Source: Actinomadura nitritigenes | GTDB taxonomy: Bacteria > Actinomycetota > Actinomycetes > Streptosporangiales > Streptosporangiaceae | Direction: 5' to 3' | Length of the DNA stretch: 64,000 nucleotides | Assembly: GCF_017573545.1 (NCBI RefSeq) | Contig: NZ_JAGEOK010000029.1 | Location: 1-64,000, forward strand | In this document: one piece after another, positions 1 to 64,000 of the stretch | How positions within the stretch are numbered: position 1 is the stretch's first letter | Layout of the letters: each line of letters starts with the position of its first letter | Position numbers and translations under genes: made by a program | The notes under the pieces: model-generated | Told to the model about the DNA's origin: nothing | Database searches by the model: none | Seen by the model: only the letters and a program-made list of their open reading frames with translations

Positions 1-1
1 C

Positions 2-118
2 AGCAACACCCAACGCACCCACCGCCTGGCACCCTGGCTGGAGTACTACAACACCCAACGCCCACACACCGCACTCGGCGGTCACCCACCCATCAGCCGC
101 CTGTCACCAACCTCATGA
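2..118 (+). CDS. IS481-type transposase, C-terminal end (partial)
   Basis: Reading from base 2 gives 38 residues up to a TGA at 116-118. They include LEYYNTQRPHTALGG followed by PPISRL, the typical last helix and tail of the rve integrase-core transposases of the IS481/IS3 type, just downstream of the catalytic Glu region. The 5' part lies outside the window, so it is impossible to say whether the element is intact. Only 10 bases separate the stop from the stop of the convergent MFS gene, so any terminal inverted repeat must overlap that short gap. Family assignment rests on this short tail. Confidence 0.72.
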   Translation, partial: SNTQRTHRLAPWLEYYNTQRPHTALGGHPPISRLSPTS

Positions 119-128
119 CCGAGTACAG

Positions 129-1616
129 CTAGCCGGTCACTTCGGCCGGTGCGGCCGCCGATCCCCGCCGCCCGTCGTACGGGGTGACGGTGACCAGGGC
201 GACGACGATGCCGAGCAGGTACAGCCCGACGGCGACTCTGAAGCCCGCCGTGTAACCGTGGACGAGCGCGTCCGGCAGGGGCGTGCCCTTCGCCGCGTGC
301 CGGGTCGCCGTGACCGCGACGGTCGCCAGTCCCGCCAGGCCCAGCGCGCCGCCGATCTGCGAGCCCGCGGTGAGCAGCGCGGAGCCGATGCCGGCCTCGG
401 AGCCGTCGATTCCGCGGACGCCGATCCCGGTGGAGACGACGACGGTCGCGCCCAGGCCCAGTCCGGTCACCAGCGACGCCGGCATCACCATCCCGTACAT
501 GCTGGAGTGCACCGTCAGGAAGCCGAACCATGCGGTGCCCGCGGCGGCGAGTGCCAGGGCCAGCGACAGGGCCGCCCTCTCCGAGGTGCGGGCGAGCAGC
601 TGCGGGCCCACACCGCCGGCCGCGATGCCGAAGCCCACGGCGAGCGGCAGGTACATCAGGCCGGTCCGCAGCGCGGAGTAGCCCAGGATCTGCTGCATGT
701 ACAGGGTCAGGAAGAAGTACGTGGCGAAGCTGCCCGTCGACATCAGCAGCGTGACGATGTTCGCCCCGCCCCGGCCGCGGTCGCCGACCACCTCGCGCGG
801 GACCATCGGCGTGCGGCCGATGCGCTGGGCGGCCACGAAGAGGGACAGCAGCAGGGCCGATCCGGTCAGGCAGCCGACGACCGCGGCGTCGCTCCAGCCG
901 TGCTCGCCGACCCGGTCCACCGCGTAGACCAGCGAGCCCGCGCCAAGGGTGGCGAAGGCCGCGCCGGGGAGGTCGATCTTCGTCCGCCCGGCGGGGGCGC
1001 CCTCGTCCAGGGCGTTGACGCCGAGCAGGACACCGATGATGACCGGCACGTTCACCAGCAGCACCCAGCGCCAGCCGGCGTAGGTGGTCAGCACGCCGCC
1101 GAGGACCAGGCCCATGACCGACGCCAGTCCGGTCATCCCGCCGTAGAGGCCCAGGGCCCGGGTGCGGGGCCTGCCTTCGGGGAAGGTGGCGACCAGCAGC
1201 GACAGCGCGCCGGGGGTGGCGATCGCGGCCCCGACGCCCTGGACGGCGCGGAACGCGATCAGGGCGCCGCCGGTCGGCGCCAGCCCGCCGAGCAGCGAGG
1301 CCGCGCCGAACAGCACCAGGCCGACCCTGAAGATCTTCTTGCGGCCGTACAGGTCGCCGACCCGCCCGGCGACGAGCATCAGTCCGCCGAAGGTCAGCGA
1401 GTACGCGTTGATCACCCAGTTCAGGTTCGACGGAGAGATCTTCAGTGCGTCCTGGATGCTCGGGAGCGCGACGATCATGATCGTGCCGTCCAGCACGACC
1501 AGGAACCGTGCGAAGGCGATGACCCACATGGCGACGCCGAGCCGGCGGTCCGGAACCGGGTCCGCGACCGCCGCGGGGGCGCCCGCCGCGGCCTCCTCGT
1601 TCGCGTTACCGGTCAT
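129..1616 (-). CDS. MFS drug exporter, DHA2 (EmrB/QacA) family
   Basis: The 495-residue product has the length and 14-helix layout of proton-driven DHA2 multidrug exporters in the cytoplasmic membrane. Visible hallmarks are VVLDGTIMIVALPSI in helix 1 (Asp at about 43), motif A GRVGDLYGRKKIF at about 84-96, and the motif C region GLVLGGVLTTYAGWRW in helix 5. The start ATG overlaps the end of the upstream gene by 11 bp, so the two are co-transcribed. The unit faces a MarR gene across a dyad operator, suggesting substrate-responsive derepression. The substrate cannot be predicted. Confidence 0.9.
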   Translation of the reverse strand: MTGNANEEAAAGAPAAVADPVPDRRLGVAMWVIAFARFLVVLDGTIMIVALPSIQDALKISPSNLNWVINAYSLTFGGLMLVAGRVGDLYGRKKIFRVGLVLFGAASLLGGLAPTGGALIAFRAVQGVGAAIATPGALSLLVATFPEGRPRTRALGLYGGMTGLASVMGLVLGGVLTTYAGWRWVLLVNVPVIIGVLLGVNALDEGAPAGRTKIDLPGAAFATLGAGSLVYAVDRVGEHGWSDAAVVGCLTGSALLLSLFVAAQRIGRTPMVPREVVGDRGRGGANIVTLLMSTGSFATYFFLTLYMQQILGYSALRTGLMYLPLAVGFGIAAGGVGPQLLARTSERAALSLALALAAAGTAWFGFLTVHSSMYGMVMPASLVTGLGLGATVVVSTGIGVRGIDGSEAGIGSALLTAGSQIGGALGLAGLATVAVTATRHAAKGTPLPDALVHGYTAGFRVAVGLYLLGIVVALVTVTPYDGRRGSAAAPAEVTG

Positions 1617-2283
1617 CGCTGCTCGTCGTCACCCGGGCGACCTGCGGAAGCCGGTCGTCGGTGGCCGAGGCCGGCGCCAGCCGCGTGACGGCGGCGGGCA
1701 TGGGGCCGACGGTGAACACGCGGGTGAACGGGCCGACGGTGACACCGGCGAAGGACGCTTCGGCCGGTACCCGGTCGGGAAGCGGGATGACGTGGGTCCC
1801 CGCGTCGAGGCGGTCGTCGAACACGTACATCGACGCGCTCTCGGGTTCCGGGGGGACGAAGGACGTGCCCCACCACGCCTCGACGGTGACGGGGGCGGAT
1901 TCGTCGAGCGTGAGCCGCAGCGAGCGCGTTGGGGCGTCGTAGACGACCTCGCCGGTGCCGAGGGCCTCGTCCGAGGTGGCGGCCTTCACCTGGGCGGCGA
2001 TGAGGCCGGCGATACCGGCGAGCCCCTGGACGAACGTCACGTCCGGGTTGCGCTCGAGGACGTCCTCGCGCAGCTTCTGCTTCGTCTCGGCGGGGACCAT
2101 GCCGCCGAAGACCAGGACGTCGAGATCGGTGACGTCGTAGTCCTGGAGGACGTGGTCGAACTGGTTCGTCGCGTCCGCGGAGTAGCCCCTGGCGCGCAGG
2201 ATGTCGACGGTGGCGATGAGCACGCCGGGGCTGCGGCCGACGACGAGAACGCGTTCCGGCTCGCTCTTCGGTGACCTGTTCAC
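1606..2283 (-). CDS. Unrecognised protein with Rossmann/receiver-like N-terminus, MFS partner
   Basis: This 225-residue protein begins at a GTG preceded by GAGGAG and overlaps the MFS start. Residues about 12-110 (RVLVVGRSPGVLIATVDILRARGY, shortened here to its start RVLVVGRSPGV, then DLDVLVFGGMVP) look like an alpha/beta fold resembling a response-regulator receiver or a nucleotide-binding fold, but no DNA-binding output domain follows. The C-terminal half is beta-rich with no family motif that I recognise. Proteins of this shape are seen beside MFS genes in actinomycetes; the function is unknown. Its coupling to the exporter and to the MarR operator is the main clue. Confidence 0.6.
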   Translation of the reverse strand: MNRSPKSEPERVLVVGRSPGVLIATVDILRARGYSADATNQFDHVLQDYDVTDLDVLVFGGMVPAETKQKLREDVLERNPDVTFVQGLAGIAGLIAAQVKAATSDEALGTGEVVYDAPTRSLRLTLDESAPVTVEAWWGTSFVPPEPESASMYVFDDRLDAGTHVIPLPDRVPAEASFAGVTVGPFTRVFTVGPMPAAVTRLAPASATDDRLPQVARVTTSSDDR

Positions 2284-2314
2284 TGGGAGATCTCCTCGGC
2301 GGTGGGCGGTTGAG

Positions 2315-2344
2315 TGTTGGTCAGGCCAACATAGCGAGTGTTGG
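2315..2344. promoter_or_regulatory. MarR-type operator between divergent marR and MFS units
   Basis: A dyad TGTTGG-N5-CCAACA occupies 2315-2331, and a third half-site TGTTGG follows at 2339-2344. It lies between the divergent GTG starts at 2283 and 2373. A TAGACT hexamer at 2361-2366 ends only six bases before the marR GTG, so the marR message may be leaderless. The dyad is directly visible; binding by the adjacent MarR protein is inferred from position. Confidence 0.65.
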
Positions 2345-2372
2345 GGCGACCCACAACTGCTAGACTCGGCGC

Positions 2373-2834
2373 GTGCCCATGCCCCGCCACGACACCGGCC
2401 GCACTCCGACCCGGCTCGAAGGACGCGCGACCTGGCTGGTCAGCCGCGCCTACCTGCGTTCCTCAGGGCTGCTCGGCGCCGGTTTCGAGACGCATGGCGG
2501 CGGACTGCGCAGCTACCACTACCGGCTCCTCGCCGCGCTGGAGGAGTGGGGTCCGGCGAGCCAGGCCGACCTCGGCCGCAGGACCGGGATCGATCGCAGC
2601 GACGTGACCGCCGCCCTGACCGAACTCGAGTCGCGCACCCTGGTCGAGCGCTCGGTCGACCCCGAGCACAAGCGCCGGAAGATCGTCACGATCACACCGG
2701 CGGGCGTCGACCGGCTGCTCGAGCTCGACAGGGTCGTCGACGGCATCCAGGAGGAGTTCCTCGCGCCTCTGACGGACGCCCAGCGGCGCCAGTTCATCGC
2801 CCTGCTGTCGCGACTCGCGCACGCCCAGCCCTGA
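2373..2834 (+). CDS. MarR family transcriptional regulator
   Basis: The 153-residue protein has the winged-helix arrangement of MarR repressors: YHYRLLAALEEWGPASQADL, then RTGIDRSDVTAALTELES (recognition helix) and the wing DPEHKRRKIVTITPAG at about 95-110. It is probably a dimeric repressor of the divergent exporter operon. The GTG at 2373 is used here because of the TAGACT hexamer just upstream; an ATG two codons later is equally possible. The ligand is unknown. Confidence 0.88.
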   Translation: MPMPRHDTGRTPTRLEGRATWLVSRAYLRSSGLLGAGFETHGGGLRSYHYRLLAALEEWGPASQADLGRRTGIDRSDVTAALTELESRTLVERSVDPEHKRRKIVTITPAGVDRLLELDRVVDGIQEEFLAPLTDAQRRQFIALLSRLAHAQP

Positions 2835-2919
2835 CCCGGCGGCTCACCGGCGACGTCCTCGCCCGCCAGGCGCCGGGACCACCCGGCGCCGTCCGTTCGA
2901 GCCCTCGGAGGGGCGCTGA

Positions 2920-3492
2920 TCAGGCGCCGGCCGGGGCGGCTTCGGTGGTGACGGCGAGGAGGTCGGCGGCGCCGGCGGACAGGGCCTCGGCGAAGTCGGT
3001 CTCCTCGTCGGCCATCCACCGTTCGGTCGCGAGGCGGAGGACGGCCAGGCCGGCGTCGGTGGCGAGCCGCGCCGTCCGCCGGTCGCAGCCCCGGCGCACC
3101 AGGGCCGCGGTCAGGGCCTCGGAGAGCGAGACGAGTTTGATCAGCTCGCGCTCGCGCAGCGGCGGGTTCGCCGCGATGACCGCCGCCCGCTTCTCCAGGA
3201 AGTCGCGGGGACGGAACACCTCGGGCGCGGTGGCGAACGCGGCCAGCAGCGCCGGCAGCGCGCCGGTGCCCGCCGGGACGGCGTCCATCGCGGCCAGGAA
3301 CCGCTCCTGGAGGTCGTCGCCGGCGAACAGCACCTCGCGCTTGTCGGTGAACCAGCGGTAGAACGACCGCTCCGTCAGGTTCGCGCGCCGCGCGATCTGC
3401 GCGACCGTCGTGCGGTCGTAGCCCTGCTCGTCGAACAGTTCCAGCGCCGCCCGTTCGAGCCGTCCGCGCGCGTCGCCCTCCCAGCGTGCCAT
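2920..3492 (-). CDS. TetR family transcriptional regulator
   Basis: The 190-residue product starts MARWEGDARGRLERAALELF and carries the TetR HTH TTVAQIARRANLTERSFYRWF at about 27-47 (first part TTVAQIARRANLTERSFY). The ATG at 3492 is chosen because a longer reading frame to 3555 would run through the operator DNA. It is divergent from the MDR oxidoreductase and two identical-type 16-bp palindromes lie between the two starts, so it most likely represses both genes. The ligand domain is unassigned. Confidence 0.88.
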   Translation of the reverse strand: MARWEGDARGRLERAALELFDEQGYDRTTVAQIARRANLTERSFYRWFTDKREVLFAGDDLQERFLAAMDAVPAGTGALPALLAAFATAPEVFRPRDFLEKRAAVIAANPPLRERELIKLVSLSEALTAALVRRGCDRRTARLATDAGLAVLRLATERWMADEETDFAEALSAGAADLLAVTTEAAPAGA

Positions 3493-3507
3493 GCCCGCGA
3501 GTATAGC

Positions 3508-3563
3508 GACAGCAGATGCTGTCATCGCTCTGCTAGCGTGAGGTGACGACAGCATCTGCTGTC
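3508..3563. promoter_or_regulatory. Twin TetR operators
   Basis: Two copies of the dyad GACAGCA-N2-TGCTGTC lie at 3508-3523 and 3548-3563, with central GA and TC, so the second is the reverse complement of the first. Their centres are 40 bp apart, close to four helical turns. They fill most of the space between the divergent tetR and oxidoreductase starts; CTAGCGT between them could hold a -10 element. The repeats are directly seen and TetR binding is inferred. Confidence 0.8.
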
Positions 3564-3583
3564 ACCGTTTCCGAGGAGGTTCC

Positions 3584-4507
3584 ATGCGCACCCTTCGCTT
3601 CCACGAGCACGGAGCGGCGCTCGACGTCCTGAGGCTCGACGACGCCGAAGCCCCCGCGCCCGGCCCGGGCCGGGTCCGCGTCCGGGTCCAGGCGTGCGGG
3701 CTGACCCCGGCGGACTGGGCCCTGTGCGGCGGGCTCTTCCCCGGGGGCCTGCCGCGCGGCATCGGGCTGGAGGTCTCCGGCACGATCGACGCGCTCGGCG
3801 ACGGCGTGACCGGCGTCGCGATCGGCGATCCGGTGTTCGGCCCGGCGCCCTTCACCGGGCCGACCGCCGGCGCGTCCGAGCAGGCGCTCCTCGACGTGTG
3901 GTTCCCGCGGCCGGCGGGGCTCGACGCGGTCGGCGCCGCCGCGCTGCCGATGGCGGTCGAGACGGCCTACCGCGGCCTGGACGCGCTCGGCGTCCGCGAC
4001 GGCATGACCGTGCTCGTCCACGGCGCCGGGACCACCGTCGGGTACGCCGCGGTGCAGATGGCGCTCCAGCGCGGGGCGCGGGTCGTGGCCACCGCCGGGG
4101 AGACCTACGCCGGCGCGCTGCGGGCCGCGGGCGCCGAGGTCACCGGTTACGGCGCCGGCATGGCCGAGCGCGTGACGGCCCTCGCGGGCGGGCCGGTCGG
4201 CCTCGCCTTCGACGCGGCACCGGTCAGCGGCGCGCTGCCGGAGCTCGTGCGCACCGTCACGGCGCCGGAGCACGTGCTGACGGTCAGCGACTTCGACGCG
4301 GCCAGGGAACTCGGCGTGCGGTTCAGCGGACCCGGCGGCGAGGGCGCGGTGAGCACCCATGTGCTCGGCGAGTACGCGGCGCTCGCCGCCGAGGGCCGCT
4401 TCTCGATCCCGGTGGCCGGCACGTTCCCGCTGGAGGACTGGCGTACGGCTGCGGAGCTGAGCCTGTCGGGACGGGCGCGCGGCAAGGTCGTCCTGGAGAT
4501 CGGCTAG
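3584..4507 (+). CDS. Zinc-free MDR oxidoreductase (quinone-reductase-like)
   Basis: The 307-residue enzyme belongs to the medium-chain dehydrogenase/reductase superfamily, in the NADPH:quinone reductase-like branch that lacks catalytic zinc. The N-terminal GroES-like part includes ACGLTPADWALCGG and GLEVSGTIDALG, and the nucleotide-binding part has VHGAGTTVGYAAVQMALQRG at about 139-158 followed by GARVVATAG. A GAGGAGG ribosome site precedes the ATG. Expression is probably induced when the divergent TetR protein leaves the twin operators. The substrate, perhaps a reactive carbonyl or quinone, is not predictable. Confidence 0.85.
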   Translation: MRTLRFHEHGAALDVLRLDDAEAPAPGPGRVRVRVQACGLTPADWALCGGLFPGGLPRGIGLEVSGTIDALGDGVTGVAIGDPVFGPAPFTGPTAGASEQALLDVWFPRPAGLDAVGAAALPMAVETAYRGLDALGVRDGMTVLVHGAGTTVGYAAVQMALQRGARVVATAGETYAGALRAAGAEVTGYGAGMAERVTALAGGPVGLAFDAAPVSGALPELVRTVTAPEHVLTVSDFDAARELGVRFSGPGGEGAVSTHVLGEYAALAAEGRFSIPVAGTFPLEDWRTAAELSLSGRARGKVVLEIG

Positions 4508-4556
4508 TCGCGGCAGGTATCCGGCCGGACGCCGGGTAGATCCGGGTGGTCGGATG

Positions 4557-4583
4557 TGTCACATACGGGGCGCGCCGATCGTC
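4557..4583 (+). promoter_or_regulatory. ECF41-type promoter for the decarboxylase-like pair
   Basis: TGTCACA at 4557-4563 is followed after exactly 16 bases by CGTC at 4580-4583. This matches the published consensus for ECF41-group sigma factors (TGTCACA-n16-CGTC), whose usual targets are carboxymuconolactone decarboxylases, oxidoreductases and epimerases. The ATG of the first gene is 42 bp downstream. The match is seen directly; which sigma factor uses it is inferred. Confidence 0.7.
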
Positions 4584-4624
4584 TATCACGTGAAGGCGGA
4601 AGGCCCGAGCCGCAGGGGGGCGCC

Positions 4625-4960
4625 ATGCCGGCCGAGGACAGGAAGCGAGCGGTGCACGACGCGCTGGTCGACCGCGTGCTGCACGGGGACGGCAGGGCGC
4701 CCGCGGAGCTGCGGGCGCGCGCGTTCCGCAACGAGGGCCTCGCCCCGCCGCTGGACGCGCTGATCGGCAAGGTCGCCGACAGCCCGGCGCAGGTCACCGA
4801 GGCGGACCTGGCCGCGGCGAAGGCGTCCGGCTGCACCGAGGACGAGCTGTTCGAGCTGGTGGTGTGCGCCGCGGTCGGCCGGTCCTCCCGGATGTACGAG
4901 GCCGGGCTCGCGGCCCTGGCCGACGCGGGCGGCGAGGAGGGGCCGGACCATGCGCCTTGA
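4625..4960 (+). CDS. Small carboxymuconolactone-decarboxylase-like partner protein
   Basis: This 111-residue product starts at an ATG preceded by a purine-rich GCAGGGGGG tract; a longer frame from 4556 would begin inside the promoter. The helical segment EDELFELVVCAAVGRSSRMY at about 72-91 resembles the second half of AhpD/CMD domains, but no CxxC or CxxxH redox motif is present. Its end overlaps the next gene by 11 bp, so the two are translationally coupled and may form a heteromer. A function beyond partner of the next gene cannot be claimed. Confidence 0.7.
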   Translation: MPAEDRKRAVHDALVDRVLHGDGRAPAELRARAFRNEGLAPPLDALIGKVADSPAQVTEADLAAAKASGCTEDELFELVVCAAVGRSSRMYEAGLAALADAGGEEGPDHAP

Positions 4961-5531
4961 CGTCCTGAACCACGGGTACCGCCCCGGCGCCAAGCTGCTG
5001 TTCGCCGCCGTCCGGCTGTTCTCCGGCCGGCCGCTGCCGGACGCCGCGAAGGTCACGTTCTACCGGCCCGACTTCTACGGCGCTCTGGCCAAGGAGTTCA
5101 CCCACGAGGCGATGCGCGGGCCGTCCGCCTGGTCCGTCGGCGACCGGGAGCTGATGGCGGCCTACGTGTCGAAGGTCAACGCGTCGGCGTTCTGCGTCGG
5201 CGCGCACACCGCGACCGCGACGCAGGCGTACGGGGACGGGGCGCGGGTCGCGGCCGTGCTCGCCGACCTGGAGGCGCCTCCCGTCGAGGAGCCGCTGCGG
5301 GCGACGCTGCGGATGCTCGGCGCGCTGACGCGGGACGGAGAGGTCGGCGCCGGCGACATGCGGGAGGTGCTGGCCGCCGGGGCGTCGCCCGAGCAGGTCC
5401 GGGACGCCCTGGCGGTCTGCGCCGCCTTCAACGCCACCGACCGGCTCGCCGACGCGTTCGGGTTCGAGCTGCTCAGCCCCGAGGGCTACGCGGCGGGCGC
5501 GAAGTTCCTGCTCAAGCGCGGCTACCGGTAG
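4950..5531 (+). CDS. Carboxymuconolactone decarboxylase family (AhpD-like) protein
   Basis: The 193-residue protein carries NASAFCVGAHTATATQAYGD near residue 73, giving the CxxxH part of the AhpD/CMD active site while the usual first Cys of CxxC is replaced by Ala. Family members are peroxidase-related or decarboxylase-like all-helical proteins. It is the second gene behind the ECF41-type promoter, matching the classical ECF41 target class. Reduced redox capacity is likely given the single cysteine, but this is inference. Confidence 0.78.
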   Translation: MRLDVLNHGYRPGAKLLFAAVRLFSGRPLPDAAKVTFYRPDFYGALAKEFTHEAMRGPSAWSVGDRELMAAYVSKVNASAFCVGAHTATATQAYGDGARVAAVLADLEAPPVEEPLRATLRMLGALTRDGEVGAGDMREVLAAGASPEQVRDALAVCAAFNATDRLADAFGFELLSPEGYAAGAKFLLKRGYR

Positions 5532-5549
5532 CGCGGCCGGGGCGCCGCG
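5532..5549. terminator. Short hairpin between convergent genes
   Basis: CGCGGC and GCCGCG form a 6-bp stem with a 6-base loop in the 18-bp gap between the convergent decarboxylase-like gene and the LysE exporter. No T-run follows on either strand, as is common in very GC-rich actinomycetes, so termination here is only plausible. Confidence 0.35.
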
Positions 5550-6173
5550 TCAGGACTCGGCGGCCAGGCGGATGCCCAGGCCGAGGAGGACGAGCCCGGA
5601 GACCTGCTCCATCCGGCGGCGGATCGACGCGCGCTGCAGCAGCGCGCGGGCCCGTCCCGCCAGCCAGACCATCGGCAGGTACCAGATCATGTCGACGACG
5701 GCCCAGATCACCGAGAACAGGACCAGCGTCGCCAGGACGGGCGCGCCGTGCGGGACGAACTGCGGCAGGAACGACACCGCGAACACCCCGGCCTTCGGGT
5801 TCGCGAAGTTGGTGATCAGACCCTGCCGGAACGCGCGCCCGTGCGAGACGGCCGCGGCGGGGGCCGGTTCGTCGTCGGCTTCGTCTTTGTGCCGCGCCTT
5901 CCACAGCGCGCGCGCCCCCATGTAGACCAGGACCACCGCGCCCGTGATGCGCATCGCGTCGTAGGCCAGGCGCGAGGCCAGCAGCAGGGCCGACAGGCCG
6001 AACGCGGCGGCCAGGCCCCACAGCAGGACTCCGCACTCGTTGCCGAGGACCGTCGCCATGCCGTTGACCCGGCCGTGCATCACCGAGCGCCGCAGGATCA
6101 CGGCGGTGCTGGGGCCGGGGACCATCGCGATCAGGAACGCCGCGCCGACGAATGCCACGAGCGAGGACATCAT
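5550..6173 (-). CDS. LysE/RhtB family amino-acid exporter
   Basis: The 207-residue membrane protein begins with MSSLVAFVGAAFLIAMVPGP, the characteristic first helix of LysE/RhtB exporters with the PGP motif. Six helices are expected, and FRQGLITNFANPKAGVFAVS at about 113-132 matches the conserved GxxxNxxNPKxxxF region in mid-protein. A charged, acidic loop (KDEADDEPAP) sits before it. Two adjacent ATG codons (6173 and 6170) can start it. It exports amino acids or related metabolites by proton exchange; the substrate is unknown. Confidence 0.88.
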   Translation of the reverse strand: MMSSLVAFVGAAFLIAMVPGPSTAVILRRSVMHGRVNGMATVLGNECGVLLWGLAAAFGLSALLLASRLAYDAMRITGAVVLVYMGARALWKARHKDEADDEPAPAAAVSHGRAFRQGLITNFANPKAGVFAVSFLPQFVPHGAPVLATLVLFSVIWAVVDMIWYLPMVWLAGRARALLQRASIRRRMEQVSGLVLLGLGIRLAAES

Positions 6174-6347
6174 GCGCCAAGTATCTAGAGTCGCCCGTAT
6201 CCCGACAACGCCTTTCCCGGTGGCGCGGCGCCGCCCGGTCCCGCCCGCGAGTGCGCGCGAGCGCGCGCGGCCTTCACGGCCGGACGCCCGGGACCGCCCC
6301 CGACGAGCGCGCGGCCGTCAGGGGCGGCCCGTCCCGGGCGGTGCGGC

Positions 6348-6818
6348 TCAGCCGAACTGGCCGGGCTGGTAGTCGCCGGCGGGCTGCTGCGTGATGACGT
6401 TGAGGCGGTTGTAGGTGTTGATCACGGCGATCATCCCCACCAGGGCGGCGAGCTGCTCCTCGTCGAAGTGCTTGGCGGCGTTCGCCCAGGTCTCGTCGCT
6501 GACGCCGGCCCCGTCGGCGAGGCGGGTGCCCTCCTCGGTCAGCTCCAGCGCCGCGCGCTCGGCGTCGGTGTAGACCGTGGCCTCCCGCCACGCGGCCACC
6601 AGGTTGATCCGCTGCTGGGTCTCCCCGGCGGCGGCGGCGTCCTTGCTGTGCATGTCGAGGCAGTAGCCGCAGCCGTTGATCTGGCTCGCGCGGATCTTCA
6701 CCAGCTCCTGCGTCGCGGCGGGGAGGCTGGAGTCGGCGATGGCCTTGCCCGCGGAGTTGATGTACTTCGCGACCTTCATGGCCACGTCGCTCTCGTAGAA
6801 GTTGATCCGTGCGCTCAT
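6348..6818 (-). CDS. AhpD-like carboxymuconolactone decarboxylase family protein
   Basis: The 156-residue product has the family's active site INGCGYCLDMHSKDA at about 49-63 with the CxxC and following His, as in alkylhydroperoxidase AhpD-like proteins that reduce peroxides or act in redox relay. The ATG at 6818 has GAGGAGACC upstream; a much longer open frame continuing to 8120 is only a by-product of GC bias. An ECF41-type promoter match lies 43-69 bp upstream of the start, linking it with the pair at 4625-5531. Confidence 0.87.
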   Translation of the reverse strand: MSARINFYESDVAMKVAKYINSAGKAIADSSLPAATQELVKIRASQINGCGYCLDMHSKDAAAAGETQQRINLVAAWREATVYTDAERAALELTEEGTRLADGAGVSDETWANAAKHFDEEQLAALVGMIAVINTYNRLNVITQQPAGDYQPGQFG

Positions 6819-6860
6819 CGTGGTCTCCTCATGGCGGTGTCGAAACGCTGACACCTCCAT

Positions 6861-6887
6861 GACGGGAGGGAGCCGCGGAATGTGACG
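6861..6887 (-). promoter_or_regulatory. ECF41-like promoter for the AhpD-like gene
   Basis: On the minus strand CGTCACA (6887-6881) is followed after exactly 16 bases by CGTC (6864-6861). This is one mismatch from the ECF41 consensus TGTCACA-n16-CGTC and the spacing is the same as at 4557-4583. The start codon lies 43 bp downstream. The sequence match is direct; sigma-factor use is inference. Confidence 0.6.
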
Positions 6888-6913
6888 CGGCGCCCGCGAG
6901 TCCCGCGCCCGCC

Positions 6914-8053
6914 TCAGGGCAGCTGCGCGCCGAACGCCTGGAGCGCCTCGGTGACCGGCTGGAAGAACGTGACGCCGCCCGTCCGGCAGTCGCCCGACCC
7001 GCCCGAGGTCAGCCCGAGCGCCGTGGTCCCGCTGAACAGCGGCCCGCCGCTGTCGCCCGGCTCCGCGCAGACGGTCGTCTGGATCATGCCGGTGACCGTC
7101 CCCTCGGGGAAGTTCACCGTCGCGCCGACCGCCGTGACCCGCCCGGTGCGGACGCCCGTCGTGCTGCCGCTGCGCGCGACCTGCTGGCCGACCACCGCGT
7201 CCGCGGCCTTCGCGATCGGCTGCGCGGTGCCGTCGTGCAGGTCGACCGCGCTCTGCCCGCCGTCCGTCGCCTGGACCAGCGCGAAGTCGTTGCCGGGGAA
7301 GTCGCTCTGCACCGTCGTGCCGAGGGCCTGCGCGCCCTCCTGGTCGGCGGTCCAGTCCTTCACGATGTTCCCGCAGTGCCCGGCGGTGAGGAAGAACGGC
7401 TGCCCGCCCCGCTGCACGTTGAAGCCCAGCGAGCAGCGCGCGCCGCCTCCGAAGATCGCGTCGCCGCCGAGCGCGAGGGTGCGCAGCCGCCCAGGGACGC
7501 GCACCATCCGCACCGCCGGCCCCATGCTCGCCGCCTCGCGGCGGACCCCGGCCATCCGCGCACCCCTGACCGAGTCGTCGACCCACATCACGACCTGCGA
7601 CGTCGCCGGATCGACGGCCCATCCGGTGCCGGGCGTCCCCGCCATCGACCGGCGCAGCGCGGCCGTCGTCCTGGCCAGGGTCCGGGGGCTCGTCCGCATC
7701 ATCTTCGGCACGGCGCCCGCCGACCGCACCATCGCCGCGTCCGCCGCGGTGGCGACCGTGACGACGGGCCGTCCCGCCGCGTCCAGGTAGCCGCCGGCCG
7801 TGCGGCCGCCGAGCCGCCCGGCGACCCGTGCGGCGAGCGCCGCCGCCCGCGGCTGCGTTCCCCCGGCCTGAACGCCCTTGGCCTGCCCGTTCCGGGCCTG
7901 GGCGTCGCCGGCCAGTCTCGCCGCCTGCGGCCCGTCCCCGGTGCGGACCGCGTACAGCGACCCGGCGACGAGCCCGGCCGCACCGGCGACCGCCACGCTC
8001 GTTCCGACCACGGTGCGCAGACGACGTTCCCTCGCGGCGTTCCGGCGCCTCAT
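6914..8053 (-). CDS. Secreted streptogrisin-like serine protease (S1 family) with propeptide
   Basis: The 379-residue precursor has a basic N-terminus and a hydrophobic signal segment (VVGTSVAVAGAAGLVAGS), then a long Ala/Arg-rich propeptide region. The trypsin-fold domain holds FFLTAGHCGN (catalytic His near 223), GNDFALV (Asp near 256) and CAEPGDSGGPL (Ser near 335), with paired cysteines as in bacterial streptogrisins and alpha-lytic-type enzymes. It probably acts outside the cell after pro-region removal. It is on the same strand as the AhpD-like gene downstream, but that gene has its own promoter. Confidence 0.88.
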   Translation of the reverse strand: MRRRNAARERRLRTVVGTSVAVAGAAGLVAGSLYAVRTGDGPQAARLAGDAQARNGQAKGVQAGGTQPRAAALAARVAGRLGGRTAGGYLDAAGRPVVTVATAADAAMVRSAGAVPKMMRTSPRTLARTTAALRRSMAGTPGTGWAVDPATSQVVMWVDDSVRGARMAGVRREAASMGPAVRMVRVPGRLRTLALGGDAIFGGGARCSLGFNVQRGGQPFFLTAGHCGNIVKDWTADQEGAQALGTTVQSDFPGNDFALVQATDGGQSAVDLHDGTAQPIAKAADAVVGQQVARSGSTTGVRTGRVTAVGATVNFPEGTVTGMIQTTVCAEPGDSGGPLFSGTTALGLTSGGSGDCRTGGVTFFQPVTEALQAFGAQLP

Positions 8054-8177
8054 GAGCCCTCCAGCTCCCGAGATGACGATCTACGGGAGGTGTTACGGCG
8101 CGGCGTCCGGCGGAGTTCAACGCGCGTCCCGCCGATCCCGCCGAAGCGGCGAGTTCGCTGGTCAGAGGCTTAATGAT

Positions 8178-8194
8178 CTACTCACGGTGAGTAG
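8178..8194. promoter_or_regulatory. 17-bp palindrome upstream of the His/Asp-rich protein gene
   Basis: CTACTCAC-G-GTGAGTAG is a perfect palindrome 75 bp before the next start. It resembles the TnACTnACnnGTnAGTnA sites bound by many actinobacterial TetR repressors. No regulator gene sits beside it, so any repressor is encoded elsewhere. It also faces the protease start at 8053. Confidence 0.5.
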
Positions 8195-8268
8195 TCGCGC
8201 GGATGCGGAGCGGGTAGAGGAGGTGAGGAAGCACGGGCCCGCCAGGGCCCCGAACCCCTGGAGGAAAC

Positions 8269-8604
8269 ATGAAGATCCCGAGTCCGCTGCGCTCGGCGGC
8301 GCTGACCGCCGCCGGACTGACCATGGCCGCCGGCCTGGCCGCGTTCGCCCCCGCCGCCTCCTCGGCGAACGCGGCGGAGACGGCCACGGCCACGGCCGCG
8401 CGGGCGTGGCCGCGTCACTGCCCGTGGGGCACCCACTGGGACCCGTACTGGCACAGATGCGTCCGGGACCGCGGCCACGGCCACGGTGGCTGGGGCGACC
8501 ACGACGACCACGGCGACCACGGCCACGGCGGCTGGGGCGACCACGGCGGCTACGGTCACCACGGCGACCACGATGACCACGGCGACCACGGTCACCGCTG
8601 GTAG
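8269..8604 (+). CDS. Secreted His/Asp/Gly-rich repeat protein
   Basis: The 111-residue protein has an Ala-rich signal peptide (to about residue 36, ANAAE being a likely cleavage zone), a short CPWGTHWDPYWHRC segment with two cysteines, and then a low-complexity C-terminus made of GHGGWGD and HDDHGD units. The His and Asp density suggests binding of divalent metal ions, but there is no recognised domain. GGAGG precedes the ATG. It is monocistronic, with a 17-bp palindrome upstream and a strong hairpin downstream. Metal binding is inference from composition. Confidence 0.75.
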   Translation: MKIPSPLRSAALTAAGLTMAAGLAAFAPAASSANAAETATATAARAWPRHCPWGTHWDPYWHRCVRDRGHGHGGWGDHDDHGDHGHGGWGDHGGYGHHGDHDDHGDHGHRW

Positions 8605-8620
8605 AGCGCACTGAGGCGGC

Positions 8621-8650
8621 CGGCCGTCCCACCGAGGTCCGGGACGGCCG
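8621..8650. terminator. Bidirectional hairpin terminator
   Basis: CGGCCGTCCC and GGGACGGCCG form a perfect 10-bp stem with a 10-base loop between the convergent repeat-protein gene and the gene at 8683. Confidence 0.65.
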
Positions 8651-8682
8651 GACGTCCTTCCCCCGGCCCGCGGCCGCAGCGG

Positions 8683-9138
8683 TCAGGACAGGTCGCGGGC
8701 CAGGCGGGTCGCGCCGATCGCCATGTACGCGCCGGTCAGCGCCGTGTACCCCAGCGCGGTGGGGCGCGGGAGGTCGCCGCGGGCGAGCCGGGCGGCGCCG
8801 TGCGCGGTGTCGAGGGTGTCGACCAGCAGCGCCAGCCGCTGCCAGCGGGACCGCTCGGGGCCCGGCGCGGTCAGGTAGCCGAGCCCCAGCGCGATCGCCC
8901 GCGCCCCGAAGACGCGGGTCATGTAGCCGAGTTCCGGTGACGGCCGCACCCCGGACGCCCTGGCCATCGCGTGCGGCGCGAGGATCGCGGCGGCGCCGAG
9001 CACGATCCGGCCGGCGGCGAGGCCGCGCAGCGCGGTCGCGAGCGCGCCGCGGTCCGCCTCGCCCGAAGGCGTGGCGGCGGGTACGCCGGTGGTCCGGTCG
9101 ACGGGCGGGCTGCCGGTGCTGTGTTCGCGAGTGTTCAC
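8683..9138 (-). CDS. Unrecognised small membrane protein
   Basis: This 151-residue protein has a polar N-terminus of about 35 residues and then three or four moderately hydrophobic helices (RGLAAGRIVLGAAAILAP, FGARAIALGLGYLTAPG, ALGYTALTGAYMAIGAT). No catalytic motif is seen and I do not recognise the family with confidence. It is divergent from the AraC regulator with only 7 bp between the start codons used here, so the two promoters must overlap each other's coding DNA. Confidence 0.6.
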   Translation of the reverse strand: MNTREHSTGSPPVDRTTGVPAATPSGEADRGALATALRGLAAGRIVLGAAAILAPHAMARASGVRPSPELGYMTRVFGARAIALGLGYLTAPGPERSRWQRLALLVDTLDTAHGAARLARGDLPRPTALGYTALTGAYMAIGATRLARDLS

Positions 9139-9145
9139 GGCGCCT

Positions 9146-9934
9146 ATGCTTCACCGCATGGCCGCGCCGGCACTTCCACGAACGTGCGCTCCCGTGCGGC
9201 TGTGGGTCCGGCTCGGGCACGTCGTGTACGTCGGGCCCTCGCTCGGGCTCGGCCCGCACTCCACGGCGGTGGCCTGCCTGGGCGTCGGCCTCGACGCGCC
9301 CTTCACCGTCCGGGCCGACGGGCTCCCGGAGCGCACCGTCCGCAGCTTCCTGTTCCGCGCCCGGGTCCGGCACGAGGTCGTCGGCGGGACGGGCCGCATG
9401 CTGTTCTGCTTCTTCGACCCGACGTCCGCGCGGATGGCCCGGTGCCTCGGCGGCATGCGGCGCACCGCGGGCGGGTTCGGCAGCGACCACCACCGCGAGG
9501 CCGAGCTCATCGACCTCGCCACCCGCGACGAGGTGGACGTCGAACGGCTGCTCGCGGCGGCCAGCATCCCCGTCGCGAGGCCCCGCGACCCGCGCATCGC
9601 CCGCGCCGCCGCGCGGATCCGCGACGATCCGGCGCGGCCGCAGCGCGCGGAGGCCGCCGCGCGCGAGGCGGGGCTGTCCCGGTCCCATTTCCTGCGGACG
9701 TTCTCCGACCAGGCCGGCACCAGCTTCCGCCGCTACGTGCAGTGGGCGCGGATCCTGCGGGTCGCCGAGGCGTTCGCCGCCGGCCACGACTTCACCCGCG
9801 CCGCCGCCGACGCCGGGTTCGCGTCGCCGTCGCATCTCAGCGGCGCCTTCCGCGGCATGTTCGGGCTCACCCCGACGGCGCTCGCGGCGCTCGGCCCCGA
9901 CCTGGTCCTCGACGAGCCCGCCCGCCCGCGGTGA
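9146..9934 (+). CDS. AraC family transcriptional regulator
   Basis: The 262-residue protein has a C-terminal double HTH of the AraC/XylS type: AAREAGLSRSHFLRTFSDQA (helices 1-3) and ADAGFASPSHLSGAFRGMFG (second HTH), followed by LTPTAL. The N-terminal about 150 residues form the sensing part and contain no recognised cupin motif. The ATG at 9146 or the one at 9158 could be used; a longer frame would overlap the divergent gene. Targets are unknown, with the divergent membrane-protein gene the obvious candidate. Confidence 0.82.
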   Translation: MLHRMAAPALPRTCAPVRLWVRLGHVVYVGPSLGLGPHSTAVACLGVGLDAPFTVRADGLPERTVRSFLFRARVRHEVVGGTGRMLFCFFDPTSARMARCLGGMRRTAGGFGSDHHREAELIDLATRDEVDVERLLAAASIPVARPRDPRIARAAARIRDDPARPQRAEAAAREAGLSRSHFLRTFSDQAGTSFRRYVQWARILRVAEAFAAGHDFTRAAADAGFASPSHLSGAFRGMFGLTPTALAALGPDLVLDEPARPR

Positions 9935-10074
9935 CCCCGGGGCGCGGCGGGTATGACGGCCGGGCGGGATGTGACCTCGGTGTCCGTTATCTGCGATGAT
10001 GGCCGGTCTTGCCGGTGCCCGTTCCGTGACCTGCCGTGAGGCCGGGCCGGCCGGAGAGGGAAGGACGCACCACC

Positions 10075-10557
10075 GTGGACGTCGAACGGACCGCCCTGCC
10101 GGGGATCGGCCTGCAACACGTCATGACGACCGAGCGGGGCCGGCAGCTCGGCGTCATCTCGCACCGGTCGGGCCGCCGCGACCTCGTCGTCTACGACCGC
10201 GAGGACCCCGACAGCTGCGTCGCGACGGTCGCGCTGACCCCCGAGGAGGCCAACGCGATCGCCGAGCTGCTCGGCACCGGCCGGATCGTCGAGCACCTCG
10301 CCGAGCTGCACCGGCAGGTCGAGGGCCTGGTCACCGAGCAGCTGCCGATCGCGCCGGGCTCGCCCTACGTCGGCCGCCCGCTCGGCGACACCCAGGCCCG
10401 CACCCGGACCAGCGCGTCCATCGTCGCGGTGGTCCGCGAGGGGCAGGTGTTCGCCAGCCCCCGGCCCGACTTCGTCTTCGCCGCCGGGGACGTGGTGGTG
10501 GTCGTCGGGACGGGCGAGGGCACGGCGGCCGTCGCCGCGATCCTCGCCGACGGCTGA
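10075..10557 (+). CDS. khtT: TrkA-C domain regulatory subunit of a cation/proton antiporter
   Basis: The 160-residue protein resembles KhtT/YhaT: an N-terminal region with TALPGIGLQHVMTTERGRQL and a C-terminal RCK_C (TrkA-C) domain at about 75-160 with GRPLGDTQARTRTSASIVAVV and ASPRPDFVFAAGDVVVVVG. Such subunits gate an attached CPA2 antiporter in response to nucleotides or pH. GTG 10075 is chosen, with GAGAGGGAAGGA upstream. It is six bases from the antiporter gene, so they form one operon. Confidence 0.83.
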   Translation: MDVERTALPGIGLQHVMTTERGRQLGVISHRSGRRDLVVYDREDPDSCVATVALTPEEANAIAELLGTGRIVEHLAELHRQVEGLVTEQLPIAPGSPYVGRPLGDTQARTRTSASIVAVVREGQVFASPRPDFVFAAGDVVVVVGTGEGTAAVAAILADG

Positions 10558-10563
10558 CCCCGC

Positions 10564-11808
10564 ATGGAGTCGGCCGTCCAGCTCATCGAACTCGGCGGGA
10601 TCATCCTGGCCCTCGGCATGCTCGGCGCCGTGTCCCTCCGCTTCTCGATCTCCCCGATCCCGCTCTACCTCATCGCCGGCCTCGCGTTCGGGTCCGGCGG
10701 CGTCTACCCCCTCACGACCAGCGAGGACTTCGTGTCCATCGGCGCCGAGGTCGGCGTCATCCTGCTGCTGTTCACGCTCGGCCTGGAGTACACCGCCGAC
10801 GAGCTGGTCGGCACCCTGCGCACGTCCGCGCCCGTCGGCCTCGCCGACATGGCGCTGAACGCGGCGCCCGGCGTCGCGGCGGCGCTGCTGCTCGGCTGGG
10901 GGCCGGTCGCCGCGGTCGCCATGGGCGGCATCACCTACGTCACCTCGTCCGGCATCACCGCGAAGGTGATCGGCGACCTCGGCTGGCTCGGCAACCGGGA
11001 GACGCCCGCGCTGCTGTCGGTGCTGGTGTTCGAGGACCTCGCGATGGCCGCGTACCTGCCGATCCTCACCGCGCTGCTCGCGGGGGCGGGGCTGGTCGGC
11101 GGCGCCGTGGCGCTGGCGGTCGCCGCCGCCACGATCGCGGTGATCCTGTTCGTCGCGCTGCGGCACGGCGCGTGGGTGGAGCGGTTCGTCTCCTCGCCCA
11201 GCGAGGAGGTGCTGCTGCTGAAGGTGCTCGGCCTCACCCTGCTGGTCGCCGGGATCGCGCAGCAGCTGCAGGTGTCGGCGGCCGTTGGAGCGTTCCTCGT
11301 CGGGATCGCGCTGTCGGGGTCGCTCGCGCACACCGCCCACAAGCTGCTGTCGCCGCTGCGCGACCTGTTCGCCGCCGTGTTCTTCGTCTTCTTCGGCCTG
11401 CACACCGACCCGCACGACCTGCCCCCGGTGCTCGGCATCGCGGCGCTGCTGGCGCTGGTGAGCATCGGCACCAAGCTCGCCACCGGCTGGTTCGCGGCGC
11501 GCCGCGCCGGCGTCGCCGTCACCGGGCGGCTGCGCGCCGGCGTCGCGCTGATCCCGCACGGCGAGTTCAACATCGTCATCGCCGGGCTTGCGGTCAGCGC
11601 CGGCACCAACGCGCGGCTCGGCCCGCTCGCCGCCGCGTACGTCCTCATCCTCGCGGTGGCCGGGCCCGTGCTCGCGCGCGGTGTCGAACCGCTGACCAGG
11701 GCCGTCCGCGCGCGCCGCACCGCGCGCCGCGAGAAGCCCCCGCAGACCGACGACGACGTGCCCGTCGCCCCCGCCCCGCGCCACGCCCGCCCAGGCCCCG
11801 GCGGCTGA
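10564..11808 (+). CDS. khtU: CPA2 cation/proton antiporter membrane subunit
   Basis: The 414-residue protein is a CPA2 (KefB/KhtU) type antiporter with about 12 helices. It has FTLGLEYTADELVGTLR, AMGGITYVTSSGITAKVIGD (the conserved core with the substrate-site region), SVLVFEDLAMAAYLPIL with the ED pair, and FFVFFGLHTDP. It exchanges K+ or Na+ for protons across the cytoplasmic membrane, controlled by the preceding TrkA-C subunit. A short basic tail follows the last helix. It lacks the C-terminal nucleotide-binding domain of KefB, which the separate subunit supplies functionally. Confidence 0.88.
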   Translation: MESAVQLIELGGIILALGMLGAVSLRFSISPIPLYLIAGLAFGSGGVYPLTTSEDFVSIGAEVGVILLLFTLGLEYTADELVGTLRTSAPVGLADMALNAAPGVAAALLLGWGPVAAVAMGGITYVTSSGITAKVIGDLGWLGNRETPALLSVLVFEDLAMAAYLPILTALLAGAGLVGGAVALAVAAATIAVILFVALRHGAWVERFVSSPSEEVLLLKVLGLTLLVAGIAQQLQVSAAVGAFLVGIALSGSLAHTAHKLLSPLRDLFAAVFFVFFGLHTDPHDLPPVLGIAALLALVSIGTKLATGWFAARRAGVAVTGRLRAGVALIPHGEFNIVIAGLAVSAGTNARLGPLAAAYVLILAVAGPVLARGVEPLTRAVRARRTARREKPPQTDDDVPVAPAPRHARPGPGG

Positions 11809-11931
11809 GGCCCGCCCCGTCCGGGCCGCGATCTCGGCGAACTCGGCGATGCGGCGGCCCGGGTTCCCGACATGCGCGAACGCGTCCTCACCGACCGGCC
11901 CGAGCACGGCTTCGAGCGACCCGCGCCCGGC

Positions 11932-12636
11932 TCAGCCGAAGCGGGCCAGGAGGTCGGAGCCGGTGGGGCCGTGGAACCGGATCAGGAGGATGTCGTGCAC
12001 GGCGACCGGGATCGTCCTGCCCCATGACCCCTTGCCGTCCTTGACGGACATCGCGCCGATCGGGACGTCGCGGCCGTCGCGGGTCGTGAGGGACATGCTG
12101 TAGGTGCCCGCTCGTCCCGCCTCCCCGATGGTGACGAAGAGCCAGGTCGGCGTTCCCTGGTAGGCGAACACGTAGCCCGCCGGCGCCGCGCCGGCCGGTG
12201 CGGCGCTCGTCCCGTCGACGGGCACCGTGCGAAGGTACCGGCCGTGCGCGACGGCCAGCGTCTTGCGGTAGCTGGACGCGAGGTCCCGGTCGCTTCGCGT
12301 CTCCTTCCATACCGCGCCCGCGGCGGCGCCCCCCGCGACGCCCGCGACCAGCACCGCCGACGCCGCGAGCGCCAGCGCGTCGCGCAGCCGCCGCGGCCGC
12401 CGGCGGCGCTGCATCGGCGCCAGCACGGACGCCTCGAAACCGGCGGGCGGCTGCCGTTCCGGAACGAGCTGGAACAGCTCGTCCACCAGGGCGGTCTGCG
12501 CCTCCAGCTCGCGCTGGCAGCGGCCGCAGCCCGCCAGGTGCCGCAGCGCGCGGGCGCGCTCGTCCGCCGGCGCGACGCCCGCCGCCAGCTCGGGAAGCAG
12601 CGGCCGCGTCTCGGCGCAGGCCGGCCGGTCAGTCAT
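11932..12636 (-). CDS. Anti-sigma factor with zinc-finger (ZAS) domain
   Basis: The 234-residue protein begins with a ZAS domain: His33, Cys37 and Cys40 in LRHLAGCGRCQREL, preceded by an acidic/hydrophobic helix. A single membrane helix (LALAASAVLVAGVAGGAAAG, about 88-107) follows, then an exported C-terminal domain. It overlaps the upstream ECF gene by 8 bp, the usual sigma/anti-sigma arrangement, so it should bind and silence that sigma factor until an envelope signal arrives. The signal is not evident. Confidence 0.87.
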   Translation of the reverse strand: MTDRPACAETRPLLPELAAGVAPADERARALRHLAGCGRCQRELEAQTALVDELFQLVPERQPPAGFEASVLAPMQRRRRPRRLRDALALAASAVLVAGVAGGAAAGAVWKETRSDRDLASSYRKTLAVAHGRYLRTVPVDGTSAAPAGAAPAGYVFAYQGTPTWLFVTIGEAGRAGTYSMSLTTRDGRDVPIGAMSVKDGKGSWGRTIPVAVHDILLIRFHGPTGSDLLARFG

Positions 12637-13177
12637 GGGTCACTCCCAGCGCCTCGCGGAGTCGGGCGAGCCCCCGGCGCAGCCGGGTCTTCGCGGTGCC
12701 GAGCGGGATGTGCTCGCGGTCGGCGATCTCGCCGACCGTCAGCCCGTAGAACACCGACAGCACGATCGGGGTGCTCTGCTCGCGGGGCAGGGCGCGCAGG
12801 GCCTCGCGCAGCTCCTCGGCGTCCTCGAACGACGTCCCCGGTGGCGCGGCGCGCTCCGCGCCGGTCAGCGTGGTCAGCAGCAGGTGCGGATCGACGGGCC
12901 GGTCGGCGCGCAGCCGCAGCGCGTCGACCGCCAGGTTCCGGGTGATCGTCAGCAGCCAGGTGACCGCCCGGCCCTTGCGCGGATCGTAGGCGCCCGCGTG
13001 CCGCCACGCGCGCAGGAACGCCTCCTGCGCGACCTCCTCGGCGATCGCCGAGGACCCGACCAGCGTGTACGCGAGGCCGTACACGCGGGCCTGGTAGCGC
13101 CGGACGAACACGGCCGCCGTCTCCGGGTCGCCCGCGGCCATGCCGGTGAGCAGTGACTCATCGGAAAGTTCCCACAT
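12629..13177 (-). CDS. ECF RNA polymerase sigma factor
   Basis: The 182-residue product has sigma region 2 (RYQARVYGLAYTLVGS, then EEVAQEAFLRAWRHAGAYDP) and region 4 (TPIVLSVFYGLTVGEIADRE, IPLGTAKTRLRRGLARLRE). The ATG at 13177 is preferred over a TTG at 13183 because an ECF-type -10 (CGTATT on the minus strand) ends five bases upstream, making a leaderless message likely. It is paired with the anti-sigma gene and divergent from a lipoprotein/cytochrome b operon that shares the same promoter signature. Confidence 0.9.
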   Translation of the reverse strand: MWELSDESLLTGMAAGDPETAAVFVRRYQARVYGLAYTLVGSSAIAEEVAQEAFLRAWRHAGAYDPRKGRAVTWLLTITRNLAVDALRLRADRPVDPHLLLTTLTGAERAAPPGTSFEDAEELREALRALPREQSTPIVLSVFYGLTVGEIADREHIPLGTAKTRLRRGLARLREALGVTHD

Positions 13178-13181
13178 GAGC

Positions 13182-13248
13182 AATACGGATGCGAGGCACG
13201 AAAGGGTTCACGAAATGGCGAATCTCTTGCGGTCCGTCCCGGCGTATT
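13182..13248. promoter_or_regulatory. Divergent ECF-type promoters
   Basis: Minus strand: GAACC (13209-13205), 17 bases, CGTATT (13187-13182), ending five bases before the sigma-factor ATG. Plus strand: GAATC (13220-13224), 18 bases, CGTATT (13243-13248), about 37 bp before the lipoprotein ATG. The shared GAAYC/CGTATT pattern suggests one ECF factor reads both directions, i.e. autoregulation plus control of the lipoprotein operon. The pattern is my own comparison and is not a published consensus for this factor. Confidence 0.45.
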
Positions 13249-13284
13249 ACCGCTGACATCCAGCAGAGCGCGGAGGAGAGACGC

Positions 13285-13722
13285 ATGAACGTGAGGTTCC
13301 TGGCGGCCGGGATCGTGAGCGCGGCCCTCGGGCTCAGCGCGTGCGGCACGGGTTCGGGTGCCGCGAGCGGGGGCGGCGGCGCTCCGAAGGTGACGATCCA
13401 GTCGCCCGCGGAGGGCGCGAGCGTCGGGTCCCCCGTCACGCTGAAGTTCAGCACGAGCGTGCCGATCGGGCCCGTGGACTCCGGCAAGGACCACGTCCAC
13501 GTCGTCATCGACGGCAAGTCGGACGAGTACACCGTGGTCACGTCCACGGTGTACCAGATCAGGAACCTGGCGCCGGGGCGGCACCTCATAGGCGTGACGC
13601 TGCAGCACGCCGACCACTCGCCCGCCGGAGCCGGCTCCCAGGTCCACGTGGACGTTACGAGCGGCGGGACGGGCGGCGGTTCCGGCGGTGGGACGGGCGG
13701 CGACGGCGGCTATGTCTACTAG
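13285..13722 (+). CDS. Lipoprotein with extracellular beta domain
   Basis: The 145-residue precursor has a signal peptide ending in the lipobox LSAC (Cys20), so the mature protein is anchored to the outer face of the membrane. The domain at about 38-125 contains VTIQSPAEGASVGSPVTLKF and KDHVHVVIDGK, resembling small Ig-like/DUF4399-type domains with an exposed His pair. A Gly-rich tail ends in GGYVY. GGAGGAGAG precedes the ATG. It overlaps the cytochrome b gene by 11 bp and is probably expressed from the ECF-type promoter upstream. Confidence 0.78.
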   Translation: MNVRFLAAGIVSAALGLSACGTGSGAASGGGGAPKVTIQSPAEGASVGSPVTLKFSTSVPIGPVDSGKDHVHVVIDGKSDEYTVVTSTVYQIRNLAPGRHLIGVTLQHADHSPAGAGSQVHVDVTSGGTGGGSGGGTGGDGGYVY

Positions 13723-14422
13723 GACGTCCGAAGAGCGGGCGCGGCGTCGCGCGCGGGTCCTGATGCGCCGCCGCGACACGGTCGAGCGGTACACGCGCCC
13801 GGTGCGCTGGTTCCATGCTGGCATCTACCTCGCGGTGCTCGTCCTGCTGGTCACCGGCTGGTGGCTGCTCCTCGGGCACGAGGGCCGCCCGAGCGCGCTC
13901 GCCCGGCTGTTCCGCCTGCCGGACACGGCGCTGCACAAGGACGTGGGCTGGGCGCTCGCCGCCCTCGTCGTGGCCGGCCCGGTCCTCGGCTTCCGCGCGT
14001 CCCGCACCTTCGTGCGGGAGACGCTGCGGGTCCGGACGGGCGACGTGCGGTGGCTGCTCCGCTGGCCGGCCGCCCTGCTCACCGGACGGTTCGGCCGCCA
14101 CGACGGGCACTTCGATCCCGGCCAGCGGATCCTCAACGTCCTGCTGGTCCTCTCCTTGACCGCCCTGGTCGGGACGGGTGCGGGGCTCGCGCTCCTGCAC
14201 GGCGGCCCCGCGTTCGCCGTGCTCGCCCGCGTCCACAAGTGGGCGACCTACGCCTGCACGCTCCTTGTCGCGGGCCACGTGATCGTCGCGGCCGGGATCC
14301 TGCCCGGGTACCGGGGCGTGTGGCGGTCGATGCACCTGGGCGGCCGGCTGGACGCCGGGGTGGCCCGTCGGCTGTGGCCCGGCTGGCTCGAACGCGTCCG
14401 GGGCGAGCGGCGGGGCCCCTGA
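13712..14422 (+). CDS. Di-haem cytochrome b (cytochrome b561 / formate-dehydrogenase gamma type)
   Basis: The 236-residue protein starts inside the lipoprotein stop region (TATGTCTACTAG). It has four membrane helices with candidate haem-ligand histidines in RWFHAGIYLAVLVLLVTGWW, ALHKDVGWALAALVV, and KWATYACTLLVAGHVIVAAG, as in the cytochrome b subunit of formate dehydrogenase and related quinone-reactive proteins. No dehydrogenase partner is nearby, so electron exchange may be with the lipoprotein or an unlinked enzyme; that link is inference. It ends ATGA-overlapping the next small gene. Confidence 0.75.
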   Translation: MSTRTSEERARRRARVLMRRRDTVERYTRPVRWFHAGIYLAVLVLLVTGWWLLLGHEGRPSALARLFRLPDTALHKDVGWALAALVVAGPVLGFRASRTFVRETLRVRTGDVRWLLRWPAALLTGRFGRHDGHFDPGQRILNVLLVLSLTALVGTGAGLALLHGGPAFAVLARVHKWATYACTLLVAGHVIVAAGILPGYRGVWRSMHLGGRLDAGVARRLWPGWLERVRGERRGP

Positions 14423-14628
14423 TGCGCTGCCCGCACCGCATCGACGTCGGCGCCTACGCCCTCGGCGTGCTCGCGCCCGCCGACCAGACGCGGACGCGGA
14501 TCCACCTGGAGGGCTGCCCGTCCTGCCGGGCCGAACTCGCGGACCTCGCCGCCGTCCTGGCCTTCCTCCACCGAGCGGCACCCTGCGGATGCCGCCCTCC
14601 TGACCTGCGCCCCCGGCGCGACCGGTGA
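14422..14628 (+). CDS. 68-residue mini zinc-finger (anti-sigma-like) protein
   Basis: A short gene begins in the TGATG overlap with the cytochrome b gene. Its product MRCPHRIDVGAYALGVLAPAD, cut here, continues with a HLEGCPSC segment, giving the His-x3-Cys-x2-Cys pattern of ZAS anti-sigma domains, and ends soon after with two further cysteines (CGC). It has no membrane helix. It might be a soluble anti-sigma domain or a remnant of one; the tight coupling to an ECF-controlled operon makes a feedback role possible but unproven. Confidence 0.6.
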   Translation: MRCPHRIDVGAYALGVLAPADQTRTRIHLEGCPSCRAELADLAAVLAFLHRAAPCGCRPPDLRPRRDR

Positions 14629-14636
14629 TCCATGCG

Positions 14637-14667
14637 GGCGGCCCGGCGGCGGGGGCGCCGGGCCGCC
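14637..14667 (+). terminator. Hairpin terminator after the lipoprotein operon
   Basis: GGCGGCCCGGCG pairs perfectly with CGCCGGGCCGCC across a 7-base loop, 9 bp after the mini zinc-finger stop. There is no T-run. Confidence 0.55.
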
Positions 14668-15031
14668 GCGCGCGGGCACACCCACTGAGGGGCATCAGGG
14701 GCCGATCGAGCGGCGAGGCCGGTGAACGGCAGGCCGGGGACGCCGAGCGCCGGGACGGGCACGCTCATCGGGACCGTGTGGCCCGCGCCATCACCAGCAT
14801 GAACAGCATGATGAGGGCGACCACTGTCGCACCGGAGGGGCGGCCGGGCCAGGGGGCGCGCCGACTGTGGACAACCATCGAACCGACCGGCCGAACCTGG
14901 TCGAATTCCGACCTAGACTTTGCGCCCGGGCACGCCACGGGTCATGATTTGCCCCACACGAGTCCCATAAGTAAGTAATTACCCCGTGTGTACGGCGCGC
15001 AACGCAGGGGGACGAGCGGCGGGGAGGTTCC
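14668..15031. other. Non-coding stretch upstream of the PucR regulator
   Basis: I see no convincing gene here. Short open frames exist on both strands but lack normal codon bias. Near its end lies an AT-rich island at about 14960-14982, rare in this DNA, containing the 8-bp palindrome GTAATTAC (14975-14982) flanked by CACACG (14955-14960) and CGTGTG (14985-14990), which form an inverted pair. This is the likely promoter/operator of the PucR-type gene, whose GTG follows about 40 bp later. Confidence 0.5.
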
Positions 15032-16309
15032 GTGTCGGACGACGGTTCGACCACGTTCGGGCGCCCGTGGGCGGATCTGCCCAGGGAACTGGCGGATCAC
15101 ATGAGGCCGCACCTCGACGAGGTGGCCGACGACATGATCCAGGAGATCCAGACCAAGGTCCGCGAGTACGACCGTCCGGGCGACGGCTCCTACTCGGGGA
15201 CGCTGCGCCAGGCCGTCGAGCGCGTGCTGCACTACTTCGTCGACCGGGTGGCCGATCCCGGCCACGAGCCCGCCTCGGTCACCGACTTCTTCCGCGCCAT
15301 CGGCCGCGGCGAGGCGGGCGAGGGCCGCAGCCTCGACGCGATGCAGTCCGCGATGCGCGTCGGCGGCATGGTCGCCTGGCGGCGGATCACCGAGGGCGCC
15401 GAGGCGCAGCAGGTGTCGCCGCGCACCCTCGGCGCCGTCGGGGAGGCCCTGATGCAGTTCCAGGACGAGCTGGCGAAGGCCGCCGCCGAAGGGTTCTCGC
15501 AGGCCAAGGCCGCCGTCGCGGGCGAGATGCAGCGCCGCCGCAAGCGCCTGCTCGACCTGCTGTTCGCCGACCCGCCCGCCGCGCAGGAGGCCATCGCCGA
15601 CCTCGCGGCCGCCGCGCACTGGCCGCTGCCGCGCACGGTCGCCGCCGTCGCGCTCGGCCGTCCCGGGACGGACGCCCGGCAGCCCGCGTTCCCGCCGGAC
15701 GTGCTCGCCGACCTGACCCGCCGCACCCCCAGCCTGATCATCCCCGACCCGGACGGTCCCGGCCGCGCCAAGCTCGTCGACCGCGCCCTGTCCGGCAGCC
15801 TCGCCGTCGTCGGCCCGACCGTTCCGCTGATGGAGGCGGCCCGCTCGATCCAGTGGGCGCGCAAGACGCTGTGCCTCGTCCAGCGCGGCGTCATCGAGGC
15901 CCAGGACGGCGTCATCCGCAGCGTGGAGCACATGTCCACGCTGATCCTGTTCCAGGACGAGGGCCTCATCACCTCCCTCGCCGACCTGCGCCTCGCGCCG
16001 CTGTCGCACCTGCGCGCCAGCCAGCAGGACCGGCTCGCCGAGACGCTGCTCGCGTGGCTGCAGTCGGGCCGCAACGCCAACGAGGTCGCGATGCGCCTGC
16101 ACGTCCACCCGCAGACCGTCCGGTACCGGCTGCGGCAGCTGGAGGAGCTGTTCGGCGACCAGCTCCTGGACCCGGACCTGCGCTTCGATCTGGAGATCGT
16201 GCTGCGCGCCCGCGCGCTGCTCGCCGACAACGCGGGCGAGCGCATCATCCCGCAGGCGCGGGAGGCGGTCGGCGACAGCGCCGAGGTCGTCACCTTCCGC
16301 CGCACCTGA
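15032..16309 (+). CDS. PucR family transcriptional regulator
   Basis: The 425-residue protein starts at GTG after GGGGAGG. The C-terminal HTH_30 domain, NANEVAMRLHVHPQTVRYRL followed by RQLEELFG (about 347-375), is diagnostic of PucR/CdaR regulators. The N-terminal 150 residues are helical and resemble the RsbT-antagonist-like N-domain common in actinobacterial members, and the middle is a degenerate GGDEF-like fold. These proteins usually respond to small metabolites. It is monocistronic and its target is unknown. Confidence 0.87.
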   Translation: MSDDGSTTFGRPWADLPRELADHMRPHLDEVADDMIQEIQTKVREYDRPGDGSYSGTLRQAVERVLHYFVDRVADPGHEPASVTDFFRAIGRGEAGEGRSLDAMQSAMRVGGMVAWRRITEGAEAQQVSPRTLGAVGEALMQFQDELAKAAAEGFSQAKAAVAGEMQRRRKRLLDLLFADPPAAQEAIADLAAAAHWPLPRTVAAVALGRPGTDARQPAFPPDVLADLTRRTPSLIIPDPDGPGRAKLVDRALSGSLAVVGPTVPLMEAARSIQWARKTLCLVQRGVIEAQDGVIRSVEHMSTLILFQDEGLITSLADLRLAPLSHLRASQQDRLAETLLAWLQSGRNANEVAMRLHVHPQTVRYRLRQLEELFGDQLLDPDLRFDLEIVLRARALLADNAGERIIPQAREAVGDSAEVVTFRRT

Positions 16310-16348
16310 CCTGGGCCGCGGCCGTCGCGGCCGAGCAGGCCGCGGCGG

Positions 16349-16576
16349 TCAGCGGGAGGTCGCTCCGCCGCGGAGGCGCTCGGCGGTGGCGACCCGCTCG
16401 GCGAGGCGGGTCTGGGCGTCGCACAGCAGCCACAGCTCGCCCTCGTCGAGCGCGGAGATCTCCTCCAGGCAGCCGTTGAGCAGCTGGTAGTCCGACAATG
16501 GGGTGACCCGGGTGGCCTTCAGCCCCCGCTCCGAACGTTCGCCGTGCCAGCCGGGCATGCAGGTGATCAGCGACAT
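16349..16576 (-). CDS. Unrecognised 75-residue protein divergent from gntR
   Basis: This small acidic-to-neutral protein starts at an ATG with AGGAG nine bases upstream. It contains LSDYQLLNGCLEEISALDEG and a helical C-terminus (DAQTRLAERVATAERLRG). No family is recognised. It is divergent from the GntR gene, and a 30-bp near-perfect dyad lies 18 bp upstream of its start, so it is very likely a target of that regulator. Codon use and ribosome site support it as a real gene. Confidence 0.65.
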   Translation of the reverse strand: MSLITCMPGWHGERSERGLKATRVTPLSDYQLLNGCLEEISALDEGELWLLCDAQTRLAERVATAERLRGGATSR

Positions 16577-16593
16577 CGACGCGGACTCCTTGG

Positions 16594-16623
16594 TCGGCCT
16601 ATGGTAGGTCTACCCTAGGCCGA
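16594..16623. promoter_or_regulatory. 30-bp dyad, candidate GntR operator
   Basis: Arms TCGGCCTATGGTAG (16594-16607) and CTACCCTAGGCCGA (16610-16623) pair at 13 of 14 positions around a GT centre; the inner GGTAGGTCTACC is a fully symmetrical core apart from the central two bases. It lies between the divergent 75-residue gene and gntR, and TATGGT/TAGGGT hexamers inside it could be -10 elements. Confidence 0.7.
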
Positions 16624-16697
16624 CGCCACCGGCCCCGCGCCGAGTTCGGCAGAATGCCGCGGGAGGCCTCCCGGCAGGCAGCAGAGAAGGATCCGGT

Positions 16698-17447
16698 ATG
16701 CCGCGTCCCCCCACCAAGGCCCAGGCGATCACCAGCGCGCTGGCCGCCCGCATCGTCGAGGGCGAGCTGGAACCCGGCGCCTGGCTGCCGTCCGAGCGCG
16801 ACCTCGCCCGCGCGTTCGGCGCCGACCGCTCCACCGTCCGGCGCGCGCTGCGGATGCTCGCCGAGCAGGGCCTGGTCGAGGCCCGTCAGGGCACCGGCGT
16901 GCGGGTCCGGACGGCCCGGCCGGTGCGGCGCGCCGCGTCCGACATCACCCGGCAGGTCGGCGCGTGGCGCGGCTTCCACGTGTCCGCGCAGCGGGACGGC
17001 CGCCGCCCGTTCACCCGCACCACGGTCGCGGAGGTCGAGGCGGGCGAACGGATCGCGCGGCACCTGGACGTCCCGCCGGGGACGCGGGTGCTGGAACGCG
17101 CGCGCGTCCAGGGCGTCGAGGGCGAGCCGCCCGTGCAGACCGCCACCACCTGGGTGATCCTCGACATCGTCGACGAGATCCCGAGGCTGCGCGAGGTCGA
17201 CACCGGGCCGGGCGGGATCTACTCGCGGCTCGAGGAGGCCGGGCACCGCATCGCCTTCGAGGAGAGCGTCACCTGCCGGCTGCCCCGCGCGGAGGAGCAG
17301 GAGACGCTGCGGATCGGCCCCGAGCAGCCCGTCCTCACGCTGTGGCGGCGCGGCACCGACGAGGACGGCCGCGTCGTCGAGGTCACCCACCGCGTCGTGG
17401 TGGGCGACCGCCACGAGCTCGTGTACCGCTACGGCCCTGGAGCCTGA
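16698..17447 (+). CDS. GntR/HutC family regulator with UTRA domain
   Basis: The 249-residue protein has the winged HTH with GAWLPSERDLARAFGADRST and VRRALRMLAEQGLVEARQGT (about 28-68), then a UTRA-type ligand domain with RIARHLDVPPGTRVLERARV and GPEQPVLTLWRRGTDEDGR. HutC-type proteins repress nearby genes until bound by a metabolite. It is one base from the Nudix gene, forming an operon, and probably autoregulates through the 30-bp dyad. Confidence 0.88.
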   Translation: MPRPPTKAQAITSALAARIVEGELEPGAWLPSERDLARAFGADRSTVRRALRMLAEQGLVEARQGTGVRVRTARPVRRAASDITRQVGAWRGFHVSAQRDGRRPFTRTTVAEVEAGERIARHLDVPPGTRVLERARVQGVEGEPPVQTATTWVILDIVDEIPRLREVDTGPGGIYSRLEEAGHRIAFEESVTCRLPRAEEQETLRIGPEQPVLTLWRRGTDEDGRVVEVTHRVVVGDRHELVYRYGPGA

Positions 17448-17448
17448 C

Positions 17449-18003
17449 GTGACAGAGAACGAGGAGCCCGCCGTCCGCCGCGTCGGCTCGCGGGTGGTCT
17501 ACGAGAACCCGTGGATGCTCGTCCGCGAGGACGAGGTCGAGCGGCTCGACGGCTCGCGCGGCATCTACGGCATCATCGACAAACCGGACTTCGCGCTGGT
17601 CATCCCCGTCGAGGGCGACGGGTTCCACATGGTGGAGGAGTTCCGGTACCCGATCGGGAGGCGCACCTGGAGCTTCCCGCAGGGCTCGCTGCCGGACCGG
17701 CGGCGCGCCGAACCCGAGGAGCTGGCCCGCCTCGAACTCGCCCAGGAGACCGGCCTGCGCGCCGGCACCCTCACCCACCTCGGCCACCTGCACTGCTCGC
17801 ACGGGACGAGCGGCCAGGGCTTCGACGTCTTCCTCGCCACCGACCTGAAGGCGGGCGAGGCCGACCGCGAACCCGAGGAGCAGGACATGCGGCAGCGCCT
17901 CGTCCCGCGCGCCGAGTTCGCCGAGATGATCCGCGACGGCCGCATCACCGACGACTCCACGGTGGCCGCCTACACCCTCCTCACCCTCCACGAACACCGC
18001 TGA
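17449..18003 (+). CDS. Nudix-fold protein with altered Nudix box
   Basis: The 184-residue protein starts at GTG directly behind gntR. Its fold resembles ADP-ribose pyrophosphatase-like Nudix hydrolases (VYENPWMLVREDEVERLDG, FHMVEEFRYPIGRRTWSFPQ, then LGHLHCSHGTSGQGFDVFLA). The Nudix helix region reads PEELARLELAQETGL, so the REUXEE core is LELAQE: the Arg and the first of the paired metal-binding Glu are replaced. Either catalysis is weak or absent, or the protein is a binding/sensor relative. Substrate unknown. Confidence 0.8.
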   Translation: MTENEEPAVRRVGSRVVYENPWMLVREDEVERLDGSRGIYGIIDKPDFALVIPVEGDGFHMVEEFRYPIGRRTWSFPQGSLPDRRRAEPEELARLELAQETGLRAGTLTHLGHLHCSHGTSGQGFDVFLATDLKAGEADREPEEQDMRQRLVPRAEFAEMIRDGRITDDSTVAAYTLLTLHEHR

Positions 18004-18055
18004 CTCCCGGCGAGCCGCCGCCATCGCCGGCCGCATGACGGCGGCTCGCCGCAGG

Positions 18056-19108
18056 TCAACGCGGAGGGCCGGGGAGGGCGACGCGGATCCGGCAGCCCCT
18101 GTCCGTGTCGAGGACGGTGATGTCGCCGCCGTGCAGCTCCGTCGCCCAGTGCGCGATGGCGAGACCGAGGCCCGTCCCGCCGCCCGGCGTCCCCGCGCGG
18201 GGGCCGTTCGCCGCGCCGCGCGAGAAGCGCTCGAACACCCGCGCCCGCTCCTCCGGCGGGATGCCCGGCCCCTCATCGGCGACCTCGACGACCAGCGCGC
18301 CGGGCACCGGCCCCGGACGCGCCGTCACCGTCACCGGACGGCCCGCCGGGCCGTGCTTCGCCGCGTTGTCCAGCAGGTTCGCGACGACCTGGTGCAGCCG
18401 GTCCCGGTCGGCGGTCGCGCGCAGGCCCGGCGGGACGTCCGCCTCGAACAGCGCGTCCGGGTGGCCCGCCGCGGCCTCCGCCGCCACGTCGCCGATGAAC
18501 GCCGCCACGTCCAGCTCGTCCAGGTCGAGCGGCGCCGCGCCCGCCTCCACCCGCGACAGGTCCAGCAGCTGCGTGACGAGGCGGCCGAGCCGCTCGGTCT
18601 GGTCGAGCGCCGACTCCAGGACGTCCGGCGTCGCGGGCGTGACGCCGTCCGCGACGTTCTCCAGCACCGCCCGCAGCGCGCTGATCGGCGTCCGCAGCTC
18701 GTGCGACACGTTCGCGACGAACTCGCGGCGCTGCCGGTCCACCTCGGCGAGGTCGGCGGCCATCCGGTTGAACGCCTGCGCCAGCTCGCCGACCTCGTCC
18801 CGGGACGTGGCCCGCACCCGGCGGCTGTAGTCGCCGCGCGCCATCGCGCGCGCCGCCGCCGTCATCTCCCGCAGCGGCGCCGTCATCCCGTGCGCGAGGA
18901 GCTGGATCACCACCAGCGAGATCAGCACCCCGACCGGCATCGTCTGCCGCGCCCGGAACCCCAGCGGGTACCCCCACAGCACGATGAGGACCGCGACGCA
19001 CGCCGTCACCACCACGACGACGCCGAACTTCATCTTGATGGACCGCAGCGGGTCCAGCGGCCGCGGCCACCTCGTCCACAGCCTGTGGAAAACCTTCGCC
19101 TCCATCAT
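18056..19108 (-). CDS. OmpR-type sensor histidine kinase
   Basis: The 350-residue membrane kinase has two helices (about 27-45 and 57-73) with only a very short external loop, a HAMP segment (PLREMTAAARAMARGDYSRR), HisKA with FVANVSHELRTPISALRAVL (phospho-His in SHELRTP) and the ATPase motifs NLLDNAAKHGP, VADEGPGIPPEERARVFERF and GGTGLGLAIA. The short loop suggests sensing within or near the membrane. The ATG at 19108 overlaps the response-regulator stop, so the two are translationally coupled. Confidence 0.9.
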   Translation of the reverse strand: MMEAKVFHRLWTRWPRPLDPLRSIKMKFGVVVVVTACVAVLIVLWGYPLGFRARQTMPVGVLISLVVIQLLAHGMTAPLREMTAAARAMARGDYSRRVRATSRDEVGELAQAFNRMAADLAEVDRQRREFVANVSHELRTPISALRAVLENVADGVTPATPDVLESALDQTERLGRLVTQLLDLSRVEAGAAPLDLDELDVAAFIGDVAAEAAAGHPDALFEADVPPGLRATADRDRLHQVVANLLDNAAKHGPAGRPVTVTARPGPVPGALVVEVADEGPGIPPEERARVFERFSRGAANGPRAGTPGGGTGLGLAIAHWATELHGGDITVLDTDRGCRIRVALPGPPR

Positions 19109-19788
19109 CGCGCGGCCTCCAGGCTGTAGCCGACGCCGTGGACCGTGCGGATGAGCCCCTGCCCGAGCTTGCGGCGCAGCGCCTTCACGTGGCTGTCGAC
19201 GACCCGCGTCCCGGACGCGTCCGCCCAGTCCCACACCTGCTCCAGCAGGACCGCGCGGGTGAGCACCGCGCCCCGGTTCCGGACCAGGCACGCGAGCAGG
19301 TCGAACTCCGTCGGCGTCAGGTGCACCTCGCGGCCGTCCCGCCGCACCCGCCGCGTCCGCGGGTCCACCTCCACCGGCCCGGCGCGCATCGGCCCGTGCC
19401 CCGCCGCGTCCACCCCGGGCCGCTCGACGCGCCGCAGCACCGCCCGGATCCGCGCCACCAGCTCCCGCATGCTGAACGGCTTCGTCACGTAGTCGTCGGC
19501 GCCGACGCCGAGCCCGACCAGCAGGTCCGTCTCGTCGTCACGGGCCGTCAGCATCAGCACCGGCACCGCGCGCTCCGCCTGGACGCGCCGGCACACCTCC
19601 AGGCCGTCGAACCCGGGGAGCATCACGTCCAGCACGACGAGGTGCGGGCCGAACGCGCGGGCCCGCTCCACGGCGGACGGGCCGTCCGCCGCCGTGTCCA
19701 CCGCGAACCCCTCGGCGGCCAGGCGGTCCGCCACAGCCCGCGCGATCGTCGGCTCGTCCTCCACCACCAGAATCCGCGTCTCGCTCAC
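19105..19788 (-). CDS. OmpR family response regulator
   Basis: The 227-residue protein has a receiver domain with RILVVEDEP, phospho-acceptor Asp in HLVVLDVMLPGFDG (about 52) and LTARDDETD, followed by a winged-helix DNA-binding domain (DPRTRRVRRDGREVHLTPTE, then TRVVDSHVKALRRKLG). It starts at GTG and is the first gene of the pair with the kinase. Likely targets are unknown. Upstream DNA contains strong hairpins rather than a clear operator. Confidence 0.92.
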   Translation of the reverse strand: MSETRILVVEDEPTIARAVADRLAAEGFAVDTAADGPSAVERARAFGPHLVVLDVMLPGFDGLEVCRRVQAERAVPVLMLTARDDETDLLVGLGVGADDYVTKPFSMRELVARIRAVLRRVERPGVDAAGHGPMRAGPVEVDPRTRRVRRDGREVHLTPTEFDLLACLVRNRGAVLTRAVLLEQVWDWADASGTRVVDSHVKALRRKLGQGLIRTVHGVGYSLEAAR

Positions 19789-19851
19789 ACGCGCACTCTA
19801 AGCACACCGAACGCGCACACCGTGCCGGACATGTGCAGATTCTGTGTCGAC

Positions 19852-19941
19852 CCAGGGGGGCGACCCCCTGGAACCCCCGTCACGACGGACGGGCTGTTTC
19901 GCGCTCCGCTGGCGCTCCGCGCGAAACAGCCCGTCCGTCGT
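19852..19941. repeat. Stacked hairpins including a 23-bp perfect inverted repeat
   Basis: A first stem CCAGGGGG/CCCCCTGG (19852-19859 with 19864-19871) is followed by a perfect 23-bp inverted repeat, arms 19882-19904 and 19919-19941, with a 14-base loop. The left arm begins ACGACGGACGGGCTG and continues TTTCGCGC. A third, imperfect GC-rich stem follows to about 19990. The block lies downstream of the leftward GCS2 gene and upstream of the leftward response regulator, so it can act as a terminator, but arm length and perfection suggest a REP/MITE-like element. Confidence 0.7.
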
Positions 19942-20042
19942 CGGGCGTGCCCGCTGCGCTCGCTGGCGCTCGCTCCGCGTGCCCGCCCGTGGGGCGGCTG
20001 AGGTTCAGGCGTGCCGGTGCCGGGGGTCCGTCCTGGGGGCGG

Positions 20043-21512
20043 TCACCATTCGTGGACGGGGGCGTTGGTGCGCATGTTCTCGACGTAGCGGCGGGTCATG
20101 AGGCGGAGGGCCTCGTGGCGGGGGGCGGCGGTGGACTCCTCGATGGCGTCGACGGTGGCGATCTGCCAGGCGGCGCCGGTCCGGCCGGTGACGCAGCGGC
20201 GCTCGATGATGCCGAGGAGCCGGTCGCGGCGGGACGGGTCGACGCCCCAGCGGTCGAGGCCCTCGTGGGCGAGGGGGAGCAGGGTGCGGAGGATGAGCTC
20301 GGCGGCGGGGACCTCGCCGACGCCGGGCCAGTAGAGGGTGGCGTCGATGCCGTCGCGGGCGGCGCGGTGCAGGTTCTCCTCGGCGGTGTTGAACGACATC
20401 CGCGACCAGACGGGGCGGTCCTGCTCGGCGAGCATGCGGACGACGCCGTAGTAGAACGCGCCGTTGGCGACGACGTCGGCGACGGACGGTCCGGCGGGCA
20501 GGACGCGGTTCTCGATGCGCAGGTGGGGGCGGCCCTTGACGACGGCGTAGATGGGGCGGTTCCAGCGGTAGATGGTGCCGTTGTGCAGGGTCAGCTCGCC
20601 GAGTTCGGGGATGCCGCCCTCGTCGAGGACGGTGGCCGGGTCCTCGTCGTCGCAGAGCGGGAGCAGCGACGGGAAGTAGCGGGTGTTCTCCTCGAACAGG
20701 TCGAACACGGAGGTGATCCAGCGTTCGCCGAACCAGACGCGGGGCCGGACGCCCTGGGACTTCAGCTCGTCGGGGCGGGTGTCGGTGGCCTGCTCGAACA
20801 GGGTGATGCGGGTCTCGTGCCAGAGGCGGTGCCCGAACAGGAAGGGGGAGTTGGCGGCCATCGCGACCTGCGCGCCGGCGACGGCCTGGGCGGCGTTCCA
20901 GTAGGCGCCGAACTGGTCGGGGCTGACCTGGAGGTGGAACTGGACGCTGGTACAGGCGGCTTCGGGGAGGATCGTGTCGGTGTGCATGCGCAGCGGTTCG
21001 GGGCCGTCGATGGCGATGTGCATCTCCTCGCCGCGCGCGCGGAAGATCTGGTCGTTGAGCATCTTGTAGCGGGCGTTGGCGGAGAGGGTCTCCTCGCCGA
21101 TGTCGCTGCGCCGCAGGGTCGGGAGCACGCCGATCATGACGAGTTCGCCGCCGACCTCGCCGGCCCGGTGCTCGGCGTGCTCCAGGTGGTCGCGGACCTC
21201 GGTCTCCAGTGCGCCGGTCCCCTCTCCGCCGAGTTCCCGCGGCGGGATGTTGATCTCGAGGTTGAACTGGCCCAGCTCGGTGGCCCAGGCCGGGTCGGCG
21301 ATGGCCTTGAGCACGTCGGCGTTGCGCATCAGGGGGTCGCCGAGCTCGTCGATCAGGTTGAGCTCGATCTCCAGGCCGATGTGCGGGCGTTCGAAGTCGA
21401 ACTGGGATTCGCCGAGCATGCGGGCCAGTACGTCCAGGCATCTGCGGACCTTGTCGCGGTAGCGCCGGCGGTCCTCGCCGCTGATGGTGACCGAAGCCAC
21501 GTCCCTGCCCAT
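20043..21512 (-). CDS. GCS2-family carboxylate-amine ligase (glutamate-cysteine-ligase-like)
   Basis: The 489-residue protein matches the glutamate-cysteine ligase type 2 fold, an ATP-dependent enzyme joining an amino group to a glutamate gamma-carboxyl. Hallmarks are RPHIGLEIELNLIDELG (about 43-59), FNLEINIPPRELGG, ARGEEMHIAIDGPEPLRMHT, SVQFHLQVSPDQF and RPHLRIENRVLPAGPSVAD. Mycothiol-producing actinobacteria do not rely on glutathione, so the product may be another gamma-glutamyl compound. The ATG at 21512 has GGGACGG upstream; a longer open frame to 23294 runs antisense to a real kinase gene and is rejected. Confidence 0.85.
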   Translation of the reverse strand: MGRDVASVTISGEDRRRYRDKVRRCLDVLARMLGESQFDFERPHIGLEIELNLIDELGDPLMRNADVLKAIADPAWATELGQFNLEINIPPRELGGEGTGALETEVRDHLEHAEHRAGEVGGELVMIGVLPTLRRSDIGEETLSANARYKMLNDQIFRARGEEMHIAIDGPEPLRMHTDTILPEAACTSVQFHLQVSPDQFGAYWNAAQAVAGAQVAMAANSPFLFGHRLWHETRITLFEQATDTRPDELKSQGVRPRVWFGERWITSVFDLFEENTRYFPSLLPLCDDEDPATVLDEGGIPELGELTLHNGTIYRWNRPIYAVVKGRPHLRIENRVLPAGPSVADVVANGAFYYGVVRMLAEQDRPVWSRMSFNTAEENLHRAARDGIDATLYWPGVGEVPAAELILRTLLPLAHEGLDRWGVDPSRRDRLLGIIERRCVTGRTGAAWQIATVDAIEESTAAPRHEALRLMTRRYVENMRTNAPVHEW

Positions 21513-21662
21513 GTGTCCGTCCCTGTGCTTCGGAGGAACCGTCATAAAACGGGATGTCCCGGCTAGGGGGGTGGAAAACCCTGATGATGATTTCGGCCCA
21601 CGTTTAGTGACTGGCCGGTAACCGGTTCCGGCGACCCGGTATCCCGTGACACTCTGTGACGC

Positions 21663-23036
21663 ATGCGGATGCGCCCCCGGTCGATCAGGGCCAGGGACAC
21701 CGTCGTCGCCGCCGTCATCGCGGCGCTCGTCTGGGGCGTCAGCGCCGTCGGCGTCGACCTCGCCGTCCGCACGATCGTCCGGGACGACCTGCTCCAGCGC
21801 ACCCAGGTGGACGCGCGGCGGGTCAGCGGCGGCGTCCGGGACGGCACGCTGCGCGGCCCGATCCCCGACGCCGGCGGCGGCCGCGTCCTGGTGCAGGTCG
21901 TCGCGCCGGGCGGCCGCGTCCGGGAGGCCACGCCCGCCGCCGCGGGACGCCCGCCGGTCAGCCGGCTCTGGCCGTCCCCGGGCCTGCGGGTGCGGGACTT
22001 CACCGAGTGCCACGGGAACTGGCCGCACCGGCGCTGCCTCGTCGCGGAGGCGATCCGCGCCACCACCGCGCCCGACTCGGTCGTGGTGTACGCGGCCGCG
22101 CCGATGCCCTCCTACCTGGTGAACGGGCTGCTGGAGGGGCTGCTCGCGGCCGGGGTGGCGGCCCTCGCCGGGATCGCCGCCCGGATCACCTGGCGGGTCG
22201 TCGGCCGGACGCTCGGCCCCGTCGAGGCGATCCGCGCCCAGCTCGCCGAGATCAGCGCGACGGATCTGAGCCGCCGGGTGCCCGAGCCGCCCGGCGAGGA
22301 CGAGATCGCGCAGCTCGCCCGCACCGCGAACGCGACCCTCGACCGGCTGGAGGCGGCGGTCGGGCGGCAGCGGCAGTTCGCCTCGGACGCCTCGCACGAG
22401 CTGCGCACCCCGATCGCGGGGCTGCGCGCCAACCTCGAGGACGCCTCGATGCACCCCGAGGACAACGACCTGCCCGCCGTCGTCGAGCAGGCGCTGCACG
22501 ACACCGACCGGCTGGAGTCGATCGTCACCGACCTGCTGCTGCTCGCCCGCATCGGGACGGGCGGGACCGTCGCGCAGGAGCCGATCGACCTGTCCGCGCT
22601 GGCCGGCGCGGAGATCGGCCGCCGCACGTTCCAGGTGAAGATCGAGAAGGAGCTCGCGCACGGCGTGACGGTGCGGGGCGTGCGGATGCAGCTCGTCCGG
22701 CTGCTGGGGAACCTGCTGGACAACGCCGAGCGGTACGCCGACCAGGTCATCGCCGTGGAGGCGGTGCGCGACGGCGACCACGTGCTGCTCACCGTGACCG
22801 ACGACGGCGTCGGCATCGCGGCCGCGGACCGCGAGCGGGTCTTCGAGCGGTTCACCCGGCTGGACACCGCGCGCAGCCGCGGCGCGGGCGGCACGGGGCT
22901 GGGGCTGGCCATCGCCCGGGAGATCGCGGAGGCGCACGGCGGCACGTTGCGCGTCGAGGACGACCCGCGCGGCGCCCGCGGCGCCCGCGGCGCCCGCTTC
23001 GCCCTCCGCCTCCCGCTGGCCTCGCCCGCCGAATGA
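21663..23036 (+). CDS. Orphan sensor histidine kinase
   Basis: The 457-residue kinase has a first membrane helix (TVVAAVIAALVWGVSAVGVD), an external sensor of about 110 residues containing two Cys (TECHGNWPHRRC), a second helix near 155-175, HAMP, HisKA with FASDASHELRTPIAGLRANL, and ATPase motifs NLLDNAERYAD, DDGVGIAAADRERVFERF and GGTGLGLAIA. No response regulator is adjacent, so the partner is elsewhere. Near the end GARGARGAR is encoded by tandem GGCGCCCGC triplets, probably a replication-slippage tract. Confidence 0.88.
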   Translation: MRMRPRSIRARDTVVAAVIAALVWGVSAVGVDLAVRTIVRDDLLQRTQVDARRVSGGVRDGTLRGPIPDAGGGRVLVQVVAPGGRVREATPAAAGRPPVSRLWPSPGLRVRDFTECHGNWPHRRCLVAEAIRATTAPDSVVVYAAAPMPSYLVNGLLEGLLAAGVAALAGIAARITWRVVGRTLGPVEAIRAQLAEISATDLSRRVPEPPGEDEIAQLARTANATLDRLEAAVGRQRQFASDASHELRTPIAGLRANLEDASMHPEDNDLPAVVEQALHDTDRLESIVTDLLLLARIGTGGTVAQEPIDLSALAGAEIGRRTFQVKIEKELAHGVTVRGVRMQLVRLLGNLLDNAERYADQVIAVEAVRDGDHVLLTVTDDGVGIAAADRERVFERFTRLDTARSRGAGGTGLGLAIAREIAEAHGGTLRVEDDPRGARGARGARFALRLPLASPAE

Positions 23037-23063
23037 CCGGGCCCCGGCCGGGCCGTGGAAAGC

Positions 23064-23100
23064 GGAAAGGGCCGTCCACGGGGCGAGGACGGCCCTTTCC
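23064..23100. terminator. Strong bidirectional terminator
   Basis: GGAAAGGGCCGTCC (23064-23077) pairs perfectly with GGACGGCCCTTTCC (23087-23100) across a 9-base loop. The A/T-containing outer stem acts in both directions between the convergent kinase and YceI genes. A second GGGCGCCC/GGGCGCCC stem follows. Confidence 0.8.
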
Positions 23101-23143
23101 GGTGGGCGCCCGTGCGGGGCGGGCGCCCTGGGAGGATGGTTCG

Positions 23144-23692
23144 TCAGGCGCGGACGGCCTGGATCTCCAGCGCGAGGTTGACCTTGTCGCCCAGCAGGGC
23201 GCCCTCGCCCTTCAGCGGGACGTTGAACTCGATGCCCCAGTCCTTGCGGTTGATCGTGGTCTCGGCGGAGAACCCGGCGCGCGTGCCGCCCCACGGGTCC
23301 TCGGCGACACCGTTGAACTCGACCGTCAGGGTGACCGGGCGGGTGACGCCCTTGATCGTGAGGTCGCCGTCCAGGTAGTACTCGCCGCCCTCGGCGCGCA
23401 CGCCCTTGGTGTTGAAGGTCATGGTCGGGTGGTTCTCGACGTCCAGCACGTCCGCGGTGCGCACGTGGGCGTCGCGGTCGGCGTTGCGGGTGTCGAGGGA
23501 GGCCACCTTGATCTCGGCGTGCGCGCTCGAGCCGGCGAGGTCGTCGGCGATCTGCACGGAGCCGGAGAACTCGGTGAACGAGCCGCGCACCTTGGACATC
23601 AGGTGGCGGATGGTGAAGGTGACCTCGGAGTGGACCGGGTCGATGTTCCAGGTGCCGGCGGTCAGGCCCGGGGCGAGGGTGGCGATGCTCAT
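23144..23692 (-). CDS. YceI family lipid-binding-type protein
   Basis: The 182-residue protein shows the YceI lipocalin-like barrel signature: TAGTWNIDPVHSEVTFTIRH, LMSKVRGSFTEFSG, DAHVRTADVLDVENHPTMTF, LTIKGVTRPVTLTVEF and a C-terminal DKVNLALEIQAVRA. YceI proteins bind isoprenoid or other amphiphilic lipids. No signal peptide is seen from the ATG at 23692, so it is probably cytoplasmic. A longer frame starting upstream would read through a paired operator and is not chosen. Confidence 0.9.
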   Translation of the reverse strand: MSIATLAPGLTAGTWNIDPVHSEVTFTIRHLMSKVRGSFTEFSGSVQIADDLAGSSAHAEIKVASLDTRNADRDAHVRTADVLDVENHPTMTFNTKGVRAEGGEYYLDGDLTIKGVTRPVTLTVEFNGVAEDPWGGTRAGFSAETTINRKDWGIEFNVPLKGEGALLGDKVNLALEIQAVRA

Positions 23693-23718
23693 CGGTGACT
23701 CCAGTGGGACGTAGGTGC

Positions 23719-23761
23719 TTGAAACTTCAACGACTAGCCCGGAGGTTAGTTGAAGGCTCAA
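23719..23761. promoter_or_regulatory. Paired TTGAA-N2-YTCAA operators upstream of yceI
   Basis: TTGAAACTTCAA (23719-23730) and TTGAAGGCTCAA (23750-23761) are dyads spaced 31 bp apart, three helical turns. They sit 27-69 bp upstream of the YceI start in locally AT-rich DNA. TTGAA/TTCAA dyads are typical of MarR-type sites; no MarR gene is adjacent, so the regulator is unlinked. Confidence 0.65.
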
Positions 23762-23853
23762 ACACATGTCAACCGCCCCTTGTTCCCGCCGCGCGCGAAC
23801 GGGCGGAACGCCGGTTCGGGACCCCGGGCACCGGGGCGCGGCGGGGCGGGCCC

Positions 23854-24669
23854 CTAGGTGGCAGCGGTCTCCGGGCGGGCGCCGAGGAGCGGGTGGGCGC
23901 TGCCGTCCAGCAGGACGCGGGCGACCTGCGGCGGGTCGTCGGACATGGGGACGTGGCCGCAGCCCTCCAGCCAGACGAACCGGGCGTGCGGGAGGCTGCG
24001 CTGGGCCCGGACGGCCTGGCTGCGCAGCAGCAGGCGGTCCTTGGTGCCCCACGCGATCGTGACCGGGACGTCCGCGCAGGAGCCGGCGAACCGGGTGGCG
24101 CGGCCCGCGCGGAGCGTCGGCTCGAACCCGGCGGCGTCGCGCATGGCGCGGGCATCGCCGGTGAGGGCCTCCAGGTCCATCAGGTCCGGACGGCCGTAGA
24201 TCATGCCGAACATGGCGGCGCGGCGGCGCGGGGAACGGGCCAGCCGGGCCAGGACGGCGTCGGGGACGCGGGCGCCGAGCCGGGACGCGCGCAGCACCGA
24301 GGACGCGTAGCGCAGCTCGGCGGCGTTGAAGAAGCCGGCGGGCGACAGCACCGTGGCGGAGCTGACCAGGCCGCGGTCGGCGGCCTCCAGGGCGAACAGG
24401 CCGCCGAGCGAGTTGCCGGCGATGTGCGGGCGGTCGAGGCCGATGTCGGCGAACGCCTCGGCGAGGACGGAGAGGGCGGAGTCGAGCGTGTAGGGGACGC
24501 CGTCGGGGAGGGGCGGGGACTCGCCGAAGCCGGGCAGGTCGACGGCGATGACGTCGCGTTCCGCGGCGAGCAGGTCCAGGACGGGGGACCAGCCCTGCCG
24601 GCGGTGGCCGATACCGTGCAGGAGGACCAGCGGCGGGCCTTCGCCGCGGCGGTCGAAGACGATGTCCAC
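23854..24669 (-). CDS. Alpha/beta-fold hydrolase
   Basis: The 271-residue enzyme has the standard hydrolase layout: oxyanion HGIGHRRQGW at about 19-28, DLPGFGES, the nucleophile elbow GNSLGG (Ser near 97), acid in IAWGTKDRLL and His in LEGCGHVPMSDDP near 240. A cap region spans about 130-200. It probably hydrolyses an ester or C-C bond of a small molecule. It is downstream of the SigE-like sigma gene but has its own upstream palindrome, so it may be a separate unit. Confidence 0.85.
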   Translation of the reverse strand: MDIVFDRRGEGPPLVLLHGIGHRRQGWSPVLDLLAAERDVIAVDLPGFGESPPLPDGVPYTLDSALSVLAEAFADIGLDRPHIAGNSLGGLFALEAADRGLVSSATVLSPAGFFNAAELRYASSVLRASRLGARVPDAVLARLARSPRRRAAMFGMIYGRPDLMDLEALTGDARAMRDAAGFEPTLRAGRATRFAGSCADVPVTIAWGTKDRLLLRSQAVRAQRSLPHARFVWLEGCGHVPMSDDPPQVARVLLDGSAHPLLGARPETAAT

Positions 24670-24699
24670 GGGCCGAGGGTAGGCCGAAGTTACTCACTG

Positions 24700-24711
24700 G
24701 TCACTAGTGAC
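24700..24711. promoter_or_regulatory. 12-bp palindrome upstream of the hydrolase
   Basis: GTCACTAGTGAC is fully palindromic and lies 31-42 bp before the hydrolase start; TTACTCAC and CTCGTCAC flank it. The TACTCAC element recalls the palindrome at 8178-8194. A TetR-type operator is plausible. Confidence 0.45.
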
Positions 24712-24764
24712 GCTCGTCACGCGCGCCGCCGCGCACGGGCGGGGACGGCAAGGGGCGGTGGGGG

Positions 24765-25295
24765 TCAGCCCGGCGCGACCTCGGCGGGGCGGCGGTGCTC
24801 CAGCGCGTTGCGCAGCTGGGCCCGGCCCCGGTGGATGCGGGAGCGGACGGTGCCGAGCTTCACCCCGAGGGACGCGGCGATCTCCTCGTAGGTGAGGCCC
24901 TCGATGTCGCACAGCACGACGGCGGCGCGGTACTCGGGGGCGAGGCCGTCCAGGGCCTTCTGGATGTCGGCGTCGAGGTGGCGCTCGTCGTAGGACTGGG
25001 CGGGGCTCGGCTCGCGGCCCTGGAGCCGCTCGGCGGCGTCGTCGGCGAGCGCGTCGAAGCGGATGCGCTGCTTGCGGCGGGCGCGGTCGAGGAAGAGGTT
25101 GGTGGTGATGCGGTGCAGCCAGCCCTCGAACGTGCCGGGGCTGTAGGACGACAGCGAGCGGAAGACCCGGATGAAGACGTCCTGGGTCAGGTCCTCGGCG
25201 TCGTGCCGGTTGCCCGTAAGGCGGTACGCCAGCCGGAACACCCTTGTGGAGTGCTCGGTGACGATCTCCTCCCACGTCGGAGGAGTCCACGCCAT
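24765..25295 (-). CDS. sigE: SigE-like ECF sigma factor
   Basis: The 176-residue form from ATG 25295 begins [20 protein letters not shown] and contains [20 protein letters not shown] (region 2) and [20 protein letters not shown] with [20 protein letters not shown] (region 4). This matches the actinobacterial SigE-type envelope-stress factors. Upstream in-frame GTG codons (from about 25316) could extend it by a few residues. The usual neighbours, anti-sigma factor and HtrA protease, are absent here; the downstream gene is a hydrolase. The absence of a linked anti-sigma gene is unusual. Confidence 0.87.
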
Positions 25296-25472
25296 CGTGC
25301 CTGCGCTCACCACGACCCCCGTCTGATACGAAATCGTTACGGCCAAGCATGCCGGTACCCAGATAAGACCGGTGTAAGAAGCTTCCGGCGTGGCCGGATC
25401 CGGCGGTCCGGCGATCCTGCCCTTCACCTGGGGATCATCGCCCGGACACCCGCGGGCTCTACGGTCCCGGCT

Positions 25473-26774
25473 GTGACAGATCGCTCATTTCCTTACCGGA
25501 CGCTCATCGCCGGCCTCGCCCTCGCGGCCGGCCCCGCCGCCCTGCTCGCCCCCGGGACCGCGCTCGCCGCGTCCCACCCGTCCTACGGGAGCGCGACGCT
25601 CCCGCGGATCCCGCTCGCGCGGTTCCAGAACGGGCTGCTGCCGGGCAGCGTCGCCGACGACCACGGGGTGGCGCTCGGCGGGATCGGCAGCGACCTGTTC
25701 CACGAGCAGGGCGCCCCGCGCGACGAGTTCTGGGCGATCACCGACCGCGGCCCGAACGGCACGGTCACGGTGGACGGCGGGGACCGCGTGACGTTCCCCG
25801 TCCCCTCGTTCGACCCGACGATCGTGAAGCTGCGGGTCCGCAAGGGCACGATCGAGATCACCCGGGCGCTGCCGATCACGAACGCGCAGGGCCGCCCGGT
25901 GACGGGACTGCCGAACGTCGAGGGCCGCGAGTCGGCGCCGTACACCGTCGACGGGAGGACGCGGCTGGCCTACGACGCCGACGGCATCGACTCCGAGGGG
26001 CTCGTCCGGACGAGGGACGGCGACTTCTGGGTGGCGGAGGAGTACGGCCCGTCACTGCTGCACCTGGACCGCCGCGGACGCGTCGTCGAGCGGTACGTCC
26101 CGCAAGGGTGGACCGGGAAGCCCGGTTACCCAGTGAAAGCGGTGCTGCCGTCAATCCTGAACAAGAGGACCGAGAACCGTGGCTTCGAGGGCCTGACCGT
26201 ATCTCCGGACGGTAAGTCCCTGTACGTCGCGGTGCAGAGCCCGCTGTCGAATCCGGACAAGAACGCCTCCAAGAAGTCGCGGATCGCCCGCGTGTTCCGG
26301 TTCGACCTCCGGAAGGGGAGCGTGACCGGCGAGTACGCGTACCGGTTCGAGGACGTGTGCGCGTTCGACCCGTCCGGCTGCGGCGACCAGAAGGAGATGA
26401 AGATCTCCGCGCTGACCGCCGTGAACGACCACGAGCTGCTGGTGGACGAGCGGACCGACAACGTCGCGCGGATCTACCGGGTCGACCTGCGCAAGGCCAC
26501 CGACATCCTCGGCATGCGCTGGGACGACGAGCGGACGACGCCGTCCCTGGAGCAGTCCGAGTCGGGCATCGCGCCGCTGCCGAAGACCCTGGCCGCGGAC
26601 CTCGGGAAGGTCGCGGGCATCCCCGGCAAGATCGAGGGCGTGGCGCTCGCCGACCGCCGCACGCTGGCGGTCGTCAACGACAACGACTTCGGGCTCGGCA
26701 CGTTCGGCCCGGACGGCCGGCTGGTCGACAGCGGCGTCCCGACGAAGCTGACCTACGTCCCGCTGCCGCGCTGA
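25473..26774 (+). CDS. Secreted esterase-like/phytase-like beta-propeller protein
   Basis: The 433-residue precursor starts at GTG, has a signal peptide ([22 protein letters not shown]) and then matches the phytase-like/esterase-like domain found in many actinobacterial secreted proteins: [73 protein letters not shown] and [20 protein letters not shown]. The repeats of acidic loops suggest a calcium-rich propeller. The true substrate is unknown; phytase activity should not be assumed from the name. Confidence 0.83.
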
Positions 26775-26780
26775 CCGGAC

Positions 26781-26852
26781 GCGCCGGGCGGACCGCCGAG
26801 CGGACCCCTGAGCGGACCGCTGAGGGCACGCGCCGGGCGGACCGCTGAGGGG
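26781..26852. repeat. Degenerate 12-bp tandem repeats
   Basis: Four copies of a GCGGACCGCTGA-like unit occur between the phytase-like gene and the acyl-CoA synthetase; the block GCGCCGGGCGGACCG occurs twice (near 26781 and 26831). No coding or terminator role is apparent. Confidence 0.5.
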
Positions 26853-26967
26853 GCGCGCGCCGTGTGACCGAACTCATTGGACTCGATGACAACAGCCATT
26901 GAGCCGATCGCGGGTCGCCGAGGATGATCGGAGGCGTCCCACCCACCCCGACATCCGAGGACGTGGC

Positions 26968-28542
26968 ATGGCGCGCAGCTACAACCTGGCCGATCTGCTC
27001 GAGATCCTGGCGGAGGCGGGGCCCGAGCGCCCCGCCCTCGTCGCCGGCGGCGAGCGGCGCACGTACGCGCAGCTCGACGAGCGGGCGAGCAGGGTCGGCC
27101 ACCATCTCGCCGCCGCGGGCGTCCAGGCCGGGGAGCACGTCGCGATCCTCGCCTACAACCGGGCGGAGTGGGTCGAGGCGATGATCGGCGCGTTCAAGAT
27201 CCGCGCGGTGCCGATCCCGGTGAACTACCGGTACGTCGCCGGGGAGCTGCACCACGTCCTGTCCGACTCCGACTCCGTCGCGCTCATCGGGGAGCGGTCG
27301 CTGCTGGAGAAGGTGGAGGAGATCCGCGGCGACCTGCCGAAGCTGCGGCACGTCGTCGTCCTGGAGGACGGCTCGTCCGCGGACATCCCGGACGCCGTCG
27401 GGTACGAGGGGGCGCTCGCGGCCGCCGCGTCCGGCAACGACTTCCCGGAGCGCTCCAGCGACGACCGCTACATCATGTACACCGGCGGCACCACCGGCTA
27501 CCCCAAGGGCGTCGAGTGGCGCTGCGAGGACATCTTCTTCGGCGCGCTCGGCGGCGGCAACGTCCTCGGCGACCCCATCACCAGCCCCGAGGCGATCGCC
27601 GCGAACGCCGAGCAGCCGCCGATGGCCGTGCTCGACTGCGCGCCCGTCATGCACGGCGCCGGCCAGTGGGTCGCGTTCATGGGCCTGTTCAGCGGGGCGA
27701 AGGTCGTCCTCTACACCGACCACGCCTTCGACGCCGGGACGGCGCTGACGCTCCTCGCCGAGGAGCAGGCGAACGTGATGATGCTGGTCGGGGACGTGAT
27801 GGCCCGCCCGGTCGCCAAGGCCGTCGCGACCGGGGCGTACGACACGTCGTCGCTGATGGCGATCGCGTCCGGCGGCGCGCCGCTGACCGAGGGCGCGAAG
27901 GCGGCCCTGCGCGAGCACCTGCCGACCATCATGTTCCTGGACAACTACGGCGCGTCCGAGACCGGCGCGTGCGGGCCGTCGGTGGACGCGAAGGAGGGCA
28001 CCGCCAGGTTCATGATGCGGCCCGGCATCACCGTCCTGGACGACGACCTGAAGGTGGTCGGGCCCGGCCAGATCGGCAGGCTCGCGCGCAGCGGCCACAT
28101 CCCGATCGGCTACTACAACGACCCGGCGAAGACCGCGTCGACGTTCTTCACCGACGCCGACGGCACCCGCTGGTCGATCCCCGGCGACTTCGCGAGCCTG
28201 GAGGAGGACGGCACGATCACGCTGCTCGGCCGCGGCTCCCTCATGATCAACACCGGTGGCGAGAAGGTCTACCCGGAGGAGGTCGAGGTCGCGCTGAAGG
28301 ACCACCCGGACGTGGAGGACGCGGTCGTCGTGGGCCTGCCGGACGAGCGGTTCGGGCAGCGCGTCGCGGCCGTCGTCGCACCGCGCCCCGGCGCGACGGT
28401 CACGCTGGAAGGGCTGACCGAGCACTGCCGCGGCCGCCTCGCCGGCTACAAGCTGCCCCGCGAGGTGAAGGTGGTCGGCGAGGTGCAGCGCACCGCCGTC
28501 GGGAAGTCCGACTACAAGTGGGCCAGGTCCGTCTTCGCCTGA
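26968..28542 (+). CDS. Acyl-CoA synthetase (AMP-binding, FadD type)
   Basis: The 524-residue enzyme activates a carboxylic acid through an acyl-adenylate to the CoA thioester. Motifs in order are YIMYTGGTTGYPKGVEWR (P-loop, about 169-186), DNYGASETGACG, WSIPGDFASLEEDG with the Asp of the hinge region, and LLGRGSLMINTGGEKVYPEE with the C-terminal K in RTAVGKSDYKW near the end. It resembles actinobacterial acyl-CoA synthetases of fatty-acid or steroid side-chain catabolism. It appears monocistronic, and the chain-length preference is unknown. Confidence 0.88.
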   Translation: MARSYNLADLLEILAEAGPERPALVAGGERRTYAQLDERASRVGHHLAAAGVQAGEHVAILAYNRAEWVEAMIGAFKIRAVPIPVNYRYVAGELHHVLSDSDSVALIGERSLLEKVEEIRGDLPKLRHVVVLEDGSSADIPDAVGYEGALAAAASGNDFPERSSDDRYIMYTGGTTGYPKGVEWRCEDIFFGALGGGNVLGDPITSPEAIAANAEQPPMAVLDCAPVMHGAGQWVAFMGLFSGAKVVLYTDHAFDAGTALTLLAEEQANVMMLVGDVMARPVAKAVATGAYDTSSLMAIASGGAPLTEGAKAALREHLPTIMFLDNYGASETGACGPSVDAKEGTARFMMRPGITVLDDDLKVVGPGQIGRLARSGHIPIGYYNDPAKTASTFFTDADGTRWSIPGDFASLEEDGTITLLGRGSLMINTGGEKVYPEEVEVALKDHPDVEDAVVVGLPDERFGQRVAAVVAPRPGATVTLEGLTEHCRGRLAGYKLPREVKVVGEVQRTAVGKSDYKWARSVFA

Positions 28543-28653
28543 TCCGCGCCGGTCGCGGCCGGCCGCCGCAACCAGCGACGCGCCGGAAAGCGGTCAAGAA
28601 AGAATTGATGGCGCGGGGGCGTGCGGCGCCGGTTCCGGGCGCATAACGACCCC

Positions 28654-30300
28654 ATGGACGGGGACCGGCCGAGACCGCTCGCGCGGCGGTACCGGCTGCT
28701 CTCCGTGGTCGGCCGCGGCGGCATGGGCACCGTCTGGCGCGCCTACGACGAGATGCTGGACCGGGACGTGGCGGTCAAGGAGGTCCGCCTGCCCGGCCGC
28801 ATCACCGAGGCCGAGCGCCGGGCGCTGTGCCGGCGGCTGCTCGCCGAGGCGCGGGCGACCGCCGCGCTCCGCCATCCCGGCGTCGCCGCCGTCCACGACG
28901 TCCTCGTCGAGGACGGCCGCCCGTGGATCGTGATGGAGTTCCTGCCGTCGTGCTCGCTGAACCGTCTGATCGGCGAGGGCGGCCCGCTCGGCGTGCGGCG
29001 GACGGCGCGGATCGGCGCGGCGGTGCTGTCGGTGCTGCGCGCCGCGCACGAGGCGGGCATCCTGCACCGCGACGTGAAGCCGAGCAACGTCCTGGTCTGC
29101 GACGACGGCCGGGTCCTGCTCACCGACTTCGGGCTGGCGCTGCACACCGACCGGGGCCGCGGCGCCGACGGGACGCTGCAGGCCGAGACGATGGCGGCGG
29201 GCATCGAGGGGTCGCCCGCCTACCTCGCGCCGGAACGGGTGCACGGGCTGCCGAGCGTCGAGGCGTCCGACCTGTGGTCGCTCGGCGTGACGCTCTACAC
29301 CGCCGTCGAGGGGTTCTCGCCGTTCCTGCGCTGCCACGCGCTCGCGTCGATGGTCGCGGTGCTGCTCGGCGACCACCCGCGGCCCGTCCGCGCGGGGGCG
29401 CTCACCCCGGTCATCGAGGGGCTGCTGCGGGAGCGGCCCGAGGACCGGCTGTCCGCCGAGGCGGCGGCCCGGATGCTCCAGGAGATCGCGGACGCCGAAC
29501 CGGCGGGCGCGACGGCCGCCTTCCTGGCCCCCGTCCCGAAGCCGGGCCGGCCGGCGCCGGCGCCGTCCCGGCCCGGCGGGCGCCCGGCCGGCGTGGACGG
29601 CCGGGGCGGCGTGGACGGCTGGGACGATGCGGACGGCGGGGTGCGCGCCCGGCGGGCGCTGCGGGTCCCGGTGCCGGTCGGGCGGCGGCTGCGGCCCGGT
29701 GCCGTGCTGAGCGTCGCGCTCCTCGCGGTCGTGGCCGCGGGGGTCGGGACGTGGACGGCCCGGTGGAACTCCGTCGGGAAGAGCGACTCGGTGGCGCTGC
29801 GTCCGGCCGCGGGCGTCGAGGCGAAGATGGTGAAGTACACCGAGGAGGGCGCCTACTCGGTGCGCGTTCCGGCCGGCTGGCAGAGCGAGCGGCGCGACGA
29901 CGTCATGGAGTGGGAGGACGAGGCCACCGGGCGGGGGCTGCGCATCTCCCCGGCGACGGGCGAGCCGCTGGACGGGCTGCGCGCGGCCGAGCGGCGGGCC
30001 GAGGCGAGGCACCTGTATCCCGGGTACCGCCGGCTGCGGCTGGAGGCCGCGCCGGAACTCGGCGACGGCGCCGCGGAATGGGAGTTCGTCTGGAACGGCG
30101 GCGGACATAGCGGCGCACAAGGCGGTGGGCAGGGCGGGAGACAGGGCGGCGGGCAAGGCGGGGGACAGGGCGGGGAGCACGTGCTGTGCAGCCGCGCCGC
30201 CGGATACGAGTTCTGCTTCCACGCGCCCGAACCGCACTGGACGCCGGCGCAGCGGCTCTACGACCGCGTCTTCAGAACGTTCAGGCCGCCGAAGGGCTAG
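28654..30300 (+). CDS. Membrane Ser/Thr protein kinase (PknB-like)
   Basis: The 548-residue protein has an N-terminal Hanks kinase: GRGGMGTVWRAYDE (P-loop), VAVKEV (Lys42), HRDVKPSN near 137 and DFGLAL near 159, then YLAPERVHG. A Pro/Gly-rich linker leads to one membrane helix (LSVALLAVVAAGVGTW, about 352-367) and an exported C-terminal domain with no PASTA repeats. That domain contains a Gly/Gln-rich insert (about 484-509, GGGQGG units) before a CSRAAGYEFCF segment. The ATG at 28654 is preferred; GTG 28621 is possible. Its stop shares CTAG with the convergent rho gene. Confidence 0.88.
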   Translation: MDGDRPRPLARRYRLLSVVGRGGMGTVWRAYDEMLDRDVAVKEVRLPGRITEAERRALCRRLLAEARATAALRHPGVAAVHDVLVEDGRPWIVMEFLPSCSLNRLIGEGGPLGVRRTARIGAAVLSVLRAAHEAGILHRDVKPSNVLVCDDGRVLLTDFGLALHTDRGRGADGTLQAETMAAGIEGSPAYLAPERVHGLPSVEASDLWSLGVTLYTAVEGFSPFLRCHALASMVAVLLGDHPRPVRAGALTPVIEGLLRERPEDRLSAEAAARMLQEIADAEPAGATAAFLAPVPKPGRPAPAPSRPGGRPAGVDGRGGVDGWDDADGGVRARRALRVPVPVGRRLRPGAVLSVALLAVVAAGVGTWTARWNSVGKSDSVALRPAAGVEAKMVKYTEEGAYSVRVPAGWQSERRDDVMEWEDEATGRGLRISPATGEPLDGLRAAERRAEARHLYPGYRRLRLEAAPELGDGAAEWEFVWNGGGHSGAQGGGQGGRQGGGQGGGQGGEHVLCSRAAGYEFCFHAPEPHWTPAQRLYDRVFRTFRPPKG

Positions 30301-31517
30301 AGGCTCTTCTGGAGGCGGAGCAGGAACTCGGCGTTCGACGAGGTGCCCTTCATCTTCTCCAGCAGCTGCTCGATCGCCTGCTGCCTCTCCAGGCCCTGCA
30401 GGGCGCGGCGCAGCCGCCAGGTGAGCGCGAGCTCCTCGGGCGACATCAGCAGCTCGTCGCGGCGGGTGCCGGACGCCTCGATGTCGACGGCGGGGAACAC
30501 CCGCCGGTCCGCGAGGCCCCGGTCGAGCTTCAGCTCCATGTTGCCGGTGCCCTTGTACTCCTCGAAGAACACGTCGTCCATCCGGGAGCCGGTCTCCACC
30601 AGCGCTGTCGCGAGGATGGTCAGCGACCCGCCGTTCTCGATGTTGCGGGCGGCGCCGAAGAACTTCTTGGGCGGGTAGATCGCGGTGGTCGCGACGCCGC
30701 CGGCGAGGATGCGGCTGCTGGACGGCGCGGCGAGGTTGTAGGCGCGGCCCAGCCGGGTGATCGAGTCGAGCAGCATCACCACGTCGTGGCCCTGCTCGAC
30801 GAGCCGCTTGGCGCGCTCGACGGCCAGCTCGGCGAGGGCGGTGTGCTCCTGCGCGGGCCGGTCGAACGTCGAGTGGATCACCTCGCCGCGGACCGTCCGC
30901 TGCATGTCGGTGACCTCTTCGGGGCGCTCGTCGATGAGCACCACCATGAGGTGCACCTCGGGGTTGTTCGTGCTGATGGCGTGCGCGAGGGCCTGCAGCA
31001 CCATCGTCTTGCCGACCTTCGGCGGCGACACGATCAGACCGCGCTGCCCCTTGCCGATCGGCGCCACCAGGTCGATGACGCGGGTCGCGAGGGGGCCGGT
31101 GTCGAGGCGCAGCCGCTCGTCCGGGAACAGCGGGGTCAGCTTGGCGAACTCGGGGCGGCCGGCGGCCTGCTCGGGCGGCAGCCCGTTCACCGACTCGACG
31201 GTGGCGAGCGCGCCGAACTTCTCCCGGCCGCTCTTCGGCGGGCGGGCGGTGCCGGCGATGGCGTCGCCGGGCCGCAGGTCGTACGTCTTGACCTGTGCGA
31301 GCGACACGTGCACGTCGTCGTTGCCCGGCAGGTAGCCGGACGTGCGGACGAACGCGTGCTTGTCCTGGACGGAGAGGATGCCGTGGAACGGCACGGCCGG
31401 CTGGTCGTCGGCGGCGGGCCGCCTCGCCTGCTGCTGCGCGCCCTTGCGCGCGGCCGGGACGGCGTGCGCCCGGCTCTCGGCGGGGCGGCGCTCCGAAGTC
31501 AGAGTGGGAGTGGACAT
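30297..31517 (-). CDS. rho: Compact transcription termination factor Rho paralogue
   Basis: The 406-residue protein has the cold-shock-like RNA-binding domain (FHGILSVQDKHAFVRTSGYL, DDVHVSLAQV) and RecA-type ATPase: Walker A VSPPKVGKTM (about 164-172), DERPEEVTDMQR, Walker B VVMLLDSITRLGRAYN (247-261) and the R-loop/GTGNMELKLDR region. It lacks the long basic N-terminal extension and Rho_N SAP-like domain normal for actinobacterial Rho (about 600-700 residues). The Q-loop region reads GGVATTAIYPPKKFF where relatives usually have GGVDSTALYPPKR. It is probably a second Rho rather than the housekeeping copy; that is inference. Confidence 0.85.
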   Translation of the reverse strand: MSTPTLTSERRPAESRAHAVPAARKGAQQQARRPAADDQPAVPFHGILSVQDKHAFVRTSGYLPGNDDVHVSLAQVKTYDLRPGDAIAGTARPPKSGREKFGALATVESVNGLPPEQAAGRPEFAKLTPLFPDERLRLDTGPLATRVIDLVAPIGKGQRGLIVSPPKVGKTMVLQALAHAISTNNPEVHLMVVLIDERPEEVTDMQRTVRGEVIHSTFDRPAQEHTALAELAVERAKRLVEQGHDVVMLLDSITRLGRAYNLAAPSSSRILAGGVATTAIYPPKKFFGAARNIENGGSLTILATALVETGSRMDDVFFEEYKGTGNMELKLDRGLADRRVFPAVDIEASGTRRDELLMSPEELALTWRLRRALQGLERQQAIEQLLEKMKGTSSNAEFLLRLQKSL

Positions 31518-31950
31518 ACGGGTCCCTTCTCAGGGCGGCGCGGTGAACGCCGCGCCCCCTGGAGTCGAATCCCGCGTACGGCGGCGGAACCCGCGGCGCG
31601 TACGCGAGGAGAATGCGAGAAATGCAGCTCGGTTCACCGGGCTGACGTCGGCTCCCTTGTGCGACGGTCCGGGACGCTCGTCGGCGCGTCCGGACGGGGG
31701 ATCACCGGGCGCTCAGATGGCCCGGGCGGGGAAGAAGTGCGCCTCAACCGCGGATCGCGGGAAATCAAAGGCGCTGCCTCGACATTACAGCACCGGAGGC
31801 CGTCTGTGCATTCCCCAAGGTCATCGATGTGGTCCTTCTCCTCGGGCGGCGCCGTGTCGCACGGGGCCGCCACGGCGGACACGGCCGGTGCGGGCCGCAG
31901 GGCGGATCCGCCGGCGGGCCGGCCGGCGGATCACCTGGCGGGGCGGCGGG
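31518..31950. other. Leader/intergenic region upstream of rho
   Basis: This 433-bp stretch separates two leftward genes. I find no convincing gene: the open frames present have no ribosome site or family resemblance. It should hold the rho promoter and a long 5' leader. On the minus strand around 31780-31800 TGTAATGT occurs in a less GC-rich segment and could be a -10 region, giving a leader of more than 250 bases, which would be consistent with Rho-leader autoregulation. Confidence 0.4.
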
Positions 31951-32754
31951 TCAGCTGGCGGGGCGGCGGGCGCGGGGCAGGGTCAGGGACGACAGCGGGC
32001 GCGTCTGGAGCAGCCAGAGGGCGCCCTCGCGGTCGAACCCGAACTCGATCTCCTGCGGGCCGCCGAACAGGGCCGCCGCGCGCGCGGCCAGCTTGACCAG
32101 TGCCCGGAGCTGCGGCGGGGAGAGCGGCTCCCCGTCCGGCGCGCCGGTGTCGCGTTTCGTGCTCACGACCTTGCCGCGCCGGTTGAGCGCGTAGGTCGTG
32201 GCGGCCTGGTTGTCGCGGAGCGCGCGCGGGCCGCCCGGCGCGGCGGAGACGATCACCCGTTCGGTGCCGCTCTCCAGCGGGTCGGCGCCGAACAGCATGC
32301 CGCCCGTCACCAGTTCCAGCTGCGGCTGGACGAGGATCGCGGCGGTCGCGGGCCCGGTGGCGGAGGCCGCCACGCCCTTCACGGCCTTGAGGAACTCCGG
32401 CCAGCCCTTGACGTCCAGGGCGGACACGTACCGGCCCGGGGCGCCCTCCTCGTGCGTGGACGAGGACCGGACCGCGAGGGCTCGGGCGCCGTTCCCGCTG
32501 AGGCGGGCCCATGCCTTCCGCAGCTCGCCGGTGTTCCGGTAGCCCTCGCCGCGCGGGAAGCACTGCACGGGGATCACGAAGCCGGGCGGCACCGGCAGCC
32601 CGTGGCGCGCCGCGCGCGAGAGGTCGGACGCCTTCGCGCCGGCCATGTCGGGGGCGGCTGCCAGGGGGTCGTCCAGGTTGATCGTCCAGAAGGCGTGCGC
32701 GCTCTGCTGCACCACGAGCTCCGTTTCGGGTCGGAGTGACCCTTCATGTTCCAT
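31951..32754 (-). CDS. Stand-alone PEP/pyruvate-binding (PPDK N-terminal) domain protein
   Basis: The 267-residue protein corresponds to the N-terminal ATP-grasp domain of PEP synthase, pyruvate phosphate dikinase and rifampin phosphotransferase: LDDPLAAAPDMAGAKASDLS, GLPVPPGFVIPV, LAVRSSSTHEEGAPGRYVSA and a C-terminal QEIEFGFDREGALWLLQTRP. The swivelling phosphohistidine domain and PEP-binding domain are missing and are not encoded nearby. It may bind a nucleotide and substrate or work with partners in trans. Function is unknown. Confidence 0.78.
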   Translation of the reverse strand: MEHEGSLRPETELVVQQSAHAFWTINLDDPLAAAPDMAGAKASDLSRAARHGLPVPPGFVIPVQCFPRGEGYRNTGELRKAWARLSGNGARALAVRSSSTHEEGAPGRYVSALDVKGWPEFLKAVKGVAASATGPATAAILVQPQLELVTGGMLFGADPLESGTERVIVSAAPGGPRALRDNQAATTYALNRRGKVVSTKRDTGAPDGEPLSPPQLRALVKLAARAAALFGGPQEIEFGFDREGALWLLQTRPLSSLTLPRARRPAS

Positions 32755-32913
32755 AATCCGGCGGGCATCGCAAGAATTCCTCCCTCACGCGGGGTGTTCC
32801 TAATCCATCCGGAAGGAGTATCCGCGGGGCGCCTCCGTCGTCCTCGGGGCGGAGGGGCGCCCGCCGCGCCGGGTCCGTACGATGATGCCGCTGGTGGAGC
32901 GGTAGGGAGGACC

Positions 32914-33675
32914 ATGGGCGGCGGGTTGCGGTGCGAGGTCGCGGGCGGGGTGGGGACGATCACCATCGACCGCCCGGAGAAGCGGAACGCCATGTCGGCG
33001 GACATGTGGCGGGCCCTGCCCGGCATCCTGGACGGCCTGGAGGGCGACTCCGGCGTCCGGGTCGTGGTGCTGACCGGCGCGGGCGGGAACTTCTGCGCCG
33101 GCGCCGACATCGCGGAGCTGACCGACATCCACCGGGACGACGACTCGCACCTGTCGACGGTCGCCGAGCGCGCCCTCGCCGCGTTCCCGAAGCCGACGCT
33201 GGCCGCGATCGAGGGGTTCTGCGTCGGCGGCGGCTGCCAGCTCGCGGCGGCGTGCGACCTGCGGTTCGCGGCGCCGGGCGCCCGGTTCGGGATCACCCCC
33301 GCCAAGCTCGGCATCGTCTACCCGGCCGCGGCGACGGCCCGGCTCGTCCGCCTCGTCGGCCCGTCCGCCGCGAAGTACCTGCTGTACTCGGCCGATCTCG
33401 TCGACGCCGACCACGCGCTGCGGATCGGGCTGCTGAACGAGATCGCCGCCGACCTCCCGGCGCGGGTCGCGGCCTTCGCCGAGACCCTCGCGTCCCGCTC
33501 GCTGCTGACCCAGCAGGCGACCAAGGACATCGTGGACGCCATCGCCGCGGACGGCCCGGTCGAGGAGAAGGCCCGGGGGTGGCTGGAGGAGGTCGCGGCG
33601 CGCGGCGAGGTCGCCGAGGGCATCGCGGCTTTCCTCGAACGCCGCCCGCCCCGCTTCACCTGGACCGCGAACTAG
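32914..33675 (+). CDS. Enoyl-CoA hydratase/isomerase family protein
   Basis: The 253-residue crotonase-fold enzyme has ITIDRPEKRNAMSADMWRAL, GAGGNFCAGADIAEL (oxyanion loop) and IEGFCVGGGCQLAAACDLRF with the second oxyanion-hole glycine, followed by FGITPAKLGIVYPAAATARL with the catalytic Glu position of true hydratases occupied by non-acidic residues around TPAKLG, so isomerase or another crotonase activity is possible. AGGGAGG precedes the ATG at 32914. It is monocistronic and acts on an acyl-CoA in the cytoplasm. Confidence 0.86.
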   Translation: MGGGLRCEVAGGVGTITIDRPEKRNAMSADMWRALPGILDGLEGDSGVRVVVLTGAGGNFCAGADIAELTDIHRDDDSHLSTVAERALAAFPKPTLAAIEGFCVGGGCQLAAACDLRFAAPGARFGITPAKLGIVYPAAATARLVRLVGPSAAKYLLYSADLVDADHALRIGLLNEIAADLPARVAAFAETLASRSLLTQQATKDIVDAIAADGPVEEKARGWLEEVAARGEVAEGIAAFLERRPPRFTWTAN

Positions 33676-33763
33676 ATCGCCCGGGCCCGGTCACGTAGCG
33701 AGCCGCCAGGCGAGCGAAGTGGACCGCCGGGCGAGCGAAATGAACCGGGACTTTGAAACACGG

Positions 33764-34642
33764 CTAGGACGCGTCGAGGAGGCGGGCGGCCGGGAGCCGG
33801 CGCAGCCGGGCGGCCGCGCGGGACGGGTCGTCCAGGAGCCCGGCGGTCTCCGGGAGGCGCAGCTCCGCCAGCGGCAGCACGCCGCACAGCAGGTCCCCGG
33901 ACGTCCGGACGATCAGCAGGGGCCCGATCTGCGCGGTGGCCCGCGCGGCGCCGCGCAGCGCGTCCAGCAGCGCCGCCGCCTCGGCGGTGGCGGCGCCGCG
34001 GCCCGGGCGGAGCGCGGCGAGCAGCTCGATGAAGTCGCGCTCCAGGCCGCGGGGGCTGCGGCCGGACAGGTAGAGGCGGTCGCCGTCCGCCAGCTCGCAC
34101 CACAGCCCGTACCGTTCGAGGAACCGCTCGAACGGGCCGGCCAGCGCGGCGCGGGCCGCGCCGGGCGCGGCGGTGAGGGACGCGGCGACGAGGTCGGCGG
34201 GCTCCGCGCCGAGCGACGCGGCGACGGCCTGGTCGAGCCGGGCGACCAGGTGCGCGCGGAGCGCGGCGACGTCCGCGGCGAGCCGTTCGAGGTCCGCCTT
34301 CTGGCGGTTCAGCCGCTCGTTGACCTCCGGCACCATCCGGTCGTTGATCTGCGTGACCAGCGAGCCGATCCGGTCGTCGGTCTCGCGCAGCGACTCCGCC
34401 AGCCGGTCCTGCCCGGCGGCGAGCGGCGCGAGCTCCGCGGTCCGCTCGGCGGTGAGCCGCTCCAGCCGCTCGCCCTGCGCGGAGCGGAACCGCTCCAGCT
34501 CGTCGCGGGTGTCCTTGAGCGCGGTGAGCTGGGTGCGGATGTCGGCGATCTCCGGCGCGCCGGCCCGGCGCCTGCGGTCGAACGCCAGGTAGAGCTCGCG
34601 GCCCGCGATCGCCAGGCAGAGCAGGACAAGGATCACCTTCAT
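33764..34642 (-). CDS. Unrecognised membrane-anchored coiled-coil protein
   Basis: The 292-residue protein has one N-terminal helix (MKVILVLLCLAIAGRELYLAF) followed by a long predicted coiled coil (about 30-150; ADIRTQLTALKDTRDELERF, LAESLRETDDRIGSLVTQIN) and a globular C-terminal domain (about 170-292) with LERYGLWCELADGDRLYLSG. It resembles the overall plan of RmuC-like or scaffold proteins but lacks a recognised nuclease motif. The ATG at 34642 is preferred because the membrane helix begins there. Function unknown. Confidence 0.65.
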   Translation of the reverse strand: MKVILVLLCLAIAGRELYLAFDRRRRAGAPEIADIRTQLTALKDTRDELERFRSAQGERLERLTAERTAELAPLAAGQDRLAESLRETDDRIGSLVTQINDRMVPEVNERLNRQKADLERLAADVAALRAHLVARLDQAVAASLGAEPADLVAASLTAAPGAARAALAGPFERFLERYGLWCELADGDRLYLSGRSPRGLERDFIELLAALRPGRGAATAEAAALLDALRGAARATAQIGPLLIVRTSGDLLCGVLPLAELRLPETAGLLDDPSRAAARLRRLPAARLLDAS

Positions 34643-34734
34643 CGCGCCCTCCCAAGGGCCCACTTCGCCCGAGCAACATATTTCACCGCGCGGGGACCCG
34701 GGAAGCCCGCCGAGCACGCGGCTCGGGGCCGGGG

Positions 34735-35379
34735 TCAGTGGTTGAGGTAGGCCAGGACGGCGAGGACGCGGCGGTTCGTGTCGTCGGTGACGGGAAGATC
34801 GAGCTTGGCGAAGATGTTCGCGGTGTGCTTGGTGACGGCGCGCTCGGTCACCACCAGCCGCTCCGCGATCGCCGCGTTCGAGCGGCCCTGCGCCATCAGC
34901 TCCAGCACCTCCGTCTCGCGGGGGGTGAGCCGGCTCAGCGGGGTGTCGCGGGTGCCGCTGGCGACCAGCCGGGAGATCACCTCGGGGTCCATCGCGGTGC
35001 CGCCTCCGGCGACCCGGCGGACCGCGTCGACGAACTGGGCGGTGTCGAACACCCGGTCCTTCAGCAGGTAGCCGATGCCGCCGGTGCCGTCGGCGAGCAG
35101 CTCCCGGGCGTACAGCTGCTCGACGTACTGCGACAGCACCAGCACCGGAAGGCCCGGGATCCGGCGGCGCGCCTCCAGCGCCGCCTGGAGGCCCTCGTCG
35201 GTGAAGGACGGCGGCAGGCGCACGTCGACCACCGCCACGTCCGGGCGGTGGTCGATCAGTGCCTTCAGCAGCGAGGGCCCGTTGTCGACGGCGTCGGCGA
35301 TCTCGAAGCCGTGCGTCTCCAGGAGGCTGACGAGGCCCTCCCTCAGGAGGGCGAGGTCTTCGGCGAGGACAACGCGCAC
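34735..35379 (-). CDS. NarL/LuxR family response regulator
   Basis: The 214-residue protein starts at GTG (VRVVLAEDLALLREGLVSLL) and has the receiver with Asp in DVAVVDVRLPPSFTDEG (about 54), then a LuxR-type HTH: LSRLTPRETEVLELMAQGRS and NAAIAERLVVTERAVTKHTA. It overlaps the kinase gene by 37 bp, so they are a coupled pair. It probably binds the 28-bp dyad at 36754-36781 that separates it from the MMPL transporter. Confidence 0.9.
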   Translation of the reverse strand: MRVVLAEDLALLREGLVSLLETHGFEIADAVDNGPSLLKALIDHRPDVAVVDVRLPPSFTDEGLQAALEARRRIPGLPVLVLSQYVEQLYARELLADGTGGIGYLLKDRVFDTAQFVDAVRRVAGGGTAMDPEVISRLVASGTRDTPLSRLTPRETEVLELMAQGRSNAAIAERLVVTERAVTKHTANIFAKLDLPVTDDTNRRVLAVLAYLNH

Positions 35380-36671
35380 GGCAGCTCCAGCGTGACGATG
35401 GTCGGGCCGCCCACCGGGGAGTTGAGGGCGAGCACGCCGTCGAATGTACCGATCCTGCGCTCGATCCCGCGCAGCCCGGTGCCGCCGTCGAGGGACGCGC
35501 CGCCGTGCCCGTCGTCGGTGACGGTGATGCGCAGCATGCCCCGCTCGTACCGCATGTCGACCCAGACGCGGGACGCGCCGGAGTGCTTGGCCGCGTTGGT
35601 GAGGATCTCCGACACCGCGAAGTAGGCGGCGGACTCGACCGGCGGCTCGGGGCGGGCCGGCAGGTCGGCGGTGACCTCGACGTGCAGCGGGTGGTCGAGC
35701 GCGAGCGCCTTCACCGCGTCGGCGACGCCGCGGTCGGCGAGCACCGGCGGGTGGATGCCGCGGACGAGGTCGCGCAGCTCGTGCAGCGCCTTCGCGGACG
35801 ACTCGCGGGTCTGCGCCAGCAGGATCCGCGCCTTCTCCGGGTCCTTGTCGAGCAGGTGCTCGATGGCGCCGAGGCTCATGCCCATCGCGACGAGCCGGGC
35901 CTGCGCGCCGTCGTGCAGGTCCCGCTCGATGCGGCGCAGCTCGGCGGCGGAGGCGTCCACCGCGTCGGAGCGGGTCTCGGTGAGGTGCCGGACGCGCAGC
36001 GCGAGCCGGGACTTCTCGGTCGGGCCGAGGACGGCCGTGCCCCACCGCCCGTACACCCGCATCATCACCGGGCCGAGCAGGTGACCGGCGACGACGCACA
36101 GGGTGGCGACGACCAGCGTCGAGCCGACCCGTCCGGCGTCGCGGCCGTAGCCGTCGGTGACGTGGACGTAGGCGTACCAGTCGCTGCCGCCGTAGTGGCC
36201 GATCATGTCGCCGGCGAACGCCGCGACGGCGTACCCCCACAGCCCGTACAGGATGAGCAGGCCGGGCAGCGCGGCGGTGAACAGCGCGACGAACGGGTCG
36301 GCGGCCACCCACAGGTAGTCCCGCCAGGTGGCGGGGTCGCGGGCCAGCGCCAGGAAGCGGTGCACCGCGCCCATGACCCCGGGCTCGGGCGCGGGCTCGG
36401 GGAGGTAGGGCCGCTCGATCCGGTTGCCCGTCCAGCGCTCGATCTTGTCGCGGTACACGTCGAGCTGCTTGCGCAGCGCCATCGTCGCGGACGGGAACAG
36501 CAGGATCCCCACGAAGCTCGAGATCAGCGAGACGACCGTGATGAACCACAGGCCCACGAAGGTCGCCGGGATGCCCAGGAACCACAGCCCGAGCCCGCGC
36601 CAGGGCGTCCTGAGCCACCGCTGCCAGGGGGCCTCGCTCACCGGCCGCTCGTTCACCGCGTGCTCGTTCAC
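35343..36671 (-). CDS. NarL-type sensor histidine kinase with membrane sensor domain
   Basis: The 442-residue kinase has an N-terminal membrane sensor with about four to six helices (GLWFLGIPATFVGLWFITVV and PFVALFTAALPGLLILYGLW among them), then HisKA_3 with ELRRIERDLHDGAQARLVAM (phospho-His in RDLHDGAQ) and ATPase motifs SEILTNAAKHSGASRVWV, VTDDGHGG and GTGLRGIERRI. GTG 36671 is chosen because GGAGGAACACG lies just upstream. It forms a coupled system with the LuxR response regulator, divergent from the MMPL gene. Confidence 0.88.
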   Translation of the reverse strand: MNEHAVNERPVSEAPWQRWLRTPWRGLGLWFLGIPATFVGLWFITVVSLISSFVGILLFPSATMALRKQLDVYRDKIERWTGNRIERPYLPEPAPEPGVMGAVHRFLALARDPATWRDYLWVAADPFVALFTAALPGLLILYGLWGYAVAAFAGDMIGHYGGSDWYAYVHVTDGYGRDAGRVGSTLVVATLCVVAGHLLGPVMMRVYGRWGTAVLGPTEKSRLALRVRHLTETRSDAVDASAAELRRIERDLHDGAQARLVAMGMSLGAIEHLLDKDPEKARILLAQTRESSAKALHELRDLVRGIHPPVLADRGVADAVKALALDHPLHVEVTADLPARPEPPVESAAYFAVSEILTNAAKHSGASRVWVDMRYERGMLRITVTDDGHGGASLDGGTGLRGIERRIGTFDGVLALNSPVGGPTIVTLELPCALSSPKTSPS

Positions 36672-36753
36672 CGTGTTCCTCCGGTCGTCGCCTGCCGTCG
36701 TGCGTCCAGTCTCCGGCCGGCGTCCGTCCAGCACAGTGTGCCCGCAACCCGGA

Positions 36754-36781
36754 CCCGGGGTGTACCCAGATACACCCCGGG
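36754..36781. promoter_or_regulatory. Perfect dyad between the two-component operon and MMPL gene
   Basis: CCCGGGGTGTA (36754-36764) and TACACCCCGGG (36771-36781) are perfect 11-bp arms around a 6-base spacer. The dyad lies 83 bp upstream of the kinase start and 86 bp upstream of the MMPL ATG, a position suited to binding by the LuxR-type regulator and control of both units. Confidence 0.7.
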
Positions 36782-36867
36782 ACGGTGTTCAGGGCCATGT
36801 CGGCGGGCCCGCCTCCCCTATTGGCTTCTTGGTGTCACCCCGCACCGACGACCCCCAGGGGACTCCC

Positions 36868-39075
36868 ATGAGAAGGAACCTCGCCGCCGCGCTCGGCGGC
36901 TGGAGCGCGCGGCACCGGATGGCGGCCGTCCTCGGCTGGCTGCTGTTCGTCGTCCTGGCCTCGGTGCTGGGCGGCGCGGCGGGCCAGACCACGATGGCCG
37001 AGCACGAGCAGGGCGCCGGACGGTCGGCGCACGCCGAGAAGATCATCGACGACGCGGGCATCGACGACCCCGACTCGGAGACCGTGCTGGTCACCGGGCC
37101 GGCGGGCGCGCCGGAGACGCTCCGGGCCGTCGCGGCGGTCCGGGCCGGCGTCCAGGCGACCGGGAAGATCACGGACCTGCGGCCGGACACGGTCGCCCGG
37201 GACCGGCGGCACGTGATCGTCCAGTTCACGCTGAAGGAGGTGCCGGACGGCGCGCCCGACCCGCTGCCCGCGATCGAGGACGCGGTCGCGAAGGCGCAGC
37301 GCGACAACCCGGCGGTGACGATCGGCGAGTTCGGCGGGGCGACGGCGGACGCGTGGTTCGACAACGCGCTCGGCAAGGACTTCGCGCGCGCCGAGATGAC
37401 CGCGGTGCCGCTGGCGATCGGGATCCTGCTCGTCGCGTTCGGCGCGCTGCTCGCGGCCGTCCTGCCGGTGGTGCTCGCGTTCACCGCCTACCTCGCGGCG
37501 GGCGGGCTGCTGGCCGTCGCCAGCCACGCGGTGCACGTGGACGACACGACGAACTCGGTGATGCTGCTGATGGGCCTCGCCGTCGGCGTCGACTACTGCC
37601 TGTTCTACCTGCAGCGCGAGCGCGAGGAGCGGCGCCGCGGCCGGGACCGGGAGACCGCGCTCGCGATCGCGGCGGCCACCTCGGGACGGTCCGTGCTGGT
37701 CTCCGGCATCACCGTCATGATCGCGATGTCCGGGATGTTCCTGTCCGGGCTGCTGCTGTTCAAGGGGTTCGCGGTCGCGACGATCCTGGTCGTGTGCATC
37801 GCGATGCTCGGCTCGGTGACGGTGCTGCCCGCGCTGCTGTCGCTGCTCGGCGACAAGGTGGAGTTCGGGCGGATCCGGCTGCCGCGCCGGCGCGGGACGG
37901 GCCGCCGCGGTGAGCGCGCCGGTCGCCGCGGCGAGCGCGCCGGGGTCGTGGGGACGCTGCTCAAGCCCGTCCTGGCGCGTCCCGGGATCGCGGCGGTGCT
38001 GTCGGCGGGGCTGCTGCTGGCGCTGGCGGCGCCCGCGCTCGGCATGAAGACCGCGAAGCTCGGCATCGACCAGCAGATCCCGCCCGGCGAGCCGATCGCG
38101 CGGACCTACACGGAGCTGAACAAGGCGTTCCCCGGCAACCCGGCGCCCGCGAACGTCGTGGTGAAGGCCCGCGACATCGACGCCCCGCAGGTGAAGGCGG
38201 CGATCGGCGAGCTGAAGCGGCGCGCCCTCGCGTCCGACGAGATGAACGCGCCGATCGAGGTGACCGTGCACCGGAAGGCGAACGTCGCGGAGATCGAGGT
38301 GCCGCTCGCCGGCTCGGGGTCGGACGCCGCCTCGAAGCACGCGCTGCGGACGCTGCGGGACACGATCGTCCCGCAGACCGTGGGACGGGTCGCGGACGCG
38401 CCGGTGAGCGGGCAGCTCGCCTGGTCCACCGACTACAACGCCCAGCTCAAGGACGCGATCGTGCCGGTGTTCCTGTTCGTCATGGGCGTCACGTTCCTGC
38501 TCATGCTGGTGTTCTTCCGGTCCCCCGCCATCGCGCTGACCGCGATCGCGCTCAACCTGCTGTCGGTCGGCGCCGCGTACGGGGTGATGGTCGCGGTGTT
38601 CCAGCACGGCTGGGGGGACTCGCTGGTCGGGACGCGGGGCGCGGGCGCGCTGGAGTCGTGGATCCCGCTGTTCGTGTTCGTGGTGCTGTTCGGGCTGTCG
38701 ATGGACTACCACGTGTTCGTGGTGTCGCGGATCCGCGAGGCCCGGGACCGCGGGCTCGACACCGCCCGCGCGGTCGGCGAGGGCGTCCGCGCCACCGCCG
38801 GGGTCGTGACCAGCGCCGCCGTCATCATGGTCGCCACGTTCGCGATCTTCGGGACGCTGTCGATGCAGGACTTCAAGCAGCTCGGCGTGGGCCTGGCGGT
38901 GGCGGTGCTGATCGACGCGACCGTGGTCCGGATCGTGCTGCTCCCCGCCGTGATGGCGCTGCTCGGCCGCGCGAACTGGTACCTCCCGCGCTGGCTGGGG
39001 TGGCTGCCGCGGGTCTCGCACGGCGAGGCCGCGCCGGTCCCGTCCCCGGCGCCGCCCGCGGTCCCGGTTCCCTAG
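36868..39075 (+). CDS. MMPL family (RND) transporter
   Basis: The 735-residue protein has the RND/MMPL layout: helix 1 (MAAVLGWLLFVVLASVLGG), an extracellular domain, five clustered helices including MLLMGLAVGVDYCLFYLQRE (conserved G-x-D-Y), a second half starting after an Arg-rich linker (RRGERAGRRGERAG, a coding duplication), and VVLFGLSMDYHVFVVSRIRE with the second G-x-x-D-Y motif. It probably exports lipids or an antibiotic using the proton gradient. The divergent two-component system and the shared dyad suggest inducible expression. Confidence 0.88.
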   Translation: MRRNLAAALGGWSARHRMAAVLGWLLFVVLASVLGGAAGQTTMAEHEQGAGRSAHAEKIIDDAGIDDPDSETVLVTGPAGAPETLRAVAAVRAGVQATGKITDLRPDTVARDRRHVIVQFTLKEVPDGAPDPLPAIEDAVAKAQRDNPAVTIGEFGGATADAWFDNALGKDFARAEMTAVPLAIGILLVAFGALLAAVLPVVLAFTAYLAAGGLLAVASHAVHVDDTTNSVMLLMGLAVGVDYCLFYLQREREERRRGRDRETALAIAAATSGRSVLVSGITVMIAMSGMFLSGLLLFKGFAVATILVVCIAMLGSVTVLPALLSLLGDKVEFGRIRLPRRRGTGRRGERAGRRGERAGVVGTLLKPVLARPGIAAVLSAGLLLALAAPALGMKTAKLGIDQQIPPGEPIARTYTELNKAFPGNPAPANVVVKARDIDAPQVKAAIGELKRRALASDEMNAPIEVTVHRKANVAEIEVPLAGSGSDAASKHALRTLRDTIVPQTVGRVADAPVSGQLAWSTDYNAQLKDAIVPVFLFVMGVTFLLMLVFFRSPAIALTAIALNLLSVGAAYGVMVAVFQHGWGDSLVGTRGAGALESWIPLFVFVVLFGLSMDYHVFVVSRIREARDRGLDTARAVGEGVRATAGVVTSAAVIMVATFAIFGTLSMQDFKQLGVGLAVAVLIDATVVRIVLLPAVMALLGRANWYLPRWLGWLPRVSHGEAAPVPSPAPPAVPVP

Positions 39076-39091
39076 CCGTACTCGGCCGGCC

Positions 39092-40351
39092 CTAGCCGGG
39101 CGGCGGCTGCTGGTACGGCTGCCGGAACGCGTCGTCCGGCGCGGGATGGCCGTACGGAGGCTGCTGCGGCGGGAGCGACGGCTGCTGGGCCGGTTGCTGC
39201 GCCGGTGGGTGCGGGAAGCCCGGGTGCGGCGGGACCGGCGGGGGTGGCGGTAGGGCGGGCTGTGCCGGTTGCTCGACGGCACGGCCCGCTCTGCGCTCCT
39301 GATAGGCGTCGCGGAGGCGGCCGCCGAACCGCTTGCCCGCGTCCTGGACCTGCTGCGCGCGCTCGCTCGCCGCGACCTCGCGCAGCTTCCCTGCGGACTG
39401 CCGGCCGAGTTCCCGCAGCCGCTCGGCCCGCTCGGACTCGATCGCCTGCTGGACGCGCTCGTGCTGGGCGAGCCGCGCGGCGTTGTCGCGGGCGGTCTGG
39501 CCTACCACCTGCCCCGCGGCCTGGGCGCCGTCCCACGCGATGACGGCGCCCTGCCGGGCGGCCGCCGCGGCGCGCCGGTAGGCGCCGGCCCGCATGACGA
39601 CCGTGCCGCCCACGAGGTCGGCGAGCGTGCGCCGCCGCCGGCCCGCGAGCGCGGGCAGGCTGTTCGCCAGGAAGGCGAGGACCGCGAGCGCCCACAGCAG
39701 GACGGCGAAGAAGAACAGGCCCTCCAGGAGGAGCACCCAGGCGAGCGCGTAGAGGCCGGTGCCCGACGCGGTCGTGATCAGCGCCCGGCGCATCGCGCGG
39801 CCCTTGCCCGGACCGGCCTCCGCGGAGGCGTGCCGGACCCGCAGGTCCATCGCGGCCTTCCCGGCCGTCCGCCCGGTCCAGGCCAGCCCGACGAACTGGT
39901 GGAGCAGTTCGGCGAGCACGAGCAGCAGCAGGGCCTGGTCGACGGTGCTGACGAACGTGCCCCACACGCCCGCGCCGAGCTCGCCCGCGGCCTTCTCCAC
40001 GCTCCCGCCGGAGACCAGGAGCTCGAACCCCGCCGACAGCGCCTTGCGCGGCAGGTCCTCGGCGACGTAGGACTGCAGCCGCCCCCACGTCACGCCGGCG
40101 AGCAGCGCGGCCACACCGACCAGGATCCCGGCGTCGATCGACCAGGCCAGCAGCCGGCGGGCGCGGGGCGCCGACTCGCTCGCCGGTCCGGACGGCTCAT
40201 GCGCCCCGTACGGCTCATACGGCGTGTACGGCGGCGGGGGCGGTGGTGGAGCCGGGTGCGCGGGGCCCTGGTACGGGCCGCGATAGGGCTCGGGGAACGG
40301 GGAGGGCGGAGGGCCGTGCACAGGGAACCCCTCTGGCTCGGTGGAGATCAT
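39092..40351 (-). CDS. RDD family membrane protein with Pro-rich N- and C-termini
   Basis: The 419-residue protein has a Pro/Tyr-rich N-terminus (EPYRGPYQGPAHPAPPPP and following), an RDD domain from about 65 (RARRLLAWSIDAGILVGVAA, then VGLAWTGRTAGKAAMDLRVR), several membrane helices, and a long amphipathic helix (ERVQQAIESERAERLRELGR) leading to a Pro/Gln-rich tail. RDD proteins are linked to ion transport in some bacteria, but here the role is unknown. ATG 40351 is preferred; upstream frame extension lacks family support. Confidence 0.8.
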   Translation of the reverse strand: MISTEPEGFPVHGPPPSPFPEPYRGPYQGPAHPAPPPPPPPYTPYEPYGAHEPSGPASESAPRARRLLAWSIDAGILVGVAALLAGVTWGRLQSYVAEDLPRKALSAGFELLVSGGSVEKAAGELGAGVWGTFVSTVDQALLLLVLAELLHQFVGLAWTGRTAGKAAMDLRVRHASAEAGPGKGRAMRRALITTASGTGLYALAWVLLLEGLFFFAVLLWALAVLAFLANSLPALAGRRRRTLADLVGGTVVMRAGAYRRAAAAARQGAVIAWDGAQAAGQVVGQTARDNAARLAQHERVQQAIESERAERLRELGRQSAGKLREVAASERAQQVQDAGKRFGGRLRDAYQERRAGRAVEQPAQPALPPPPPVPPHPGFPHPPAQQPAQQPSLPPQQPPYGHPAPDDAFRQPYQQPPPG

Positions 40352-40460
40352 CGCGATCCTAGGGACCGCGCTTCCCGGGCGCCATCGGATGACCGCGAGT
40401 TGCCAGCGGGAGGCGCCCGCCCGCATCGCCCCAAAAGGTAGGTCGAGCCTAAAAATAGCC

Positions 40461-40512
40461 TTGACCAAGTGAGTGTACTGAACCTAAAGTTCGGTTCGCT
40501 CTACTTACTTGG
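40461..40512 (+). promoter_or_regulatory. Promoter and nested dyads upstream of the MFS-mca operon
   Basis: TTGACC (40461-40466), 18 bases, TAAAGT (40485-40490) make a good housekeeping promoter in an AT-enriched segment. The -10 is inside ACTGAAC-CTAAA-GTTCGGT (40478-40496), and outer arms CCAAGTGAGT (40465-40474) and ACTTACTTGG (40503-40512) pair at nine of ten positions. The ATG is eight bases beyond. The arrangement implies repression, but no regulator gene is adjacent. Confidence 0.65.
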
Positions 40513-40520
40513 AGGTGTCC

Positions 40521-41975
40521 ATGACCGCGCCCTCCCGCGCGCCCGCCGCACCGGCCGCGGCCCCGGAACGGCTCGACCCGGCGCTGCTGAAGACGTCGTT
40601 CGTGCTGGTCCTCGGCCCGATCCTCGCCCTGCTCGACACGACGATCGTCGGCGTCGGGCTGGACGCGGTCGCCCGCGACCTCGGCGGCCCCGTGACGACC
40701 CTGCAGTGGGTGTCCGCCGGGTACCTGCTGGCGATCTCGATGGTGATGCCGCTCGCCGGCTGGGCGAGCGACCGGTTCGGCGCCCGGACGATGTGGATGA
40801 CGTCCGTCGCGCTGTTCACCGCCGGGTCCGCGCTGTGCGGGCTCGCGTGGTCGGCCGGGAGCCTGATCGCGTTCCGGGTCCTCCAGGGGATCGGCGGCGG
40901 GCTGATCCAGCCGATCGGCCAGTCGATCGTCGTGCGGGCCGCCGGCCCGAAGCGGCTCGGCCGGGTCTTCGGTGTCACCGTCCTGCCGCTGACGTTCGCG
41001 CCCGTCCTCGGGCCGGTGCTCGGCGGGCTCATGGTCGAGCGGCTCGACTGGCGCTGGATGTTCCTGGTGAACGTCCCGCTCGGCCTGCTCGCGCTGCTGC
41101 TCGCGGCGCGGTACGTCCCCGCGTTCGCCGGCGCCGGTGGTGGCGACGGCGCCGGTGCCGGGGACGGGGCGGAGCGGCGGCTGGACGTCCGCGGCCTCGC
41201 CCTGCTGTCGCCCGGTCTCGCGGCCGTCGTCTACGGCTTCTCCGAGGTCGGGACGGCGGGGTTCGGCGCGGCCCGCGTCATCGTCCCGCTCGCCGCCGGG
41301 ACGGCCCTGCTCGCCGGATACGGCGCCCACGCCCTGCGCCGCCGCGGCACCGCGCTGATCGACCTCGGCCTGTTCGCCCGGCGCGGCTTCGCGGTCGCGA
41401 CGGCCAACTCGTTCCTCCAGGGCGCCGCGCTCTACAGCTCCATGCTCCTGCTGCCGCTCTACTACCAGCAGGTCGAGCACGTGTCGGCGCTCGACGCCGG
41501 GCTGCTGCTCGCGCCGCAGGCCCTCGCCACCGCCGTCGTGACGCTCGTCGCGTCGCGGCTCGCCGACCGGACGGCGCCGCGCCCGCTCATCCTCACCGGG
41601 ATCGCCGTCACGCTCGCCGGGACGGTCGCGTTCACACAGGTCGGCTTGCACGTGGCCGGTTGGCTGCTGGTGCTGTCGCTGATGCTGCGCGGCGCGGGCC
41701 TGGCCATGGTGATGGCGCCCGGCATGGCGGCCGTCTACGCGAGCGTCCGCCCGGACGAGACGGCCCGCGCCGCCGGAGCCGTCAACACCGTCAACCGGGT
41801 CGGGGGCTCACTCGGCACCGCCGTGCTGGCCGTCGTCCTGCAACGCTCGCTCGGCCACCACGCGCCGGCCGCCGCCTACGGCGCCACGTTCTGGTGGGTG
41901 GTCGGCCTGTCGGCCCTGACGCTGATCCCCGCCTTCTTCTACCCGTCCCGCGACCCCCGGAAGGAGCGCGCATGA
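40521..41975 (+). CDS. MFS drug exporter, DHA2 family
   Basis: The 484-residue exporter has ILALLDTTIVGVGLDAVARD in helix 1, GWASDRFGARTMWMTSVALF (motif A) and LGPVLGGLMVERLDWRWMFL (motif C), consistent with a 14-helix proton antiporter. It is the first gene of an operon with the Mca-type amidase, sharing an ATGA overlap. Pairing an exporter with a mycothiol-conjugate amidase suggests a detoxification unit in which the cleaved mercapturic acid is pumped out; this is inference from context. Confidence 0.89.
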   Translation: MTAPSRAPAAPAAAPERLDPALLKTSFVLVLGPILALLDTTIVGVGLDAVARDLGGPVTTLQWVSAGYLLAISMVMPLAGWASDRFGARTMWMTSVALFTAGSALCGLAWSAGSLIAFRVLQGIGGGLIQPIGQSIVVRAAGPKRLGRVFGVTVLPLTFAPVLGPVLGGLMVERLDWRWMFLVNVPLGLLALLLAARYVPAFAGAGGGDGAGAGDGAERRLDVRGLALLSPGLAAVVYGFSEVGTAGFGAARVIVPLAAGTALLAGYGAHALRRRGTALIDLGLFARRGFAVATANSFLQGAALYSSMLLLPLYYQQVEHVSALDAGLLLAPQALATAVVTLVASRLADRTAPRPLILTGIAVTLAGTVAFTQVGLHVAGWLLVLSLMLRGAGLAMVMAPGMAAVYASVRPDETARAAGAVNTVNRVGGSLGTAVLAVVLQRSLGHHAPAAAYGATFWWVVGLSALTLIPAFFYPSRDPRKERA

Positions 41976-42925
41976 ACCTGCGCATCACCCACGAAGAGCG
42001 GCCCCGGCTGCTGACCGTCCACGCCCACCCGGACGACGAGTCGAGCAAGGGCGCCGCGACGCTGGCCAGGTACGCCGCCGAAGGCGCGGAGGTCCTGGTC
42101 GCGACCTGCACGGGCGGGGAGCGCGGCAGCGTCCTCAACCCGGCGCTGGACCGGCCGGAGGTCCGCGCGGACCTGCCCGCGATCCGGCGCCGCGAGATGG
42201 AGGCGGCGCGGCGGATCCTCGGTGTCCGGCAGCGGTTCCTCGGCTTCGCCGACTCGGGCCTGCCGGACGACGGCGAGGACCTGCCGGCGGGCTGCTTCGC
42301 GCTGGAGCCGCTCGCGGACGCGGCGCGCCCGCTCGTCGCCCTCATCCGCGAGTTCCGTCCGCACGTCGTGGTCACCTACGACGAGACCGGCGGCTACCCG
42401 CACCCGGACCACATCAAGACGCACCAGGTCACGGCGGAGGCGTTCGACGCCGCCGCGGACCCGGACCGCTACCCCGGGACGGGACGGCCGTGGCGCCCGG
42501 CGAAGCTCTACTACCAGGGCGCGTTCTCGCGGGACTGGTTCCAGGCGCTGCACGACGGCATGCTCGCGCGCGGCCTGGAGTCGCCGATGGGCCCGGTGCT
42601 CGCGGAATGGCCGGACGGCGCCGCGGACCTGGAGATCACCACGCGCGTCCCGTGCGCGGAGTACTTCCCCGTCCGGGACCGGGCGCTCCTCGCCCACGCC
42701 ACGCAGGTCGACCCGCACGCCGGGTTCATGCTGCACCCGCGCGACGTCGAGCGGGAGGTGTGGCCCACCGAGGACTACCGGCTCGCCCGCTCGCACGTCG
42801 AGACGCCGCTGCCGGAGGACGACCTGTTCGCCGGCCTCCGCCCGCCACCCGGTGGCGCTGCCCGAGGGGGGACGACCCCCCACACCCCCCGGGCGGCTCC
42901 GCCGGTCAGAGGGCCACGAAGGTGA
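41972..42925 (+). CDS. mca: Mycothiol S-conjugate amidase (PIG-L deacetylase family)
   Basis: The 317-residue enzyme matches Mca, which cleaves mycothiol-S-conjugates to a mercapturic acid and glucosaminyl-inositol. The zinc site HAHPDDESSKG (about 12-22) and YPHPDHIKTHQ (about 142-152) are present, as are TCTGGERGSVLNPAL and the family end PEDDLFAGL. After DLFAGLRPP a further tail of about 25 residues is encoded by a 32-bp G/C-tract repeat and following DNA and does not resemble Mca. The gene overlaps the convergent polysaccharide deacetylase by 20 bp. Confidence 0.88.
   Translation: MNLRITHEERPRLLTVHAHPDDESSKGAATLARYAAEGAEVLVATCTGGERGSVLNPALDRPEVRADLPAIRRREMEAARRILGVRQRFLGFADSGLPDDGEDLPAGCFALEPLADAARPLVALIREFRPHVVVTYDETGGYPHPDHIKTHQVTAEAFDAAADPDRYPGTGRPWRPAKLYYQGAFSRDWFQALHDGMLARGLESPMGPVLAEWPDGAADLEITTRVPCAEYFPVRDRALLAHATQVDPHAGFMLHPRDVEREVWPTEDYRLARSHVETPLPEDDLFAGLRPPPGGAARGGTTPHTPRAAPPVRGPRR
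42861..42892 (-). repeat. Copy B of a 32-bp G/C-tract dispersed repeat, in the mca tail
   Basis: On the minus strand this reads CCGGGGGG, T, GTGGGGGG, TCGT, CCCCCC, TCGGG. It differs at one base from the copy at 60025-60056. The core GGGGGG-TCGT-CCCCCC can form a tight hairpin. It sits exactly where Mca similarity ends and supplies part of the extra tail. Confidence 0.85.
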
Positions 42926-43805
42926 GGCCGCGCTTCTTCATCTTCGGGATGACCTTGTGCAGCGCCGCGATCGTCTGCGAGCGGTCGCCGCCGCCGTCGT
43001 GGCACAGCATGATGTTGCCGGCCTTGCCGCGCAGCATCGTCCGGCGGATGTGCCCGACGCCCGGACGGGACCAGTCGCGCGGGTCGACCGCCCAGTCGAT
43101 CGGCAGCATGTTGTGCTCGGCCACGAGCTCCAGGATCGTCTTCGTCCACGCACCGCCCGGGGACCGGAAGAACTGCGGCTCGATGCCGGTGGTGTCGGCG
43201 ATCCGGTCGCGCGCCTGCATCATCTCCTTCTTGATCCGCTTCCTCGGCAGGCCCGCGATGGTGATGGGGTGCGTCTCGGTGTGGTTGCAGATCTGGTGGC
43301 CGGCGGCGGCGACCCGGCGCACCAGCTTCGGCCACTCCTTCACCTGCTCGCCGATCATGAAGAAGGTCGCGTGGATCTGGTGCTCGGCCAGCAGGTCGAG
43401 CATCTTCGGCGTGTACTCCGGGTGCGGGCCGTCGTCGATGGTGAGCGCGATCGTCTTCGGCGGGGGCGCCGGGGACAGCTGCGTCAGCTCGCGGACGGGC
43501 GTCTCCAGCGCGGTCAGCCGCGCCGCGGTCCACGTCGCGGGGCGCGGCGTCGGAGTCGGGGACGGCGTCGGCTTCGGCTTCGGATGGATGACGGGCCGGG
43601 CCCGCGGCATGGGCACGGACGGCTTCGCCTCGGCGCGCGCCCCGTGGGACGGATGCGCCTCGTCCGCACCGATCGCGGTGAGGCCGACGGCGGCGGCCCC
43701 CATCAGCCAGAGCGCTCTGCGGCGGGACGTCCCGCCTGCCTCCTCGTCCTCCACAAGTCCCACGCTATCGGGCTTTTCGCGTCCTTGAGCGGCCTTGCGG
43801 ATCAC
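42906..43805 (-). CDS. Exported polysaccharide deacetylase (NodB domain)
   Basis: The 299-residue protein has a signal/anchor region with SRRRALWLMGAAAVGLTAIG (twin-arginine-like), a Lys/Pro/Thr-rich linker (PKPKPTPSPTPTPRP) and a CE4 deacetylase domain: TIALTIDDGPHPEYTPKMLD (catalytic Asp pair), NHTETHPITI (metal His pair), FFRSPGG and MLCHDGGGDR. It probably removes acetyl groups from a cell-wall or surface polysaccharide. The start is uncertain: GTG 43805 is given, but in-frame GTG codons a few residues before the Arg cluster are possible. Confidence 0.85.
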   Translation of the reverse strand: MIRKAAQGREKPDSVGLVEDEEAGGTSRRRALWLMGAAAVGLTAIGADEAHPSHGARAEAKPSVPMPRARPVIHPKPKPTPSPTPTPRPATWTAARLTALETPVRELTQLSPAPPPKTIALTIDDGPHPEYTPKMLDLLAEHQIHATFFMIGEQVKEWPKLVRRVAAAGHQICNHTETHPITIAGLPRKRIKKEMMQARDRIADTTGIEPQFFRSPGGAWTKTILELVAEHNMLPIDWAVDPRDWSRPGVGHIRRTMLRGKAGNIMLCHDGGGDRSQTIAALHKVIPKMKKRGLTFVAL

Positions 43806-43861
43806 AATCGACTCAAATGGGAAGAGCAGTCACAGAAGATCGTTTGGTCCGGGGGGTGGGG

Positions 43862-44671
43862 ATGAGCGCGGGGCCCGCGGTCGGACCACTCCTGGCGATC
43901 GTCCTGGGCTCGCTCGCGGTGGTCGCGGCGGGGCTCGCGCGGCTCGGCCGGCTCGGTCTCGGGCGGGACATGGCGGTCGTCGCCGTGCGCGCAGCGGTGC
44001 AGCTCAGCGCGGTGTCCGCGCTGATCGCGGCGGTGCTGCGCGACGCGGGCTACACGGCCGCGTTCATCGCGGGCATGGTGGTCATCGCCGTGGTGACGGC
44101 GGGCCGCCGCATCACCGGCGCGCTGCGCGCCGGCGCGTGGACGACCGCGCTGCCGATCGTCGCCGGCGTCGCGCCCGTCCTCGCGCTGCTGCTCGCGTCG
44201 CGGCTCGTCCCGTTCCGGACCGTGTCGGTGCTGCCGATCGCCGGCATCTTCATCGGCGGCGCCATGTCGGCGACCGGGCTGACCGGGCGGCGCGCGCTCG
44301 ACGAGCTGGCCACGCGGCGCGGCGAGTACGAGGGCGGGCTCGCGCTCGGGCTGATGCCGCGGGACGCGGCGATGGAGGTGTGCCGCCCGGCCGCCGCGCT
44401 CGCGCTGTTCCCCGTGCTCGACCAGACCCGGACGGTCGGGCTCGTCACGCTGCCCGGCGCGTTCGTCGGCGTGCTGCTCGGCGGCGCCGACCCCGCCCAG
44501 GCGGGCGCGACGCAGCTGCTGGTGCTCATCGGGCTGCTCGCCATCGAGGTCGTCGCGGTGCTCATCACGCTCGAACTCGTCGCGGCGGGCGTCCTCACCC
44601 GGGCGGGCCGGCGGCCGCCCGGCGACCGTAGTCGGCGGAGATGGCGTCCGCGGTCGCGAGCAGCCCGGTGA
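43862..44671 (+). CDS. FetB-like (UPF0014) ABC transporter permease
   Basis: The 269-residue membrane protein has about seven helices and matches the FetB/YbbM family: AVVAVRAAVQLSAVSALIAA, SVLPIAGIFIGGAMSATGLT, LGLMPRDAAMEVCRPAAALA and VGLVTLPGAFVGVLLGGADP (the conserved PG.F.G..L.G segment). FetAB exports iron in E. coli. No ATPase gene is adjacent. ATG 43862 is chosen with a GGGGGGTGGGG tract upstream. Its last 77 bases overlap the convergent iclR gene and encode an Arg-rich tail not typical of the family. Confidence 0.8.
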   Translation: MSAGPAVGPLLAIVLGSLAVVAAGLARLGRLGLGRDMAVVAVRAAVQLSAVSALIAAVLRDAGYTAAFIAGMVVIAVVTAGRRITGALRAGAWTTALPIVAGVAPVLALLLASRLVPFRTVSVLPIAGIFIGGAMSATGLTGRRALDELATRRGEYEGGLALGLMPRDAAMEVCRPAAALALFPVLDQTRTVGLVTLPGAFVGVLLGGADPAQAGATQLLVLIGLLAIEVVAVLITLELVAAGVLTRAGRRPPGDRSRRRWRPRSRAAR

Positions 44672-45107
44672 GGTCGCCGCCGTCCGGGACGGTCACCGCC
44701 GCCACCACGCCTCCCGCCGCGTCCCGCACGGGCGCGGCGGCGTAGCGGCCGGACGCGCCCGCGCGCGCCAGGTCGTCGAGCAGCGCGGGCGGGCCGGTGA
44801 CCAGGCGGGCCGCGCCCCCGGTCGCCTCGTTCAGCCGCGCCAGGTGCGGCGCCGCGACGGCGCGCACGTCGCGGGCGCCGGGACGGCCGGGGGCGTCGGC
44901 GAGCGCGGCGAGCGCGGCGAGGCGCGTGCCGAGGTGGAAGCGGTGGTGCTCGTCGCGGCGCACGAAGCGCTCGGCCTCCAGCGTGCGCAGCAGCCGCAGG
45001 ACGGTCGTCTTGTGGACGCCGAGCTTGGCGGCCAGCTCGTCCAGGTTGTGCGGGCCGTCGCCGAGCTCGATCAGGATGCTCAGCCCGCGCCCGAGGCTCT
45101 GGCTCAT
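44595..45107 (-). CDS. IclR family regulator with shortened effector domain
   Basis: The 170-residue protein has the IclR winged HTH: SLGRGLSILIELGDGPHNLD, ELAAKLGVHKTTVLRLLRTL and FHLGTRLAALA. The effector domain is cut to about 95 residues (normal IclR proteins are about 250), lacking most of the ligand-binding beta sheet, and it ends inside the antisense overlap with the FetB-like gene. A ribosome site GGAGGAGGG precedes ATG 45107. It is divergent from the D-amino-acid PLP enzyme, its probable target. It may still act as a repressor dimer. Confidence 0.78.
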   Translation of the reverse strand: MSQSLGRGLSILIELGDGPHNLDELAAKLGVHKTTVLRLLRTLEAERFVRRDEHHRFHLGTRLAALAALADAPGRPGARDVRAVAAPHLARLNEATGGAARLVTGPPALLDDLARAGASGRYAAAPVRDAAGGVVAAVTVPDGGDLTGLLATADAISADYGRRAAAGPPG

Positions 45108-45256
45108 CGGGTTCCCTCCTCCCGGCGGCCGATGCCGGAGCGCAGCGTACCCGCGGCCGCGGACCGCCGGAGCCGCCGCGCGCGGCGGCTCCGCCGGGGG
45201 GTCGCGCCGCGCGGGGCGGGGAAGGATCATGGCGGGCGGAGGCGACAGGGGAGGGC

Positions 45257-46522
45257 ATGCCGGTGACGGGGATCGACGGCACGGCCGTGGACGCGCTGGA
45301 CGGGGAGCCGCTCGACTGGCGGTTCAAGGCGATCCCGGCGTCCGCGCAGGGGATGACGGTGGCGCAGGCGCGGGACGCCCGGCTGCCGCTGGACGACTTC
45401 GGCACGCCGCTGCTCACGCTCGACGGCGGAGCGCTCGACCACAACGTCCGGTTGATGGCGGACTGGGTGAGCGCCGCCGGCATGGAACTCGCACCGCACG
45501 GTAAGACGACGATGGCGCCCGCGCTATGGCGCCGGCAGCTCGACGCGGGCGCGTGGGGCATCACGCTCGCGACGTTCCCGCAGCTGCGCGTCGCGCGCGC
45601 GTTCGGCGTCCGCCGCCTGCTGCTCGCGGGCGCGCCGCTCGACCCCGCCGGCCTCGCCTGGCTGGCCGGCGAGCTGGACGGCGACCCCGAGTTCGCGTTC
45701 GTCTGCTGGGCCGACTCGGTGCGGTCCGTCGAGCTGATGGACGAGGCGCTGCGCCTCGCGCGGGCGCAGCGGCGCGTGGACGTGTGCGTCGAGCTCGGCG
45801 GCCCGAACGGCCGGACCGGCGTCCGCGACGACGGCGAGGCGCGGGCCGTCGCCGGCGCGATCCGCGAGGCGCCGTCCCTGCGGCTCGCCGGGATCGGCGG
45901 CTACGAGGGCGCGCTCGCGCACGACGCCTCCGCGGAGGGCCTCGCCGCCGTCGACGCCTACCTGCGGCGGCTCGCGAACCTGCACGGGCGGCTGGACTAC
46001 GAGACGGACGAACCGGTCGTCACGGCGGGCGGCAGCGCCTTCTTCGACCAGGTCGCCGAGGTGCTCGGCGGGCTCGACGCGCGGGTGGTTCTGCGTTCCG
46101 GCGCGTACCTCGTCCACGACGACGGCTTCTACCAGGACATCACGCCGTTCGACCGGGGAGCCGGAGCGGGCGGCGAGCACCTGCGCCCGGCCATGCACGC
46201 GTGGGGCCGCGTCGTGTCCGCGCCGGAGCCCGCGCTCGCGCTGCTGGACGTGGGGCGCCGCGACGTCCCGTTCGACTCGGGCCTGCCGCGGCCGCAGTTC
46301 GTCCGCGGCAAGGGCGCCGGGCCGGTCGAGGGCGCGCGCGTCACCGCGCTGAACGACCAGCACGCCTTCCTGCGGGGCGCGTCCGTCGAGCCCGGCGACA
46401 TCGTCCGCCTCGGCCTGTCGCACCCCTGCACCGCGCTCGACAAGTGGACGCTCATCCCGGTCGTCGACGACGCCGCCGCGGAGCACCCCGTCGTGACCGA
46501 CTACGTCCGCACCTACTTCTGA
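45257..46522 (+). CDS. PLP enzyme of the D-threonine aldolase / D-serine dehydratase (DSD1) group
   Basis: The 421-residue protein has an alanine-racemase-type N-terminal barrel with the PLP lysine in ELAPHGKTTMAPALWRRQ (about 79-84), GITLATFPQLRVA, ELGGPNGRTGVR and a C-terminal DSD1 domain with ALNDQHAFLRG and RLGLSHPCTALDKW, where the His and Cys are zinc ligands in D-serine dehydratases. It probably degrades a D-amino acid such as D-threonine or D-serine. It faces an IclR gene across about 150 bp, which fits substrate-induced control. Confidence 0.84.
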   Translation: MPVTGIDGTAVDALDGEPLDWRFKAIPASAQGMTVAQARDARLPLDDFGTPLLTLDGGALDHNVRLMADWVSAAGMELAPHGKTTMAPALWRRQLDAGAWGITLATFPQLRVARAFGVRRLLLAGAPLDPAGLAWLAGELDGDPEFAFVCWADSVRSVELMDEALRLARAQRRVDVCVELGGPNGRTGVRDDGEARAVAGAIREAPSLRLAGIGGYEGALAHDASAEGLAAVDAYLRRLANLHGRLDYETDEPVVTAGGSAFFDQVAEVLGGLDARVVLRSGAYLVHDDGFYQDITPFDRGAGAGGEHLRPAMHAWGRVVSAPEPALALLDVGRRDVPFDSGLPRPQFVRGKGAGPVEGARVTALNDQHAFLRGASVEPGDIVRLGLSHPCTALDKWTLIPVVDDAAAEHPVVTDYVRTYF

Positions 46523-46551
46523 CCGCCCTTCTGACCACCCTCCGACCGGCG

Positions 46552-47298
46552 TCAGCGGTCGAGGAGGGAGCGGACGTGTCCGAGGATCGGGGCGCAGAGG
46601 GCCGGGAGGGCGGCGTGCTCGCCCAGCGCGACGTGGCCGGAGACCAGCGACGCGATGCCGCCGATGAGCATCCGGCAGGCGAACTCCGGGTCGGGCAGCG
46701 CGCGGAACCGCTCGTCCTCGGCCAGCAGCCCGTCCACGACCTCGGTGAAGCGGCGCTGCACCCGGTACCGCAGCGCGGCGGCGGCCGGACCCGCCGCGTA
46801 GATCTCCAGCAGGAACGTGCGCGCCGCCGCCGCGTCCGCCGCCAGTTCCCGCAGGTAGGCGTGCAGCGCGCGCTCCAGGCGGCCCAGCGCCGGCTCGTCG
46901 CGTGCGCGCAGCGCCTCGTTCACGACGCCGAGGATGCGGTCGGCGGCGTGCTCGTACGCCGACATGAAGCACTCCTGCTTGTCGGTGAAGTGCTCGTAGA
47001 ACGTCTCGCGCGACACGCGCGCGCGTTTCAGCACGTCCGCGACGGTCGTGCGGGCGTAGCCCCGCTCGCCGACCGCCGCCGTCATGCCCTCCAGCAGCCG
47101 GAGCCGCTGCGACGCCCTGACCTGCTCGCGGGTCAGGTGGTGCCGCCCGCGCGGCAGCGACCCGCCCCCCGCGCCCGCACCGCCGGACCCCGCTCCCGTA
47201 CCGCCGGACCCCGCTCCCGTACCGCCGGACCCCGCTCCCGTACCGCCGGACCCCGCTCCCGTACCGCCGGACCCCGCTCCCGTACCGCCGCTCCTCAC
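46552..47298 (-). CDS. TetR family regulator with tandem-repeat N-terminus
   Basis: The 248-residue form starts at GTG 47298, with TAGCGT eight bases upstream suggesting a leaderless message; in-frame starts at 47352 and 47358 would lie over the operator. Residues about 3-40 are five SGGTGAG-type repeats encoded by perfect 21-bp units, then HHLTREQVRASQRLRLLEGM and the HTH ARTTVADVLKRARVSRETFY with YEHFTDKQECF. The C-terminal ligand domain is typical. No start codon exists between the repeats and the HTH, so the repeats are probably translated. Confidence 0.82.
   Translation of the reverse strand: MRSGGTGAGSGGTGAGSGGTGAGSGGTGAGSGGTGAGSGGAGAGGGSLPRGRHHLTREQVRASQRLRLLEGMTAAVGERGYARTTVADVLKRARVSRETFYEHFTDKQECFMSAYEHAADRILGVVNEALRARDEPALGRLERALHAYLRELAADAAAARTFLLEIYAAGPAAAALRYRVQRRFTEVVDGLLAEDERFRALPDPEFACRMLIGGIASLVSGHVALGEHAALPALCAPILGHVRSLLDR
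47180..47284 (-). repeat. Five perfect 21-bp coding tandem repeats
   Basis: The unit CCGCCGGACCCCGCTCCCGT plus A (plus-strand view) is repeated five times without mismatch at 47180-47200, 47201-47221, 47222-47242, 47243-47263 and 47264-47284, with partial units on both sides. It adds seven residues per copy to the TetR N-terminus, so copy-number change keeps the frame. Confidence 0.93.
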
Positions 47299-47636
47299 GG
47301 CGCAAACGCTAGCCGGTCGCGGGGTTTCCGCCCAGTAGATCGGGTTGTTCACGAACATTCGTGTTCGCCGGGATGTTACGGTTTTCCCTGCACATCGGGG
47401 GCCGGACGTCTCCGCCGGCGCGTACGGCGGGACGGCCGAGCGATCAGGGCCCGGCGCAGCCGGTGCGCGGTGATGTCGCTACGTCCAGGCAGTGCGCCAC
47501 GGGGGCCGATCTGCACTGGACGGCGCGTGCCGCCGCCGCACCACGAAGGCTGACCCCGTCGCCGGGCCGATCGTCCGCCCTGCCGTCCCCGCCGCCCGTC
47601 CTGCAACGGGCTGTGCGCGCGCGGGGTTGTCCCGTC
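47299..47636. other. Intergenic region between tetR and MFS with a TetR-type operator
   Basis: This stretch of 338 bases separates divergent genes. It contains the dyad GAACA-N4-TGTTC at 47353-47366, well placed to control both directions, and a less GC-rich segment TGTTACGGTTTTCC at about 47373-47387 that may hold the MFS promoter. The rest is GC-rich without recognisable genes or hairpins. Operator function is inferred from symmetry and position. Confidence 0.55.
47353..47366. promoter_or_regulatory. Candidate TetR operator GAACA-N4-TGTTC
   Basis: The perfect 5-bp arms GAACA and TGTTC flank TTCG, 55 bp upstream of the tetR GTG and about 270 bp upstream of the divergent MFS start. If the longest tetR frame were used, the site would overlap its ATG, which argues for the downstream GTG. 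Confidence 0.5.
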
Positions 47637-49085
47637 ATGACTCCAACAGACGACGGCGCCCGGCATCCGCGCGGGATGCTCGCGGTGCTGCTCCTCGGCC
47701 AGTTCCTGGTGAACGTCGACACCGCGATCGTGAACGTGGCGGGCCCGTCCGTGCAGGACGACCTGCACCCGTCCGGCGGCGCGCTGGAGCTGGTCGTGTC
47801 CGGGTACACGCTGACCTACGCGGTGCTGCTGGTCACCGGCGCGCGGCTCGGCCAGGCGCGCGGGCACCGGCGGATGTTCTTGCTCGGCCTCGCCGCCTTC
47901 ACCGCCGCGTCGCTGGCCTGCGGGCTCGCGCCGGCCACCGGGGCGCTGGCGGCGGCACGGCTCGTCCAGGGCGCGGCGGGCGCGCTGATGGTGCCGCAGG
48001 TGCTGTCCGGCATCCAGATCCACTTCACCGGTAAGGCGCGGGCGCGCGCGCAGGGGATGCTGGTGCTGACGCTGTCCGGCGGCGCGGTCGCGGGCCAGGT
48101 CCTCGGCGGCGTCATCGTGTCCGCCGACCTGTTCGGGCTCGGCTGGCGGCCCGTCTTCCTGGTGAACGTCCCGGCCGGGATCGCGCTGCTCGCGGCGGGC
48201 GCCCGCCTCCTGCCCCGGGACGCCGGGAACGGCTCCGGCCGGCTCGACCTAGGCGGCGTCGCGCTGCTGTCGGCGAGCGTGCTGCTGGCGACCGTCCCGC
48301 TGATCTTCGGGCGCGAGGCCGGCTGGCCCGCCTGGACGTGGATCTGCCTCGCCGCGAGCGCCCCCGCGCTGGCGCTGTTCGTCCGGCGGCAGCGGCGGGT
48401 CACCGCGCGGGGCGGGACGCCGCTGGTCGACCCGCGCGTGCTCGCCCGGCCGGTCGTCGCCTGGTCGCTCGCGTCGATCGCGCTCGCGACGTCCACCTAC
48501 TTCGCGATGCTGTTCACCCTCGCGCTCTACCTGCAGCAGGGCCTCGGGAAGAGCGCGATGTTCTCCGGACTGGTGCTCGTGTCGTGGGTCGCCGCGTTCG
48601 GCGTCGCCGGGCCGCTGCTGCCGCGCCTGCCCGCCCGCCTCGCCGCGCACGCCCCGGTCGCCGGCTACCTGATCCTCGCCGCCGCGTACCTCAGCATCGG
48701 CCTGACCCGGGCGGACGGGGCGCTCCTCGTCGTGCTGCTCGGCTTCGGCGGGCTCGGCCTCGGCCTCGGCTTCGCGTCCCAGCTCGGGCGCGCCACCGCC
48801 GACGTCCCGGCGCGGTTCGCCCCCGACCTCAGCGGCGTCGTCAACACCAACTCGCAGCTGTCGGCCGTCGCGGGCGTCGCCGTCTTCGGGACCCTCTACC
48901 TCGGCCTCGGCGGCACGCCGCGGCACGCCTTCACCGTCGTGATGACCGCGTTCGCGGGCACCGCGCTCGCCGCGTGCGCCGCCGGGTTCGCCGGATGGCT
49001 CGCCGCCCGCCGCGAGGAGGCCCGGCACGGTCAGGGCAGCAGCCCGGCGCGGCGCGCCGAGGTCACCGCCTCCAGCCGGGTGTGA
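47637..49085 (+). CDS. MFS transporter, DHA2 family
   Basis: The 482-residue exporter has LLGQFLVNVDTAIVNVAGPS in helix 1, VTGARLGQARGHRRMFLLGL (motif A region) and VAGQVLGGVIVSADLFGLGW (motif C region), followed by further helices to a total near 14. ATG 47637 lacks a strong ribosome site. It is divergent from the repeat-bearing TetR gene and is its likely target. The last 55 bases overlap the convergent LuxR-type gene, a dense arrangement seen elsewhere in the window. Confidence 0.87.
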   Translation: MTPTDDGARHPRGMLAVLLLGQFLVNVDTAIVNVAGPSVQDDLHPSGGALELVVSGYTLTYAVLLVTGARLGQARGHRRMFLLGLAAFTAASLACGLAPATGALAAARLVQGAAGALMVPQVLSGIQIHFTGKARARAQGMLVLTLSGGAVAGQVLGGVIVSADLFGLGWRPVFLVNVPAGIALLAAGARLLPRDAGNGSGRLDLGGVALLSASVLLATVPLIFGREAGWPAWTWICLAASAPALALFVRRQRRVTARGGTPLVDPRVLARPVVAWSLASIALATSTYFAMLFTLALYLQQGLGKSAMFSGLVLVSWVAAFGVAGPLLPRLPARLAAHAPVAGYLILAAAYLSIGLTRADGALLVVLLGFGGLGLGLGFASQLGRATADVPARFAPDLSGVVNTNSQLSAVAGVAVFGTLYLGLGGTPRHAFTVVMTAFAGTALAACAAGFAGWLAARREEARHGQGSSPARRAEVTASSRV

Positions 49086-49888
49086 GCGTCGAGCTTGCGC
49101 ATCGCCGACCGCAGGTAGCTCTTCACCGTCTCCGGCAGCAGCCCGAGACGGTCGGCGGCCTCCGCGTTCGTGCAGCCGATCGCCACGTACGACAGCACGT
49201 CCAGCTCGCGCGGCGACAGCACCGGACGCGGCGGCGCCGGGCTCGCGGCGTCCGGGTCAGGTCCGGCGACGCCGGGGGCCAGGCCGGCGGCGGCGAGCCG
49301 CAGCGTCATCGCGCGCAGCCGGTCGCGGGTCGGCCCGTCCGCCACCCGCTCGGCGAGCGCTCGCAGCTCGGCGTGCACCGCGCGGACCTCCTCCCACCGC
49401 GCCGCCGCGTCCGGCGGCTCCGGCGGGCGCCACGCCAGCGCCTCGTCGGCACGGTCGCGGACGGCGAGGTCCTGCTCCAGGTCGCGGGCCGCCTGCACCG
49501 CCGCGCCGACGATCCGGTCGGCGAGCGACAGCGGCTCGCGCAGCGCCCCGTACAGCACGCCGCGGACCCGCCGCCGCACCACCACCGGCACCGCCACGAT
49601 CGACAGCAGCCCCTCGCGGCCGACCGGCTTGTCGTAGTCGTGGCTGATGGACGCCGCGCACGGGTAGTTGCTCACCCACATCGGCCGGCCCGTCGCCATC
49701 GCCTTGCCGCCGAGCCCGTTGCCGTGCCGGACGACGAGGCCGTTCAGCGAGTCGGTGGTGTTGCCGACCAGCTCGGAGATGCGCAGCCGGTCCCGGCCGC
49801 TGAGGGCGCCGCCGAACACCATGGGCAGGCCGGTCGTGCGGTGCAGCGTCAGCACCGCCGACCGGACCGCCCCGGCGTCGTCGCCCAT
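49031..49888 (-). CDS. GAF-LuxR transcriptional regulator of the acyl-CoA synthetase operon
   Basis: The 285-residue protein has an N-terminal GAF-like domain (VFGGALSGRDRLRISELVGN, GLGGKAMATGRPMWVSNYPC, VAVPVVVRRRVRGVLYGALR) and a C-terminal LuxR HTH (LSPRELDVLSYVAIGCTNAE, AADRLGLLPETVKSYLRSAM). It lies 70 bp downstream of two acyl-CoA synthetase genes on the same strand, a pattern common in actinobacteria where such regulators control acid activation. ATG 49888 is used; ATG 49900 is possible. The ligand is unknown. Confidence 0.83.
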   Translation of the reverse strand: MGDDAGAVRSAVLTLHRTTGLPMVFGGALSGRDRLRISELVGNTTDSLNGLVVRHGNGLGGKAMATGRPMWVSNYPCAASISHDYDKPVGREGLLSIVAVPVVVRRRVRGVLYGALREPLSLADRIVGAAVQAARDLEQDLAVRDRADEALAWRPPEPPDAAARWEEVRAVHAELRALAERVADGPTRDRLRAMTLRLAAAGLAPGVAGPDPDAASPAPPRPVLSPRELDVLSYVAIGCTNAEAADRLGLLPETVKSYLRSAMRKLDAHTRLEAVTSARRAGLLP

Positions 49889-49958
49889 GCCGCCCAGCAT
49901 GCCCGCACGGGACCGATCACGGAAGGTCACGCGCGCGGAAAAACGCACCCTCCGGACC

Positions 49959-51602
49959 TCACGCGTGCTCCCGGGCGGCCACGTCGCCGAGCCCGAGGAT
50001 GTCCACGGCCTCCGCCCGCATCTGCACCTTGCGGATCTTCCCGGTGACGGTCATCGGGAACTCGTCCACCACGTGCACGTAGCGCGGGATCTTGAAATGC
50101 GCCAGCCTGCCGTGGCAGAACTCGCGGAGCGCCCCGGCGGTGAGCTCCGGCGCGCCCTCGCGCAGCCGCACCCACGCCATCAGCTCCTCGCCGTACTTCT
50201 CGTCCGGGACGCCGATGACCTGCGCGTCCACGATGTCGGGATGGGTGTAGAGGAACTCCTCGATCTCGCGCGGGTACACGTTCTCGCCGCCGCGGATCAC
50301 CATGTCCTTGATCCGGCCGGTGATGTTGACGTAGCCCTCGTCGTCCATGACGGCGAGGTCGCCGGTGTGCATCCAGCGGGCCGCGTCGATCGCCTCCGCC
50401 GTCTTCTCCGGCTCCTCCCAGTACCCGAGCATCACCGAGTAGCCGCGCGTGCAGAACTCGCCGGGCGTGCCGCGCGGGACGGTGACGCCCGTCTCCGGGT
50501 CCACCACCTTGATCTCCAGGTGCGGCATCACCGTGCCGACCGTGGACACGCGGCGGTCCAGGGAGTCGCCCGCCCGGGTCTGCGTCGACACCGGCGACGT
50601 CTCCGTCATGCCGTAGCAGATCGCGACCTCCGCCATCCCGAGCCGGTCGATGACCTGCTTCATCACCTCGACCGGGCACGGCGACCCCGCCATGATCCCG
50701 GTGCGCAGGCTCGACAGGTCCAGGGCGTCGGCCGACGGCTCGTTCAGCACCGCGATGAACATCGTCGGCACCCCGTACAGGGACGTGCAGCGCTCCGCCG
50801 CGACCGCGTCCAGGGTCGCCTTCGGGTCGAACGCGGGCGCCGGGATCACGATGCACGCGCCGTGGCTGGTCGCCGCCAGGTTCCCCATCACCATGCCGAA
50901 GCAGTGGTAGAAGGGCACCGGCACGCAGATCCGGTCCTCCTCGTCGTAGCCGCACAGCTCCCCGACGAAGAACCCGTTGTTCAGGATGTTGTGGTGCGAC
51001 AGCGTCGCGCCCTTCGGGAACCCGGTCGTCCCCGACGTGTACTGGATGTTGATCGGGTCGTCCGCGCCGAGGCCCTCGCCGATGCCGTGGAGCAGGTGCC
51101 GGTCGCCGGCCCGCCCCGCCGCCACCAGCGCGTCCCACGCGTCCGTGCCGATGAGCACGACGTCGGCCAGCGCGGCGCAGCGCGGCCGGACCTCCTCGAT
51201 CATCGCGGCGTAGTCGGACGTCTTGAACGACGGCGCCGCGACGAGCGTGCGGATCCCCGCCTGGTTCAGCACGAACTCCAACTCGTGCACCCGGTACGCC
51301 GGGTTGATGTTGACCAGGATCGCGCCGAGCTTCGCCGTCGCGTACTGGACCAGCACCCACTCCGCGCAGTTCGGCGCCCAGATCCCGACCCGGTCGCCCT
51401 TCGTCACGCCGAGGTCCCGCAGGCCGAGCGCGACCGCGTCGACGTCGGCGGCGAACTGGTCGTAGGTCCAGCGCCGCCCGGTCGCCATCTCCACCACGGC
51501 CTCGCGGTCGGCGAACGCGGCGACCGTCGCGTCCAGGTTGGCGCCGATCGTGTCGCCGAGCAGCGGCGTCGCCGAGACGCCCGACGCGTAGGAGAGCGTC
51601 AT
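49959..51602 (-). CDS. Fatty-acid--CoA ligase (AMP-binding, FadD type)
   Basis: The 547-residue enzyme forms acyl-CoA via acyl-AMP. It has [20 protein letters not shown] (P-loop, about 186-205), [51 protein letters not shown] and [20 protein letters not shown], with the catalytic Lys in [14 protein letters not shown]. The sequence is like medium/long-chain ligases of actinobacterial beta-oxidation. Its ATG overlaps the stop of the upstream synthetase (ATGA), and the LuxR-type gene follows. Confidence 0.9.
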
Positions 51603-53281
51603 CGCAGGTCCTCCTCACGGAACTCCCCGGGCGGCCGGTCGTCCGCGCCCGGATGCTTGCCGATCTCCGCCGTCCGCAGCTCCACCCGGCGGATCTTCCC
51701 GGAGATCGTCTTCGGCAGCTCGCCGAACTCCAGCAGCCGCAGCCGCTTGTACGGGGACAGCTGCGCCCGGCTGTGCTCGAAGATCGCCCTCGCGGTCTCC
51801 GCGGTCGGCTCCCAGCCCGCCGTGAGCGTCACGTACGCCTTCGGCACCGCGAGCCGCACCGGGTCCGGCGACGGCACCACCGCCGCCTCCGCCACCGCCG
51901 CGTGCTCGATCAGCACGCTCTCCAGCTCGAACGGGGAGATCTTGTAGTCGGACGCCTTGAACACGTCGTCCGCGCGCCCGACATAGGTGATGTAGCCGTC
52001 GGCGTCGCGGGAGCCGATGTCGCCGGTGTGGTAGAAGCCGCCCGCCATCGCCTCCTCGGTGCGCGCCTCGTCCCCGTGGTAGCCGGTCATCAGCCCGAGC
52101 GGCCGGTCCTCCAGGTCGAGGCAGATCTCGCCCTCCTCGCCCCGCTCCCCGGACACCGGGTCGATCAGCGCCACCGCGTAGCCCGGGACGGGACGCCCCA
52201 TCGAGCCCGGCTTGACCTCCTGGCCCGGCGTGTTCGCGATCTGGACGGTCGTCTCCGTCTGCCCGAACCCGTCCCGGATCGTCCGGCCCCACGCGTCCTT
52301 CACCCGCTGGATGACCTCCGGGTTCAGCGGCTCGCCCGCCGCGACCACCTCGCGCGGCGGCGTCGGCAGCCGGCCGAGGTCGGACTGGATCAGCATCCGC
52401 CACACCGTCGGCGGCGCGCAGAAGCTCGTGACGCCGCACCGCTCCATCGCGTCCAGCAGCCGGTCGGCGTCGAAGCGCGTGTAGTTGAAGATGAACACGC
52501 ACGCCTCGGCGTTCCACGGCGCGAAGATGTTGCTCCACGCGTGCTTCGCCCATCCCGGCGACGAGATGTTCAGGTGGACGTCCCCGGGCCGCAGCCCCAG
52601 CCAGTACATCGTCGACAGGTGCCCCGCCGGGTACGAGGCGTGCGTGTGCTCGACCAGCTTCGGCTGCGCCGTCGTCCCGGACGTGAAGTACAGCAGCAGC
52701 GTGTCCGACGACATCGTCATCCCGTACTGGGAGAACGCGTCGCTTCCGTCGTAGGCGTCGGCGTACCGCAGCCACCCGTCGACCGGCTCGCCGACCGCGA
52801 TCCGGGTGAACTCGCCGTCCAGCCCGGCGAACTTCCCCGTGTCGGACGAGCCCGTCACCACGTGGCGCGCCCGTCCCCGCGTCAGCCGGTCCTGGAGGTC
52901 CGCCGGGCCGAGCAGCGGCGTGCACGGGATCAGCACCGCGCCGAGCTTCATCGCCGCGAGGACCGTCTCCCACAGCTCGACCTGGTTCCCGAGCATCAGC
53001 ACGATCCGGTCGCCGCGCCGCACCCCCGCCGCGCGCAGCATGTTCGCGACCTGGTTCGACCGCCGCGCGAGCTGCGCGAACGAGTACCGCTCCTCCGCGC
53101 CGTCCTCCTGGACGATCCACAGCGCGGGCGCGTCGTTCCCCTCGGCGATCTTGTCGAACCAGTCGAGCGCCCAGTTGAACCCGGTCAGCACCGGCCAGCG
53201 GAACTTCTCGTACGCGGTCGCGTAGTCGTCGCGATGCGCGAGCAGGAAGTCGCGCGCCGCCCGGAACTCGACTGCGGGCAT
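51599..53281 (-). CDS. Acyl-CoA synthetase (ACSM/AcsA-like, AMP-binding)
   Basis: The 560-residue enzyme starts at ATG 53281 after GAGGAGAGACC. Motifs are [20 protein letters not shown] (P-loop), [54 protein letters not shown] and [20 protein letters not shown], ending with [14 protein letters not shown] carrying the catalytic Lys. It resembles medium-chain acyl-CoA synthetases of the ACSM group more than FadD. It is the first gene of the operon, and a palindrome lies upstream at 53412-53427. Confidence 0.9.
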
Positions 53282-53411
53282 GGTCTCTCCTCGTAGCCGC
53301 ACGGACACCTGGCACTGCCGCCTCTCGGACGGCCCCCCCGGGTCTTCCAGGGCGCCGCCGCCCGAAGGGCGTGGTCAGGGGCATGGTCGGACATCCAGAG
53401 TGACCCACGCC

Positions 53412-53427
53412 ACCCCCGAACGGGGGT
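53412..53427. promoter_or_regulatory. 16-bp palindrome upstream of the acyl-CoA synthetase operon
   Basis: ACCCCCG-AA-CGGGGGT has perfect 7-bp arms, 131 bp upstream of the synthetase ATG and 49 bp upstream of the divergent methyltransferase ATG. LuxR-type proteins often bind such short GC-rich dyads, so it is a candidate site for the GAF-LuxR regulator encoded at the end of the operon. Confidence 0.5.
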
Positions 53428-53475
53428 ACTCCTACCCGCGCGTCGCCCGCGCCGATCGCCGTAGGCTCGGGGAGC

Positions 53476-54129
53476 ATGATCGCCTCCCCCCTCGACACCA
53501 CCCGCACCGGCTACGACTCCGTCGCCGAGCTGTACACCGAGCTGTTCAGCACCGCGTTCCTCGACATGCCGTTCGACCTCGGGATGATCAACGCGTTCGG
53601 GCGGCTCACCCGGGACGCCGGGCCGGTCGCCGACCTCGGCTGCGGCCCCGGGCACCTCACCGCCCACCTGCGCTCGCTCGGCTGCGACGCGTTCGGCGCC
53701 GACGTGTCCGCGGAGATGATCCGGATCGCCCGCGCGGCGCACCCGGACGTCCGGTTCGACCACGTTCCGATGACCGAGGTGGACGTCCGCGACGGCGAGC
53801 TCGGCGGCGTCCTCGCCTGGTACTCGATCATCCACGCGCCGGTGGAGGACGTGCCGGGCCTGCTCGCCGCGTTCCACCGGATGCTGGCGCCCGGCGGCCA
53901 CCTGCTGCTCGGCTTCTTCGCGTCCGACACCGCCGAGCCCGTCCCGTTCGACCACAAGGTGGCGCCGGCGCACCGCTGGCCCATCGACGCCCTCGCCGAC
54001 CTGGCGGCCGGCGCCGGCTTCACCGAGATCGCGAGGCTCCGCCGCGAGCCCGGCGAAGGCGAGCGCCACCGCCAGGGCCACCTCCTCGTCCGCAAGTCAG
54101 GGGAGGAGGGCGAGGCGGAGGCGGTGTAG
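53476..54129 (+). CDS. Class I SAM-dependent methyltransferase
   Basis: The 217-residue enzyme has motif I VADLGCGPGHLTAHL (about 50-64), the acidic motif DAFGADVSAEMIRIARAAHP, VLAWYSIIHAPVEDVPGLLA and LAPGGHLLLGFFA as in the Methyltransf_11/25 group. It transfers a methyl group to an unknown small acceptor. The last 33 bases overlap the convergent ECF sigma gene. GGGGAGC precedes the ATG. Confidence 0.85.
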   Translation: MIASPLDTTRTGYDSVAELYTELFSTAFLDMPFDLGMINAFGRLTRDAGPVADLGCGPGHLTAHLRSLGCDAFGADVSAEMIRIARAAHPDVRFDHVPMTEVDVRDGELGGVLAWYSIIHAPVEDVPGLLAAFHRMLAPGGHLLLGFFASDTAEPVPFDHKVAPAHRWPIDALADLAAGAGFTEIARLRREPGEGERHRQGHLLVRKSGEEGEAEAV

Positions 54130-54960
54130 GCGGGCCGGGTCGCTGATCACGGTGAAGCCGGCGATGCGGTCGTTCTCCACGGCGACCTGGAGGACGGCCG
54201 CGAGGCGGCCCCGCGGGGCGACGACGACTCCCACCGCGCCGTCCACCAGGGCGAGACGGGCGTTCCGGGCGCGGGCGGGGTTGGCGAGGGTCTCCCCGGC
54301 GATGCGGCGGGCGCCCCGGACCTCCGCCGCGCCCTCGGCGCGCCGGAACGCGTCCGGCGCGAGCACCGCGAGCAGCGCGTCCATGTCGCCGGACCGGGAC
54401 GCGGCGAGGAACGCCGACACGGCCTCCCGCTGCCGCGCGAGATCGGCGGCGGGCACCGACGGCGACCCCTGCACGCGCCGCCGGGCCCGGCTCGCCAGCT
54501 TCTTCGCGGTCTCCGGGGTCCGCTCGACGATCCCGGCGATCTCCGCGAACGGCACGGCGAACAGGTCGTGCAGCACGAACGCGACGCGCTCGGCGGGGCC
54601 GAGGCGGTCCAGGACGACGAGCATCGCCAGCCCCACCGCGTCGGCGAGCACCGCCTCCTCCTCGGGATCGCGGCCGCCCGCCCGCTCCGGCCCGTCCAGG
54701 CCGTGAAGGCCGTCGAGGCCGCCGGGGTCCTCGCCGCGGCGCCGCCGCGACCGCAGCATGTCGAGGCAGATCCGCCCGGCGATCGTGGTCAGCCAGCCGG
54801 GCAGGTTCGCGACGTCCCCGGCGCCCGCCCGGGACGCCCGCAGCCACGTCTCCTGGACCGCGTCGTCGGCCTCGTCCAGCGAGCCGAGCATCCGGTACGC
54901 GACCGCCCGCAGGTGGCCGCGGCACTCATCGAACCGCTCCGCCAGCACCTGCTCGTCCAT
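54097..54960 (-). CDS. ECF sigma factor with SnoaL-like C-terminal domain (SigJ/ECF41-like)
   Basis: The 287-residue protein has ECF regions 2 (FDECRGHLRAVAYRMLGSLD, EADDAVQETWLRASRAG) and 4 (GPAERVAFVLHDLFAVPFAE, IAGIVERTPETAKKLASRAR), followed by an about 120-residue SnoaL-like domain (LARQREAVSAFLAASRSGDM onward) that tunes sigma activity without a classical anti-sigma protein. The DGGGK motif of canonical ECF41 is not present; the corresponding zone reads RRAEGAAEVRGARR, so it may belong to a sister group. ATG 54960 follows AAGGGGAC. It is divergent from an azoreductase gene. Confidence 0.87.
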   Translation of the reverse strand: MDEQVLAERFDECRGHLRAVAYRMLGSLDEADDAVQETWLRASRAGAGDVANLPGWLTTIAGRICLDMLRSRRRRGEDPGGLDGLHGLDGPERAGGRDPEEEAVLADAVGLAMLVVLDRLGPAERVAFVLHDLFAVPFAEIAGIVERTPETAKKLASRARRRVQGSPSVPAADLARQREAVSAFLAASRSGDMDALLAVLAPDAFRRAEGAAEVRGARRIAGETLANPARARNARLALVDGAVGVVVAPRGRLAAVLQVAVENDRIAGFTVISDPARLHRLRLALLP

Positions 54961-54984
54961 CCGTCCCCTTTCGTCGGCGCGGGT

Positions 54985-55011
54985 CGTCATAGCTGTGGGA
55001 ACAAGGACGAC
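54985..55011 (+). promoter_or_regulatory. Weak ECF41-like promoter candidate for the azoreductase
   Basis: CGTCATA, 16 bases, CGAC (54985-54991 and 55008-55011) keeps the ECF41 spacing but mismatches the consensus at three positions. It lies 28 bp upstream of the azoreductase ATG. Oxidoreductases next to such sigma genes are typical targets, but the match alone is weak. Confidence 0.3.
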
Positions 55012-55038
55012 ACGAGAGCGAAGGAGACGCGCTCCACC

Positions 55039-55734
55039 ATGCTATCGGCCCACGACCAGGTCACCTCGCTGCTGCACCTGGACTCCAGCCACTCCGGCGA
55101 TTCCATTACCCGGCGCCTGTCCGCGCGGTTCGCGGACGCGTGGCGGGAACGGCACGGGACGTCCGGTCACCGGTACCGCGATCTCGTCGCCGATCCGGTG
55201 CCGCCGATATCGGCGGCCTACTGCGAACTCGGACGCCGCGTCGAGAGGAACGGCTACGTGCCGCCCGCGAAAGTCGACGCGCTCGTGGAGGACGCCGCCG
55301 AGGAACGCGAATGGTCGCTGACCCTGCCGCTGGTCGAGCAGTTCCTCGACGCCGGAACGGTGCTGATCGGCGCCCCCATGTACAACTTCTCGGTCCCCGC
55401 TTCGCTCAAGGCGTGGATCGACCGGATCACCTTTCCCGGTGCGTACACCGACCCGGACACGGGCCGGAGCCTGCTGCACGGCAAGCGGATCGTCGTCGTG
55501 ACGGCGCGCGGCGGCGCTTACGGTCCCGGCACGCCGCGCGAGGGCTTCGACTTCCAGGAGCCCTACCTGCGGGCCTACTTCGGCAATCTCGGCGTCGCCG
55601 AGGACGGCGTGACCTTCGTCAACGCCGAAATGACACTCGCCGGCCTCGTCCCGCACCTGGCACGATTCAAGGGAATGGCGGCACGATCGCTCGCCGAGGC
55701 CCGCGAGGCGGTGACCGCCCTGGCCTCTCGCTGA
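55039..55734 (+). CDS. azoR: FMN-dependent NADH-azoreductase-like flavodoxin-fold oxidoreductase
   Basis: The 231-residue protein begins with LLHLDSSHSGDSITRRLSARF, the phosphate-binding start of the AzoR flavodoxin fold, and has AGTVLIGAPMYNFSVPASLK and AWIDRITFPGAYT (the conserved PMYNF..P..LK.WID segment) and VVVTARGGAYGPGTPREGFD. It reduces azo or quinone compounds with NAD(P)H and FMN, probably in quinone detoxification. AAGGAG precedes the ATG. It is divergent from the SnoaL-tailed sigma gene, its likely regulator. Confidence 0.87.
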   Translation: MLSAHDQVTSLLHLDSSHSGDSITRRLSARFADAWRERHGTSGHRYRDLVADPVPPISAAYCELGRRVERNGYVPPAKVDALVEDAAEEREWSLTLPLVEQFLDAGTVLIGAPMYNFSVPASLKAWIDRITFPGAYTDPDTGRSLLHGKRIVVVTARGGAYGPGTPREGFDFQEPYLRAYFGNLGVAEDGVTFVNAEMTLAGLVPHLARFKGMAARSLAEAREAVTALASR

Positions 55735-55749
55735 CAAGGGGGTCGCCGT

Positions 55750-56394
55750 GTGGAGCCCGGAATCGTCGTCGTGCTGAACGGCCTCGCCGGTGCGCGGAAG
55801 GCGGGCGCCGTCGCCGGAATGGCCGTCGGTGCGCTCATGGCGGCCGCTCTTGGGGCCGCCATCGCCGTCGGCGCGACGAGGGGGAGTTGCTCGGCGGCGG
55901 GCGTCGCCGCCTGGGCCGGCGGCGTGGCCGTGCTGGTCGCCACCGCCGTGGTGTGGACGGCGCTCCCGCGCCTGCGCCGCAGGTTCGCCCATCCCAGGGT
56001 CTGGCTCGACGGGACGGTCCTGCACGCTCGCCTCCGTGACGGGCTGCGGAGCTGCGACCTCGCGACCGCGCGGGACGTCTCGGTCGAGGACGTGCCGCCC
56101 CGGCACGTCCGGCAGTGGAACCCGGCGTTCCAGCGGGCAGAGATCGTCACGGTTCCGGGGATCGCGCGCTTCCGGGTCGGGACCGGCACGGGGGCGATCG
56201 ACTTCGCGCTGTACGACACCCAGCGGAGGGCGGAGGTGCCGCGGGAGACGCTGAAGGCGCTGGCGGACGCGATCCTCGCCGGCCCGGACCGCGAGGGGCG
56301 GGCCGGCGAGGGCGCCGACGACGCCGTCCGGAAGCTGCGCGAGATGGCGGTGGCGGCGGTGAGACTGCGGGGCGTTCCTCGCCGGCTTCCCTGA
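55750..56394 (+). CDS. Unrecognised membrane protein with PH-like soluble domain
   Basis: The 214-residue protein starts at GTG 15 bp after the azoreductase stop, so the two may be co-transcribed. Two membrane helices lie at about 20-42 (VAGMAVGALMAAALGAAIAV) and 49-70 (AAWAGGVAVLVATAVVWTAL), followed by a soluble beta-rich region (VWLDGTVLHARLRDGLRSCD, FRVGTGTGAIDFALYDTQRR) resembling bacterial PH domains. A charged helix closes the protein. No function can be assigned. Confidence 0.65.
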   Translation: MEPGIVVVLNGLAGARKAGAVAGMAVGALMAAALGAAIAVGATRGSCSAAGVAAWAGGVAVLVATAVVWTALPRLRRRFAHPRVWLDGTVLHARLRDGLRSCDLATARDVSVEDVPPRHVRQWNPAFQRAEIVTVPGIARFRVGTGTGAIDFALYDTQRRAEVPRETLKALADAILAGPDREGRAGEGADDAVRKLREMAVAAVRLRGVPRRLP

Positions 56395-56425
56395 GCGCGG
56401 CTCGCGCGCGCCGTCGGCTCGGCGG

Positions 56426-57193
56426 CTACCCGGCGGGCGTGTAGGGCGGGGCCTCGCCCCAGCTCCAGTGGGGCATGGGGGCTTCGAGGGGCGGGGTCGC
56501 GCCGGGCTGGGAGTTCGCCAGCGCGATCCGGGTGCCCCACTCGATGTAGGACGCGAACGCGGCGCGGAACTCGGGGTCGGCGGGCAGGCCGACCTCGTCC
56601 GCCGCGTCCATGAGCAGGGCGACCCAGCGGCGGCGCTGCGCCTCGGTGATCGCCTTGCCGAGGTGCTGCCGGACCATGTGGTGGTAGCCGCCGCGCTCGC
56701 GGCTGTAGCGCTCGGGGCCGCGGAACACCTCGCCCAGCCAGATCGCGACCCATTTCGGGTGGTCCGGGGCCATGTGCTCGAAGAGGGGGCGGAGCAGGTC
56801 GTCCTTCAGGACGGCGGTGTAGAAGACCTCGGTGAGGCGCTGGAGGGCCTCTTCGCCGCCGGCCCAGTCGTACATGGTGGGGACGGACGAGCCCCTGCCG
56901 CGGACGGGCGTCGCCTCGTAGTGCCGCATCTCCTCGATCTGCTCGACGTACGGCTTGATCTCGGCGAAGAAGGCGGGGAAGTGCTCGCCGGAACGGAAGC
57001 CCCGGGAGTGGTCCTCGGCGGACGTCCAGCGGATCCGCAGGACATAGCACTCGGGCTCGTCGACGCAGCGGGACAGCTCGTAGTCGACGCACTGCGGCGC
57101 GGCGGCGAGCGGGACGGCGGCGCGGGCGTAGGCGGCTTCGAACTCCTCCGCCCTCGCCCGGTCGATCCGGTAGCGGATGTACTCGACGATCAC
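56426..57193 (-). CDS. ABM monooxygenase domain fused to a group II truncated haemoglobin
   Basis: The 255-residue protein starts at GTG 57193. Residues 1-95 are an antibiotic-biosynthesis-monooxygenase (ABM) ferredoxin-like domain (VEYIRYRIDRARAEEFEAAY, CVDYELSRCVDEPECYVLRI, SEEH-like SAEDHSRGF). Residues about 105-240 are a trHb group II globin (TMYDWAGGEEALQRLTEVFY, VLKDDLLRPLFEHMAPDHPK, WVAIWLGEVFRGPERYSRER, HHMVRQHLGKAITEAQRRRW) with Tyr in the B helix and proximal His in the HHMVRQHLG part. Such chimeras are known from Streptomyces avermitilis and relatives. A perfect dyad lies just upstream. Confidence 0.88.
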   Translation of the reverse strand: MIVEYIRYRIDRARAEEFEAAYARAAVPLAAAPQCVDYELSRCVDEPECYVLRIRWTSAEDHSRGFRSGEHFPAFFAEIKPYVEQIEEMRHYEATPVRGRGSSVPTMYDWAGGEEALQRLTEVFYTAVLKDDLLRPLFEHMAPDHPKWVAIWLGEVFRGPERYSRERGGYHHMVRQHLGKAITEAQRRRWVALLMDAADEVGLPADPEFRAAFASYIEWGTRIALANSQPGATPPLEAPMPHWSWGEAPPYTPAG

Positions 57194-57206
57194 TGGGGCC
57201 CCCAAG

Positions 57207-57275
57207 GAATGATCTTCCGGTCGGGTAATCAATGTAACGTTGTAATCACCCGACCGGAAGACCTTGTGATCATTC
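57207..57275. promoter_or_regulatory. Nested inverted repeat with AT-rich core upstream of the ABM-globin gene
   Basis: TCTTCCGGTCGGGT (57213-57226) and ACCCGACCGGAAGA (57248-57261) are perfect 14-bp arms around the 21-base core AATCAATGTAACGTTGTAAT plus C, which is strikingly AT-rich for this DNA. Outer arms GAATGATC (57207-57214) and GATCATTC (57268-57275) add a second level. The block begins 14 bp upstream of the GTG and reaches the copC stop. It can be a regulated promoter/operator, a copC terminator, or both. Confidence 0.75.
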
Positions 57276-57809
57276 GTTCGGGGGCGCCCCCGAAGTACGG
57301 CGGTACCAGGCGAACCCGCCGCCCGCGATCGCCACGACGGCGGCGGCGAGGCCGATCCACAGCCAGCCGGACGAGCCGCCGGAGCCGTTCCCGGCGGTCT
57401 TCGCGGCGGGCGCGGACGCCCCGGGCGCCGCGCCGGCGCCGGTGGACCCGGTGACGGTGAACCTGTAGGTGCCGCTGATCGGATGGCCGTCCGGCGACAC
57501 GACGCGCCAGCCGACCGTGTACACACCGTTCGGCAGCGTGCCCTTCACCGCCTCGGTGACCTTGTCGTCCACCGCCCGGGCCTTGCCCGCCTCGCGCCGC
57601 CCGCCACCGGCGTCCGTCAGCACGACCTGCGGCAGCTGCACCGGGTCGGCGTACGTCAGGACGATCTGGGAAGGCGGCGCGACCGTCGCGTTCGCGGCGG
57701 GGTTCGCGCCGGTCAGCGACGTGTGCGCGGAGGCGGGCGAGGCGGTCAGCGCCAGCGCGGCGCAGGCCGCGGCGGCGCCGGAGGCGGCGCGCCGGACGGC
57801 CCGGCTCAT
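57270..57809 (-). CDS. copC: CopC domain copper-resistance protein
   Basis: The 179-residue exported protein has a signal peptide ending near ASPASAHTSLTGANP, so the mature protein begins with His as in CopC/YobA copper-binding proteins. The domain contains TVAPPSQIVLTYADPVQLPQ and YTVGWRVVSPDGHPISGTYR with the second His (DGHPI). A C-terminal helix (GWLWIGLAAAVVAIAGGGFA) and basic residues anchor it in the membrane. It overlaps the YcnI gene by 4 bp and probably delivers or binds copper outside the membrane. Confidence 0.88.
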   Translation of the reverse strand: MSRAVRRAASGAAAACAALALTASPASAHTSLTGANPAANATVAPPSQIVLTYADPVQLPQVVLTDAGGGRREAGKARAVDDKVTEAVKGTLPNGVYTVGWRVVSPDGHPISGTYRFTVTGSTGAGAAPGASAPAAKTAGNGSGGSSGWLWIGLAAAVVAIAGGGFAWYRRTSGAPPNE

Positions 57810-58513
57810 GCCCGGCTCCGCGCGCGGGTCAGGCCGTAGCCGCCGACCGCGATGCCGATCACGCCGGCGCCGATGCCGACGCCGCCGAGCACCCGCGCGG
57901 TGCCGTCGTCGGAGCCCGCCTCCGCCTCGGCGGCGGGCTTCGACCGGGCGGTGAGCCCGGCGGCGTCGGCGGCGCCCTTGGGCGTCAGCTTCAGCGTCGG
58001 CGCCGGGTGCTCGGGCTCGTCGGAGCCGTCGCCCGGGTCCTGCTCCCACTTGACGACCTGGCCGTCCGAGTAGGTCTGGTCGGCCTTGAACGTCATCGTG
58101 TCGGTGTCGGTCGGCAGCGGGCCGAGCGAGACGTCGAACTCCTGGAACTGGCCGGGCGCGATCCTGCCGCCGGACCAGGTGATCCGCGTGACGGCCTTGG
58201 TCAGCTCGCCGCCCTCGGTCTTGATCGGCTTCGGCAGCGTGGACTCCACGACCTTCGCCGTCCAGCCGGGGACGGGGCGCACCGACACCGACGCGAGCGG
58301 GTGGTCGACCGGGAAGTCCACCACGAGCTCGGTGGTGTCGGCGCTGTCCTCCTCGTTCGGCACCCGGAACGAGACCTTGGCGTAGGAGCCCTGCTCGGCG
58401 GTCCTCGGGTTGACGGTGACGTGCGCGGACGCGGCGGTCGCGAACGCGACCACGCCGGCGCCGGCGAGGACGGCGAGCGTGCCGAACCGGCGGGCATGCG
58501 TGCGGGAAGGCAA
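57806..58513 (-). CDS. YcnI-like DUF1775 copper-binding membrane protein
   Basis: The 235-residue protein has a signal peptide with cleavage near ASAHVTVNP, leaving an N-terminal His, and the YcnI domain: EQGSYAKVSFRVPNEEDSAD, VVDFPVDHPLASVSVRPVPG, WSGGRIAPGQFQEFDVSLGP and VVKWEQDPG with the conserved Trp brace. A C-terminal helix (GGVGIGAGVIGIAVGGYGLT) anchors it. YcnI homologues bind Cu(II) through the N-terminal His. It sits between a Met/His-rich membrane protein and CopC in one operon. Confidence 0.9.
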   Translation of the reverse strand: MPSRTHARRFGTLAVLAGAGVVAFATAASAHVTVNPRTAEQGSYAKVSFRVPNEEDSADTTELVVDFPVDHPLASVSVRPVPGWTAKVVESTLPKPIKTEGGELTKAVTRITWSGGRIAPGQFQEFDVSLGPLPTDTDTMTFKADQTYSDGQVVKWEQDPGDGSDEPEHPAPTLKLTPKGAADAAGLTARSKPAAEAEAGSDDGTARVLGGVGIGAGVIGIAVGGYGLTRARSRA

Positions 58514-58591
58514 GACGGAACTCCGTTCGAGTCGTACGGGAAGGGCCGGCGCGCCGGAGGGACCCGGCGGCCGGTGACGTACGGCGCTCGC

Positions 58592-59215
58592 TCAGCTGCG
58601 GGCGAGCGCCCTCGAACGCGGCGGGGGACCCCGCCGGACGACCTGGTGCCGGAGCGTGCGTCCCGTGGCGATCGCGCCGGCCGCCACCGGCACCACCGGG
58701 GTACGCACCGGGCGCTCCGCCGGTTCGATCAGCAGCAGCGCGAGCAGCAGCCGGATCGGGCGGTCGGCGGCGGACGCGAGGCGCCGCGCGAGGGACCACG
58801 CGGCCCGCTCGCCGCGCCGCAGCCACCAGGCCGCGACCACGGCGGCGGCGACGTGCGCGACGGTCATGGACGTGCCGGAGCCGTGCATCGCGGGCATCGC
58901 GGGCATCGCGGCGGCGTGGCCCGCCTGGGCGGCGGTGTCGCAGTGCCGCATGCCCTCGGTCGCGCTCGCGAACAGCGTGTGCAGCGCGAACTGGCCGCCG
59001 AGCAGCCCGCCCATGATCGTCGGGAGGGAGCGCTCGTGGCCCGCGAGGGCGGCGGCGACGGCGAGGGCCCCGCCGAACCCGGCGAGCACCGCCCAGCCCG
59101 GCACCGGCTCGTGCGACGCCAGGTCGTGGCCGAGGGTCGCGAGCGTGACGCACACGGTCGCGAAGACGACCGCGCGCGCGGTGCGGAAGGCCGGCTGCCG
59201 GGGACGCGGGGACAT
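58592..59215 (-). CDS. Met/His-rich multi-helix membrane protein of the copper operon
   Basis: The 207-residue protein has about four or five helices (ARAVVFATVCVTLATLGHDL, VLAGFGGALAVAAALAGHE, IMGGLLGGQFALHTLFAS, VAHVAAAVVAAWWLRR). A loop at about 92-118 is rich in Met and His (MRHCDTAAQAGHAAAMPAM and PAMHGSG), a composition typical of copper sites. It is the first gene of the operon with YcnI and CopC. I do not recognise the family. ATG 59215 is chosen; an upstream ATG at 59254 is possible. Confidence 0.7.
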   Translation of the reverse strand: MSPRPRQPAFRTARAVVFATVCVTLATLGHDLASHEPVPGWAVLAGFGGALAVAAALAGHERSLPTIMGGLLGGQFALHTLFASATEGMRHCDTAAQAGHAAAMPAMPAMHGSGTSMTVAHVAAAVVAAWWLRRGERAAWSLARRLASAADRPIRLLLALLLIEPAERPVRTPVVPVAAGAIATGRTLRHQVVRRGPPPRSRALARS

Positions 59216-59283
59216 GACGGGGACATCGTCCCACCCGGGTCCGGGGGCGTGCATCCGCCCCCCGGGGTCCCCTCCCGACGCGC

Positions 59284-59328
59284 CCTACATGTTGGGGTTG
59301 CGCAATGAGGATCAACAAGATGTAGGGT
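59284..59328 (+). promoter_or_regulatory. Promoter and flanking dyad upstream of the cobalamin riboswitch
   Basis: TTGCGC (59298-59303), 19 bases, TAGGGT (59323-59328) form a plausible promoter for the nrdAB transcript. It is enclosed by the inverted arms CCTACAT (59284-59290) and ATGTAGG (59320-59326), with TTG/CAA pairs inside. The dyad overlaps the -10, so an additional repressor could act here. It is not a NrdR box. Confidence 0.5.
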
Positions 59329-59334
59329 TCAATC

Positions 59335-59535
59335 CCGTGCTGGTTCGCCCCCGCCGCTCGCGGCGGGGGCGTCGTAAGAGGGAACCCGGTGCAAGTCCGG
59401 GACTGCCCCGCAGCGGTGAGCGGGAACGACCGCCGTCACAGGCACTGAACCGGATCGTCCGGATCGGGAAGCGACGGCCAGTAGGTCGTGCCTCCGTCAG
59501 GAGGCGCGGGCGCCCGCGAGTCCGAAGACCTGCCA
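59335..59535 (+). ncRNA. Cobalamin (AdoCbl) riboswitch controlling nrdAB
   Basis: The leader contains the conserved elements of the B12 riboswitch in order: a P1/P2-side stem with GCCCCCGCCGCTCGCGGCGG (59347-59366), GGGAACCCGGTGCAAGTCCGG (first 20 at 59380-59399), GACTGCCCCGCAGC, GTCACAGGCACTG (59435-59447), the GGGAAGCGACGGCCAGTAGG segment at 59465-59484, and the B12 box AGTCCGAAGACCTGCC (59519-59534). In Streptomyces the equivalent switch represses class Ia nrdABS when cobalamin is present, leaving the B12-dependent class II enzyme to work. The GTG of nrdA lies about 110 bases downstream. Confidence 0.93.
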
Positions 59536-59646
59536 TGCACGCCGTACGTCCGAGGCTTCGCGGGTGAGCCGGGGGACGGTGCGCGGCAGCCTGCCGTCGC
59601 GCCCGTTCGCATGCCCTCGCGAGGCCGTCTCACGAGGGGAGAGAAC

Positions 59647-61965
59647 GTGACAGTCACCATGGACGCGGAGGCGCCGGCCGCCGGGGGGATCGCGGCCGAG
59701 GTCGCCGCGGCCTGCGCCGGCATCGAGGGGACCGCGCCGGAACGGGTGCTCGGCGCGGTCCGGGCCGGGGACGGCGCGAGCGCCGCCGGCCTGCGGGACC
59801 TGGCGATCGGGGAGGCCGCCGCGCTGGTCGCGGTGGAGCCGGGGTACTCCCGGGTCGCCGCGCGGCTGCTGGCCGCCCGGATCCGCGACGAGACCGCCGA
59901 GGCCGGCGTCCGGAGCTTCGCGGAGTCCGTCGCCGCCGCGCACGCCGAGGGCCTCCTCGCCGACGGCCCCGCCGCGTTCGTCGCCGCCAACGCCGCCGCG
60001 CTGGACGCCCTGATCGACGAGGGTCCGGGGGGCGTGGGGGGTCGTCCCCCCTCGGGAGGCACGGAGGCGGACGACCGGTTCGGGTACTTCGGGCTCCGCA
60101 CCCTCTACGACCGGTACCTGCTGCGGCATCCGCGCACCCGGCTCGTCCTGGAGCGCCCCCAGCACTTCTTCCTGCGGGTGGCCGTGGGCCTGTCCGACAC
60201 GGTGGACGAGGCGGCCGAGCTGTACGGGCTGCTCAGCACGCTGTCGTACCTGCCCAGCTCGCCGACGCTGTTCAACTCCGCCGCGCGGCGCCCGCAGCTG
60301 TCGTCGTGCTTCCTGCTGGACTCGCCGCGCGACGAGCTGGAGGCGATCTACGAGCGGTACGGGCAGGTCGCGCGGCTCAGCAAGTACGCGGGCGGGATCG
60401 GGATCTCGTGGACGCGGGTCCGGTCGCGCGGGTCGCTGATCCGGGGGACGAACGGGCACTCGAACGGGATCGTCCCGTGGCTGCGCACGCTGGACGCGTC
60501 CGTCGCCGCCGTCAACCAGGGCGGCCGCCGCAAGGGCGCCGCGTGCGTGTACCTGGAGCCGTGGCACGCCGACGTCGAGGAGTTCCTCGAGCTGCGGGAC
60601 AACACCGGTGAGGAGGCGCGCCGCACGCACAACCTGAACCTGGCGAACTGGATCCCGGACGAGTTCATGCGCCGCGTCGAGGCGGACGGGACGTGGTCGC
60701 TGTTCGACCCGAAGGAGGTCCCGGAGCTGACGGACCTGTGGGGCGACGCCTTCGACGAGGCGTACCGGGCGGCCGAGAGGGAGGGCCGGTACGTCCGGCA
60801 GATCCCGGCCCGGAAGCTGTACGGGCGGATGATGCGGACGCTCGCCGAGACCGGCAACGGCTGGATGACCTTCAAGGACGCCGCGAACCGGGCCTGCAAC
60901 CAGACCGCCGAGCCGGGCCGGACCGTCCACCTGTCGAACCTGTGCACCGAGATCCTGGAGGTCACGGGCGAGAACGAGGCGGCGGTGTGCAACCTCGGGT
61001 CGGTGAACCTGGCGGCGCACGTGTCGCCGTCCGGGCTCGACTGGGACCGGCTGCGCGCGACGGTCCGCACCGCCGTCCGGTTCCTGGACCGCACCATCGA
61101 CCGCGGCTTCTACCCGACGCCCGAGGCGGAGACGGCCAACCGGAGGTGGCGTCCCGTCGGCCTCGGCGTCATGGGGCTCGCCGACGTGTTCTTCACGCTC
61201 CGGCTCCCGTTCGACTCCGCCGAGGCCCGCGAGCTGTCCACCCGGATCGCCGAGGAGATCGCGCTCGCCGCCTACGCCGCGTCCGCCGACCTCGCCGAGG
61301 CGCACGGCCCGCTCCCGGCCTACGCCGAGACCCGCACCGCGCGCGGGCAGCTGCACCTCGACCACTTCCCGGACGCCGCGCCGGCCCGTCCCGCCGAATG
61401 GGAGGCGCTCCGCGCCCGGATCGCCGAGGTGGGGCTGCGCAACTCGCTGCTGGTCGCGATCGCGCCGACCGCGACGATCGCGTCCATCGCGGGCTGCTAC
61501 GAGTGCATCGAGCCGCAGGTGTCCAACCTGTTCAAGCGCGAGACGCTGTCGGGCGAGTTCCTGCAGATCAACGGGTACCTCGTCGAGGACCTGAAGTCGC
61601 TCGGGCTGTGGAACGACGCCGTCCGCGAGGCGATCAAGCGGGCGAACGGCTCGATCCAGGGCCTCGTCGACCTGCCCGAGGAGATGCGGGACCTCTACCG
61701 GACGGCCTGGGAGCTGCCGCAGAAGGCCCTCATCGACCTCGCCGCCGCCCGCACCCCGTACATCGACCAGTCGCACTCCCTGAACCTGTTCATGGAGACC
61801 CCGACGATCGGGAAGCTGTCCTCGATGTACGCCTACGCGTGGCGCAGCGGCCTGAAGACCACCTACTACCTGCGCTCACGGCCCGCCACGCGGATCGCGC
61901 AGACGACCGTCGCCGCGACGGTCTGCTCCCTGGAGAACCCCGAGACCTGCGAGGCGTGCCAGTAA
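59647..61965 (+). CDS. nrdA: Ribonucleotide reductase class I, alpha subunit
   Basis: The 772-residue enzyme reduces ribonucleotides with NrdB. Visible are SSCFLLDSPRDELEAIYERY (first redox Cys), HLSNLCTEILEVTGENEAAV with the thiyl-radical Cys in NLCTEI, VCNLGSVNLAAHV (second redox Cys) and the C-terminal CEACQ. At about residues 125-141 a Gly/Pro stretch (GPGGVGGRPPSGG) is encoded by a 32-bp repeat also found in the mca tail. The GTG at 59647 is chosen for its distance from the riboswitch and GGGGAGAGAAC just upstream. It shares ATG overlap (TAATG) with nrdB. Confidence 0.92.
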   Translation: MTVTMDAEAPAAGGIAAEVAAACAGIEGTAPERVLGAVRAGDGASAAGLRDLAIGEAAALVAVEPGYSRVAARLLAARIRDETAEAGVRSFAESVAAAHAEGLLADGPAAFVAANAAALDALIDEGPGGVGGRPPSGGTEADDRFGYFGLRTLYDRYLLRHPRTRLVLERPQHFFLRVAVGLSDTVDEAAELYGLLSTLSYLPSSPTLFNSAARRPQLSSCFLLDSPRDELEAIYERYGQVARLSKYAGGIGISWTRVRSRGSLIRGTNGHSNGIVPWLRTLDASVAAVNQGGRRKGAACVYLEPWHADVEEFLELRDNTGEEARRTHNLNLANWIPDEFMRRVEADGTWSLFDPKEVPELTDLWGDAFDEAYRAAEREGRYVRQIPARKLYGRMMRTLAETGNGWMTFKDAANRACNQTAEPGRTVHLSNLCTEILEVTGENEAAVCNLGSVNLAAHVSPSGLDWDRLRATVRTAVRFLDRTIDRGFYPTPEAETANRRWRPVGLGVMGLADVFFTLRLPFDSAEARELSTRIAEEIALAAYAASADLAEAHGPLPAYAETRTARGQLHLDHFPDAAPARPAEWEALRARIAEVGLRNSLLVAIAPTATIASIAGCYECIEPQVSNLFKRETLSGEFLQINGYLVEDLKSLGLWNDAVREAIKRANGSIQGLVDLPEEMRDLYRTAWELPQKALIDLAAARTPYIDQSHSLNLFMETPTIGKLSSMYAYAWRSGLKTTYYLRSRPATRIAQTTVAATVCSLENPETCEACQ
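60025..60056 (+). repeat. Copy A of the 32-bp G/C-tract repeat, inside nrdA
   Basis: CCGGGGGG, C, GTGGGGGG, TCGT, CCCCCC, TCGGG; one base differs from the minus-strand copy at 42861-42892. It lies in frame between the LIDEG and DDRFGYFGLRTLYDRYLL segments of NrdA, where relatives normally join directly with a short loop. Confidence 0.85.
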
Positions 61966-62963
61966 TGCCGCTGCTCGACCCCGGCATGGACCTGACCCTG
62001 CGGCCCATGCGTTACCCCGACTTCTACGAGCGCTACCGCGCCGCGATCCGCAACACCTGGACGGTCGAGGAGGTGGACCTCGCCTCCGACCTCGCCGACC
62101 TCGCCCGCCTCACCCCGGCGGAGCTGCATCTGGTGAACCGGCTCGTCGCGTTCTTCGCCACCGGCGACTCGATCGTGGCGAACAACCTCGTCCTCAACCT
62201 CTACAAGCACGTCAACGCGCCGGAGGCCCGGCTGTACCTGTCGCGGCAGCTGTTCGAGGAGGCGGTGCACGTCCAGTTCTACCTGACCCTCCTCGACACC
62301 TACCTGCCCGACCAGGACGAGCGGGCCCGGGCGTTCGCGGCGATCGAGCACATCCCGTCCATCCGGGCGAAGGCGGAGTTCTGCTTCCGCTGGATCGACT
62401 CGCTCGGCGCGCTCGACGAGCTGCGCACCGCCGCGGACCGGCGCGCGTTCCTGCTCAACCTGGTCTGCTTCGCCGCGTGCATCGAGGGCCTGTTCTTCTA
62501 CGGTGCGTTCGCCTACGTGTACTGGCTGCGGTCCCGCGGCCTGCTGAACGGCCTCGCGTCCGGGACGAACTGGGTGTTCCGCGACGAGTCCATGCACATG
62601 GAGTTCGCGTTCTCGGTCGTCGACACCGTCCGGGCGGAGGAGCCGGAGCTGTTCGACGCGGAGCTGACCGCGCGGGTCACCACGATGCTGGAGGAGGCCG
62701 TCGAGGCGGAGCTGGCGTTCGCGCGCGACCTGTGCGGCGACGGCCTGCCCGGGATGGGCGCCGGCGACATGCGCGCCTACCTGGAGTACGTCGCCGACCA
62801 GCGGCTCGCCCGCCTCGGCCTGCCGGTCCGGTACGGGACGGCGAACCCGTTCGCGTTCATGGAGCTGCAGGACGTCCAGGAGCTGTCGAACTTCTTCGAG
62901 CGCCGCGTCTCGGCGTACCAGATCGGCGTGGAGGGCAGCGTCGCCTTCGACGAGGCGTTCTGA
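61965..62963 (+). CDS. nrdB: Ribonucleotide reductase class I, beta subunit
   Basis: The 332-residue diiron protein has ligand motifs FEEAVHVQFYLTLLDTY (Glu and His ligands, with the Tyr four residues after His in the radical position) and NWVFRDESMHMEFAFSVV (second Glu/His pair). Helices RLVAFFATGDSIVANNLVLN match the first Glu-containing helix region with Asp in place. The C-terminus VSAYQIGVEGSVAFDEAF supplies the tail that docks to NrdA. It is in the same B12-controlled operon. A radical Tyr being present supports Fe-type class Ia. Confidence 0.9.
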   Translation: MPLLDPGMDLTLRPMRYPDFYERYRAAIRNTWTVEEVDLASDLADLARLTPAELHLVNRLVAFFATGDSIVANNLVLNLYKHVNAPEARLYLSRQLFEEAVHVQFYLTLLDTYLPDQDERARAFAAIEHIPSIRAKAEFCFRWIDSLGALDELRTAADRRAFLLNLVCFAACIEGLFFYGAFAYVYWLRSRGLLNGLASGTNWVFRDESMHMEFAFSVVDTVRAEEPELFDAELTARVTTMLEEAVEAELAFARDLCGDGLPGMGAGDMRAYLEYVADQRLARLGLPVRYGTANPFAFMELQDVQELSNFFERRVSAYQIGVEGSVAFDEAF

Positions 62964-63039
62964 CGCCGCCGGGCCCGGCCCCGAACTTTCCGGTCGTGAT
63001 GCGCGTTGAACTGGGAAAGCTAGGCCGAGGAGGAAGAAC

Positions 63040-63336
63040 ATGGCTTCTCTCATCGACCGGATCATGAAGTTCGTCCGGGGACCGCAGGGGCAGAAGGCCC
63101 GGGCGAAGGCGGAGCGGTTCGCGCAGAGCCCGCAGGCGCAGAAGGCGCGGGCGAAGGCGGAGCGGCTCGCGCACGGCCCGCAGGGCCAGAAGGCGCGGGC
63201 CAAGGCGGAGCAGCTCGCCCGCAGCCCGCAGGCGCAGAAGGCCCGCGCGAAGGCGGACCAGCTCATCAACGACCCGCGCAACCAGGAGAGGGCGCAGAGG
63301 CTCCTCTCCCGCCTGCGCGGCGGTCCCCGCCGCTGA
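63040..63336 (+). CDS. Small basic protein of four tandem helical repeats
   Basis: The 98-residue protein has MASLIDRIMKFVRG followed by four near-identical 16-residue repeats of the pattern PQ[G/A]QKARAKAExLA, then a variant PRNQERAQRLLSRLRGG. The repeats predict a long amphipathic, strongly basic helix; at DNA level they are 48-bp units. AGGAGGAAG precedes the ATG. It follows nrdB by 76 bp and may be in the same transcript, or separate. Nucleic-acid or membrane binding is possible from composition; the function is unknown. Confidence 0.75.
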   Translation: MASLIDRIMKFVRGPQGQKARAKAERFAQSPQAQKARAKAERLAHGPQGQKARAKAEQLARSPQAQKARAKADQLINDPRNQERAQRLLSRLRGGPRR

Positions 63337-63340
63337 CCGC

Positions 63341-63436
63341 GCGGACGGCCCGCCCCGATCCGCGGACGGCCCGCCCCGATCCGCGGACGGCCCGCCCCGA
63401 TCCGCGGACGGCCCGCCCCGATCCGGGGGCGGGCCG
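63341..63436. repeat. Terminator with a four-fold amplified left arm
   Basis: The unit GCGGACGGCCCGCCCCGATC plus C (21 bp) is repeated perfectly at 63341-63361, 63362-63382, 63383-63403 and 63404-63424, followed at 63425-63440 by GGGGGCGGGCCGTCCG. GGACGGCCCGCCCC in any of the four units can pair with GGGGCGGGCCGTCC, so it works as a bidirectional terminator between convergent genes with three spare left arms. Confidence 0.85.
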
Positions 63437-63463
63437 TCCGGCGCGCCGGGTTGCGAGGCCGGC

Positions 63464-64000
63464 TCAGGTGTCGAGGTTGGCGAGGTAGGACTCGTTGCCC
63501 TGGGCGCCCGCCGCCGCCTCCGGCGGGACGATCCGCTCCAGCCGCTCGGAGACCTCCGCGTCCAGCGCCAGGTCCCCGGCGGCGGCGTTGGCGCGGGCGT
63601 TCGCCGCCTTGCGGGTCCCCGGGATCGGCAGCGCCCCGCGGTCGACCAGCCAGGCCAGCACGAGCTGCGCCGCCGTGACGCCCTGCTCGGCGGCGAGCGC
63701 GGCCACCCGGTCCGCGAGCGAGACGTTGCGCTCCACGTTGCCGGCCTGGAAGCGCGGGTTGCCGCGCCGCCAGTCGCCCGCCTCCAGGTCGTCGAACCCG
63801 CGGACCTGGCCGCCGAGGAGGCCGCGCCCGAGCGGGCTGTACGCGACGAACGCGATGCCGAGCTCCGCGCACGCCGGGACCAGCTCCTTCTCCGGCGCCC
63901 GCTGGAGCGGCGAGTACTCGGTCTGCAGGGCGGTCACGGGGTGGACGGCGTGCGCGCGCCGCAGCGTCCGCTCCGACACCTCCGACAGCCCGTACCCGCC
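63464..64000 (-). CDS. Aldo/keto reductase, C-terminal part (runs off the window)
   Basis: The frame is open through base 64000 on the minus strand, so the N-terminal half, including the catalytic Tyr and Lys, is outside. Visible features are YGLSEVSERTLRRAHAVHPV at the edge, LQTEYSPLQRAPEKELVPAC, AYSPLGRGLLGGQVRG and LAWLVDRGALPIPGTRKAAN with the NADP-binding loop (PIPGTRK), as in AKR family 13-like general-stress reductases. It reduces aldehydes or ketones with NADPH. Confidence 0.88.
   Translation of the reverse strand, partial: GGYGLSEVSERTLRRAHAVHPVTALQTEYSPLQRAPEKELVPACAELGIAFVAYSPLGRGLLGGQVRGFDDLEAGDWRRGNPRFQAGNVERNVSLADRVAALAAEQGVTAAQLVLAWLVDRGALPIPGTRKAANARANAAAGDLALDAEVSERLERIVPPEAAAGAQGNESYLANLDT

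Follow-up and report, generated by a model that had tools for sequence, protein, structure and literature searches.

A predicted ECF41-type promoter at an AhpD-like gene and a putative, more changeable ECF-type promoter at a neighbouring CMD pair

In the 64,000-nucleotide stretch of Actinomadura nitritigenes DNA analysed here (the window), a CMD pair and an AhpD-like gene of antioxidant type each stand behind a sequence resembling the promoters of ECF41 sigma factors. The initial annotation read this arrangement as a small ECF41 regulon split across neighbouring units, with a LysE exporter gene between them. The question raised by the locus is whether one ECF41 factor serves both units, and where such a factor would be encoded. 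The features concerned are as follows.

4557..4583 (+): TGTCACA-N16-CGTC, predicted promoter of the CMD pair, ECF-type (ECF41 or ECF42-like)
4625..4960 (+): conserved 111-aa partner that opens the CMD pair, without Pfam (0.001) or NCBIfam match
4950..5531 (+): second gene of the CMD pair, a CMD-family protein of 193 aa without CxxC (CMD 41.7 bits)
5550..6173 (-): LysE-type exporter, a neighbour between the CMD and AhpD units
6348..6818 (-): AhpD-like CMD-family protein of 156 aa, CxxC = CGYC (CMD 83.9 bits; ahpD core domain 79 bits)
6861..6887 (-): predicted ECF41-type promoter of AhpD; -35 CGTCACA 6887-6881, N16, -10 CGTC 6864-6861
54097..54990 (-): SigJ-like ECF sigma factor of 297 aa; no other ECF41-family-like gene was detected on the 136-kb contig with the ECF panel used

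Motif matches in the window and genome

Both motifs lay where they had been annotated. The site at 4557-4583 was the window's sole exact match to TGTCACA-N16-CGTC (0.04 expected in shuffles), the site at 6887-6861 differed from that pattern by one mismatch, and together they were the window's only N16 matches at up to one mismatch. When two mismatches were allowed, the window contained 6 N16 matches (18.2 expected) and 12 N17 matches, each with two mismatches (17.5 expected); these counts are below expectation and thus indicate that the motif is not common background. The genome-wide search that the initial annotation had proposed returned six exact TGTCACA-N16-CGTC sites in 10.59 Mb versus none for the reversed-pattern control, and 24 matches to the core GTCACA-N16-CGTC versus 2. 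Six of the core matches were placed 35-59 nt upstream of a plausible gene start, belonging to the CMD pair, AhpD, a SigJ-like ECF factor, an SDR, a FAD-linked oxidoreductase and a hemerythrin-like protein; the other 18 fell within coding frames or had no plausible gene start behind them. A search of five genomes, picked for motif-bearing AhpD and SigJ-like genes so that the score of 5/5 for both is by choice, listed 93 sites, and in one of these genomes (G008) both the AhpD and the CMD-pair sites were pattern matches. Upstream of the LysE gene no N16 or N17 match was found at up to two mismatches, and LysE shows no sign of regulon membership.

The predicted AhpD promoter and its candidate sigma factors

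Both cysteines of the AhpD CxxC were invariant across 19 aligned sequences, and the motif upstream of the gene was widely conserved. Indeed, after 4 duplicates were dropped from 144 regions, 107 of the 140 distinct actinobacterial AhpD upstream regions carried it at up to one mismatch (shuffled mean 0.35), with no match in either the reversed or the antisense sequence. Among 64 AhpD loci, 58 had an N16 site at up to two mismatches, positioned at -60 to -69, against a background of 0.0062 sites per 150 nt that is an overestimate, as the AhpD sites themselves were counted. In the upstream alignment, information peaked in the -35 and -10 elements and was lower in the spacer; the first -35 base at 122 sites was T in 90, C in 25, G in 6 and A in 1. 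The leader was enriched in GTGTA, mostly 6 nt past CGTC (53/122 versus 2.4). A second leader element, GGTGTC, was dropped (4/122 versus 1.5 in shuffles). The AhpD site has the -35 element, the -10 CGTC at 16±1 bp and the CxxC CMD-family target that mark ECF41-type promoters; a further mark, an adjoining ECF41 gene, was not found. Very probably it is an ECF41-type promoter, widely conserved, with a predicted transcription start near 6854.

Linkage of AhpD to ECF41-type genes was assessed by tblastn, the queries being a panel of ECF proteins from the own genome; in such a search, loci ending at contig ends may hide a linked ECF gene. Such a gene was found within ~1.6 kb of AhpD at 6 of 64 loci and at 11 of 80 in a second set, one of the 11 (L351) being a weak match; the smaller set is the 80-locus database minus 16 CMD-pair loci (L154-L169). 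With this panel, no ECF41-type gene was found near AhpD or the CMD pair in the window. Because ECF41-type genes are rarely near AhpD, the gene seems to be mostly an in-trans target of an ECF41-type factor. Where a SigJ-like gene lay directly upstream of AhpD, the AhpD -35 was a different one, TGTTACG (6/6).

The leading, though not universal, candidate for the regulator is a SigJ-like factor encoded elsewhere in the own genome (L072, G000:C39:100147-101019). The motif also precedes its own gene, with NGTCACA-N16-CGTC at -59 to -64 in 29 of the 30 best orthologues, own genome included, and from this we infer autoregulation. The 290-aa protein comprises sigma2 (r2, 11-74), sigma4 (r4, 111-161) and a C-terminal extension of ~100 aa with no Pfam SnoaL match at 0.001; RLPDP and ADPVRL were found instead of the WLPEP linker and NPDKL. 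Its best family match was SigJ (NCBIfam NF007214) at 268 bits, just below the cut-off of 271. The AhpD motif was present at up to one mismatch in 48 relatives; at cut-offs chosen for this comparison, 34 of them had a SigJ-like gene (E <= 1e-100), 10 had only an L071-type ECF41 gene (E <= 1e-90) and 4 had neither, and this co-occurrence did not uphold either type as sole regulator. The nearest SigJ-like protein in G003 was just 44% identical.

There is a real chance, somewhat short of even, that the factor acting on AhpD is not the SigJ-like one but one of the canonical ECF41 paralogues (L071-, L066- or L058/L082-type), or that several factors act on it. L071- and L066-type genes adjoin AhpD in some genomes (L234, L247; L248, L341, L348, L366), and G030, whose only ECF41 genes are three canonical ones, lacks a SigJ-like gene and has an exact AhpD motif. 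However, L071-type genes were not found at E <= 1e-60 in G006, G007, G014, G020 or G040, all of which keep the AhpD motif, and AhpD promoters beside L068-type factors had GGTC at the -10 (3/3 within 1.6 kb). The own genome offers at least 13 canonical and at least 4 SigJ-like ECF41 paralogues, a lower bound based on 37 + 19 of 110 sigma genes extracted. A site at up to one mismatch lay no more than 160 nt before the ECF start in 4 of 15 canonical-type loci (L064, L068, L070, L081) and, in others, before a gene farther upstream, while none of 12 ECF56-like loci had a site within 3.5 kb. The SigJ-like gene at 54097-54990 was rejected as the obvious regulator, having no motif at up to one mismatch within 3.5 kb; it is a possible candidate.

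A changeable, predicted promoter at the CMD pair

The description of 4625-5531 as a CMD pair proved apt for the second gene, the first being the partner without a Pfam match. Known ECF41-linked CMDs have a CxxC, whereas the CMD protein of the window has SAFC at that place; CxxC was present in 1 of 12 aligned orthologues (L169).

A TGTC-N19/20-CGTC pattern was conserved upstream of the pair in 17 of 19 genomes (18 relatives and the own genome; 0.19 in shuffles). Among these 17 orthologues, own genome counted, the -35 was TGTCACA in 3, TGTCACG in 3 and something else in 11, and 8 promoters started with TGTCG, as ECF42 promoters do. The spacer was N17 in 15, so that the identical spacing pointed out in the initial annotation is a feature of the own genome, where both sites have N16, and not of most orthologues. 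Exact TGTCACA at the CMD pair was confined to three sister species (G000, G044, G008), and AhpD adjoined the pair in 2 of 18 relatives' loci (G044, G008), which covered ~5 kb per side with some shortened by contig ends. In its own species the site thus has the TGTCACA, CGTC and 16±1 bp of an ECF41 promoter; TGTCACA is not retained in orthologues, the target lacks CxxC, and the TGTCG of ECF42 promoters is likewise absent from the window site. Probably it is of another, more changeable promoter kind than the AhpD site. A transcription start near 4590 is predicted.

That a single ECF41 factor drives both AhpD and the CMD pair in the own species, as first annotated, is possible but unlikely. Both own-genome sites fit the ECF41 consensus, the two are pattern matches together in G008 as well, and the species with exact TGTCACA are those with the CMD pair beside AhpD. 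Of the proposed regulon, the conserved ECF41-type AhpD promoter stood up; the CMD-pair half is opposed by a -35 other than TGTCACA in 14 of 17 orthologues, by the prevalent N17 spacer, by the lack of CxxC and by the failure to find AhpD beside the pair in 16 of 18 relatives' loci.

Rather doubtful is the proposal that an ECF42-type factor has the CMD pair as its target in this genome as well, TGTCACA being a tolerated variant. TGTCGTA-N17-CGTCT stood upstream of the pair in G048, G061 and G046, and in G041 before a VOC gene that has an ECF42-type gene ~0.4 kb behind it. In the own genome the counterpart locus, L509, whose factor carries DUF6596, has TGTCGGA-N17-CGTC, two more own-genome ECF42-like loci have TGTCGA...CG(T/A)C before small upstream genes, and S. 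meliloti ECF42 promoters start with TGTCGG (PMC6180224). Nevertheless, the own-genome CMD-pair site is an exact ECF41 consensus with N16, from which the L509 site differs, and TGTCNTR-N17-CGTCT was not enriched overall (27 in nine genomes versus 29 in the reversed control), so that the single G041 match could be chance. The nine genomes were picked for a fitting CMD promoter, and the CMD pair in 9/9 is by choice.

Among the other 18 TGTCNTR-N17-CGTCT matches, one was that upstream of the G041 VOC gene, a TGTCCTA site followed by an iron-sulfur insertion protein-like gene occurred in three of the nine genomes, and several more recurred in two genomes each.

It is very improbable that the high GC content of the genome produced these sites by chance: 18 of 24 core matches were not placed before a gene or lay in coding frames, but the CMD-pair pattern is conserved well beyond shuffles and conservation across AhpD loci speaks against a chance origin of the AhpD site.

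A proposed circuit and its relation to known systems

The motifs, their conservation, the rare linkage and the motif before the SigJ-like gene can be read from the sequence. We consider it likely (probability roughly 0.7) that AhpD is served in trans by an ECF41/SigJ-class factor, likeliest L072, and that the CMD pair has its own ECF-type promoter. A signal would free the factor, encoded elsewhere, from its own C-terminal domain; RNA polymerase with the freed factor would read NGTCACA-N16-CGTC at 6887-6861, and AhpD would be transcribed to give a CxxC hydroperoxidase-type protein. In the own species the SigJ-like factor on C39 would be the likeliest regulator, a role that another canonical ECF41 paralogue could take over or share. 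The promoter of the CMD pair, in orthologues usually TGTCNNN-N17-CGTC and often TGTCG as at ECF42 loci, would be ECF41-like within a small clade. Sigma identity, signal, enzyme function and any joint regulation are presumed elements of this scheme.

A broader reading, which we hold to be improbable, would join a trans-acting actinobacterial ECF41/SigJ regulon (an autoregulated sigma factor and an unlinked CxxC AhpD, with SDR, hemerythrin-like and other genes added in Actinomadura) to a small-clade switch of the CMD-pair promoter, where it lies beside AhpD, from ECF42-type TGTCG-N17-CGTC to ECF41-type TGTCACA. If true, the orphan ECF41 factors would have their counterparts in the orphan AhpD targets, the two together making up a single circuit.

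Conserved, mostly unlinked ECF41-type AhpD promoters would be new, and so would a possible change of sigma group at the CMD pair. No description of an unlinked AhpD target of ECF41 was found in the literature searched, which covered the likely sources incompletely and in part as excerpts. Such a promoter gives the orphan ECF41 factors something to act on and opens the question to testing, and at the CMD pair a promoter may have passed from one sigma group to another whose recognition sequence is similar.

Unlike the SigJ family as curated in NF007214, L072 falls under the cut-off and lacks WLPEP and NPDKL; M. tuberculosis SigJ is classed in ECF41 in PMC8999054. The promoters of ECF42 (S. meliloti RpoE10; PMC6180224) have the form TGTCG...CGTC, a start shared by 8 of 17 CMD-pair orthologues, in contrast to the TGTCACA of the window. 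As for ECF41 itself, Wecke et al. 2012 (PMC3426412) describe TGTCACA-n16(±1)-CGTC in front of a CMD/AhpD (COE) gene with CxxC, in agreement with the initial annotation that ECF41 factors control genes of these types. The present system resembles those described there in having the same motif before a CxxC CMD/AhpD gene, and ECF factors that carry a C-terminal extension but lack an obvious anti-sigma factor. According to the same paper, an ECF41 factor generally has a single target gene or operon under its control, namely the COE gene beside it, whereas in the present analysis 58 of 64 and 69 of 80 loci showed no ECF41-type gene near AhpD. The same source notes that in ~30% of cases an ECF41 gene is not clustered with a COE gene, that actinobacteria have many orphan ECF41 genes, and that further conserved regulon members are lacking except for COE and ECF41 genes themselves. 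Since AhpD is a COE-type gene, an unlinked AhpD would extend this exception rather than contradict it.

Two candidate promoters and their genes

The window covers the first 64000 bases of a 136-kb contig (C27) in a genome of 10.59 Mb. Two sites matching the ECF41-type motif were located in it, one 41 nt before the start codon of the CMD pair (4625) and one 42 nt before that of ahpD (6818).

Features of the two units
4557-4583, +, CMD-pair promoter site, exact TGTCACA-N16-CGTC
4625-4960, +, partner gene of the CMD gene, without Pfam match
4950-5531, +, CMD protein, weaker match (41.7 bits), without CxxC
5550-6173, -, LysE exporter
6348-6818, -, AhpD-type CMD protein containing CGYC
6887-6861, -, AhpD promoter site, CGTCACA-N16-CGTC, one mismatch

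The initial annotation assigned both sites to one split ECF41 regulon, a proposal that many random matches genome-wide would refute. The outcome was mixed: the core GTCACA-N16-CGTC matched 24 times genome-wide, and 6 of these matches were placed before genes.

The interval from a TetR gene (2920-3492) to the alcohol-dehydrogenase-like gene that diverges from it (3584-4507) contains two palindromes, GACAGCA-n2-TGCTGTC, at 3508-3563, which are likely TetR operators. By eye, 8269-8604 encodes a small secreted-looking protein whose His/Asp/Gly-rich repeat tail (GDHGHGG...) is possibly metal-binding.

Conservation and dialects of the predicted AhpD promoter

By sequence comparison, conservation of the predicted AhpD site exceeds chance. 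A site with at most one mismatch was present in 107 of 140 distinct upstream regions versus 0.35 in dinucleotide shuffles, and the reversed and antisense sequences of these regions gave no such matches. The best N16 site within 150 nt had no mismatch at 24 of 64 loci of relatives, one at 26 and two at 8, with 6 loci lacking a site. Among 80 named loci, covering Streptomyces, Kitasatospora, Nonomuraea, Mycolicibacterium, Nocardia and others, the corresponding counts were 36, 26, 7 and 11, and 6 of the last 11 carried an exact or one-mismatch N17 form. Information was concentrated in the -35 and -10 columns, with less in the spacer. At 99 of 122 loci the leader, running from CGTC up to the start codon, measured 36-40 nt. 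The pentamer GTGTA, mostly 6 nt past the -10 CGTC and near the predicted transcript start, occurred in 53 of 122 leaders (2.4 in shuffles).

An ECF41-type gene lay within about 1.6 kb of ahpD at only 6 of 64 relatives' loci and 11 of 80 named loci (one weak). Where linked, the ECF41 classes, named after own-genome loci, go with their own promoter dialects. The AhpD promoter read TGTTACG-N16-CGTC, a distinct dialect, at all six loci with a SigJ-like gene directly upstream (L223, L258, L314, L325, L349, L352); the -10 was GGTC at loci with an L068-type factor within 1.6 kb (L307, L310, L338); and L066-type-linked loci (L248, L341, L348, L366) had TGTCAC[AT]-N16-CGTC with a G-rich spacer start.

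Candidate sigma factors and further possible targets

No ECF41-type gene was found near ahpD in the own genome, and on the whole contig the only such gene found was SigJ-like, with no ECF41 motif of one mismatch or fewer nearby:

54097-54990, SigJ-like ECF gene
about 55040-55734, neighbouring gene in divergent orientation

The divergent gene resembles, by eye, an FMN reductase. The stretch 11932-13183 holds a SigK-like ECF gene (best NCBIfam match, under the family cut-off) and, overlapping it downstream, a gene resembling, by eye, its anti-sigma factor.

The genome-wide survey extracted 37 of 110 sigma genes found; 13 of the 37 had a WLPEP-like linker and the ECF41 NP[DEA]K[LI] tail, and 4 were SigJ-like. 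One of these four (G000:C39:100147-101019) carried CGTCACA-N16-CGTC at -62. Counting this gene too, 29 of the 30 best orthologues had NGTCACA-N16-CGTC at -59 to -64. Two findings nevertheless speak against an exclusive role for this factor: among 48 relatives that carry the AhpD motif, 14 lack the factor (E <= 1e-100), ten of these 14 having an L071-type ECF41 factor; and one genome (G030) has an exact AhpD motif and three canonical ECF41 genes but lacks a SigJ-like gene. The simplest reading is that several paralogues with overlapping specificity would act at the AhpD promoter.

All GTCACA-N16-CGTC sites were collected from five Actinomadura genomes; these were chosen for their known motif at ahpD and the SigJ-like gene, so that recurrence of both in 5/5 is by choice. 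Also behind the motif were an SDR oxidoreductase (3/5), a hemerythrin-like protein (2/5), the CMD pair (2/5), a second AhpD-like gene (2/5) and, in G031 and G041, other ECF41-type genes. In three of the five, a gene lay 149-151 nt from the motif.

Further own-genome genes with an ECF41-type motif
G000:C7:167998 (L030), SDR gene
G000:C11:222485 (L031), FAD-linked oxidoreductase gene
G000:C50:32137 (L043), hemerythrin-like gene

No ECF41-type gene lay within about 5 kb of these three; another ECF gene lay about 4.5 kb from the FAD-oxidoreductase gene.

The predicted CMD-pair promoter and comparison with known systems

An ECF-kind promoter before the CMD pair is well supported, since TGTC-N19/20-CGTC preceded 17 of 19 orthologues (own genome counted) versus 0.19 in shuffles. 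Among the 17 sites the -35 heptamer was TGTCACA three times and TGTCACG three times; the remaining 11 differed from both, 8 of them with TGTCG. Spacing was N17 in 15. In the CMD protein tree, the TGTCACA species (G000, G044, G008) formed one clade (100/97), which two TGTCACG species joined (91/85); the branching of the third, G037, was unresolved. When the window was compared with 18 loci of relatives, the pair was found next to LysE and AhpD in G000, G044 and G008 only.

In G041 (L282, G041:C15), TGTCGTA-N17-CGTCT preceded a VOC gene, and an ECF gene lay about 0.4 kb downstream of that VOC gene. This ECF gene shared 78% identity across 227 aa with an ECF42-type factor (DUF6596) of the own genome; at the locus of that factor, L509 (G000:C7), a VOC gene precedes the sigma gene and the site is TGTCGGA-N17-CGTC. 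The single G041 match is weak evidence because its pattern matched 27 times and the reversed control 29. Two other ECF42-like loci had TGTCGA...CG(T/A)C sites, and S. meliloti ECF42 promoters start with TGTCGG (PMC6180224). The CMD-pair promoter is possibly ECF42-like by descent and ECF41-like in the G000/G044/G008 clade. The promoter-like sites at the two VOC-ECF42 loci resemble the CMD-pair site. Separately, TGTCCTA-N17-CGTCT stood 60 nt before a gene whose product resembles, by eye, an iron-sulfur insertion protein in G064, G041 and G056 (L268, L269, L278).

The sites, their conservation, the rare linkage and the motif before the SigJ-like gene are demonstrated by the sequences themselves. 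In the proposed mechanism, taken from PMC3426412 and PMC8999054, an ECF41/SigJ-class factor would be kept inactive by its C-terminal extension until a signal arrives. Freed from this inhibition, such a factor would transcribe ahpD and its own gene, and AhpD may serve in hydroperoxide or thiol-disulfide defence.

In the accessible literature, several key papers excepted, no description was found of AhpD promoters that are conserved and mostly lack a linked ECF41 gene, or of the possible change in the CMD-pair promoter. The motif, the ECF41 class and CMD targets of ECF41 are already known. In Wecke et al. 2012 (PMC3426412), all ECF41-linked CMDs contain CxxC; the window AhpD agrees with these proteins, whereas the window CMD (4950-5531) does not.
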